Counted from the stretch's first letter, positions 1 to 36,611 are shown. The stretch: DNA of 36,611 nt from a virus (IMGVR_UViG_3300025120_000205:1-36611), one strand, 5' to 3'. The notes: a model not told the origin generated them from the sequence alone. A program made the numbers and translations.

Positions 1-227
1 GTGGAACTTTTTGCTTCGCCCACTAGGGGTTACTGGAAACGTGTTATCCTATCACGTGATTTCTTTAGTAGCGTGGGCAGATGCCCCATGTCCTCTCGTC
101 TCATTCGCTATGGCTTGTCGCCTCGTTATAAATCTCAACAGTTGCTCGTTTGCTTCTGGTACCAAATCTCGGAATACTTAATCGTTCTATCATCATTTTT
201 TTTTATAAGGTTTGAAGATTACGTGTT

Positions 228-274
228 ACTACGTAGACCGATCTACGTAGTTATACTTAGTGGGTGCTACGTAG
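228..274. repeat. Three CTACGTAG palindromes with a 9-bp hairpin
   Basis: CTACGTAG occurs at 229-236, 243-250 and 267-274. The first two lie in a 9-bp inverted repeat (ACTACGTAG at 228-236 with CTACGTAGT at 243-251, 6-nt loop). The cluster could be a binding site for a dimeric protein or a small cruciform; the function is unknown. Confidence 0.75.
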
Positions 275-621
275 TTGACGGGTTTGTGTGTCATTGAATC
301 AGTACCTAACATGCTGTAGTACAAGCACTTGCAATTTATTTCATATAAACAAGTTAGGTTTTTGTTTTTGGGTGCAATTTTTTAGGGCATATGTTATTCT
401 CTGCCTGTACGTATGTAAGCCAATGAGAATGTCAAACGGCAGATAGGCTAAAATATAGGCTGATTGGTAGGTATATATGAATATCGGCTCTACAGCCCTT
501 ATGTTTACTGGGTTTTCGCACATCTCAACTTTTTAATGGTGTAGTACTAGCGAGAGGCTAAAGTCTCTTAGAACGTCTCTAAATGCCCTCTATGAACATT
601 TGCCTTATTTTATCAACATTC

Positions 622-688
622 CTATGCATGCATAATATATGCACGCATAACAAATCGATTGACCGACCAATTGCTATGCATGCATAAC
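622..688. repeat. TATGCATGCATA palindrome repeats
   Basis: The string CTATGCATGCATAA starts at 622 and again at 674, 52 nt apart. The core TATGCATGCATA is a perfect 12-nt palindrome. A diverged copy, TATGCACGCATAACAAATC, is at 638-656 and recurs with two mismatches at 899-917. A further relative, CCAATTGCTACGCATA, lies near 985-1000 and resembles 667-686. This is a dispersed repeat family confined to the non-coding region. Confidence 0.75.
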
Positions 689-690
689 AT

Positions 691-751
691 CTCGCTCGCT
701 CGCTCGTGCGTGCGTGCGTACATGCACATGCGTACACACATGCATGCATGC
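691..751. repeat. Tetranucleotide repeats and 47-nt Y/R alternation
   Basis: The sequence runs (CTCG)4 at 691-706, (TGCG)3 at 707-718, then mixed TGCA/CGTA/CACA steps and (ATGC)3 at 740-751. From 705 to 751 every base alternates pyrimidine and purine without a break, the classical sequence requirement for left-handed Z-DNA under negative supercoiling. No protein-coding explanation is apparent. Confidence 0.8.
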
Positions 752-757
752 CTATAG

Positions 758-787
758 TCAGACCGATTGATAGGTAGGTTGGTCTGA
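758..787. repeat. Inverted repeat TCAGACC/GGTCTGA
   Basis: TCAGACC at 758-764 pairs with GGTCTGA at 781-787 across a 16-nt loop that contains GATAGGTAGG. There is no T-tract, so it is not a terminator; it may belong to the same structured control region. Confidence 0.5.
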
Positions 788-811
788 GGTTTTATACAGT
801 CTGCTGATAGT

Positions 812-835
812 CAGATAGTTAGGCAGATAGTTAGG
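812..835. repeat. 12-nt tandem duplication CAGATAGTTAGG x2
   Basis: CAGATAGTTAGG at 812-823 is repeated exactly at 824-835. Related fragments flank it (CTGATAGT at 803-810 and TAG at 836-838), so it looks like a short, partly decayed iteron-like array. Confidence 0.7.
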
Positions 836-1023
836 TAGTCACGTCAAACGTAATGACCTGATACATAGTAGGTTAGGTATTGAAAAGCCAAAAAATCCTA
901 TGCACGCATAGTAAATCAACACCCCCCATAGCGTTTTGAAATCAGTTTCCTTTTGATGTCGTCGTCGTCATATATATATATTACCCAATTGCTACGCATA
1001 TCTGACAAGCTAAAAAAAAGTCT

Positions 1024-1031
1024 TATATTTG
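1024..1031 (+). promoter_or_regulatory. Bacteroidota-type -7 element TATATTTG
   Basis: TATATTTG fits the TAnnTTTG element recognised by the Bacteroidota housekeeping sigma factor and ends 18 nt before the ATG at 1050. No clear upstream TTG box is visible. Its position argues against starting the first gene at the TTG at 1029, which would lie inside the promoter. Confidence 0.65.
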
Positions 1032-1049
1032 TACTATAATATTAAAGAC

Positions 1050-1628
1050 ATGAAACAGGGATACAATTCAAGACTCGACGAGTCACTAGGATCAAGAAAC
1101 GGAAAGAAGACACAGGGCCTTAAGGACAGACGGGACGAGAGTAAGGGTGCTGAGAAGGGTGCTGGGAATAGAGCATACTCAGCTGTCTCTACGATGGACA
1201 AGCCTAAAAAGAGAAAGGTAACAAAGACCAACAAGGACGGAGTTAAGACCCGTCAGGTGTCAAAGAACGGTGTGGTCAAGAAGACTGTCACACGTACAAA
1301 GGGTGGCGTCGAGAAGGAGATCGAGCGAGGAAACAAGCGGATCGAGGTCCAGAAGTACAAGGACGAGGGAGTGAAGAACAGGACTGTCATCAACATGAAG
1401 AAGGCAAAACAGAATGCATTTAACAAACTTTCTGAATCCGCAATAAAGGGTGCGATTGCAGGATCTGCATTCAGAAACCTACCATCATCTATGGTAAAAG
1501 AGGCAGCGAAGCCAGAGAACAACGTACTTCCAGCCAACCGAATGGACGCACGTCAGCAGAAGGCTAATCAGCCGATGATAAACAAGCTGAACAAGATGTC
1601 TTTAAAGCAACGAAAAAAAAATAAATAG
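1050..1628 (+). CDS. Basic conserved phage protein of unknown function
   Basis: This 192-residue protein is very basic. I chose the ATG at 1050 because the frame's alternative TTG at 1029 overlaps the promoter element. The N-terminus has an RLDESLG...RRDESKGAEK pattern that I recall from small proteins of Bacteroidota phages. The middle (about residues 50-110) is a run of short, strand-like Lys/Val/Gly repeats such as KNGVVKKTVTRTKGG, followed by a helical, Lys/Gln-rich tail. The charge suggests nucleic-acid or virion contact, but no known domain is visible. It leads a four-gene cluster with 2-nt or overlapping junctions, transcribed from the -7 element at 1024 and ended by the terminator at 2311. 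Confidence 0.8.
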   Translation: MKQGYNSRLDESLGSRNGKKTQGLKDRRDESKGAEKGAGNRAYSAVSTMDKPKKRKVTKTNKDGVKTRQVSKNGVVKKTVTRTKGGVEKEIERGNKRIEVQKYKDEGVKNRTVINMKKAKQNAFNKLSESAIKGAIAGSAFRNLPSSMVKEAAKPENNVLPANRMDARQQKANQPMINKLNKMSLKQRKKNK

Positions 1629-1630
1629 AT

Positions 1631-1843
1631 ATGAACAAGCACCAAGACAAGGAGTCCTCTATGGACGACTACTCTCACGAGAGAAAGCTACGTATAGACG
1701 GACGCTATGAGGCGGCCCAAGGAAAGATGGCTGCGGCCAAGAACGACTTCGACCACGCACACGCACTTAAGAAGGACGCACACTACGACGCAGAGTCACG
1801 CAGACAGTTTGGCGGACACATCCACGGGCTATACAAGAGATAG
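1631..1843 (+). CDS. Small charged helical protein, unknown function
   Basis: This 70-residue protein starts 2 nt after the previous stop, and its own stop is followed directly by the ATG of the next gene. It is rich in His, Asp, Lys and Ala, with a probably amphipathic helix in the middle (AAQGKMAAAKNDFDHAHALKK, split around residues 28-48) and a Gly/His-rich C-terminus. There is no membrane segment, signal peptide or recognisable motif. Synteny with its basic neighbours suggests a shared transcript and possibly a shared structural or DNA-associated role, which is inference only. Confidence 0.7.
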   Translation: MNKHQDKESSMDDYSHERKLRIDGRYEAAQGKMAAAKNDFDHAHALKKDAHYDAESRRQFGGHIHGLYKR

Positions 1844-1984
1844 ATGTGGGAGATAGTCTTTGAGAACAGGATCCGATTTGGGATCAACATAGGTTTTGAG
1901 TTCTACAGCCCAGACGAGGAGAGTGATACATATGAGTTTCACCTCAACTTACTAATAATAAAAATAGGAATGATATGGCACTAA
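1844..1984 (+). CDS. 46-residue small phage protein
   Basis: An ATG immediately follows the TAG of the previous gene and the frame runs 46 codons to TAA at 1982-1984, overlapping the next ATG (1975) by 10 nt. The protein starts MWEIVFENRIRFGINIGFEF and ends in a hydrophobic stretch, HLNLLIIKIGMIWH. The acidic middle (PDEESDTYE) followed by hydrophobic strands resembles very short proteins I recall from Bacteroidota phages. The exact stop/start abutment, the overlap and otherwise unexplained sequence support a real gene. Function is unknown. Confidence 0.6.
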   Translation: MWEIVFENRIRFGINIGFEFYSPDEESDTYEFHLNLLIIKIGMIWH

Positions 1985-2286
1985 ATAAATACAGCAGCAG
2001 CAGAAGGTTCACAGAGACCACAACGAGAGACAGGGCACTGGCTATTATACCCGAAACTGACAGTTTCAAGGTATACGGTTCCGATAATAAGACTTCAGCA
2101 AATATATCCGCTGAGAAGGCAGATGAGATGATGAGGTCCAAGAAATACCGAGCAGGAAAGAGTGGGGCTATATATGACGTAGGTAGTGGTGATCTTGTTG
2201 GTAAAGGATTCCAGAAGTACTACACGGTGCCTAACCATGTCCCCTTCTCACATATGACCCCAAGGTCTAAGAAGAAGAAGAAGTAG
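1975..2286 (+). CDS. Hypothetical protein with poly-lysine tail
   Basis: This 103-residue protein overlaps the previous gene by 10 nt. It has a Ser/Thr/Arg-rich N-terminus, a central segment ending GAIYDVGSGDLVGKGF (about residues 64-80), and a C-terminus of five consecutive lysines. No domain is recognised. It is the last gene of the first cluster; the terminator hairpin begins 25 nt after its stop. Confidence 0.7.
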   Translation: MALNKYSSSRRFTETTTRDRALAIIPETDSFKVYGSDNKTSANISAEKADEMMRSKKYRAGKSGAIYDVGSGDLVGKGFQKYYTVPNHVPFSHMTPRSKKKKK

Positions 2287-2310
2287 ACTAACTTTAAAAA
2301 TTTAACGATA

Positions 2311-2336
2311 AGCCCACCTAAACGGTGGGTTTTTTG
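2311..2336 (+). terminator. Rho-independent terminator after the first cluster
   Basis: CCCACC at 2313-2318 pairs with GGTGGG at 2324-2329 across the loop TAAAC and is followed by six T residues. It lies between the small basic genes and groEL, and the groEL -7 element begins directly after it. Confidence 0.85.
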
Positions 2337-2344
2337 TATATTTG
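2337..2344 (+). promoter_or_regulatory. -7 element TATATTTG for groEL-groES
   Basis: TATATTTG begins at the end of the terminator T-tract and ends 18 nt before the groEL ATG, the same spacing as at the first gene. This gives the chaperonin pair its own transcription unit. Confidence 0.7.
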
Positions 2345-2362
2345 TAAAAATAATTCAATCAA

Positions 2363-3922
2363 ATGATAGTAAAACAGGTACACCTTGGCGACAGCGGCCA
2401 AGAAAAACTACGGGCTGGAATCAAAAAAATTGCTGGAGCAGTAAAGAGCACGCTCGGTGCCAGGGGTCGAACTGTCCTCATAGAGTCCGAGAACCATGTG
2501 GGCGGAATAACCGTCACCAAGGACGGTGTGACTGTTGCCAAGTCGATCAACCTTTACGACCCTACGGAGAACCTTGCCGTGATGATGATCCGCCAGGCTG
2601 CCGAGAAGACGGCCACCATGGCTGGTGACGGTACCACCACATCGATTGTACTTGCCGAGGCCATCATAGATGCGGCCCAGGAATACATAGACGGATCCAC
2701 AAACGTCACCGAGGTTATCAGGGAGATCAACTCCATAGCCGAGCGTATAGACGCACACCTGAAGAAGAAGAGCAAGAAGGTCAGCGGTAAGCGTCTACGA
2801 GACGTCGCCACCATATCTGCAAACAATGACAGGAAGGTAGGCGAGATGATCGCTGGTGCCTTTGAGGAGGTTGAGATGGTTACGGTAGAGAACAGCATGA
2901 ACTCGGATACCTATGTAGACATCGTCAAGGGTATGCGTATCGAGCGTGGCTACACCTCTAAATACTTCATCACCGACCAGAAGAAGCAGGAGTGTGTGAT
3001 GGAGAACCCATACGTATTGATCACGGACCACGAGATCAGCAACCTCGCCAACATAGAGGAGATACTGAAACCGATAGTGGCTCAGAACAAGTCCCTTCTC
3101 ATCATAGGTGAGCTTAGTCAGAACGTGCTTAACACACTGAATGTAAATGCATTGCAGGGAAAGATAAAGGTCTGCAACATCATACCACCAAACTTTGGGT
3201 ACAGGAAGAAGGAGCTGCTTGAGGATCTTGCGATTGCTCTTGGCGGCACATACTTCTCTGACGACACTGGGGATGACCTGTCTGTTGTTCAGATGGGGGA
3301 CCTTGGTCGTGCTGCGAAGATTGTAGTCCGAAAGGACATGACGGTCATCATGCAGTCCGAGGAGATGGGTGATACCATAACGGATCATGTCGAGGTCCTG
3401 AAGAAGGTTGTATGGGTGACAGAGCAGAGGGAGGAGAGAGACTTCCTTCAGGAGCGAATTGCAAACCTATCTGGCGGAATTGGCGTCATACATGTCGGTG
3501 CGCTTACAGACATCGAGCAGAAGGAGAAGCGTGACCGTATCGACGACGCTGTCTGTGCGGTACAGGCGGCACTGGAGGGCGGCATACTGCCTGGCGGTGG
3601 GATAGCACTACTAAACTGCATCCCTATGGTTGATGACTCAGGCCCTGCATCAAGGATAGTAAGGTCGGCACTTTTTGCACCCTTCAATCAGATACTTGAG
3701 AACGCTGGCCTGGACGGCCTTTCTAAGATGACAGGATTCAAGGAGGACGGTGTTGGATACGACGTGAAGAATGACAGGGTTGGTGACATGATAAAGATGG
3801 GCATCATAGACCCAGCCAATGTGACAAGGAATGCGTTAGAGAACGCAGTATCTGTCGCCACTACGATAATGAGTACGAGTTCAATAATAACAAACGTGAG
3901 AGACAATGGAGGTACTAAATAA
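2363..3922 (+). CDS. groEL: Phage-encoded chaperonin GroEL
   Basis: This 519-residue group I chaperonin forms ring complexes that fold proteins with ATP. Nucleotide-site motifs are intact: TLGARGRT (30-37), TKDGVTVAK (52-60), GDGTTTS (88-94, with D89 matching Asp87 of E. coli), and RIDDAV (392-397, with D395 matching catalytic Asp398). GILPGGG is at 407-413. The apical domain keeps the GYTSKYF pattern (196-202) with the Tyr/Tyr/Phe residues that bind GroES and substrate. It is slightly shorter than bacterial GroEL (about 545) and lacks the Gly-Gly-Met C-terminal tail that lines the cavity. It has its own promoter and overlaps groES by 17 nt. A likely job is folding a phage virion protein or replacing the host chaperonin; the substrate is inference. 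Confidence 0.96.
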   Translation: MIVKQVHLGDSGQEKLRAGIKKIAGAVKSTLGARGRTVLIESENHVGGITVTKDGVTVAKSINLYDPTENLAVMMIRQAAEKTATMAGDGTTTSIVLAEAIIDAAQEYIDGSTNVTEVIREINSIAERIDAHLKKKSKKVSGKRLRDVATISANNDRKVGEMIAGAFEEVEMVTVENSMNSDTYVDIVKGMRIERGYTSKYFITDQKKQECVMENPYVLITDHEISNLANIEEILKPIVAQNKSLLIIGELSQNVLNTLNVNALQGKIKVCNIIPPNFGYRKKELLEDLAIALGGTYFSDDTGDDLSVVQMGDLGRAAKIVVRKDMTVIMQSEEMGDTITDHVEVLKKVVWVTEQREERDFLQERIANLSGGIGVIHVGALTDIEQKEKRDRIDDAVCAVQAALEGGILPGGGIALLNCIPMVDDSGPASRIVRSALFAPFNQILENAGLDGLSKMTGFKEDGVGYDVKNDRVGDMIKMGIIDPANVTRNALENAVSVATTIMSTSSIITNVRDNGGTK

Positions 3923-4163
3923 GTTCATAATACTGGAGAGGGTATACGAGAAGAAGACCAGCTCAAGCGGACTCATAATGAGTGACGATGACGCCAACGA
4001 CATGCGATACCAGAGGGGTATCGTGAAGGACACGGGCTATAACGTGCTTGGCATTGAGCCAGGCACTAGCATCATATTCGACAGGGTGTCTGCCCATGAC
4101 GTCCTTATAGGAGACGACAGGTTTACCATCATTCAAGAGAAGGACGTCGCCTGCGTTCTTTGA
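3906..4163 (+). CDS. groES: Phage-encoded co-chaperonin GroES
   Basis: This 85-residue protein matches the 10-kDa co-chaperonin layout. It has an N-terminal strand (LNKFIILERVYE), a mobile loop around residues 16-36 with the hydrophobic tripeptide LIM (23-25) in the place of the Ile-Val-Leu that docks on GroEL, then GIVKDTG, PGTSIIF and the closing strands RFTIIQEKDVACVL. It is a little shorter than bacterial GroES (about 95). It starts inside the groEL end, which fits coupled translation. Its last 35 nt overlap the 3' end of the minus-strand gene, an unusual convergent overlap. Unlike T4, which brings only a GroES-like gp31, this phage carries both partners. Confidence 0.93.
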   Translation: MEVLNKFIILERVYEKKTSSSGLIMSDDDANDMRYQRGIVKDTGYNVLGIEPGTSIIFDRVSAHDVLIGDDRFTIIQEKDVACVL

Positions 4164-4635
4164 GGTCTTTATTGGCATCCTTCACCGCAATCGATAGTAT
4201 CTTGTGGGAGAAGGGTGCCGTCCTTTTGAATACCTTATTCCTACGTGGCGACTCTGGCAGCTCGTCAAATCCAAGAAGCTTTCTGTAGATGTTTGCTATC
4301 ATCTTCTTTCCCTTCTGTGAGACCTCATAAAGAAGTGCCTCACCCCATCTCTTCTCCCTAAACTTTCTAATAAACCCATCCCCTAAGAGTCTATCGAACC
4401 TGAATCGGTCCCAAGACATATGGTTTGCGTACCTGTCGAAATTCTTTCTTGAGAACAGGTGCTCTGAGTACAGGAACATGAGCATGTCAAGGTCTGCTGA
4501 CGATTTTAGCTCGTAGTTTATCACGGCCCACTTCCTGATCACGCTCCAGTGCTTCATGAAGTCATACTTCTCCTCCCTCGCAAAAAATATCTTGTCCTCC
4601 CTCTTGGATATCCTTTTCTTTACCTTTGGAATCAT
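4129..4635 (-). CDS. Winged-helix-like protein, possible MarR-type regulator
   Basis: This 168-residue protein is the only convincing minus-strand gene. Residues about 45-125 show a winged-helix pattern: a helix (LDMLMFLYSEHLFS), a turn and putative recognition helix (FDRYANHMSWDRFRFDRLLGDG), a basic strand (FIRKFREKR), a wing strand (ALLYEVSQKG) and a closing helix (KKMIANIYRKLLG). This is the layout of MarR/PadR-type DNA-binding proteins. Both termini are highly basic (ERRRR near the C-terminus). It converges on and overlaps groES by 35 nt, and its promoter lies in a 36-nt divergent gap. It could repress or switch the divergent promoter pair. The family is recognised by pattern only, and no ligand site is visible. 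Confidence 0.65.
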   Translation of the reverse strand: MIPKVKKRISKREDKIFFAREEKYDFMKHWSVIRKWAVINYELKSSADLDMLMFLYSEHLFSRKNFDRYANHMSWDRFRFDRLLGDGFIRKFREKRWGEALLYEVSQKGKKMIANIYRKLLGFDELPESPRRNKVFKRTAPFSHKILSIAVKDANKDLKERRRRPSLE

Positions 4636-4640
4636 TTTAT

Positions 4641-4648
4641 TATATTTG
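4641..4648 (+). promoter_or_regulatory. -7 element TATATTTG of divergent pair
   Basis: TATATTTG on the plus strand ends 23 nt before the ATG at 4672. It lies just upstream of the start of the minus-strand gene, so the two divergent promoters interleave in the same 36 nt. Confidence 0.65.
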
Positions 4649-4657
4649 TATTTGTAA

Positions 4658-4665
4658 CAAAGATA
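4658..4665 (-). promoter_or_regulatory. -7 element TATCTTTG for the minus-strand gene
   Basis: Read on the minus strand, 4665 to 4658 is TATCTTTG, a match to TAnnTTTG that ends 22 nt before the minus-strand ATG at 4635. It lies only 9 nt from the plus-strand element at 4641-4648, so polymerase could hardly occupy both at once. Confidence 0.6.
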
Positions 4666-4671
4666 AGAATT

Positions 4672-4797
4672 ATGGCCAAGAAAGTTAGTTGGGTGTATGG
4701 AGGTAAAAAATATAGTGGAACTTTAATCAGGGAAACTGAAACTCATAAATACGCCAGAACAGAAAACGGTAAAACCAAAACCATAAGAAAAAAATAA
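4672..4797 (+). CDS. 41-residue basic protein, unknown function
   Basis: I chose the ATG at 4672 because the longer in-frame extension runs through the minus-strand gene and the promoters. The peptide begins MAKKVSWVYGGKKYSG and has about 12 Lys/Arg in 41 residues. The VSWVYGGKKYSGTL and HKYARTENGKTK segments suggest a small beta-hairpin or ribbon fold. Its stop overlaps the next ATG by one base (TAATG), a coupling junction. No function is recognised; it heads a cluster of four short genes. Confidence 0.65.
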   Translation: MAKKVSWVYGGKKYSGTLIRETETHKYARTENGKTKTIRKK

Positions 4798-5087
4798 TGG
4801 CTAACAAGAAAGACATGCCATGCAACAAGCCAAGGCCTTCTACAAGGCCAGGCAAGAAGAAGATGGTCAAGGGATGCGAGGGTGGAGAGGAGAAGCTTCT
4901 TCATTTTGGTGCCAAAGGATACGGGCACAACTACTCCCCTGCTGCACGAAAGTCGTTCAAGGCTAGGCATAAGTGCGAAACCGCAACGTCAAAGCTGACG
5001 GCAAGGTACTGGTCCTGCAAGAACCTATGGGCTGGCAAGGGTGGATCCACAAAGAGCTCACCAAAGAGTAAGAGGGGTAAATATTAG
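4797..5087 (+). CDS. Conserved short phage protein (MPCNKP type)
   Basis: This 96-residue, Cys- and Lys-rich protein carries a pattern that I recall as conserved in many marine phages: MPCNKP near the N-terminus (7-12), VKGCEGGEEKLLHFG (about 25-39), then SPAARKSFKARHKC and a C-terminal LTARYWSCKNLW. Five cysteines and conserved His/Arg residues suggest possible metal or nucleic-acid binding. In other phages the family often lies near structural and packaging genes; its role is not known to me. It overlaps the preceding stop by one base, and its own stop abuts the next ATG. Confidence 0.75.
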   Translation: MANKKDMPCNKPRPSTRPGKKKMVKGCEGGEEKLLHFGAKGYGHNYSPAARKSFKARHKCETATSKLTARYWSCKNLWAGKGGSTKSSPKSKRGKY

Positions 5088-5258
5088 ATGATAAAGATAA
5101 AGAGACATAGAGGCATCGGAGACACCGTTGAGGCGGTGACAAGGCTTACTGGCGTTCAGAAGATCGTTAAGGCTGGGGCAAAGGCATTGAATAAGCCGTG
5201 CGGATGTGATGAGAGACAGGAAAAGCTAAATAAATTATTTCCATATGGGAAAAAGTAA
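5088..5258 (+). CDS. 56-residue protein with CGC...LNKLFPYG motif
   Basis: An ATG directly follows the previous TAG and the frame runs 56 codons to TAA, overlapping the next gene by 14 nt. It opens MIKIKRHRGIGDTVEAVTRL and ends with CGCDERQEKLNKLFPYG (38-54). I recall the Cys-x-Cys...Arg...Leu-Asn...Phe-Pro-Tyr signature from small proteins of Bacteroidota phages. The protein is basic and probably helical in the middle (VTRLTGVQKIVKAGAKAL). Function unknown; tight packing on both sides and the recognisable motif support a real gene. Confidence 0.7.
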   Translation: MIKIKRHRGIGDTVEAVTRLTGVQKIVKAGAKALNKPCGCDERQEKLNKLFPYGKK

Positions 5259-5505
5259 GACATCAAAATACTACGAGAACAATCCAGAGGCGGCTGAGAA
5301 GCGTAGGATATACCAGAGAAAGCTTAACAAGACTGACAAGCAGAAGAAGTACCGTGCCGAGCATACAAAGGAACGGAGACGCAGAGGTATAGACGGCCAG
5401 GGTGGTGACGATGTCAGTAAGAAAAAAAATGGTAAATTTGTACTTGAGAACCCATTCACGAACCGAGCAAGGAACGGTGCCGATGGGTGCAGCACTAAAA
5501 AATAA
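5245..5505 (+). CDS. Conserved basic small phage protein
   Basis: This 86-residue protein is highly basic. Its N-terminal half (KYYENNPEAAEKRRIYQRKL, residues 8-27) looks helical, and the middle has RRRGIDGQGGDDVSKKKNG, a Gly-Gly-Asp-Val-Ser pattern I recall from short proteins in many marine phages. The C-terminus (FTNRARNGADG) is also of that family. It overlaps the upstream 56-residue gene by 14 nt and precedes the spike-base gene by 6 nt. A virion- or DNA-associated role is plausible from charge alone; no enzymatic motif is present. Confidence 0.75.
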   Translation: MGKSKTSKYYENNPEAAEKRRIYQRKLNKTDKQKKYRAEHTKERRRRGIDGQGGDDVSKKKNGKFVLENPFTNRARNGADGCSTKK

Positions 5506-5511
5506 AAAGAC

Positions 5512-5775
5512 ATGCCTTATCAAAAATTACAAGCAAGCAGAGCAGCGGTAGTAGTACAAAGCGACACCGCAGACATCCCATATATAGGTGGCGGAACTGG
5601 TCAATGGCCATGCGTACTGTACGTAGGCGGAGCTGGGGACGTAAAGGTTACCACAGCTGGCGGAGACGATGTTGTGTTTGAGGCTGTCAATGCTGGGACA
5701 TTCCTACCTGTACAGGTCATTAAAGTTTGGTCTACAGGAACCAGTGTAACTGCTGCTATTATAGCTCTCTGGTAG
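5512..5775 (+). CDS. Spike-base-like virion protein
   Basis: This 87-residue, beta-rich protein resembles the small spike base protein family of the gene-transfer agent of Rhodobacter capsulatus (RCAP_rcc01079 type). Shared features are an N-terminal AVVVQSDTADIPYIGGG, a central VLYVGGAGDVKVTTAGGDDVVFEAV and a C-terminal FLPVQVIKVWSTGTSVTAAIIALW. Members form a small beta-sandwich at the base of receptor-binding spikes on capsid or tail. Here it is followed 1 nt later by a LamG-like protein, so the two may form a base and an adhesin. The family call rests on sequence pattern only. The C-terminal Trp is shared with the protein at 8556. Confidence 0.65.
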   Translation: MPYQKLQASRAAVVVQSDTADIPYIGGGTGQWPCVLYVGGAGDVKVTTAGGDDVVFEAVNAGTFLPVQVIKVWSTGTSVTAAIIALW

Positions 5776-5776
5776 T

Positions 5777-6499
5777 ATGCCAATGCAGATATCCATATCG
5801 AATGCTATAGGAGGAGGGGGCGGCTCGCAAGGTGGTGGTTCAACACCTGCTTTTACAAATACATTAAGCACAACCTTTAATGGTCAGGATGAGAGAACAA
5901 CGACAAGTTCAAACATAAGCAGAAACGGAGTTTTTACTTTTAGTTTTTGGTTTAAGTTTACAGGTTCTTTTAATACGAATACAGAGTGTTTCCCTTGGGG
6001 TCTTTACAACAGTAACTCTAGTTATTTAGCATTACTATCGGCATCAATTGTAAGGCTAAAATTAAACAATACACTATTTACTATTGTTGAAAGTGGTGGT
6101 AACAATATTCCACAGAACACTTGGGCGCAATTTACACTTGTTAGAAACGCATCCAATTCTGTGCAGTTATATTTAAACGGTGAAACATTTGGGTCTGCTA
6201 TTTCAACTGCTAATCCGTTTACATTTAATTCATTTGGTAGAGTTGTTTCAGATGCTTTCGGTTTCAAAGGAAACATTGACGAGTCGGCTTTATGGTATAG
6301 CGATGAAACAAGTAACGTAGCAACAATTTACAATAGCGGTTTGCCTTCGGATTTATCTGCATTAGCATCTGCACCTAGAAATTGGTGGAGGATGGGAGAT
6401 GGTTCAACATACCCAACGATAAACGACAACATCGGAAGTATACCTATGGCGATGGTAAATATGAGTGGAGCAAATTTTGTTGCAGACGTACCAACATAA
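5777..6499 (+). CDS. LamG-domain virion adhesin
   Basis: This 240-residue protein starts with a flexible Gly/Ser linker (GGGGGSQGGGS, residues 12-22) followed by one laminin-G/concanavalin-like jelly roll. Diagnostic strands are FTFSFWFKF (53-61), NTWAQFTLVRN (about 113-123), VQLYLNGE (about 128-135), GFKGNIDESALWY (about 160-172) and the closing NWWRMGDG. Phage LamG proteins usually bind surface glycans and act as fibre or decoration proteins. Its partner is probably the spike-base gene just upstream. From about 5880 the sequence becomes AT-rich with A/T-ending codons, unlike the structural genes on either side, suggesting that this adhesin and the lysis genes were acquired together. Confidence 0.8.
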   Translation: MPMQISISNAIGGGGGSQGGGSTPAFTNTLSTTFNGQDERTTTSSNISRNGVFTFSFWFKFTGSFNTNTECFPWGLYNSNSSYLALLSASIVRLKLNNTLFTIVESGGNNIPQNTWAQFTLVRNASNSVQLYLNGETFGSAISTANPFTFNSFGRVVSDAFGFKGNIDESALWYSDETSNVATIYNSGLPSDLSALASAPRNWWRMGDGSTYPTINDNIGSIPMAMVNMSGANFVADVPT

Positions 6500-6524
6500 A
6501 CACGAATTAATAAAAAATAAAAAT

Positions 6525-6836
6525 ATGTCACATCTACCAAACGTATATGCAACAATAAAAATAGCAGACTTGCCTTTGATTGATTTCTCACAGATAGGAG
6601 AAACTAACGAAAACACGATTAGAAAAAGTTTAGACGGAACAGAGTTTTTAATAAAGTGGTTTGACGAACACGAACCTACATTTATTGCAGATAGTTCAGT
6701 TGTGCCTCTACAGACAATGACACCACAAGAATCGTTAGCACTTATGAATACTCCTGCTTGGTCTGAAGACATCGACGATTTAGAAAGTCAAAAAAAAATA
6801 GATGAGGATGTAAACAACAAAAAAAATAAAGCTTAA
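6525..6836 (+). CDS. Hypothetical acidic protein
   Basis: This 103-residue protein starts at the ATG at 6525, after an A-rich leader, rather than at the upstream in-frame ATG inside the LamG gene. It begins MSHLPNVYATIKIADLPLID and contains a FLIKWFDEHEP segment and a Thr/Pro-rich patch (VVPLQTMTPQES), then ends in an acidic, Lys-rich tail. No family is recognised. It lies between the LamG adhesin and the lysis genes, 1 nt before the membrane coiled-coil gene, in the AT-rich segment. It could belong to the adhesin or the lysis module. Confidence 0.65.
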   Translation: MSHLPNVYATIKIADLPLIDFSQIGETNENTIRKSLDGTEFLIKWFDEHEPTFIADSSVVPLQTMTPQESLALMNTPAWSEDIDDLESQKKIDEDVNNKKNKA

Positions 6837-6837
6837 A

Positions 6838-7158
6838 ATGGAAGTTACAGGATTTCAGATTGGTTTTGATGCGTTGATATCATTACTATCTGCAGTGGTG
6901 GGAGCATTAACTGTATGGTACAGTTTGAAGGGGAAGGTTGAGATCCAGCAAGTAGTTTTAGATAATCTAGCTCAAGACATGGAAGAGATTAAAACCGCCA
7001 AAAAAGAGGGGCATATAACTCTGCATAACAGAATAGATACCCTCAAAGTACAAGTAGAAGAAAATAGGCAAGCAAATGATAAATCGGTTTCAGAATTAAA
7101 AACTGAAATGGGTCAAATGGAATTAAGAATTATTAATGCCATACATGCAAGTAAGTAA
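6838..7158 (+). CDS. Membrane-anchored coiled-coil protein, lysis-associated
   Basis: This 106-residue protein has one hydrophobic helix near the N-terminus (FDALISLLSAVVGALTVWYSL, about residues 10-30) followed by a long Lys/Glu-rich coiled coil (about 34-103). The layout is that of XhlA-like lysis accessory proteins or inner-membrane spanin subunits. It overlaps the spanin-like gene by 23 nt, which resembles nested spanin gene arrangements. Since the next protein alone has spanin topology, this one more likely assists the holin or anchors lysis proteins in the inner membrane. The exact role is uncertain. Confidence 0.65.
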   Translation: MEVTGFQIGFDALISLLSAVVGALTVWYSLKGKVEIQQVVLDNLAQDMEEIKTAKKEGHITLHNRIDTLKVQVEENRQANDKSVSELKTEMGQMELRIINAIHASK

Positions 7159-7588
7159 ATTTATACTTATACTGCTGCTTATTACATCCTGTTCACCTCA
7201 AAGAAGGTTTATTAGGCTTATAGAAAAACACCCATATTTACTTACTACTGATACAATAACAATACATGACACTGTTACTGTTGAGATTCCTAGTGTTATT
7301 CATGACACAGTATTTACAGAACATTTCTTTACAGAGATAACTAGAGACACTTTAATACTTCAAAAGGAAAGACTTACTGTAAAAATATTTCACGATACAA
7401 TAAAGAAGAGTATTTATGTGTATGGGGAATGTGACACTGTAATTGTAGAAAAGATTATAGAAAGAAAGATACCAATAAAGTATTACGAAAAAACACCTCT
7501 TTGGAAAAAGATTCTAAATTGGCTAATTATAGCAGTTATAATATATACTGTTTATAGATTAATTATATTTGTAAAAAAAAAGATATGA
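7136..7588 (+). CDS. Predicted unimolecular spanin (lipoprotein with C-terminal TM)
   Basis: This 150-residue protein begins with a lipoprotein signal: a hydrophobic run then ITSC, with the lipidated Cys at residue 19 (16 if the ATG at 7145 is used). The middle is beta-rich with Thr-Asp-Thr and Asp-Thr-Val repeats. The C-terminus holds a transmembrane helix (ILNWLIIAVIIYTVYRLIIFV, about 126-146) and a Lys-rich end. An outer-membrane lipid anchor at one end and an inner-membrane helix at the other is the u-spanin topology known from phage T1 gp11, which fuses inner and outer membranes in the last lysis step. Its neighbours are holin-like, peptide and endolysin genes, which support the call. 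It overlaps both flanking genes. Confidence 0.75.
   Translation: MPYMQVSKFILILLLITSCSPQRRFIRLIEKHPYLLTTDTITIHDTVTVEIPSVIHDTVFTEHFFTEITRDTLILQKERLTVKIFHDTIKKSIYVYGECDTVIVEKIIERKIPIKYYEKTPLWKKILNWLIIAVIIYTVYRLIIFVKKKI
7564..7571 (+). promoter_or_regulatory. Possible -7 element TATATTTG inside the spanin end
   Basis: TATATTTG lies in the last codons of the spanin-like gene, 13 nt before the holin-like ATG. It encodes Ile-Phe-Val within the membrane helix, so it could be coincidental, but it matches the other promoter elements exactly. Confidence 0.35.
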
Positions 7589-7773
7589 AAAATAGATTAT
7601 TTTCAAACTACGTAACAACTATATTAGGATGCTTAATTTTAATATTCTGTGGCGTAATGATTTACACAGAGAAAGAAACAACTGAAGGTATGGCTGGATG
7701 GCTTGCTGTAGGCTTAATGTTTCTTCGATCAAAAGACAGCTTAATTGCCTTACCTGTTAAAACAAAAATGTAG
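7585..7773 (+). CDS. Holin-like small membrane protein
   Basis: This 62-residue protein starts inside the stop of the spanin-like gene (ATGA overlap). It has two predicted transmembrane helices: VTTILGCLILIFCGVMIYT (10-28) and MAGWLAVGLMFLRS (about 36-49). The short intervening loop and Lys/Arg residues near both ends fit small holins that permeabilise the inner membrane. Its position just upstream of the endolysin is the usual holin site. There is no sequence signature specific to a holin family, so the call rests on topology and context. Confidence 0.6.
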   Translation: MKNRLFSNYVTTILGCLILIFCGVMIYTEKETTEGMAGWLAVGLMFLRSKDSLIALPVKTKM

Positions 7774-7774
7774 C

Positions 7775-7846
7775 ATGGCTCCTATCCTGGTCATAGGCAT
7801 ATCTTACATAATAGCTGGTATAATAATAAAAATATGGAAAAAATAA
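7775..7846 (+). CDS. 23-residue single-helix membrane peptide
   Basis: An ATG 1 nt after the holin stop opens a 23-codon frame ending at TAA 7844-7846, overlapping the endolysin start by 13 nt. The peptide is MAPILVIGISYIIAGIIIKI followed by WKK: a complete hydrophobic helix capped by Trp and Lys at the membrane edge. In a lysis cassette such a peptide could be a second holin, an antiholin or a leader that couples holin and endolysin translation. The short length keeps confidence low. Confidence 0.4.
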   Translation: MAPILVIGISYIIAGIIIKIWKK

Positions 7847-8520
7847 TTACATGTCCCAACTGCAAGACAGAGTTTGATATGTCTATCAAGCCTCATGCTC
7901 CTGCTTCTAAATATCTTTGGATATTTGACAATGGTCATGGTGGTGTTATTGATGGGGCTTATCAAACATCAGGAAAAAGATCGCCAGTATGGCCAAATGG
8001 CGAGGTTCTTTATGAAGGTGTATTTAATAGAGCTATTGTAGACAGATTAATGGTACTATGTGAAGCAAATAATATAGATGCTGTAAATCTTGTGGATACT
8101 CCAGAAGATGTTCCTTTATCAAATAGAACTGATAAAGCAAACTCAATAGCTAAAGCATCTGATAAACCCTGTATATATGTAAGCGTCCATGCCAATGGAT
8201 TCAGCGACGAATCTGCAAACGGGTGGGAGGTTTTTACATCTCCAGGTGAAACTAAATCAGACCCTATAGCAACAGTTCTTTATGAAAAGGCTAAGGCTGA
8301 GTTTCCTGAAAGAAAAATGAGACCATCAATGGGAGATGGGGATCCTGACAAAGAGGCAAAGTTTACTGTTCTTATGGACACATCTATGCCTGCTATACTA
8401 TCCGAGAACTTCTTTATGACAAACTATAGAGAATGCCATGAGTTACTTATGAGTGAGTCAGGTAGAGACAGAGTAGCTAAGATACATTTAGAAATGATTC
8501 AGCAGTTAGAGAATAGCTAA
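7834..8520 (+). CDS. Endolysin, N-acetylmuramoyl-L-alanine amidase (Amidase_3)
   Basis: This 228-residue zinc amidase cleaves the bond between N-acetylmuramic acid and L-alanine in peptidoglycan. Residues 28-225 match the Amidase_3 (AmiC/LytC) fold: DNGHGG with Zn ligand His35, Glu61 in LYEGVFNR, His119 in SVHANG, and catalytic Glu191 in ILSENFF. The N-terminus carries a lone CPNC pair (7-10); the second pair of a zinc ribbon is missing, so it may be a remnant. There is no signal peptide, so export to the periplasm would need the holin. It is the last gene of the lysis cassette and of the AT-rich segment. Confidence 0.93.
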   Translation: MEKIITCPNCKTEFDMSIKPHAPASKYLWIFDNGHGGVIDGAYQTSGKRSPVWPNGEVLYEGVFNRAIVDRLMVLCEANNIDAVNLVDTPEDVPLSNRTDKANSIAKASDKPCIYVSVHANGFSDESANGWEVFTSPGETKSDPIATVLYEKAKAEFPERKMRPSMGDGDPDKEAKFTVLMDTSMPAILSENFFMTNYRECHELLMSESGRDRVAKIHLEMIQQLENS

Positions 8521-8532
8521 CAATAATTTAGC

Positions 8533-8540
8533 TATATTTG
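8533..8540 (+). promoter_or_regulatory. -7 element TATATTTG
   Basis: TATATTTG lies in the 35-nt gap after the endolysin and ends 15 nt before the ATG at 8556. It probably starts the transcript that leads into the packaging genes. Confidence 0.65.
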
Positions 8541-8555
8541 TATAAATAATAAGAC

Positions 8556-8807
8556 ATGGCTAAGATAGATTCATATTCAACAGCAGTACCATCAGAAAAC
8601 GATCTACTATTAGGATCAGATTCAGATGCAGCTAACGCTACGAAGAATTTTACTGTAAAATCATTAAGAGATTACATGATAACTTCTGTCGTTCCAGCAA
8701 CTGCAACTTCCACTGGTATATCTGGAACTGTCGCTTATGATGCTAGTTACATGTATATATGCGTAGCTGCAAATACATGGAAGCGAGTCGCTATTGCTGC
8801 CTGGTAA
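8556..8807 (+). CDS. Small beta-rich virion-type protein
   Basis: This 83-residue protein has an N-terminal MAKIDSYSTAVPSENDLLLG, a middle AANATKNFTVKSLRDYM and a strand-rich C-terminus (GTVAYDASYMYICVAANTWKR, about 57-77) ending in Trp. I recall this C-terminal pattern from short structural proteins of Bacteroidota phages, where it resembles the tip of a fibre or decoration protein. Like the spike-base-like protein at 5512 it is about 85 residues and ends in a short hydrophobic strand plus Trp, so both may be small virion appendage proteins. It has its own promoter. Confidence 0.6.
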   Translation: MAKIDSYSTAVPSENDLLLGSDSDAANATKNFTVKSLRDYMITSVVPATATSTGISGTVAYDASYMYICVAANTWKRVAIAAW

Positions 8808-8820
8808 TAAATTAAATTAA

Positions 8821-9057
8821 ATGAAAAAAATTGAAAAGGATGAGCTTGACAAATTAGTCGAGCTTAACAAGAATTACAGGGATCTAAAGTTTCAGATAGC
8901 TGACATTGAGATGACCTTCGTAAGGTTAAAAAATCAAAAGACTACAACAATTGCCAACCTAGAGATGGGGGCACATGACCTGGCGTCGTATCAGGAAGAG
9001 ATAAGTTCTAAGTATGGTGATATAAATATTAATCTACATACGGGTGAATATAGTTAG
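8821..9057 (+). CDS. Conserved short coiled-coil phage protein
   Basis: This 78-residue protein is almost entirely helical and predicted to form a coiled coil (about 3-64), ending in the conserved-looking tail KYGDININLHTGEYS. I recall short coiled-coil proteins with this C-terminus, of unknown function, from phages. It overlaps the following GTG-started gene by 14 nt. It is part of a run of short genes that leads into the terminase, so a structural or packaging role is possible. Confidence 0.7.
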   Translation: MKKIEKDELDKLVELNKNYRDLKFQIADIEMTFVRLKNQKTTTIANLEMGAHDLASYQEEISSKYGDININLHTGEYS

Positions 9058-9262
9058 GAAGATATCCGTGGGCCCAGACTACATGAAGTGCATGCACTAC
9101 GTTGTTGGTCAGGAGGTTCTTGGAAGGAGCTATGTAATAGACTCAATAATACAGGGGGATTCATCAATATCTATATACATACGTAAGGATGATGAGATCG
9201 TAAAATGGAAGGACTTCAGCTCCAACATGCCTGTATCTATAGAGTTTAAAATAGACTTCTAA
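9044..9262 (+). CDS. Conserved short phage protein with GTG start
   Basis: This 72-residue protein starts at the GTG at 9044, giving MNIVRKISVGPDYMKCMHYV. The N-terminus, the phrase VVGQEVLG and the ending NMPVSIEFKIDF form a pattern I recall from marine phages as a conserved protein of unknown function. The lack of any upstream in-frame ATG and the 14-nt overlap with the coiled-coil gene support GTG as the start. It is predicted to be mostly beta-strand. It lies 1 nt before the two-domain GroES-like gene. Confidence 0.7.
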   Translation: MNIVRKISVGPDYMKCMHYVVGQEVLGRSYVIDSIIQGDSSISIYIRKDDEIVKWKDFSSNMPVSIEFKIDF

Positions 9263-9263
9263 T

Positions 9264-9821
9264 ATGAAGTCTCCATACTGCTTCGTTATAAAGCCTGTCG
9301 ATGGGAGGCGTTATGACAACATAAGAAACTATGACGGAAAGGAGTTTATTATAAGCACCTCGCAGGAGGATCATACCGTGTCAAATAGATTTGCAGAGGT
9401 TTTAGCAAGGCCCACATACTACAATGGCCCTATTAAAAAGGGAGACATTGTTATCGTTCACCATAACGTGTTTAGGTATTACTACGACATGAAGGGGAAT
9501 CAGAAGTCTAGCTGGCACTATGTTATGGACGACGTATTTATCGTCGAGCCGAGTCAGGTATATCTTTACAAAAGAGATGACGTCTGGAACGCACCGTCTC
9601 CATTTTGTTTTGTAAAACCAATAGACTCTGATGATCACATGTTCACTCAGCTTGGAAGCTTAGAACAGCTTTGGGGAGAGTTGGTCTTTAAGAATGAAGA
9701 CATAGACTACGTAAGTCATGGAGACATTATATCATTCACCCCAGACAGCGAGTATGAGTTCAGGATAGGAGACGAGGTTCTTTACAGAATGTATAACAAA
9801 AATATATGTCTAAAAAAATAG
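9264..9821 (+). CDS. Two-domain GroES-like protein
   Basis: This 185-residue protein is an internal duplication. Repeat 1 (1-103) has SPYCFVIKPVD, FIIS then SNRFAEVLARP, IKKGDIVIVHHNVF, and DDVFIVEPSQVYLY; repeat 2 (111-185) has SPFCFVKPID, WGELVF, SHGDIISF and DEVLYRMYNKNICL. Each follows the co-chaperonin order of first strand, mobile-loop region, Gly-x-Val strand, Gly-Asp strand and final Leu/Ile strand. Repeat 1 keeps a candidate mobile loop with FII (28-30); repeat 2 lacks one. It could be a second co-chaperonin or a structural protein that reused the fold. Its occurrence with true groEL-groES is striking. The fold call is by pattern, not by search. Confidence 0.6.
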   Translation: MKSPYCFVIKPVDGRRYDNIRNYDGKEFIISTSQEDHTVSNRFAEVLARPTYYNGPIKKGDIVIVHHNVFRYYYDMKGNQKSSWHYVMDDVFIVEPSQVYLYKRDDVWNAPSPFCFVKPIDSDDHMFTQLGSLEQLWGELVFKNEDIDYVSHGDIISFTPDSEYEFRIGDEVLYRMYNKNICLKK

Positions 9822-10078
9822 AGATACTAGAGGCTGCAAAGCTGGCCATTAATGAGTTGATAAAGGTCCTAAAGGAGCCAATAATCACTCATGCAGAGGA
9901 CGATATAACTGCAGACAAGATGAAGAATGCGGCATCCGCAAAGAAGCTAGCATTTGACGACGCACTGTCTATGCTTCACCGAATAGAGGAGGAGGAGAAA
10001 GACAGTGTTGAGGACAAGGTTATAGACGCTGGAAAGAATGGTTTTGCAGAGGGAAGGGCCAATAAAAATGGAAAATAA
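9806..10078 (+). CDS. Short helical protein, possible small terminase
   Basis: This 90-residue, helical protein contains ILEAAKLAINELIKVLKEPI, then DITADKMKNAASAKKLAFDD (52-57 on) and an acidic IEEEEK segment. It lies immediately upstream of and overlaps the large terminase, overlaps the GroES-like gene by 16 nt, and belongs to the family of short helical proteins that I recall in this place in related phages. Position suggests a small terminase or packaging accessory. There is no visible HTH motif, which weakens the small-terminase reading. Confidence 0.5.
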   Translation: MSKKIEILEAAKLAINELIKVLKEPIITHAEDDITADKMKNAASAKKLAFDDALSMLHRIEEEEKDSVEDKVIDAGKNGFAEGRANKNGK

Positions 10079-12287
10079 TCTATACACAATATCAGACGAC
10101 CATGTAAGCAGGAATGCTATAGTATCTAGAAATAGGGCTAAGAAATGGGAGTACGGGTATGACAAGAAGTATGACGTTGTCGTGATATCTAAGGATGGGA
10201 CGATAGGTGATATCTATGACATAAGTGGACTAAAGGTAGCCCTGCCAAGCAATCCAAAAGAGGTAGATGACAGGGGGAATAGATGGACTGCAAGTGAATA
10301 CCCTAAGGAGCTTTCTCGTATCAAGACAATATTTGATTGGAACAGAAGGGATAATAAGTTTAAGTCTCAATACGTTGACTATATAGAGTCTGAGTTTGAC
10401 AGGAGGGATGACGGTTATTGGTTTATAAATAACGGCAAGCCTACATACATGACTGGGTCTCACTACATGTACCTTCAATGGACAAAGATAGATGTCGGGC
10501 ACCCTGACTTCAGGGAGTCAAACAGGATACTATACATCTTCTGGGAGGCCTGCAAGGCTGACAATAGATCGTTTGGAATGTGCTACCTAAAGAACAGGCG
10601 TTCAGGTTTTTCCTTTATGAGCTCTGAGGAGTGTGCAAACATTGGTACGATATCAAAGGATGCTAGGATAGGTATACTATCAAAGACTGGTAGTGATGCA
10701 AAGAAGATGTTCACGGATAAGGTTGTACCCATCGTCAGGAACTACCCATTTTTCTTTAAGCCTATACAGGACGGTATGGACAACCCAAAGACTGAACTAG
10801 CATTCAGGCTTCCTGCGAGCAAGATCACAAGGAAAAATATGGGCAATGAGAACACTGACGAAATAGAGGGGCTTGACACGACTATAGATTGGAAGAATAC
10901 ATCCACGAACAGCTATGACGGTGAGAAGCTACTTCTACTGGTGCATGACGAGAGTGGAAAGTGGGAGAAGCCTGAGAATATACTTAATAATTGGCGTGTG
11001 ACAAAGACATGCCTTCGTTTGGGTAGCAAGATCATTGGCAAGTGTATGATGGGATCAACATCCAACGCACTGTCAAAGGGTGGTGAAAACTTTAAAAAAT
11101 TATTTGCAGCAAGCAATGTAGGCTTAAGGTCTGCGAATGGTCAAACCAAGAGTGGTCTTTACTCTTTATTTATTCCAATGGAATGGAACTATGAGGGGTA
11201 TATAGACCAGTACGGTTGGCCTGTATTCGATGACCCATCAAAGCCTGTAACTGGCGTGGACGGGGAGATGATAGACAACGGTGTCATAACCTACTGGAAC
11301 AATGAGGTCGATGCGCTTAAGTCTGATCCTGACGCCTTGAATGAACATTACAGACAGTTCCCCAGGACTGAGTCCCATGCATTTAGGGACGAGTCAAAGG
11401 AATCGATATTTAACCTAACCAAGATATACCAACAGGTTGATTACAACGACTCCCTCATAAAGGATAGGGTATTGACAAGGGGGTACTTTCACTGGAAGGG
11501 AGGAGAGGAGGACACTGAGGTCATATGGACGCCAGACCCAAAGGGTAGGTTTCTTGTGTCATGGGTTCCTAGCTTTAATCTAAGAAACAATTTCATAGAC
11601 AGGAAGGGTGTAAGGTACCCAGGGAATGAACACATGGGGTCATTTGGTTGTGACCCGTATGATATATCTGGCGTAGTTGGAGGTGGAGGATCCAAGGGTT
11701 CCTTGCATGGACTAACGAAGTTTCATATGGAGGATGCTCCTTCAAATGAGTTTTTCCTAGAGTACGTAGCCAGGCCAAAGACCGCTGAGATATTTTTTGA
11801 AGAGGTTCTTATGGCGTGTATATTTTATGGCATGCCCATACTTGCGGAGAATAACAAGGCGAGGCTGCTATACCATTTCAAGAAGCGAGGCTATAGGGGT
11901 TTCTCTATGAACAGGCCAGACAAGCATAGAAACAAGCTCTCTAAGACAGAGTTAGAGCTTGGTGGTATACCTAACTCAAGTGAGGATGTTAAACAGGCTC
12001 ATGCGTCATCTATAGAGTCCTACATCGAGCAGTATGTCGGCTTTGATTCTGAGGGAACCTATAGGGACTCTGGAGATATAGGTAGTATGTACTTTACGAG
12101 GACCTTAGAGGACTGGGCTAAGTTTGAGATAAATAATAGGACAAAGTATGACGCCTCGATCAGTTCAGGTCTTGCTATAATGGCAAACAAAAAACATGTT
12201 TTTGAGAATGATAAAAAAGAATCAAAAATAAGTATTAAATTTGTAAGATATGACAATCGTGGTAACAGAAGCGAAATAATAAAATAA
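10068..12287 (+). CDS. terL: Terminase large subunit
   Basis: This 739-residue packaging motor cleaves and pumps phage DNA into proheads. I chose the ATG at 10068 (MENNLYTISDDHV) over the ATG at 10038; either way it overlaps the upstream gene. The ATPase domain shows a deviant Walker A around KNRRSGFSF (175-183), Walker B LLLLVHDE (288-295) and a coupling motif GSTSNA (about residue 331). The C-terminal half carries an RNase H-like nuclease with the first acid in FGCDPYD and a second acidic site near ILAENNKARL. The last 20 codons switch to A/T-rich codons around the -7 element at 12236. Its stop overlaps the portal ATG by one base. Confidence 0.9.
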   Translation: MENNLYTISDDHVSRNAIVSRNRAKKWEYGYDKKYDVVVISKDGTIGDIYDISGLKVALPSNPKEVDDRGNRWTASEYPKELSRIKTIFDWNRRDNKFKSQYVDYIESEFDRRDDGYWFINNGKPTYMTGSHYMYLQWTKIDVGHPDFRESNRILYIFWEACKADNRSFGMCYLKNRRSGFSFMSSEECANIGTISKDARIGILSKTGSDAKKMFTDKVVPIVRNYPFFFKPIQDGMDNPKTELAFRLPASKITRKNMGNENTDEIEGLDTTIDWKNTSTNSYDGEKLLLLVHDESGKWEKPENILNNWRVTKTCLRLGSKIIGKCMMGSTSNALSKGGENFKKLFAASNVGLRSANGQTKSGLYSLFIPMEWNYEGYIDQYGWPVFDDPSKPVTGVDGEMIDNGVITYWNNEVDALKSDPDALNEHYRQFPRTESHAFRDESKESIFNLTKIYQQVDYNDSLIKDRVLTRGYFHWKGGEEDTEVIWTPDPKGRFLVSWVPSFNLRNNFIDRKGVRYPGNEHMGSFGCDPYDISGVVGGGGSKGSLHGLTKFHMEDAPSNEFFLEYVARPKTAEIFFEEVLMACIFYGMPILAENNKARLLYHFKKRGYRGFSMNRPDKHRNKLSKTELELGGIPNSSEDVKQAHASSIESYIEQYVGFDSEGTYRDSGDIGSMYFTRTLEDWAKFEINNRTKYDASISSGLAIMANKKHVFENDKKESKISIKFVRYDNRGNRSEIIK
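12236..12243 (+). promoter_or_regulatory. Possible -7 element TAAATTTG inside terL
   Basis: TAAATTTG lies 43 nt before the portal start, within an unusually AT-rich end of terL. It could drive portal expression; it also encodes part of the TerL C-terminus, so coincidence is possible. Confidence 0.35.
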
Positions 12288-14716
12288 TGGAGAAACCTTC
12301 AATAGCAATTTATCAATCACCCTTCCCGAACCAGATGGCTTCAGATGAGGAGAAATCAACAGAGGAATATGGACTTAGGGTAGCTAAGTCAATCGAGGGG
12401 GAGTGGTTTAGACGTAAGGGAACTTCGTGTAGATTCTATGATCAATGGGGAGAGTACCATAGACTAAGACTTTACGCAAGAGGCGAGCAGCCTATGCAGA
12501 AGTATAAGGATGAGTTGGCTATAAATGGCGACATGTCCATGCTGAACCTAGACTGGAGCCCTATACCTATAATACCTAAGTTTGTTGATATCGTTGTTAA
12601 CGGTATGAATGACAGGCTTTATAAGGTAAAGGCCGAGGCTCAGGACGTAATGTCTGCAGAGAAGAAGAACCAGTTCCAGGAGATGATAGAGAAGGATATG
12701 GTCTCCAAGGATTTCCTACAGCAAACCAAGGACGAGTTTGGTATTGACCAGTTTAACATGGATCCAAGCGAGCTACCATCTTCCGATCAAGAGCTTTCGT
12801 TATACATGCAGATCAATTATAAGCCTGGCATAGAGATAGCTGAAGAGGTTGCCATAGATACCATATTCAAGATGAATAAGTTTGATGAGGTAAAGAAGGA
12901 ATTTGATTACGATGTAACCACCATAGGTATAGGCGTTATGAAGCATGAGTTCCTTGTCAATGACGGGGTTAATGTTGAGTACGTTGATCCAGCTAACTGG
13001 ATACACAGCTACACGGAGAAGGAAGACTTCTCAGACTGCTACTACTTCGGAGAGGTGAAGCAGGTTCATTACACGGAACTACTTAAGATAAATCCAGACC
13101 TTACTGACGAGCAGCTTACAGAGATCAAGAACTCTAGCTCTGCATGGAATAATTACTTTCCAATAGTTAGAAACTATCAGGAGGGGGCATTCCTAGATGA
13201 GGTTGTGACCCTTATGTATTTCAACTATAAGACTAGCAAGAGGTTTGTATGGAAAAAGAAACTACTAGAAAACGGAGGCGAAAGAGTAATAAGAAAAGGT
13301 GATACATTTAATCCGCCTACAGGCGATGGTATCCCATTTGAAATAATAGAGGCACCCAGAGAGGTGTGGTACGAGGGTATACTTGTCGGGGGTTCTAACA
13401 TACTCCTAAAGTGGAACCTTGAAAAGAATATGGTTAGGCCTAAGTCAGCATCTCAGAGTGCTATGCCTAACTATGTGGCACATGCACCTAGGATGTACAA
13501 GGGCAATATAGAGTCACTCGTAAGAAGAATGATTCCGTTTGCAGACCAGATACAGCTTACACATCTAAAGCTACAGCAGGTGATGTCTAGGGTTGTCCCT
13601 GACGGGGTATTTATTGATGCCGATGGTATCAATGAGGTTGACCTAGGTACTGGGGCGGCATATAACCCTGAGGATGCACTGAAGCTATACTTTCAGACTG
13701 GTAGTGTTATCGGTAGAAGCTATACGCAGGAGGGCGAGTTTAATAATGCCAGGATTCCTATACAAGAACTTAATTCCAATAGTGGTCAGTCTAAGATGGC
13801 TGCACTTATTGGTAACTATAACCACTACCTTAATATGATTAGGGATGTGACGGGTATAAACTCAGCACGGGATGGATCAAGTCCAAACCCTGACGCACTG
13901 GTTGGTGTGCAGAAGTTAGCGGCATTGAGCTCTAACACTGCGACGAGGCATATACTTAATGCTGGCCTATACGCAACAAGGAGGCTTGCGGAGTGTGTGT
14001 CATTGAGAATCGGTGACATACTTCAGTATGCAGACTTCAAAGAAGAGTTTGCAATGCAGATAGGAAAGTACAACGTAGCTATACTTGATGAGATAAAGGA
14101 TCTTTACCTTTATGACTTTGGTATCTTTATAGAAATAGCACCAGACGAAGAGGAGAAGCAGATGCTTGAGGCTAATATTAACATAGCACTACAGCAGCAG
14201 ACCATAGATTTAGAGGATGCCATAGACATAAGAGGCATGAGCAACATAAAGCTTGCGAATGAGATGCTTAAGGTCAAGAGACGTAGACGTATGGATCAGC
14301 AGCAGAAACAGAAGCAGCAGGAGGTTCAGATGCAGACACAGTCTAACATGCAGACACAGCAAGCCGCAGCTCAACAGAAGTCTCAAATGATACAGCTTGA
14401 GACTCAGGCCAAGCTTCAGGTTAAGCAGTCCGAGGCTATGCTAGAGATTGAGAAGATGAATGCCGAGGTTGAGGCGAAGAGGTATCTAATGGATCTAGAG
14501 TTCCAATACAATATGCAGCTTAAAGGCATAGAGGCTGAGTCCTTGATGACTAGAGAGGACAACAGAGAGAAGTCTAAGTCTGAAAGAATAAGTCAGCAGA
14601 ATACAGAGCAGTCTAAACTAATAAACCAAAGAAAGAATAATCTACCTCCTCAGAATTTTGAGAGTACGGAAGATACCCTTGATGGATTTGACTTATCTTC
14701 TTTTGGCCCTAAGTAG
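12287..14716 (+). CDS. Portal protein
   Basis: This 809-residue protein is the likely dodecameric portal through which DNA enters and leaves the capsid. It starts inside the terL stop (TAATG). The N-terminal part has MLNLDWSPIPIIPKFVDIVV and the following NGMNDRL, a wing/clip-like region with DYDVTTIGIGVMKHE and YVDPANWI, and a core rich in the MRDVTGIN-type pattern (RDVTGINSARDGSS). The C-terminus (about 665-785) is a long Gln/Lys/Glu-rich coiled coil, which resembles the barrel or crown extension of podovirus portals. Gene order terminase-portal-scaffold-capsid supports the call. The size is at the high end, as in many Bacteroidota podophages. Confidence 0.87.
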   Translation: MEKPSIAIYQSPFPNQMASDEEKSTEEYGLRVAKSIEGEWFRRKGTSCRFYDQWGEYHRLRLYARGEQPMQKYKDELAINGDMSMLNLDWSPIPIIPKFVDIVVNGMNDRLYKVKAEAQDVMSAEKKNQFQEMIEKDMVSKDFLQQTKDEFGIDQFNMDPSELPSSDQELSLYMQINYKPGIEIAEEVAIDTIFKMNKFDEVKKEFDYDVTTIGIGVMKHEFLVNDGVNVEYVDPANWIHSYTEKEDFSDCYYFGEVKQVHYTELLKINPDLTDEQLTEIKNSSSAWNNYFPIVRNYQEGAFLDEVVTLMYFNYKTSKRFVWKKKLLENGGERVIRKGDTFNPPTGDGIPFEIIEAPREVWYEGILVGGSNILLKWNLEKNMVRPKSASQSAMPNYVAHAPRMYKGNIESLVRRMIPFADQIQLTHLKLQQVMSRVVPDGVFIDADGINEVDLGTGAAYNPEDALKLYFQTGSVIGRSYTQEGEFNNARIPIQELNSNSGQSKMAALIGNYNHYLNMIRDVTGINSARDGSSPNPDALVGVQKLAALSSNTATRHILNAGLYATRRLAECVSLRIGDILQYADFKEEFAMQIGKYNVAILDEIKDLYLYDFGIFIEIAPDEEEKQMLEANINIALQQQTIDLEDAIDIRGMSNIKLANEMLKVKRRRRMDQQQKQKQQEVQMQTQSNMQTQQAAAQQKSQMIQLETQAKLQVKQSEAMLEIEKMNAEVEAKRYLMDLEFQYNMQLKGIEAESLMTREDNREKSKSERISQQNTEQSKLINQRKNNLPPQNFESTEDTLDGFDLSSFGPK

Positions 14717-14733
14717 GATACAAAAATATTAAT

Positions 14734-14741
14734 TAACTTTG
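14734..14741 (+). promoter_or_regulatory. -7 element TAACTTTG before the scaffold-like gene
   Basis: TAACTTTG fits TAnnTTTG and lies in a 47-nt AT-rich gap, ending 22 nt before the ATG at 14764. It probably boosts expression of the scaffold-like and major capsid genes. Confidence 0.55.
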
Positions 14742-14763
14742 TGAATAAATAAAATAAAATATA

Positions 14764-15888
14764 ATGTCAGAAGAATTTAAGGTTAAAGCTGTTGAGTTTG
14801 AAGAGAAGTCAACTCAGGAGATTGAGAATGAACTTTTAAAAAACGCAGAGAATGCAAACAACAACGCTAACGGTGCAGGAATGGAAGGAAGCCCTGAGGG
14901 TTCCTCCGCCTCACAAGAGCAGGAAACAATACAGCCGCAAGGCGAAGCACAAGAATCGTCCTTAAAAGACGAAGACGTTCTTTCATATATTGGCAAGAGG
15001 TACGACAGGGAGATCAATTCCCTGGATGAATTATTCGAGCAGCGTAATGCCAACGAAGATTTACCTGAGGATGTTTCGGCATTCCTGAAGTACAAGAAAG
15101 AGACAGGTCGTGACATCAATGATTTCGTTAAGATTAACAAAAATTATGATGATGTTGGTGACGACCAGCTACTACTTGACTACTACTTAGAGCAGAACAA
15201 GGGATTGGATCCTGAGGATTTAAGCTTTGAGATAGAGGACAAGTTCTCTTATGATGAAGATCTCGATGAAGAGAGAGAGATTAAGTCCAAGAAGTTAGCG
15301 AAAAAGAAAGAGCTTGTTAAGGCTAGAGAGCACTTCAATTCTTTAAAAGAACAGTACAAGGTTCCACTTGAGTCAAGGGATTCCTTTGTTCCAGAGGGGG
15401 AGAGAGAGAGCTTCAATAGCTACAAGGAAACAAAAGAGCAGCGACTGCAAAACGAGCAGGAAATTACTAAGAGGGCAGAACACTTTTCAAGTAAGACTAG
15501 CGACTTATTCTCTGAGAACTTCGAAGGTTTCGGGTTCAATGTATCGGATGATAAGAAGATTGTCTACAAGCCATCTGACAGTAAGACCTTACTCAACGAA
15601 CAGTCTGACCTTAATAACTTTGTGAATAAGTTTACGGGGAAGGATGGATCGATTGAGGACTTTGAGGGATTCCATCGTTCTATAGCTGTAGCTTCAAACC
15701 CTGAAAAGTTTGCAAAGTACTTTTACGATCAAGGTACGGCAGATGCGGTAGGCAACGTAGCGAAGGAGTCTAAAAATATAGACATGACTCGTTCATCTAC
15801 AAAGGTCACGCCTAAGGAGGGGTTTCAGGTTAGAAACATAGACGCAGATCGAGGCAATAGATTAATTATTAAAAAAACTAAAAACTAA
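14764..15888 (+). CDS. Probable capsid scaffolding protein
   Basis: This 374-residue protein is strongly acidic and charged, low in aromatic and Cys residues, and mostly helical. It has an Asn/Gln/Gly-rich linker near residues 25-65, acidic repeats (DEDLDEEREIKSKKLAKKKE, about 165-185) and a basic end (RLIIKKTKN). These properties and its place between portal and major capsid genes match scaffolding proteins that guide prohead assembly. The basic C-terminal tail is typical of the capsid-binding end. No protease active site is visible. The last codons are very A-rich, forming the leader of the capsid gene 5 nt downstream. Confidence 0.75.
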   Translation: MSEEFKVKAVEFEEKSTQEIENELLKNAENANNNANGAGMEGSPEGSSASQEQETIQPQGEAQESSLKDEDVLSYIGKRYDREINSLDELFEQRNANEDLPEDVSAFLKYKKETGRDINDFVKINKNYDDVGDDQLLLDYYLEQNKGLDPEDLSFEIEDKFSYDEDLDEEREIKSKKLAKKKELVKAREHFNSLKEQYKVPLESRDSFVPEGERESFNSYKETKEQRLQNEQEITKRAEHFSSKTSDLFSENFEGFGFNVSDDKKIVYKPSDSKTLLNEQSDLNNFVNKFTGKDGSIEDFEGFHRSIAVASNPEKFAKYFYDQGTADAVGNVAKESKNIDMTRSSTKVTPKEGFQVRNIDADRGNRLIIKKTKN

Positions 15889-15893
15889 AAAAA

Positions 15894-17327
15894 ATGGCTG
15901 GAACATTACAACCGACTCCAGGTGTAGCGATTACACCAAGTTCGGTAAAGGCAACATTGCCTACAAATTATATCACCAACTTTAACTTCTTAAATCAGTA
16001 TCTTCCAGATACTTATGAAGCTGAATTTGAGCGATACGGAAACAGATCAATCTCATCATTCTTGAGAATGGTCGGTGCAGAACTTCCTACTAACTCTGAC
16101 TTAATCAAGTGGGCAGAGCAGGGACGTTTACACACAAAATACCAAGCGGTTACTTTTGCTGCATTCGCAGCACCTGCTGCAGGTCAGCAAGTATTTACAT
16201 TGGCTGGAGGTGCAATATGCAACTTTAGAGAAAACCAAACTGTATTTTTATCATCTAGCACCATAGCTGCAGAGTCTGCTAAGGCTGTAGTCGTAGATGT
16301 AACAGGATCAACATTTACTGTTGCCTACTACACTGCTTTTGCTGCATCTCCATTTACTGCTGCCACAACTGTAACTGCATTCGTTTACGGATCTGAGTTC
16401 GGTAAGGGTACTGCAGGTATGGTTGGGTCTTTAGAGGCTGAGGATTCAATCTTCTCTTGCAAGCCAATCATCATCAAGGACAACTACGAGGTGTCTGGAT
16501 CTGATATGGCTCAAGTTGGATGGGTTGAGGTTACAACTGAGAACGGAGCTACAGGATACCTATGGTACCTAAAGTCAGAGCATGAGACTCGTCTACGATT
16601 TGACGACTACTTAGAGATGGCTATGGTTGAGGGTGTTCCTGCAGCGGCAACGTCTGGTGCATTGAATTACCTTTCACCAGCAACAGCGGCAGCTCCAGGA
16701 TCAGCGGCAGGTTCAACTGCGGCAGGTACTGATGGAATGTTTGATACTATCGAGACTAGAGGTAACGTATGGTCGGCTGGTAACCCATCTGCATTGGCAG
16801 ACTTTGATACAATCGTACAACGTCTTGACAAGCAGGGTGCTATCGCTGAGAACGTATTGTTCTTAAACCGTCAGTTCTCTTTCGATATTGACGACATGTT
16901 AGCGGCTCAAAACTCTTACGGAGCAGGTGGTACATCTTACGGATTGTTTGACAATTCTGAGGAGATGGCACTTAACCTTGGATTCTCTGGATTCAAGAGA
17001 GGTTATGAGTTCTACAAGACTGACTGGAAATACTTAAACGATGCTACGCTTCGTGGAGGTTTAGTTGGTGGAAATGTGAACGGTGTTCTTGTGCCAGCTG
17101 GTACTACATCTGTATACGATCAGGTTCTTGGAAAGAACGCAAAGCGTCCATTCCTACATGTTCGTTACCGAGCTTCTGAAGCTGAAGATCGTCGATATAA
17201 GACTTGGATGACTGGTTCTGCTGGTGGTGCAATGACTAACGACATCGATAAGATGCAAGTGAACTTCCTATCGGAAAGAGCACTTTGTACTCTAGGAGCA
17301 AATAACTTCGTATTGTTCAAGGGATAA
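15894..17327 (+). CDS. Major capsid protein
   Basis: This 477-residue protein is probably an HK97-fold capsid subunit. Residues about 25-80 (FNFLNQYLPDTYEAEFERYG, then SISSFLRMVGAELPTNSDLIKW) resemble capsid N-terminal and spine regions of Bacteroidota phages. A beta-rich, Ala/Thr-rich insertion (about 84-170) may be an insertion or E-loop domain. The C-terminus has the usual RYRASEAEDRRYKTWMTG and NFLSERALCTLGANNFVLF strands. It follows the scaffold and ends in the strongest terminator of the window. The start follows an A-rich leader with no Shine-Dalgarno, as expected for a highly expressed Bacteroidota gene. Confidence 0.9.
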   Translation: MAGTLQPTPGVAITPSSVKATLPTNYITNFNFLNQYLPDTYEAEFERYGNRSISSFLRMVGAELPTNSDLIKWAEQGRLHTKYQAVTFAAFAAPAAGQQVFTLAGGAICNFRENQTVFLSSSTIAAESAKAVVVDVTGSTFTVAYYTAFAASPFTAATTVTAFVYGSEFGKGTAGMVGSLEAEDSIFSCKPIIIKDNYEVSGSDMAQVGWVEVTTENGATGYLWYLKSEHETRLRFDDYLEMAMVEGVPAAATSGALNYLSPATAAAPGSAAGSTAAGTDGMFDTIETRGNVWSAGNPSALADFDTIVQRLDKQGAIAENVLFLNRQFSFDIDDMLAAQNSYGAGGTSYGLFDNSEEMALNLGFSGFKRGYEFYKTDWKYLNDATLRGGLVGGNVNGVLVPAGTTSVYDQVLGKNAKRPFLHVRYRASEAEDRRYKTWMTGSAGGAMTNDIDKMQVNFLSERALCTLGANNFVLFKG

Positions 17328-17344
17328 TACGGGAATGTTAAAAC

Positions 17345-17370
17345 ACCAGGGGATTCGTCCCCTGGTTTTT
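17345..17370 (+). terminator. Strong rho-independent terminator after major capsid
   Basis: CCAGGGGA at 17346-17353 pairs perfectly with TCCCCTGG at 17358-17365 around the stable tetraloop TTCG, followed by five T residues. It limits read-through from the capsid gene. Confidence 0.93.
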
Positions 17371-17396
17371 ATTGTAAAAAATTAAATTAAAATAAA

Positions 17397-18158
17397 ATGA
17401 AAAAAAGAAAATCAGTACTCGAACCAAAAGATAGAGTATACCTATTAAAGCACGACAAGGAACCTCTGGCTTATTACATATCGTCAAGAGACACACCAAG
17501 AAACAGACTTCTTTACTACGATGAAGAAAATAATATTAATAGACCTCTTCGGTATGCACGTAACGCAAACTCACCATTCCAGGACGAGCAGGACAGTAAT
17601 GTAATACTAGAGCCTATTGTCTTTGAAGACGGAGTACTAAGGGTCTCAAAAACAAACCCCGTACTTCAGGAGTTCTTGCACTACCACCCTAGCAATGGAT
17701 CAGAGTTTTATGAGTTTGATAACGATAAGGATGCTCAAGAACACGTTGACTTCATGTACAGCGAGCTTGATGCTCAGGTTGCCGCTAGAGATCTAGATTG
17801 GAACACTTTAGAATCGGTTGCCAATGTATTACTAGGCGGAAGAGTCTCGTCGATGACGGTTTCTGAGGTCAAGAGAGATATGATGCTGTATGCACAGAGA
17901 TATCCTCAGGACTTTATGGAGGCTGTTAATGATCCATCTCTACGTGTAAACAATATAGCTTCAAAGGCTTTATCTGACGGATACCTATCATTCAGAAATA
18001 ATAAGAAGGAGATCTTTTACAATCTTAAGGAGAACAAGAAGAAGCTGATGACCATACCATTCGGAGAGGATCCGTTGTATACATTAGCATCCTACCTTCA
18101 GTCCAACGATGGATTAGAGCTGTTCAAATTTCTAGATGAAAAGATATCTGAGAATTAG
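17397..18158 (+). CDS. Conserved head-associated phage protein
   Basis: This 253-residue protein starts with MKKRKSVLEPKDRVYLLKHD and carries RLLYYDEENNINRPLRYARN (about 37-56), FQDEQDSNVILEPIVFEDG and FLHYHPSNGSEFYEFDND. I recall this series as a conserved protein of unknown function that follows the major capsid gene in Bacteroidota phages. The C-terminal half (about 125-253) is helical. It contains no enzyme motif. Position suggests a head completion or decoration role. It lies downstream of the capsid terminator, so it probably depends on read-through or a weak promoter in the 70-nt AT-rich gap. Confidence 0.75.
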   Translation: MKKRKSVLEPKDRVYLLKHDKEPLAYYISSRDTPRNRLLYYDEENNINRPLRYARNANSPFQDEQDSNVILEPIVFEDGVLRVSKTNPVLQEFLHYHPSNGSEFYEFDNDKDAQEHVDFMYSELDAQVAARDLDWNTLESVANVLLGGRVSSMTVSEVKRDMMLYAQRYPQDFMEAVNDPSLRVNNIASKALSDGYLSFRNNKKEIFYNLKENKKKLMTIPFGEDPLYTLASYLQSNDGLELFKFLDEKISEN

Positions 18159-18166
18159 TATATTTG
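18159..18166 (+). promoter_or_regulatory. -7 element TATATTTG
   Basis: TATATTTG starts immediately after the stop of the preceding gene (18156-18158) and ends 30 nt before the ATG at 18197, leaving a longer leader than at other genes. Confidence 0.6.
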
Positions 18167-18196
18167 TGGTATTATTAACCCATTAAATTTTTAACA

Positions 18197-18484
18197 ATGG
18201 CAAAGTTTTTATCTATTCCTGTAACAAGTGAAGGGAATCAATTAGTTTCTGCTGATGATATTAAAATCATCAAGCAGGCATCTACAACCACAGTAACAGT
18301 AGTTTACGGTGGAGCTGCAGCTCAAGACGTTTTAACAATCACTCATGCAGCAGTTGCATCTGGATCTGAAGATATGAGAGACGTTATTCAGAATGCAGTT
18401 GTTGATGCACATCAGTCTGTATGGCATAATGTTGTAACAACTGTAGCACCTTCAAAGGCAGTAAGCGGAATCGTTATTGCGTAA
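18197..18484 (+). CDS. Small virion-type protein, possible decoration protein
   Basis: This 95-residue protein is rich in Ala, Val and Thr with alternating strands (TTTVTVVYGGAAAQDVLTIT, about 30-49) and a helix around DMRDVIQNAVVDAHQSVW, ending in GIVIA. It has its own promoter and is isolated by a following terminator, so it forms a single-gene unit, as expected for a product needed in many copies. Position after the capsid genes suggests capsid decoration, but no family is recognised. Confidence 0.65.
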   Translation: MAKFLSIPVTSEGNQLVSADDIKIIKQASTTTVTVVYGGAAAQDVLTITHAAVASGSEDMRDVIQNAVVDAHQSVWHNVVTTVAPSKAVSGIVIA

Positions 18485-18506
18485 GAGTAATATCACGTAA
18501 TTCATT

Positions 18507-18538
18507 AAAGGCACTTTTTAATCGAAGTGCCTTTTTTT
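18507..18538 (+). terminator. Rho-independent terminator
   Basis: AAAGGCACTT at 18507-18516 pairs with AAGTGCCTTT at 18525-18534 across an 8-nt loop, with a run of seven T residues at 18532-18538. The next promoter element follows within 4 nt. Confidence 0.92.
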
Positions 18539-18541
18539 ATT

Positions 18542-18549
18542 TATCTTTG
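18542..18549 (+). promoter_or_regulatory. -7 element TATCTTTG for the neck and tail operon
   Basis: TATCTTTG begins 4 nt after the terminator T-tract and ends 14 nt before the ATG at 18564. It probably drives the densely packed neck and tail genes downstream. Confidence 0.65.
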
Positions 18550-18563
18550 TTAAAACGAATTAG

Positions 18564-19262
18564 ATGATTAACGAGGTAAGGAACACCGTGCTGTCTATAA
18601 TAAGCAAGGAGAACAGGGGGTACATCACTCCATTTGAGTTCAACCTATTTGCAAAGCAGGCACAGCTTGAGGTATTCGAGCAGTATATATACTCATACAG
18701 CATGTCCATAGTCAAGCAGAATGCAAGGCTACATGGCGAGGGGTATTCTGATATACCAAGAAAGATATCGGACGTCATAGACACCTTCTATAAGTCATCT
18801 GCATTGGTATACACAGGTAGCGAGTTTACTGAACCTGATAATTACTACTTCATAGACAAGCTTATATATAACAACTCTGTGGAGGTAGAGAAGGTGCAGC
18901 AAAATAAGATACTTAGTCTTATATCCTCAAACCTTACAACCCCTACAGTGGCATACCCAGTATACACACATGACGAGGCAGGATTCATAGTCTACCCTAA
19001 TACCATTATATCAAACATTAGTATGGGATACATAAGGTATCCGCTAGACCCTAAATGGACATACATAGCGACAAGTCTTACAGATTCAGACCCGTTGTTT
19101 AACATATCGGCTGCAGACTACCAAGATTTTGAGCTACCTAAGAGTGACTTCACGAACCTTGTTCTAAAGATACTGCAGTACTCTGGGATATCAATAAGAG
19201 AGTCTGAGATAGCAGCTGCTGCTAAGTCTGAGGAACTTCAAGACGCACAACAAAAACAATAA
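18564..19262 (+). CDS. Head-tail connector or neck protein
   Basis: This 232-residue protein has INEVRNTVLSIISKENRGYI followed by TPFEFNLFAKQAQLEVFEQY (22-41), then a beta-rich middle (VEKVQQNKILSLISSNLTTP and PVYTHDEAGFIVYP) and a C-terminal PLFNISAADYQDFELPKSDF with a final helix. I recall this pattern as a conserved neck or ring protein of Bacteroidota podophages, lying just before the tail genes. The role would be to join portal and tail. No domain was verified. Confidence 0.7.
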   Translation: MINEVRNTVLSIISKENRGYITPFEFNLFAKQAQLEVFEQYIYSYSMSIVKQNARLHGEGYSDIPRKISDVIDTFYKSSALVYTGSEFTEPDNYYFIDKLIYNNSVEVEKVQQNKILSLISSNLTTPTVAYPVYTHDEAGFIVYPNTIISNISMGYIRYPLDPKWTYIATSLTDSDPLFNISAADYQDFELPKSDFTNLVLKILQYSGISIRESEIAAAAKSEELQDAQQKQ

Positions 19263-19265
19263 TAA

Positions 19266-20174
19266 ATGGCATATATTACTAACTATCAGTACTACACAAA
19301 CGGAGGTGTCATACCTACAGACTTGAACCATGGGGAGTACCAGTATGTATCCCTTTCAGACATCATAAAGAACTTCATGCTTATGTATGTAGGCAATGAT
19401 AAGTTGGTTAATAATGTCGATAGGTATGCTATACTGTTCCATGCAAAGAGGGCTATACAGGAGCTAAACTATGACGCACTCAGGAACATAAAGGTAATCG
19501 AGCAGGAGATGGGGGACCAGCTTAAGATGGTGATGCCTCCCGACTACGTGAACTACGTAAGGGTGTCTGTACTTAGTGGGAATGTTTTGTTTCCGCTTAC
19601 AGAGAACAGACAGCCTATGTCTGCGACTGCATATCTTCAGGACAACAACCTTGACATACTTTTTGATGTGGAGGGGGAGATAGTAACTGGCGACTCAAGG
19701 TTAGACATACTACGTCAGCAAAAAACACTATACACTGGCGGAGGTATATATAGCGGATGCCAGGGATATAATCATAACGGTGACTGGTACTTTGGTTACA
19801 GGATGGGTGGAAGGTTTGGTCTTGACACCTCGGAGGCGAATATAAACCCAAGGTTCTTTATAAACAAGGCCGCAGGGGTGATAGACTTCTCTTCAGGCAT
19901 ACAGAACAGGCACATCGTTTTGGAGTACGTGTCTGACGGAATGGAGAACGGAGACGACAGCAAGATAACCATCAACAAGATGGCAGAGGATTACATATAC
20001 AACTACATAAAGTGGGCACTTCTCAACAACAAGACTGGAGTTCAGGAGTACGTGATAAACAGGGCACGTAAGGAGAAGACAGCCACCCTAAGGAACGCAA
20101 AGATAAGATTAAGCAACCTACACCCATCTAGACTCTTAATGAGTCTCAGAGGTAAGGATAAATGGATTAAGTAA
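19266..20174 (+). CDS. Neck or tail-adaptor protein
   Basis: This 302-residue protein contains SLSDIIKNFMLMYVGNDKLV (29-48) followed by AILFHAKRAIQELNYDALRN (about 55-74), then MVMPPDYVNYVRVSVL and a beta-rich region, and ends with a basic helical tail (RNAKIRLSNLHPSRLLMSLR). The helical N-terminus plus DYVNYVRVSV strand resemble adaptor proteins located between portal and tail nozzle in short-tailed phages. It is 3 nt from both neighbours and shares the transcript. Call based on position and recalled conservation. Confidence 0.7.
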   Translation: MAYITNYQYYTNGGVIPTDLNHGEYQYVSLSDIIKNFMLMYVGNDKLVNNVDRYAILFHAKRAIQELNYDALRNIKVIEQEMGDQLKMVMPPDYVNYVRVSVLSGNVLFPLTENRQPMSATAYLQDNNLDILFDVEGEIVTGDSRLDILRQQKTLYTGGGIYSGCQGYNHNGDWYFGYRMGGRFGLDTSEANINPRFFINKAAGVIDFSSGIQNRHIVLEYVSDGMENGDDSKITINKMAEDYIYNYIKWALLNNKTGVQEYVINRARKEKTATLRNAKIRLSNLHPSRLLMSLRGKDKWIK

Positions 20175-20176
20175 GT

Positions 20177-23100
20177 ATGGAAATAAATAAGACATTCCTG
20201 GCAGGTAAGATGAATAAGGACCTTGACGATAGGTTGCTATCTGGTGGACAGTACTCTGATGCACTTAACATAACTATAGACACGTCTGAGGGTTCGAATG
20301 TCGGATCCATTTCAAACTCTTTGGGGAATACGCTTACGGGAAATATATCTACAATACTGGACAGCTACACACCAGTAATAGGATCTACAAATGCAAAGAC
20401 TATTGGTGCGATTGAGTATGAGCCTCTTAATCTTATATACTGGTTCGTATCTGCAGATGAATATGATGCAATCTTTGAATACAACGAGATAGATAATACA
20501 ACTAAGCAGGTTATCATATCCACAAAGACGGGAGGTAATCCTAGTCAACTAAACCTTAGTCAGGAATATCTAATTACGGGCGTGAATTACATTCCAGGCC
20601 ATAAGGATTCTGGTGCCCTATTGTTTTGGACAGACAACCTGAATCCCCCTAGAAAGATAAACATAGCCAGGTCCAAGGAATACGCTGTAAATGATGCCAG
20701 GATAGATATAGATATAGATGTAATACTAAGGCCACCATTAAAGGCACCTGTTATATACCCAATAACAACAGATGTAGTACAATCAAGCAGCATGGAGGAG
20801 AGGTTTCTTTACTTTTCATACAGGTATAAGTACGTGGATAATGAGTACAGCTCCATGTCCCCGTTTTCTTCCGTTGCATTTAAGCCTGGAGAGTACGAGA
20901 TCGATTACCTAAACGGTAATAATAAGGCGATGGTAAACACTTATAATCAGTGTCGGATTGTTTTCGAGACAGGTAATGAGTATGTGGATGAGATTCAGAT
21001 TTTAGCCTATGACACCAGGAGTCTGAATGTAAAGATTGTAAAGTCAATCAATAAGAACGAGTCGCCAGTAATATCATCAAACAATGTCTCGGATTACACC
21101 TTTGATAATAACAAGATATACGCACCACTTCCTTCTGATCAGGTGACCAGGCTGTTTGACAATGTTCCTTTGCAAGCAAAGGCTCAGGAGATTATAGGTA
21201 ACAGATTAATATACGGTAACTACACTCAATTTAGAGACATAGTTAATAGTGATGGGAATGATATAGATATGAATTTTTCGGTTACATACACATCTAAAGA
21301 TGGTGTACTAAACCAACCAATATCTACATTTAGAAGCGACAGGGATTATGAGGTTGGAATCATATACGGTGACGATTACGGAAGGATGACAACAGCATTG
21401 ATAAGCAACTCAAACTCTACATATATTCCACCAGCTCAGTCTACGAAGGGAAATAGTCTTAGGGTTGATATATCAAACTTTGCCCCCACATGGGCTACAA
21501 ACTATAGGCTTGTAGTGAAGCAGTCTAGTCAGTCTTATTATAACATTTTTCCTATATGGTTCTATTCAGACGCCTCATATAGATATTTTAGAATAAACGA
21601 GTCAGACAGGGATAAGTTTTCTGTGGGAGACTACGTTATATTTAAAACAGATGGGACGGGTCCTACATATTCAAATAAAAAGTATAAGATACTTGAGTTC
21701 GAATTAAAGAGCGATAACTTCATAGGAAACGAGGAAAAGGCAGGTCTTTACTTTAAGATAAAGGTGGACAATGTATCTACATTTAATTCTTCAAACTTCC
21801 CTAACTTCGGTGGGGATGATTTAGGAAGAAGTGACTCAGTGCCAATAGCTGATAAGTTAGTTATATATCTTGATAAGACAATATTTTATGGATCTGGAGA
21901 TCCTAGTGCTATGGTCGCTTCTCTTATGGGTGGTAGTGCTGGCATAACTGGTAACAGGAAAGATCGTAGGTATACCATAGAGATAGATAGCGTTGATCCT
22001 ACTACGTATAGATACACTGACTCTGTGGATCTAAGCTATTGGATTGCTGGAAATATACCTCTGCTTAATGATACAAACATTAGCGTAAGTCAATGGAGTA
22101 GCGATGATGGAGCCTATACTGAGGTAGTTAATTTGTTTACAATAAGCTTTCCATCAACTTTCAATTCTGTAACGCAGACGTATGAGTCTCCATCAGTTTC
22201 TCTTGGAGATCAATGGAAGGTAAATATTAGGGGGAATAATTTTCATTTCCCATACGCGTATCCTGTTTTTACTGCAGATACATATCCAGCTGCAGGCATA
22301 TACAACATCCCCCCTTCGATGTCTCAATTAAATAATATTGCAGATGAAGGGTTTATTAATATTAATGATGTAGGAAGCGGAGGCCCTGTATATGGAGGTA
22401 TGGCATGCGTGAACAGTGGGTATCAGGCTACTTCGGCTAACGGAGAACATGAGGTTGATAGAGTCATAAACGCAGGGGCACAGATAGAAATAACTATAAC
22501 AGCGGACAGTAGAAATACAAATGCATACACAGAGACTCAAGAATGGACATCTCCTTCAAGGTATGAAAATATAGAGGAGTGGTTTATTGAATCAGGTGCC
22601 TACAAGCAATTCATTCAGCATGACTCTAATGGTAACGATGTGGGATCCAATGGGATCTCATTTAGGAGGGCTAGATACGCTGAAAGTACAAATATTGAAA
22701 CTTGCGAACTAACAAGTGGATTTGGAAGTGATGGCTATACATCAGAGCAACCACAGAACAAGAACTTCCCTATCAGGATGATAGTACCTGGGTATGGATT
22801 CGAGTCATTAGAAATTCCAGGAAATACAATCGAGGTTGAATACAAGATAGTTCAGACTGATGTATCTTTAGTTTGCGAGACAGACCCCAAAGAAAATGAT
22901 GTAGAGATATACCACGAGGTAACGGATTCGTATGACATCGACAACGGACTCCATAAGGTGGGTTGGGACTATGCCGACTATACGCATGCCCTCACTGTAT
23001 TTCCGTGGCTTACTTACGTCTCAAACTACACAATACTAGGGCCATTAGACCCTGCGAACCCACAGCCTACAGATAAGCCTCACAACTTTTCTATAGGACA

Positions 23101-24334
23101 GCAGGTATATAACGTATCCAGTGTGGCTATAAGTCCAGCCATACCAAATGAAAACCCAGACACGGGTCAGCCGTACTATATAGTCTTGGCGGTACCTAAC
23201 CAGTACTGCATAGTTGTAAACAAGACATGGGTTGCCCCAGGGCCAAGCGAGGCAGGTATAATATACCACCAGTTATGGGAGCAAAATCAGACCACTACAA
23301 ATCAGGGTGTCTCTATAGAGATAAACCAGACAACTTCAAAGAATAGTCAGTTCAATGCATTTGCATTTGGTAATGGCGTCGAGTCTTACAGGATAAAGGA
23401 TGACTTCAATGCCCCAGAGATGAAGTTCAGCCCAAGGATAACTAGCATTATAGAGGACTACGAGAACGAACGTAAGGAGGCATCACTCACCTATAGCGGT
23501 GTATATAGAGGGGACACCTCTATAAATAGGCTTAATGAGTTTAACCTATCGATTGCTAACTTTAGGGATCTTGACAGAGAGTTCGGATCCATTGAAAAGC
23601 TATACGCAAGGGATACAGATGTGTTTGTATTGCATCAGGACAAGATTAATAAGGTTCTATACGGAAAGAACGTGCTATATGATGCTGTCGGAGGTGGGCA
23701 GATTGCATCGATACCTGAGGTTCTTGGTAACGAGATACCTTTCCCTGTGGAGTATGGAATTAGTAATAATCCAGAAAGCTTTGCCACCAATGCAGGGTCA
23801 ATGTTTTTTACAGACTCCAGGAGGGGTGCCGCTATAGGGATAGAGAACGGACAAGTGTCAGAGATTTCATCTCTTGGGATGACCGATTACTTTAGAGACG
23901 AATTTAAAGACAACCCAAACACGCAAAAAATTGGAGCCTATGATCCGTACTCTAATAGGTATACTATTTCAACAGAAAACACACGGACTGTTAATCCATG
24001 TAGACTATCTCTAAGTCGAAACCGTTACAATGTAAGGAGTAATTCAGGTGGACTGTCTTACCTTATGTTTTCTATATCAACATCTCAAACATGGACGATT
24101 AGTCTTGTGGATACTGGATATGGAACGTCATGGGTCTCTCCATCTTCAGTTTCTGGATATGGGGCGATAATTATTAATGCAAATGTTGCAAATAACTTCA
24201 CAAGTTCGATTAGAAGTGTTAACTTTGTTGTTACGTATTGCACAAATCAAACGCAGACATTCACACTTACACAGGCTGTAGCTAGTCCTATATCTGTAGA
24301 TGTAATTGTAAGAAACAAAATAGACCAAGGATAA
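20177..24334 (+). CDS. Large tail nozzle/stalk protein with C-terminal BACON-like domain
   Basis: This 1385-residue protein opens MEINKTFLAGKMNKDLDDRL, then a GGQYSDALNITIDTSEGSNV pattern (23-42) that I recall from the conserved large tail protein of crAss-like and related podophages, analogous in place to the T7 nozzle gp12. The body is beta-rich. Near 1150-1265 lies the conserved FYTERTCY-free segment VFVLHQDKINKVLYG and FFTDSRRGAAIGIENGQVSE, typical of a beta-propeller closing part. Residues about 1272-1372 look like a BACON domain: LSLSRN, SNSGGLSYLMF, SQTWTISLVD, then SIRSVNFVVTYC and TFTLTQA. BACON domains are linked to glycan or mucin binding. Its stop overlaps the fibre ATG by one base. 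Confidence 0.8.
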   Translation: MEINKTFLAGKMNKDLDDRLLSGGQYSDALNITIDTSEGSNVGSISNSLGNTLTGNISTILDSYTPVIGSTNAKTIGAIEYEPLNLIYWFVSADEYDAIFEYNEIDNTTKQVIISTKTGGNPSQLNLSQEYLITGVNYIPGHKDSGALLFWTDNLNPPRKINIARSKEYAVNDARIDIDIDVILRPPLKAPVIYPITTDVVQSSSMEERFLYFSYRYKYVDNEYSSMSPFSSVAFKPGEYEIDYLNGNNKAMVNTYNQCRIVFETGNEYVDEIQILAYDTRSLNVKIVKSINKNESPVISSNNVSDYTFDNNKIYAPLPSDQVTRLFDNVPLQAKAQEIIGNRLIYGNYTQFRDIVNSDGNDIDMNFSVTYTSKDGVLNQPISTFRSDRDYEVGIIYGDDYGRMTTALISNSNSTYIPPAQSTKGNSLRVDISNFAPTWATNYRLVVKQSSQSYYNIFPIWFYSDASYRYFRINESDRDKFSVGDYVIFKTDGTGPTYSNKKYKILEFELKSDNFIGNEEKAGLYFKIKVDNVSTFNSSNFPNFGGDDLGRSDSVPIADKLVIYLDKTIFYGSGDPSAMVASLMGGSAGITGNRKDRRYTIEIDSVDPTTYRYTDSVDLSYWIAGNIPLLNDTNISVSQWSSDDGAYTEVVNLFTISFPSTFNSVTQTYESPSVSLGDQWKVNIRGNNFHFPYAYPVFTADTYPAAGIYNIPPSMSQLNNIADEGFININDVGSGGPVYGGMACVNSGYQATSANGEHEVDRVINAGAQIEITITADSRNTNAYTETQEWTSPSRYENIEEWFIESGAYKQFIQHDSNGNDVGSNGISFRRARYAESTNIETCELTSGFGSDGYTSEQPQNKNFPIRMIVPGYGFESLEIPGNTIEVEYKIVQTDVSLVCETDPKENDVEIYHEVTDSYDIDNGLHKVGWDYADYTHALTVFPWLTYVSNYTILGPLDPANPQPTDKPHNFSIGQQVYNVSSVAISPAIPNENPDTGQPYYIVLAVPNQYCIVVNKTWVAPGPSEAGIIYHQLWEQNQTTTNQGVSIEINQTTSKNSQFNAFAFGNGVESYRIKDDFNAPEMKFSPRITSIIEDYENERKEASLTYSGVYRGDTSINRLNEFNLSIANFRDLDREFGSIEKLYARDTDVFVLHQDKINKVLYGKNVLYDAVGGGQIASIPEVLGNEIPFPVEYGISNNPESFATNAGSMFFTDSRRGAAIGIENGQVSEISSLGMTDYFRDEFKDNPNTQKIGAYDPYSNRYTISTENTRTVNPCRLSLSRNRYNVRSNSGGLSYLMFSISTSQTWTISLVDTGYGTSWVSPSSVSGYGAIIINANVANNFTSSIRSVNFVVTYCTNQTQTFTLTQAVASPISVDVIVRNKIDQG

Positions 24335-26886
24335 TGAAGGTAAACCAGTCTTATCAATACACAGGAAGTAGCGAGTATACTTTTGATAATGTATTACTCA
24401 GCGGAAACGGCATAGCCTTGTTCGACAAGAGAACAGGTTTTGGGGGGATAGGTTACATTCCATATAATGGATCTACCGTAACATTAAAAGCTGGAGACCC
24501 ATCCACTACATACCTAGACTTTGCACCCAGTCTAAACAACTCCATATACTACCTGGTCACAAACCAGGAGTATTCAGAGTCAGATAGTGCACTTATAAAG
24601 TCATTAGCAACCGCTGTTCCAGTAATATTTAATGGCGTAGATTACGAAGGAGAATTTATTTTTAGCAACCCAAATGACTATGACTTCCTATATCTTATGT
24701 GGGACTATGAAGATAGTATTGGTAGCGGAACAGCTTCATTTAAGGGTGTATCCTCGTCTAGATCTATAGCCTTGAACCTAGGCACAAATATTGGATTAGC
24801 AGGCATGTCTTTCCAAGCGACTGATAAGCCTGTCAGGTTCCAGCTTCAATGGAATAACTCTATAAATTTAGATACGGGGTATGTAGGATTAAATTCATCA
24901 TCTAACTACAATGCACTTATAGCTGCTGGAGTTAGTGACTCTGATATAAAATTACAAAAACCATTAGACGGCCTCGTTAATAATGGAAGTGGAACATTAA
25001 TTATAAATAAATTTTCATCAATAGATGACGCTAGAGTTATAGTCGATTCACCACTGGTAGACACTGTATGGATAGTCAACAGGATCCTTCCTAGTCTAAA
25101 GTCATTCTACATAGACATATCAAATGGAACCACAGCAGATGTATGTACTCAGTGCCCTAATAGGCTATACTATCACGATGGGATAGGAGACCTTCCTACC
25201 ATAAACGACAGGATATACACGGCTTCAGATGGATCTGCGTTGTATGATGGAGGCACTGCATTTCATATGATAGACACGGTCATATGCACGGTCCCTAGTC
25301 CCACAGGTAAGTCATACATAGGTATTGATTCCTTAGGCAATGTAACCTCTATAGATCCCTGCGACTGTCCTGAGTTTGAGGTTCCTTTTATATACCAGGA
25401 GGATGTGGTTATAAGCTCACTTGAAGATGTAAACATTCCAATAAGTACTACTGGAAGCCCAACATCTTTTACTGTAGTAACGACATGCCTTGAGTACCAA
25501 TTATTTGGAGGCAACTCTTCTACATTATTCACATACACAGACTGCGAATCAAACAGTCAAACGATAACAGTATCTGCAAGTAGAAGCGTAATATTATGTG
25601 GAACATCGGCTCCTACGATAGTTCGTGGGGATGGCTTTGTTTCAGCAGGCACGCCATGTATTAGTTCTATTTTTCCTTCAGGGTTGACATTTGATGACGG
25701 GTCTATAGTTGGTACCTCTGTGAAAGAGTTATCATTCTCTTTCACAATCAACGCAACCAATTGCTTTGGTACAAGTGAGAACAGAACAATAAATGTAGAT
25801 GTTGTCTCTCCATCAGACAGGAAGCCATTCCTTATGGATGTGCAGAACTTCACCACAGAATCTTCAAATGCATGCAGTATAACGCCTTCATCAAGTATTG
25901 TATTTACTAGGATGTATTTCGATGGCCCTAATCCTGTCCCGACACTTAGAGACAGGGTGTTTGACTACAGTGATCAGAATGGATTCATACCATTCACTGG
26001 CGGAGACAAGTGGTACTTCGTTGACAACTCTCAGCAGGTTATCAGGATAGATGACAACGGATACGTGTCTGATGTGTATGCATGTCCTGGCACAACTACC
26101 ACTACAACAACAACTACTACAACAACAATACCAGCCGTTGGTAACTATTACACGGCTACACTTTGTGCAGAGCCTACAACTTCTGTAGTTTTATTAGACT
26201 CTACATCTTCAGCCATAGTGGTTGGTAATGTAGTCAAGACTGCTGATGGAAACTGTTGGGAGATAACAGGAACATCATCAGGATCATACCCATATTATTT
26301 AATCGAAAATCCCGTCGTAATATATGCAGACTGTACAGCTTGTACTGGAACAACTACAACCACAACAACTACAACAACTACTACAGCACCAGTCATCAGT
26401 GCCTTCAGTATGGATCCAAGTGCCCAAACATCAGATTTTAATGCGTGTTCACTTACCCCGTCTCTTTCAACATACTACCACAACGGTGGTGGCTCAGTTC
26501 CTACAGTTAACGACTTTATCTACACGGACGCCTTAGGGACGATTCTATTTGACGGAGTATTTAAGTGGTACTACGTGAACGATGGAGGGGCTGCTTATAC
26601 CATACAGGTCTCTAATACGGGTCAGGTTCTGGGTGCAAAGGCATGTGCAGGCGTAACAACCACAACAACCACGACTACGGTCTCAAAGACATACTACACG
26701 TACAAGAACTGCAGCGACGGAATTATTGCAGGAAAGCTATTTTTCTTGGGGCCAAAGGTCCTTGCATCAGACACGGCTGTGAAGGCCTCAGACGGAAACT
26801 GCTACAAGATATTTAATGTAGACGCAGCTGGAGGTCCAGAGCTTGAGGTATTATTTGTCTATAACTCCTGCTACGATTGTCAGTAA
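24334..26886 (+). CDS. Modular tail fibre with poly-threonine linkers
   Basis: This 850-residue protein probably binds receptors. Residues 1-268 form a beta-rich anchor. Module A occurs three times (about 269-345, 512-585, 686-773), each with a strand then PTxNDxIY or PTLRDRVF, an LxDG turn, a WYxV strand and a final G-x-V...AC. Between A1 and A2 is an Ig-like part with SGLTFDDGSIVGTSVKELSF (about 449-468) and TINATNCFG, like putative-Ig (He_PIG) domains. Module B occurs twice (about 600-672, 783-850) with YYT, VKTADGNCWEI or VKASDGNCYKI and a C-x-x-C end. Linkers of 12, 12 and 8 threonines (587-598, 673-684, 775-782) separate the modules. It overlaps the glycosyltransferase-like gene by 10 nt. 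Confidence 0.82.
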   Translation: MKVNQSYQYTGSSEYTFDNVLLSGNGIALFDKRTGFGGIGYIPYNGSTVTLKAGDPSTTYLDFAPSLNNSIYYLVTNQEYSESDSALIKSLATAVPVIFNGVDYEGEFIFSNPNDYDFLYLMWDYEDSIGSGTASFKGVSSSRSIALNLGTNIGLAGMSFQATDKPVRFQLQWNNSINLDTGYVGLNSSSNYNALIAAGVSDSDIKLQKPLDGLVNNGSGTLIINKFSSIDDARVIVDSPLVDTVWIVNRILPSLKSFYIDISNGTTADVCTQCPNRLYYHDGIGDLPTINDRIYTASDGSALYDGGTAFHMIDTVICTVPSPTGKSYIGIDSLGNVTSIDPCDCPEFEVPFIYQEDVVISSLEDVNIPISTTGSPTSFTVVTTCLEYQLFGGNSSTLFTYTDCESNSQTITVSASRSVILCGTSAPTIVRGDGFVSAGTPCISSIFPSGLTFDDGSIVGTSVKELSFSFTINATNCFGTSENRTINVDVVSPSDRKPFLMDVQNFTTESSNACSITPSSSIVFTRMYFDGPNPVPTLRDRVFDYSDQNGFIPFTGGDKWYFVDNSQQVIRIDDNGYVSDVYACPGTTTTTTTTTTTTIPAVGNYYTATLCAEPTTSVVLLDSTSSAIVVGNVVKTADGNCWEITGTSSGSYPYYLIENPVVIYADCTACTGTTTTTTTTTTTTAPVISAFSMDPSAQTSDFNACSLTPSLSTYYHNGGGSVPTVNDFIYTDALGTILFDGVFKWYYVNDGGAAYTIQVSNTGQVLGAKACAGVTTTTTTTTVSKTYYTYKNCSDGIIAGKLFFLGPKVLASDTAVKASDGNCYKIFNVDAAGGPELEVLFVYNSCYDCQ
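26092..26679 (+). repeat. Three ACN microsatellite tracts coding poly-Thr
   Basis: Uninterrupted threonine codons run at 26092-26127 (12), 26350-26385 (12) and 26656-26679 (8). Codons mix ACA, ACT, ACC and ACG, so the peptide run is kept while the DNA is not a perfect triplet repeat, which suggests selection for threonine rather than recent slippage. Confidence 0.85.
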
Positions 26887-27797
26887 AATACAAACTAAGA
26901 TTTATATCGGCACAGCCAGCTACGGACTACTACTCTTGGCAGGTTGAGGTGTACATAAATAACTTTATATCACTAGGCTATAAAGACATAGATGTCGTGT
27001 GTGGATTTCAGAATAGCATACCAGAGTCCTGGGGTAAGCTTGTCTCCAGGTATGGGGATGTGGCTAACTTCTATTTCTACGAGGACACTCTTGGTGATGT
27101 GAAGTACATACCAGCGATACAGGCACACATACTAAAGAAACATTTCGATGAGAACCCTAGCCGTGACGCATTCTTTTTTCATGACTCAGACTTTATATTC
27201 ACTAAGCACCTGGACTTCAGTCCGTACCTTAACGATGACAACTGGTACTTCTCTGACACCACTAGCTATATAGGTCACGACTATATAATGAGCAAGGGCG
27301 AGGAGGTCTTGGATGCGATGTGCGATATAGTTGGCATATCAAAGGATATAGTAAGAAAGAATCAGAAGAACAGTGGTGGCGCACAGAAGCTTATGAAGAA
27401 CCTAGACTCAGAGTACTGGACTAAGGTGGAGAGCGATGGAATACGACTTTACGATAAGCTTATATCTATGCAGCATGTTAAGAAGGATGGAGATCCCTAC
27501 GGAATACAGGCATGGACATCAAGCATGTGGGCCGAGCTATGGAACGGCTGGCTGGCAGGTCATAATGTGGTGGTGCCTAAAGATTTTGATTTCTGCTGGG
27601 CGACATGCCCGTCAGAGAGATGGGATCAGACGTACTTCTTCCACAACGCAGGCGTTCAGAATAATAGCCAGGGTATGTTTTACAAGGCTCAGTATGCAGA
27701 TCGATTGCCATATAAAGAGGATCTAGAGATATCTGAACACAGGTGCTCCCACAGGTACTACATGGAGATGAAGTCTGTCGATAGCTGTTTGCTTTAA
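26877..27797 (+). CDS. Glycosyltransferase-like protein with TTG start
   Basis: This 306-residue protein starts at TTG 26877, the only plausible initiator before the conserved-looking VKYKLRFISAQPATDYYSWQ; the frame opens only 12 nt upstream and no ATG occurs until far inside. It overlaps the fibre gene by 10 nt, so translation is probably coupled. Features resemble GT-A glycosyltransferases: an opening strand, YIPAIQAHILKKHF, then FFFHDSDFIF with a DxD-type metal site Asp103-x-Asp105, and WYFSDTTSYIGHDY. The middle is Trp-rich (WTSSMWAELWNGW). It probably transfers a sugar, perhaps to the threonine-rich fibre encoded just upstream. Reaction and substrate are inference; family assignment is by pattern. 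Confidence 0.65.
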   Translation: MSVKYKLRFISAQPATDYYSWQVEVYINNFISLGYKDIDVVCGFQNSIPESWGKLVSRYGDVANFYFYEDTLGDVKYIPAIQAHILKKHFDENPSRDAFFFHDSDFIFTKHLDFSPYLNDDNWYFSDTTSYIGHDYIMSKGEEVLDAMCDIVGISKDIVRKNQKNSGGAQKLMKNLDSEYWTKVESDGIRLYDKLISMQHVKKDGDPYGIQAWTSSMWAELWNGWLAGHNVVVPKDFDFCWATCPSERWDQTYFFHNAGVQNNSQGMFYKAQYADRLPYKEDLEISEHRCSHRYYMEMKSVDSCLL

Positions 27798-27803
27798 AAT
27801 TCG

Positions 27804-27811
27804 TAAATTTG
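27804..27811 (+). promoter_or_regulatory. TAAATTTG just before a start codon
   Basis: TAAATTTG ends 4 nt before the ATG at 27816. If it is a -7 element, the transcript would start at or near the ATG and be leaderless. The next gene but one (28590) has the same arrangement. Confidence 0.4.
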
Positions 27812-27815
27812 TATT

Positions 27816-28580
27816 ATGTCTACTATAACCTATTCAATATGGACCAAGGGATGGACGTCCTTCTGGTCTTACGTTCCAGACTGGATGATTGGTCTCAACA
27901 GCAGCTTCTATTCATTCTCAGGAGGCAACCTGTACAAGCACAACACAAACCAAAATAGGAATACATTTTACGGAACTCCTTACAAGTCCACCATCACAAC
28001 GGTATTCAATGACGATCCACTGCAGATGAAGGTATTCAAGACACTATCTCTAGACTCAAACAAGCCATGGAAGGCGATCATAGACACGGAGCTAAACACT
28101 GGCGAGATGGAGTCGAGTTCCTTCGAGGAGAAGGAGGCGGAGTGGTTCTCCTACATAAGAAGGGTTGACGACACCATAGACCTTAAGGCTATATCTACAC
28201 AGGGAATAGGCAACGCAACGTCGATAGACAGCTCAGTTCCTACCGCTGTTGTGGTAACGTTTGGGTTCAGTATAGATTCATCGGTTAGCATAGGAGACGG
28301 CCTGTACAAGATGGGAGTCACGGGTGTGAATCCTCCTATATCTGACGGAACCATGGTCAAGATAGGGGACATAACAGGACTGACATCTACCACGATAACG
28401 GTGGATACAACCACGGGAGTTATACCGCTTACGAGCGACTTCCTGATAGGCCTCAAGAACAGTCAGGCCGAGTCATACGGTGGGAGAGGGTTTTATATGT
28501 CTGTAAAGCTAGAGAACGATGACTTGACTCAGGTTGAAATGTTTTCCGTTAGCAGTTCTCTATTCAAAAGTTTTCCTTAA
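27816..28580 (+). CDS. Conserved tail-associated structural protein
   Basis: This 254-residue protein begins MSTITYSIWTKGWTSFWSYV and PDWMIGLNSSFYSFSGGNLY (21-40), followed by HNTNQNRNTFYG and STITTVFNDDPLQMKVFKTL. I recall this run as conserved in tail genes of Bacteroidota podophages. The middle has EKEAEWFSYIRR, and the C-terminal half is beta-rich, ending SVSSSLFKSFP. A short loop domain (about 145-215) with repeated Asp/Thr/Val strands may be inserted. It probably belongs to the tail hub or the fibre attachment site; no enzymatic motif is seen. Confidence 0.7.
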   Translation: MSTITYSIWTKGWTSFWSYVPDWMIGLNSSFYSFSGGNLYKHNTNQNRNTFYGTPYKSTITTVFNDDPLQMKVFKTLSLDSNKPWKAIIDTELNTGEMESSSFEEKEAEWFSYIRRVDDTIDLKAISTQGIGNATSIDSSVPTAVVVTFGFSIDSSVSIGDGLYKMGVTGVNPPISDGTMVKIGDITGLTSTTITVDTTTGVIPLTSDFLIGLKNSQAESYGGRGFYMSVKLENDDLTQVEMFSVSSSLFKSFP

Positions 28581-28585
28581 ATTTG
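28578..28585 (+). promoter_or_regulatory. TAAATTTG just before a start codon
   Basis: TAAATTTG spans the stop of the preceding gene (TAA 28578-28580) and ends 4 nt before the ATG at 28590. The geometry copies that at 27804-27816. Confidence 0.4.
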
Positions 28586-28589
28586 TTAA

Positions 28590-28991
28590 ATGGAAGTTAG
28601 GCTCTTGACATGCGATGATTACGATACGTTATCGTCGTGGTGGAAGGACTGGAGATGGACAGCTCCACCCAAAGATATGTTGCCAGAGAATGGCCTTGGA
28701 GGGGTGATGATCCATAAGGACGGAAGAGATATATGTGCAGGATTTGTGTACTTTACAAACTCATCAGCCGCATGGCTAGAGTTTGTGGTATCAAACTTTC
28801 ACTACAGGGAGGATGACAGGCAGGACGCCATTAGGTTCCTTATAAATGTCCTGACAGAGATGATTAAGGACAAGGGGTCCTACAAGTATATTTACACATC
28901 CCTAAAGAGCGAGAGCTTGATCGCTAGGTATAGCGAGTGCGGATTCGAGATGGGTAGCACGGGCTGTAAGGAAATGATAAAATTAATATAA
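28590..28991 (+). CDS. GNAT-like N-acetyltransferase
   Basis: This 133-residue protein resembles short GNAT-fold acetyltransferases found among phage tail genes. Typical parts are an N-terminal MEVRLLTCDDYDTLSSWWKD, the strand ICAGFVYFTNSSAAWLEFVV (about 48-67), a helix with RFLINVLTEMIKDKG, and the closing LIARYSECGFEMG. The acetyl-CoA loop (Arg/Gln-x-x-Gly-x-Gly/Ala) is not obvious, with REDDRQDA in that place, so activity is uncertain. A substrate cannot be told; modification of a virion protein or of a host target are both possible. Confidence 0.6.
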   Translation: MEVRLLTCDDYDTLSSWWKDWRWTAPPKDMLPENGLGGVMIHKDGRDICAGFVYFTNSSAAWLEFVVSNFHYREDDRQDAIRFLINVLTEMIKDKGSYKYIYTSLKSESLIARYSECGFEMGSTGCKEMIKLI

Positions 28992-28992
28992 A

Positions 28993-29643
28993 ATGGCGGC
29001 AATAACATCAACAATAATAGCAGGTGCAGGAATCGCAATAAGTGCAGGACAGGCTATAAAGGCTAACAAAGATAAGAAGGCTGCAGACGCTCAGGCTGTA
29101 AAGGCGGAGGCCGCTATGCGTGGGGTCAAGGAGCAGAACATGATGAAGCAGCAGCAGGTGCCAACACTTGGATACGACCTGGCTAAGGAGTCTCAGGCTC
29201 AGAGGGATGTATCAACCATATCCGCACTTCAGGGTGCTGGTGCGGCAGGTGTTATAGGTGGAATCGGAAAGGTTGCACAGGCAGGCGCAGCGGCAGATCT
29301 ACAGCTTGCGGCTCAGGCAGAGCAGGCTCAGTTCAAGAGGGATACCATGCAGTCACAGGCGGCTATGGGTATAGAGCAGAGACGTACTCAGAGAGAGTTC
29401 GGTATAGAGGCCAACCAGCTTGCAGGCGCACAGGCCGCATCACAGGCCGCACAGGCACAACAAAATCAAGCGGTTCAGGGTATATTCAGCGGACTTCTTG
29501 GGGCGGCAGGATCGGGACAGATTGCAGCACAAGCACTAGGACAATCTGGACAATCTGGAAACGGGAGTACATACCTAGAAAATTTACGAGCAAATCAAAC
29601 CACTAACTTACTTGCTCAAGCTGGAACACAACAAAACCCATAA
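28993..29643 (+). CDS. Internal virion/ejection protein (Ala/Gln-rich)
   Basis: This 216-residue protein starts with a hydrophobic helix (ITSTIIAGAGIAISAGQAI, 4-22), followed by a highly Ala/Gln-rich helical body and a Gly-rich stretch (LQGAGAAGVIGGIGKVAQAG). This composition is typical of podovirus internal core proteins such as T7 gp14, which are ejected to form a channel across the cell envelope. Position after the tail genes and directly upstream of a second putative internal protein and the giant polyvalent protein supports the role. No sequence family was confirmed. Confidence 0.7.
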   Translation: MAAITSTIIAGAGIAISAGQAIKANKDKKAADAQAVKAEAAMRGVKEQNMMKQQQVPTLGYDLAKESQAQRDVSTISALQGAGAAGVIGGIGKVAQAGAAADLQLAAQAEQAQFKRDTMQSQAAMGIEQRRTQREFGIEANQLAGAQAASQAAQAQQNQAVQGIFSGLLGAAGSGQIAAQALGQSGQSGNGSTYLENLRANQTTNLLAQAGTQQNP

Positions 29644-29645
29644 AA

Positions 29646-31277
29646 ATGGCAGACAAGAGTTATATAGGATACAAGGCAGCCCCAGCTATTGACTGGGGGA
29701 AACTAACGTCGGAGTTCTCACAGGGGCTTATGGAGATAGGTGCAAGGAGAGGCGTTCAGGACATGTACTTCGACAAGCTGAGTCGTGATAACATGGATGC
29801 CGTTAGGGATACGGAAGACTTCCAGTCTCAAGACGTTAATACACTTGTTAGCGGTGCAGTTACACAGGGTGTTAATAACAGCTACGAGATGAATAAGCTT
29901 GTAAAGTCTGGTAAGCTGAACCACAACGAGTACAGGAACTTCATGAATAACGCATCATCGTCATGGACCGAGTTTTCAAAGACCATGAAGACCATAGATC
30001 AAACCATACAGACTGGCCTTGAGCGTCAGCAGGTTGGGGAGGACGGGAATCCTCTGGGCTCTCAATACGAGCAGGACCTGATAGAGTGGAGGACAAAGCT
30101 TCTAGACCTTAAGAACAAAACCATATACCAGGATCCAAAGCTGGGGAAGTATTTTCTTGCAGAGCTAAATGATGAGGGCATAATAGGTGACCCCAACAAT
30201 CTTCAGGAGATGAGGAACCTTAACAAGCAAATGAATATAAACGATAACTTCTTTAATTTTAATAAGCTTGTGAAGGATAGATCTGCTGGCATCGCCTCAT
30301 ATGAGGAGGCACTTGTTGAGGACATAGAGACGGTAGATGGAAAGGTAAGGAATAACATTTACATGACCGAAAGAGGTGAGGTTATGAATCCAGGTGTCCC
30401 TGACGCTATATCAAGAACCCAGGCATACATAAAATCAAATCCTAGACTTATCTACAACACACTCAAGCAGAGCGATGACAGGTACCAGTCGTTCTTCAAT
30501 GAAGAGGATTACGCCAATAAAATGTATGATCTAGTAGAGATAGAGAACGGGGCCAGACAGGTGAGGGGTGAGGATATTCTTAAGGAAGGCAGCAAAGATT
30601 ACGAAGATTTTATGACAGATAACGACAAGTTTCTTGTTGAAAACATAACTGACGCACAGGGAGTATTCCAACCCAATCCTAATGCTGAACAGAGATCTGA
30701 ATTGAATGCAGTTGTCGAAAGTACGTTCATGTCTAACCTTGGGTACTCAAGGGTAGAAGCAAAGCCATTAACTAAAGACAAAGGAAAAGGCAAAGGAAAA
30801 GGCAAAGGTAATGGTAAGGATGACGTTGTAAATTTTGATCTGTACGAGACATTGTATACCGCAATAACTGATGGTGACTCAGACATTCTAAATAATAGAA
30901 AGACAAGCGAGGCTAAGGACCTAAGGTTTGAAGTAACACTTGATGGTATAGATGTGTACGACATGTCTCTAAATCCTGTTGGAGATCCCAAGAATAAAAT
31001 AATTTCTAAAGGAAAGTCATTGACAGACCTGGTGTCATACTTCTACGGAAAGTCTGGTGCCACTGGTGGTACTAAGCCAGAGGCTACATACAACGCAGAG
31101 AGAGATGCCTTCTACAAGGCAAACCCAAAGAAAATAGAAATCGCCATGATGGAGGAGCAGACGGAAGAGATTCCAGCAGATCAGATGGCCAGCAATCAGG
31201 GCGGAAACTTTTTTACAAACTTAGTAAGATCAGGAAGAAACTTCCTTTCAGGGGGTAACAATCAAAACATATCATAA
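29646..31277 (+). CDS. Probable internal virion protein
   Basis: This 543-residue protein starts MADKSYIGYKAAPAIDWGKL and is mostly helical up to about residue 370. A low-complexity Lys/Gly linker (KGKGKGKGKGNGK, about 379-391) is encoded by a 12-nt tandem repeat. The remaining C-terminal part has mixed strands (LRFEVTLDGIDVYDMSLNPV) and ends in FFTNLVRSGRNFLSGG. A place between the Ala/Gln-rich internal protein and the giant polyvalent protein matches the core/ejection protein block of short-tailed phages. No enzyme motif is visible. Confidence 0.65.
   Translation: MADKSYIGYKAAPAIDWGKLTSEFSQGLMEIGARRGVQDMYFDKLSRDNMDAVRDTEDFQSQDVNTLVSGAVTQGVNNSYEMNKLVKSGKLNHNEYRNFMNNASSSWTEFSKTMKTIDQTIQTGLERQQVGEDGNPLGSQYEQDLIEWRTKLLDLKNKTIYQDPKLGKYFLAELNDEGIIGDPNNLQEMRNLNKQMNINDNFFNFNKLVKDRSAGIASYEEALVEDIETVDGKVRNNIYMTERGEVMNPGVPDAISRTQAYIKSNPRLIYNTLKQSDDRYQSFFNEEDYANKMYDLVEIENGARQVRGEDILKEGSKDYEDFMTDNDKFLVENITDAQGVFQPNPNAEQRSELNAVVESTFMSNLGYSRVEAKPLTKDKGKGKGKGKGNGKDDVVNFDLYETLYTAITDGDSDILNNRKTSEAKDLRFEVTLDGIDVYDMSLNPVGDPKNKIISKGKSLTDLVSYFYGKSGATGGTKPEATYNAERDAFYKANPKKIEIAMMEEQTEEIPADQMASNQGGNFFTNLVRSGRNFLSGGNNQNIS
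30780..30808 (+). repeat. 12-nt tandem repeat coding Lys-Gly linker
   Basis: AAAGGAAAAGGC is repeated twice in full (30780-30791, 30792-30803), followed by AAAGG. It keeps frame and encodes alternating Lys-Gly, so copy-number change would alter linker length only. Confidence 0.8.
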
Positions 31278-31279
31278 CT

Positions 31280-34200
31280 ATGGCTGAAGACAATCCGATA
31301 GAAGGCTTGGATCCAAATCAATCGGCATTCGAGCCGATTTTAGACATGATGGATCAAAATAGACCTGAGGACCTAAACAGGACCACAACGACAACGACTC
31401 TCTATATCTCTGGAGATAAGACACAGATAGATCAGCCTAAGGAGCCAGTCAAGCAGGATGATCCTATAAAGTCAGCGGTAGATAACTTCAGGCTATATCA
31501 GCAGCAGCAGGGAATGTCTGCAAATGTTGGAGATGTAAACAAACTATTTCCAGATGCAACGGCTGAACAGAGGAGACAGGTGGTTGAGTCATACCCAGAA
31601 TTATTTAAGGAGGACAGGGTATACAACCAGTCTGCAGAGAAGCAGTACCAGGAAGGATTAGATTCAGGAAAGAGCAGTCTTGAAATATTAGATAGCCTTG
31701 TAGCCCAGGATTTTGGTAGTCGTGTAGGCCTGATGAAAAGGTTTCCAAACCTATTCAGCGAGACAGATATACAGGCTGATCAACAAAAAAAAGTTGATGA
31801 TGAGACTGAGGTTTTTAAGGCTGAAGAAAGTCAGGCAAAGATTGAAAAACTTGAGGTTGATTATAAAAAAGCAACGGATTTTAATCAGAAGAGAAGGATA
31901 CAGGAACAGATAGAAGAACTAAAGGGAGATCCAGATGTTTCTGAAAGAAGGGCTAAGATAGATGTAGAGTCAGTTATACCTAGAGAGATAACAGAGGAGG
32001 ACAAGGAGTTAATATTTAGGGATATAAACCCTGACTATGTGACACCGATACTAAAGGACCAGTCAGAGAAGGAGTTCTTTGACCTAAACAATCAGATAGT
32101 ATCAATACAGGGAGGACAATCCATACCTGAAGAGGAATACATATCGGTATATAAGAAGGGTGAGTATGATGCTGAAAAGCATAAGGGGTATGACGAGATA
32201 CTTTCTCGATCTGTTCTCGGACTTATATCTACAGATATGCCTGCAGATATACATAAATCATTCTTTGACAGGAATGGTATGAACAAGTCAGAGATACTAC
32301 TCAGAAACAAGTTAATATTAGAAAACACTCCTGGTTTAGACAGGTCTAAGATATATACAGACGAAGAAGTAGCAGAGCTAGAGATAGCTGCAAATCAAAG
32401 ACTTATTGAAAAAACTGGAGATGTAGAGTTTGAGGAGCAAAGAATAATACTCGGAGAAAATATACGACCTATGGATCTATATAACGATAGATTGATAGAC
32501 AGCAAGAATACGGTATCTAAATTAAACACGGCAGTTGTTGTTGGAGATGAGGATGCTACAATTCAAAACCTACAGGAATTATTTCCAAAGTCTTCAGGGA
32601 CTCAGTTTAGATTTTCAAAGAGTGACCTTGATGGTAAGGATGCGGTAACCATAAGAAATTTTTTTCTTGGAGAGATGACAAATTCAATGGAGATAAATCT
32701 AGACAAAGAAAATGAACCAATTAGAAAGATTAGAAGGTTCATGTCCGAGTCACTTATAGATGCATATATTCAGAAGGATATGTTTGACCTTTCTCAGGGT
32801 GAGGGTAAGTATGTTACAAAGGATGGTAAAATTAAAGAGTTTGAGTTAGCATTATTTAAAACTCTACATCCTAAAAAATTTGGAAGTGTAGATGAGTACA
32901 GCACAGACGATTTTTTAGGGCCTACATATGAGAAGAGTCCATTCATGGTGGATCCAGCAGAAATAAGAAGACAGATATCATACATACAGGCAGAGAGAGA
33001 ATCGATGCCTGCATTTGGACTTGGATCCTCTAAGAAGATTGTACCTCAGGAAACAATCGACATGCTGGAAAATCAGATTCAAATAGCCGCTGCTGTACAT
33101 GCAGAGAAACTCAAACAAAAGGGAGGAGGTATCTTAGGTGCTGTTAAGTATGGATACATGTCTGGAGCTAGTGGGGTGTATGAGTTCATAGAGGACAGGA
33201 TGACTGATGCTAAGTTTCTTTTTGGATCGTATGGTATTAGCGATGATAGAAAGAGAGAATTAAAATCTAAAGGTTTCACTGAGGATCAGATATATGACAT
33301 AGAAAAGAGATATGTAAAAGACAAGACAGAGAGTGCTATTAATAAAACGCTGGGTACATTTTCAAAGGAAAGCCAGGAATCAATAGCTGAGGCAGGACTT
33401 GTTAATGAGGTTCTTATGAACACTATATCTTCTTTGGTTACAATGTCTGGAGGGGCAGGTACAAAGCTTGGAGTACAGGCGGCATTTGCATTGACATCTC
33501 AGGCAAGGCTTGAGAATGAACTCAAGGACACAAACCTTACAGACTTAGAGAAGTTTGCATTAACAATGCCCATGGCTGTGCTTGAGGGTGTGTTTGAGGA
33601 GTTTGGTATGCAGAGTGCATTAAAACCAGGACTTAGTTCGGCAAAGAAGGCTATACTAATGAGAGCCATAAAAGACCTTCCGAAGGATGCAAGTGCTAAG
33701 GCTTTGAATCAATCCATAAAGAGAGTGATTAACGAGCTTGCTGGAGGTGCAGGTCAGAAGATAACAAAGGCAATGGTTTCAGAGGCACTGACTGAGGCAA
33801 CTCAGCAGGGTGCAGAGATTGTTGAAAAGAATATATACAACGCAATAGCAGGAAAAGAGTTGTTCAAGAATGTACCTCGTGTTACAACCATAGAAGGATT
33901 TACTAGGGCTACTGAAGAAGTGTTGGAGGCTGCAAAGATGGGAGCACTAAGTGGTGGTCTTATACAGGGGATGTCTCAGGTATCAAACTATACCGCAAAC
34001 GGATTCAAGAATGCCAAGGATGTAGACTTTGAGCAGACATATCAGTCACTTACAGACGATGTTTATAGAGAACTATTAATGGACCAGATAGATGTAAAGG
34101 TCCTAGCAGGAGAGTTATCTGAACAGGATGCTGATAATATTAAAAATAACTTTAACAAGGCATATCCAATAATGATGGAGATACCTTCAGAACTATCTTC

Positions 34201-36611
34201 AGATCAGAAGCAGCAGTCTTACGACCTTCTTCTAGAAAGAAAGGCACTGGAGGAGCAGGTTAAGGACAAGGATAAGAATCTAGTCGTCAAGCAGACGGAC
34301 AGGATCGCAGAGATAAATAATCAGTTACAACAAATAAGCAAGACAGATGCCATTCAAGAGCAAGAAACAGATGAGAAAGTGCTACCAGATGAACAGTCCG
34401 AAATGGGACTGCAAGAAGTGGAGCAAGGAGACACCAAAGACCAACAAGAAGAAATAAGTCCAGAGAACTCCTCAAACTATGCCAACCTTACAGAGGATAA
34501 GGAGGGTAATGTGGTAGTCTTTCACAGGGGAGATAAGGGATACGAGACAATTAAGCCATCCTCAGGCAAGACCAGGGCGACCTCAAGAGAGGAGGCGTCT
34601 GCAGTCGGAAAGGTGGGCGGTGTGGCCATGTATTACACGGACCAGAACGATGCTGAGACAGCGGTATCAGGAGACTCGCAGTACGCTGTAAAGGTCCCTA
34701 AATCTAAGGTGTATGACGCAAACACTGACTCTAAAAATCTTAAGGAGGAGGCAAAGAAGAGGCATGAGGAGGAGAATCCAGGCAAGGCATTTGACGGAAA
34801 CACAGAGCTTGCATATGTAACAAAGATAGCTGGAGAGCAGGGCTACCAGATGGTAGTGGCTCAGTGGGACGGTAAGACAAGGGCTCAGACCACTCAGGAA
34901 CTTACACCTACAGATGTCCAAGAGGTTGACGGTAACACCGTTACAAAGTCATTCAATGAGACGTATGAGAGCAACAAGGACAAGGGATTTGTACCTGTAA
35001 TTCCAGTCACTCAGGAGGAGGGTCTAACAGGGGTATATGAAAAGATAAGATCGGAGAGAGGTAGCACTCAGACATATGATGAGCTATACTCAATGGTGGA
35101 GGGAAGGAGCAGGGATAAGTACAGCCAGGAACAGGTTACCAAGATGGTCAATGAATCCGACCTGTCTCAGGAGATAAAGGACGAATACAACGCCATAATT
35201 AAGGCAAAGCCTGAGTCTAGAAGGTCTGATAAGACTAGAGATAATATAGCTGGGGTTGAGGTAAAGTACCCAACCACGGAACAGACGGCTGAAAGAAAGG
35301 CCGAGAGAACTAAGCCAGAGTATGTAGACAACGCAGCAAGTCAGAACGAGCAGGAGGATGTAGAGTCATTCCAGAAGGAGCTTGAGGGTGAGTTCGGTAT
35401 GCTTACTGGTGAGAATCCATTGGGTAAGCCTCTGACAGAGGAGGAGAACAGACAGCTTAATGAGAAGGCGGAGGAGTGGTTTAATAAGAAGGGTTACAAG
35501 CCAAGAAGGATTACAGGCAAGTACGGACAGGCAGAGAACTCGTTCTTTGTACCTGGCCTTACGAAGCAGGATGCAATAGCATTCGCTAAGGAGTTTAATC
35601 AGGAGTCTGTCGCTCACTCGGAGGGAATGATCTACCAGAACGGTAAGATGAATCCACGTAAGAAGTCTGACGACAACTTCAAGATGGAGCAGTACTCTCC
35701 AGAGTCTGACTTCGTGTCTGTGGTTAATACAAAGGACGGACTGAAGACATTTACTGTAGGATACGACTTTAAAAAGGAAGAGGACTCAACACCAAAGCCT
35801 AAGCCTAAAAAGAAGGCATCACCAAAGAAGGAGGCGAAGGGTATACGCAGGCAGATAGAGAACGCAAGGAAGGCTATAGCCAAGATACTGCCAGGCGTAG
35901 AGATCGTGGTTCACGAGACCGAGGATTCATACAGGAAGGCGACTAACGAAACAGACAGCAAGAAGCAGTCAACTCGTGGTGAGTACAATTCTAAGACTAA
36001 CAAGATACACATAAATGTATCCAAGGCTAACAATAGGACTGTAGCTCACGAGGTCTTCCATGCCATACTACTAAGCAAGGTTAATACAGACCAGGCCGCT
36101 AAGAATCTTACTGATCGTATGATCAAGGCCTTATCAAAAAATCTTGAGGGGATGCCTGAGGTTAAGCAGGCACTCGACGCATTCGCTGCCAACTATGACG
36201 AGAACATACAGAGCGAGGAGAAGCTTGCAGAGCTGGTCGGTATACTGGCAGGCAACTATGCACAGATGAATAAGCCTAGTCAGAATCTGATCAAGAGGTT
36301 TCTAGATAGACTGGCCAAGATGTTCGGACTGAAGACATTCACTGACGGTGAGGTGGTTGACCTGTTGAACACAATAGCAGGAAAGGTTGCAGTCGGTGCG
36401 GAGATCAGTGATGTAGACCTGAAGGTTATTCCTAAAAATAAAACAGCAGAAATAAAGGAGGCAAATAAAAGATTTCAAGCTGATTTTACCGATCTTAAAT
36501 CTGGAGTTACTTATAGCTTTGATAAAAACACAAATGAATTTAAAAAGATAGAACAAAAATACATAACAAGAAATAAATCCATTTCTGATTTTAATAATGT
36601 ATTTATGATTT
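31280..36611 (+). CDS. Giant polyvalent virion protein, partial at right edge
   Basis: The ATG at 31280, 2 nt after the preceding stop, opens a frame with no stop for 1777 codons; it continues past the window. Order of parts: acidic, Gln-rich helical N-terminus (including DLNRTTTTTTLY near residue 35); helical body; Gly/Ala-rich, partly hydrophobic region (about 688-907); segment about 1078-1208 starting VVVFHRGDKGYE with SREEASAVGKVGGVAMYYTD, which resembles ADP-ribosyltransferase-like domains of polyvalent proteins; a GKYGQAENSFFVPGLTKQDA part (about 1413-1460), like the DUF3293 type; then a zincin with HEVFH at 1590-1594 and acidic candidates for the third ligand near 1646-1651 (EEKLAE). 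Such proteins are packaged and injected to act on the host early. Activities are inferred. Confidence 0.8.
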   Translation, partial: MAEDNPIEGLDPNQSAFEPILDMMDQNRPEDLNRTTTTTTLYISGDKTQIDQPKEPVKQDDPIKSAVDNFRLYQQQQGMSANVGDVNKLFPDATAEQRRQVVESYPELFKEDRVYNQSAEKQYQEGLDSGKSSLEILDSLVAQDFGSRVGLMKRFPNLFSETDIQADQQKKVDDETEVFKAEESQAKIEKLEVDYKKATDFNQKRRIQEQIEELKGDPDVSERRAKIDVESVIPREITEEDKELIFRDINPDYVTPILKDQSEKEFFDLNNQIVSIQGGQSIPEEEYISVYKKGEYDAEKHKGYDEILSRSVLGLISTDMPADIHKSFFDRNGMNKSEILLRNKLILENTPGLDRSKIYTDEEVAELEIAANQRLIEKTGDVEFEEQRIILGENIRPMDLYNDRLIDSKNTVSKLNTAVVVGDEDATIQNLQELFPKSSGTQFRFSKSDLDGKDAVTIRNFFLGEMTNSMEINLDKENEPIRKIRRFMSESLIDAYIQKDMFDLSQGEGKYVTKDGKIKEFELALFKTLHPKKFGSVDEYSTDDFLGPTYEKSPFMVDPAEIRRQISYIQAERESMPAFGLGSSKKIVPQETIDMLENQIQIAAAVHAEKLKQKGGGILGAVKYGYMSGASGVYEFIEDRMTDAKFLFGSYGISDDRKRELKSKGFTEDQIYDIEKRYVKDKTESAINKTLGTFSKESQESIAEAGLVNEVLMNTISSLVTMSGGAGTKLGVQAAFALTSQARLENELKDTNLTDLEKFALTMPMAVLEGVFEEFGMQSALKPGLSSAKKAILMRAIKDLPKDASAKALNQSIKRVINELAGGAGQKITKAMVSEALTEATQQGAEIVEKNIYNAIAGKELFKNVPRVTTIEGFTRATEEVLEAAKMGALSGGLIQGMSQVSNYTANGFKNAKDVDFEQTYQSLTDDVYRELLMDQIDVKVLAGELSEQDADNIKNNFNKAYPIMMEIPSELSSDQKQQSYDLLLERKALEEQVKDKDKNLVVKQTDRIAEINNQLQQISKTDAIQEQETDEKVLPDEQSEMGLQEVEQGDTKDQQEEISPENSSNYANLTEDKEGNVVVFHRGDKGYETIKPSSGKTRATSREEASAVGKVGGVAMYYTDQNDAETAVSGDSQYAVKVPKSKVYDANTDSKNLKEEAKKRHEEENPGKAFDGNTELAYVTKIAGEQGYQMVVAQWDGKTRAQTTQELTPTDVQEVDGNTVTKSFNETYESNKDKGFVPVIPVTQEEGLTGVYEKIRSERGSTQTYDELYSMVEGRSRDKYSQEQVTKMVNESDLSQEIKDEYNAIIKAKPESRRSDKTRDNIAGVEVKYPTTEQTAERKAERTKPEYVDNAASQNEQEDVESFQKELEGEFGMLTGENPLGKPLTEEENRQLNEKAEEWFNKKGYKPRRITGKYGQAENSFFVPGLTKQDAIAFAKEFNQESVAHSEGMIYQNGKMNPRKKSDDNFKMEQYSPESDFVSVVNTKDGLKTFTVGYDFKKEEDSTPKPKPKKKASPKKEAKGIRRQIENARKAIAKILPGVEIVVHETEDSYRKATNETDSKKQSTRGEYNSKTNKIHINVSKANNRTVAHEVFHAILLSKVNTDQAAKNLTDRMIKALSKNLEGMPEVKQALDAFAANYDENIQSEEKLAELVGILAGNYAQMNKPSQNLIKRFLDRLAKMFGLKTFTDGEVVDLLNTIAGKVAVGAEISDVDLKVIPKNKTAEIKEANKRFQADFTDLKSGVTYSFDKNTNEFKKIEQKYITRNKSISDFNNVFMI

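Follow-up and report, generated by a model that had tools for sequence, protein, structure and literature searches.

The locus described here raises the question of why a phage fibre that carries pure threonine (Thr) linkers is followed directly by an overlapping gene for a glycosyltransferase-like protein of 306 aa (hereafter the enzyme). The window, that is, the whole stretch of 36,611 nucleotides that was analysed, was a 36.6-kb fragment of a crAss-like phage, deposited as a virus record and matching TerL, portal, and muzzle profiles. The phage was typed as crAss-like by its muzzle protein, which is encoded upstream of the fibre at 20177..24334 (+) and matched PF25731 (3.9e-8) and phrog_14478 (3.2e-206). 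TerL (phrog_6681, 4.2e-176) and portal (phrog_6547, 7.5e-151) were also present, neither profile being named as crAss-specific. GroEL-like (window positions 2363-3922; phrog_5725, 1.4e-130) and GroES-like (9264-9821; phrog_13932, 2.3e-15) genes were found in the same fragment. The next gene after the enzyme encoded a muzzle C-terminal-domain protein (27816..28580, +; PF25729, 7.8e-18). A GNAT-like gene at 28590-28991 was considered as a partner and discarded, since a gene of like length occupied the same place in an enzyme-less relative (L532; only length was compared).

The fibre gene (24334..26886, +) directly followed the muzzle gene and encoded an 850-aa protein matching phrog_21885 and phrog_13374, both of unknown function. 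Its N-terminal body (aa 1-586) was followed by alternating small modules split by pure Thr linkers of 12, 12, and 8 residues, exactly as an earlier sequence-only reading of this DNA had described them. Run 1, the first of the proposed glycan acceptors, covered aa 587-598 (26092..26127, +), run 2 covered aa 673-684 (26350..26385, +), and run 3 covered aa 775-782 (26656..26679, +). The module between runs 1 and 2 (26128..26349, +), which sequence reading and alignment assigned to a Y..A..C / DGNCW / DC..C type, resembled the C-terminal module (26680..26883, +; placed by alignment). The module between runs 2 and 3 (26386..26655, +) was phrog_21885-like (2.7e-20, best stretch aa 687-769) and resembled the segment before run 1. 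By sequence reading, aa 499-584 resembled aa 685-774, and aa 599-672 resembled aa 783-850. In the alignment, longer fibre relatives continued past the C-terminal module with a fourth Thr tract and one more module. The AlphaFold model of the fibre was beta-rich (pLDDT 72, pTM 0.36), and its low-confidence, linker-like stretches coincided with the three Thr runs (pLDDT below 50 at aa 586-602, 673-686, and 778-782). A viral fold search with the fibre returned one clear relative, the rest being weak modular matches. When the protein was shuffled 2000 times, the longest Thr run obtained was 7, compared with three runs of at least 8 in the real fibre. The codons of these runs were mixed (17 ACA, 9 ACT, 4 ACC, and 2 ACG). 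Moreover, when the window was compared with five relatives, 31-32 of the 32 tract Thr residues were kept and 12-22 of their codons differed. Thus, the tracts are under selection at the protein level, and simple triplet slippage is ruled out.

The enzyme gene (26877..27797, +) overlapped the fibre ORF by 10 nt. Its TTG start at 26877, placed in the last codons of the fibre, and its DxD motif (D103-S-D105; 27183..27191, +) had both been read from the DNA earlier and held up: near relatives used GTG or TTG at the same place, and both Asp residues were conserved in 175/175 members of the family alignment. The protein matched phrog_4417, a family annotated as "unknown function", over nearly the whole profile (5.5e-66; residues 8-302 on profile positions 2-292 of 293). 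The Pfam search gave no glycosyltransferase model at E below 0.1, the NCBIfam search gave zero matches, and the PDB sequence search gave only noise. The structure-based search that had been suggested for this protein found a GT-A fold. The AlphaFold (AF2) model was of high confidence (pLDDT 90.3, pTM 0.90), and among its best 50 PDB structure matches nearly all were GT-A, with E down to 2.3e-7; they included the UGGT catalytic domain, LARGE1, LgtC, glycogenin, and the PBCV-1 capsid glycosyltransferase (2p73). GT8/GT24-type enzymes (LgtC, glycogenin, and UGGT) and 2p73 shared with it the predicted fold, the DxD motif, and a conserved C-terminal His...Gly...Lys, but the TM-scores were only about 0.4-0.6 and the identities 7-13%. 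As the Pfam and NCBIfam searches gave no sequence-profile match, the resemblance to CAZy GT8 and GT24 is by fold only. The H256-N-A-G ... K270 segment (27642..27686, +; H256 and G259 each in 173/175, K270 in 174/175) may supply metal and diphosphate ligands as in GT8-type enzymes. Its H-x-x-G...K spacing presumably recalls the GT8 C-terminal motif, which we take only as a lead. No transmembrane segment was seen by eye in the 306-aa sequence.

Considering these features together with the distributions given below, we propose, with a probability of roughly 0.8, that the 306-aa protein is a peptide O-glycosyltransferase of the GT-A type that takes as acceptor a portable poly-Thr tag carried by virion proteins. 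The enzyme would be cytosolic and metal-dependent, with its translation coupled to that of the fibre, and the Thr run would be its acceptor. We infer that during infection it would move sugar from a host nucleotide-sugar donor to the poly-Thr hydroxyls, before or during virion assembly. In the crAss-like phage, the tracts link the modules of the fibre; elsewhere, they are C-terminal tags on the major capsid protein or on neck, tail-tube, or small Ig-like decoration proteins. In each case, the run would be a portable tag by which virion proteins are singled out for glycosylation by the phage's own enzyme. The benefit, if any, might lie in hydrated, protease-resistant, extended linkers or in surface shielding.

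The association of tract and enzyme was investigated with the enzyme as query, which gave 179 loci from viral contigs, genomes, and phage records. A Thr tract was located in the gene just upstream of the enzyme in 108 of them (60%), and the next highest positions reached 6-10%. In Bacillota prophages, the genes at these positions (-6, -5, and +5) encode head, neck, and tail-tube proteins. Every tract gene of this survey (162/162) lay on the strand of the enzyme. The survey understates the association, because its strict tract threshold missed five Bacillota prophages with shorter tags. When shorter runs were accepted, tracts were detected in 35/35 Bacillota genome loci, in 32 of them in the -1 gene. 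In five Bacillota prophages (L112, L113, L120, L129, and L154; L numbers denote our loci), the enzyme ORF was about 355 aa long and carried an extra C-terminal domain of 56 aa. A radical SAM/SPASM gene adjoined the enzyme in two viral loci, L013:6953-7993 (tested) and L064:10957-11988 (by eye).

Neighbouring proteins, namely the N-terminal body of the fibre and the body of the major tail protein, were also used as queries, so that the loci were not picked by the enzyme. Among the complete fibres of the crAss-like family, 56 had both tract and enzyme, 6 had neither, and none was mixed (Fisher 1.6e-8); the enzyme gene followed the fibre in 56/56 of those with poly-Thr. Half of the tract-less members (3/6; L532, L561, and L564) had fibres ending at aa 584-588, the very point at which run 1 would start, and in these enzyme-less relatives the truncated fibre was followed by a gene resembling 27816..28580 in length and position. 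For the major-tail-protein family of Bacillota, the table was built with the enzyme core as query. The C-terminal tag and the enzyme occurred together in 18 loci, the enzyme only in 1, neither in 51, and the tag only in 0 (Fisher 8e-16). The sole enzyme-only locus carried a tag on a separate 83-aa protein. A first version of this table contained many tail proteins with enzyme and no tag; this was an artefact, for the 56-aa domain of the Bacillota enzymes matches a stand-alone small ORF that follows the tail gene in enzyme-less phages. On the tree of the major-tail-protein body, the joint state of tag and enzyme changed at least 5 times (10 by parsimony). Using strongly supported branches only, we obtained 6 independent pairs, of which 5 agreed, 0 disagreed, and 1 was a tie (sign test, p=0.0625); by itself, this phylogenetic test is suggestive, not conclusive. 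In a second tail-protein family, phage R3.3 had the enzyme and tags, and five relatives had neither (for cIP1, as read on the downstream side only). In the major-tail-protein family, tract genes accounted for 45/462 in enzyme-positive loci versus 2/1083 in enzyme-negative loci. As a control, poly-Ala was examined, and the enzyme occurred in 0/36 contigs selected by a poly-Ala pattern, which favours GC-rich contigs. The survey thus bore out the expectation that poly-Thr virion proteins and the enzyme gene would co-occur, and they did so far beyond chance. The opposite case, in which relatives of the gene would be common beside fibres without Thr linkers, was looked for and was not the pattern in phages. 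Together with the GT-A fold, this supports the suggestion of the sequence-only reading that the phage O-glycosylates the linkers of its own fibre, which might stiffen them or disguise the virion.

These data bear on the possibility that the enzyme alters a surface glycan of the host (receptor alteration, serotype conversion, or superinfection exclusion) and that its Thr-rich virion neighbours merely reflect a habit of gene order. It is general knowledge that O-antigen or wall polymers are frequent targets of phage glycosyltransferases, and the enzyme gene behaves as a small mobile cassette, both of which would suit such a role. The joint coming and going of tag and enzyme in two unrelated protein families speaks against it, as do the tags on virion genes 5-6 genes distant, the apparent lack of a transmembrane segment, and the cellular relatives, which reside in RiPP peptide clusters and not in polysaccharide loci. 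We consider this explanation very improbable. The cellular relatives belonged to Bacteroidota (Chitinophaga, Pedobacter, Sphingobacterium, and kin), where the enzyme domain was mostly contained in a protein of 450-590 aa, and a second glycosyltransferase domain was recognised in 2 of the 5 longer relatives tested. They adjoined LanC-like, radical-SAM, and peptide-exporter genes together with GG-leader peptides in RiPP clusters (RiPP-linked loci were L105, L106, L110, L128, L144, L163, and L168). This setting points to a peptide, not a polysaccharide, as the class of acceptor. A few of the GG-leader peptides carried poly-Thr; one of them (L128) had a pinensin-type leader and, close to its C-terminus, 13 Thr in a row. 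A pure Thr run was found in only a minority of the RiPP-linked relatives. The RiPP peptides beside the Bacteroidota relatives are possibly glycosylated.

The proposal that the Thr run itself is the tag was further examined in isolated phages. All of those checked that had the enzyme (14/14) carried poly-Thr tags on head, tail-tube, or fibre proteins, which were mostly unrelated. Major head, head-protease, neck, and tail-tube proteins had the Thr run at their C-terminus; fibres had it internally, and it was also present in small Ig-like proteins. Most of the isolated carriers were long-tailed Bacillota phages, in which the tract ended the major head or tail protein. Different proteins of a single phage shared the residues after the run (HHD in 1706, RHD in CHPC971, SHV in R9.1, and SHA in R3.3), and these end residues varied from phage to phage. 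In phage 1706, for example, the head-protease protein and the MTP ended alike, in ...TTTTTTTTTHHD. The same end on unrelated proteins of a phage suggests a cassette that was copied among them. It could be argued that the enzyme glycosylates these virion proteins at sites outside the Thr runs, the runs being spacers that expose such sites. The runs are indeed predicted disordered linkers, and some tagged proteins have Ser, Pro, Lys, or Ala around them, but the Thr run is all that capsid, neck, tail-tube, Ig-like, and fibre proteins and the GG-leader peptide recognisably share, which makes this alternative quite improbable.

Not all poly-Thr proteins were accompanied by the enzyme. When contigs of 25 kb or more were selected solely for poly-Thr, 23/28 were without phrog_4417, and the tract therefore does not require this family. 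At the tail-tube locus L191, the neck protein (L191:8492-8809) ended in ten Thr residues and the enzyme was absent from the 39-kb contig, which is possibly a case of recent enzyme loss. At L305:4240-5067 (-), a poly-Thr protein without phrog_4417 was followed by a GT2 gene (PF00535), and other glycosyltransferases may thus pair with poly-Thr. Conversely, in a viral group comprising L073, L078, L081, L082, L084, L090, L093, L094, and others, the enzyme lay away from any tract. The two longest contigs without a nearby tract, one of 58.6 kb from this group and one of 67 kb (L051), had poly-Thr codon runs elsewhere. The many phages with poly-Thr and no enzyme, and the fact that repeats can aid recombination, would be in line with a third explanation, namely that the runs are unmodified linkers or a recombination-prone repeat at which an unrelated gene cassette was inserted. 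Against this stand the mixed codons and the synonymous turnover with Thr kept, the several separate tagged genes per phage with a common C-terminal cap, and the joint gain and loss of tag and enzyme; we regard it as highly improbable, the least probable of the explanations weighed here. Taking the peptide O-glycosyltransferase reading as a whole, the pairing recurs in unrelated phages, and these probably use Thr runs to mark chosen surface proteins that their own enzyme then coats with sugar.

Glycosylation of virions has precedents. The mycobacteriophages Che8, Corndog, and Myrna are reported to use their own glycosyltransferases to modify capsid and tail-tube subunits at the C-termini (Freeman et al. 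2023, as cited in PMC12363180 and PMC12619734), and the glycan sites reported in these two articles are C-terminal, where Thr tags sit in Bacillota phages. However, Che8 gp108 and gp109 are GT2-like and gp110 is GT25, and the three gave zero matches to the profile of the enzyme family at E 10. In Che8, no Thr run closes the capsid and tail proteins, and the glycosyltransferase genes are far from the structural genes. The outcome proposed here would be of the same kind as mycobacteriophage virion glycosylation; the Che8 enzymes are unrelated by profile, and Che8 lacks the Thr tag. Eukaryotic mucin-type linkers likewise place dense hydroxyl residues, presumed to be acceptors, between folded modules, but the phage runs are nearly pure Thr, are short (about 6-24 residues), and belong to a bacterial virus with one linked enzyme, which is not known to be related to GalNAc-transferases. 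In pinensin-type and GG-leader RiPP clusters, relatives of the enzyme also lie beside precursor peptides, some of them poly-Thr; in contrast to the phages, the enzyme there usually belongs to a longer protein, and its neighbour is not a virion protein but a peptide with predicted secretion. The sequence-only reading had regarded the system as one not described in short-tailed phages. Our literature search, of partial coverage, found no paper on the coupling of poly-Thr and a glycosyltransferase in phages. Two corrections apply: the system extends beyond short-tailed phages and beyond fibres, as the long-tailed Bacillota carriers demonstrate, and virion glycosylation as such was already known in mycobacteriophages.

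Beyond this locus, it appears rather likely that poly-Thr and the enzyme constitute a mobile tagging system, in which about 6-24 Thr residues, placed anywhere on a protein, would be all that one family of peptide O-glycosyltransferases needs, both for recognition and as acceptor. Such a system would operate in phages of at least Bacillota and Bacteroidota and in RiPP clusters of Bacteroidota, and unrelated capsid, tail, fibre, and secreted proteins would become glycoproteins by gaining the tag. The proposal gives a testable function to phrog_4417, which was annotated as hypothetical in nearly all records seen, and would account for the recurring C-terminal poly-Thr on head and tail proteins. 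It also predicts which virion proteins are glycoproteins in many phages. The proposal also ties the modification of phage virions to the modification of RiPP peptides. Should the Thr run be a sufficient acceptor by itself, it would be a simple genetic tag for bacterial O-glycosylation.
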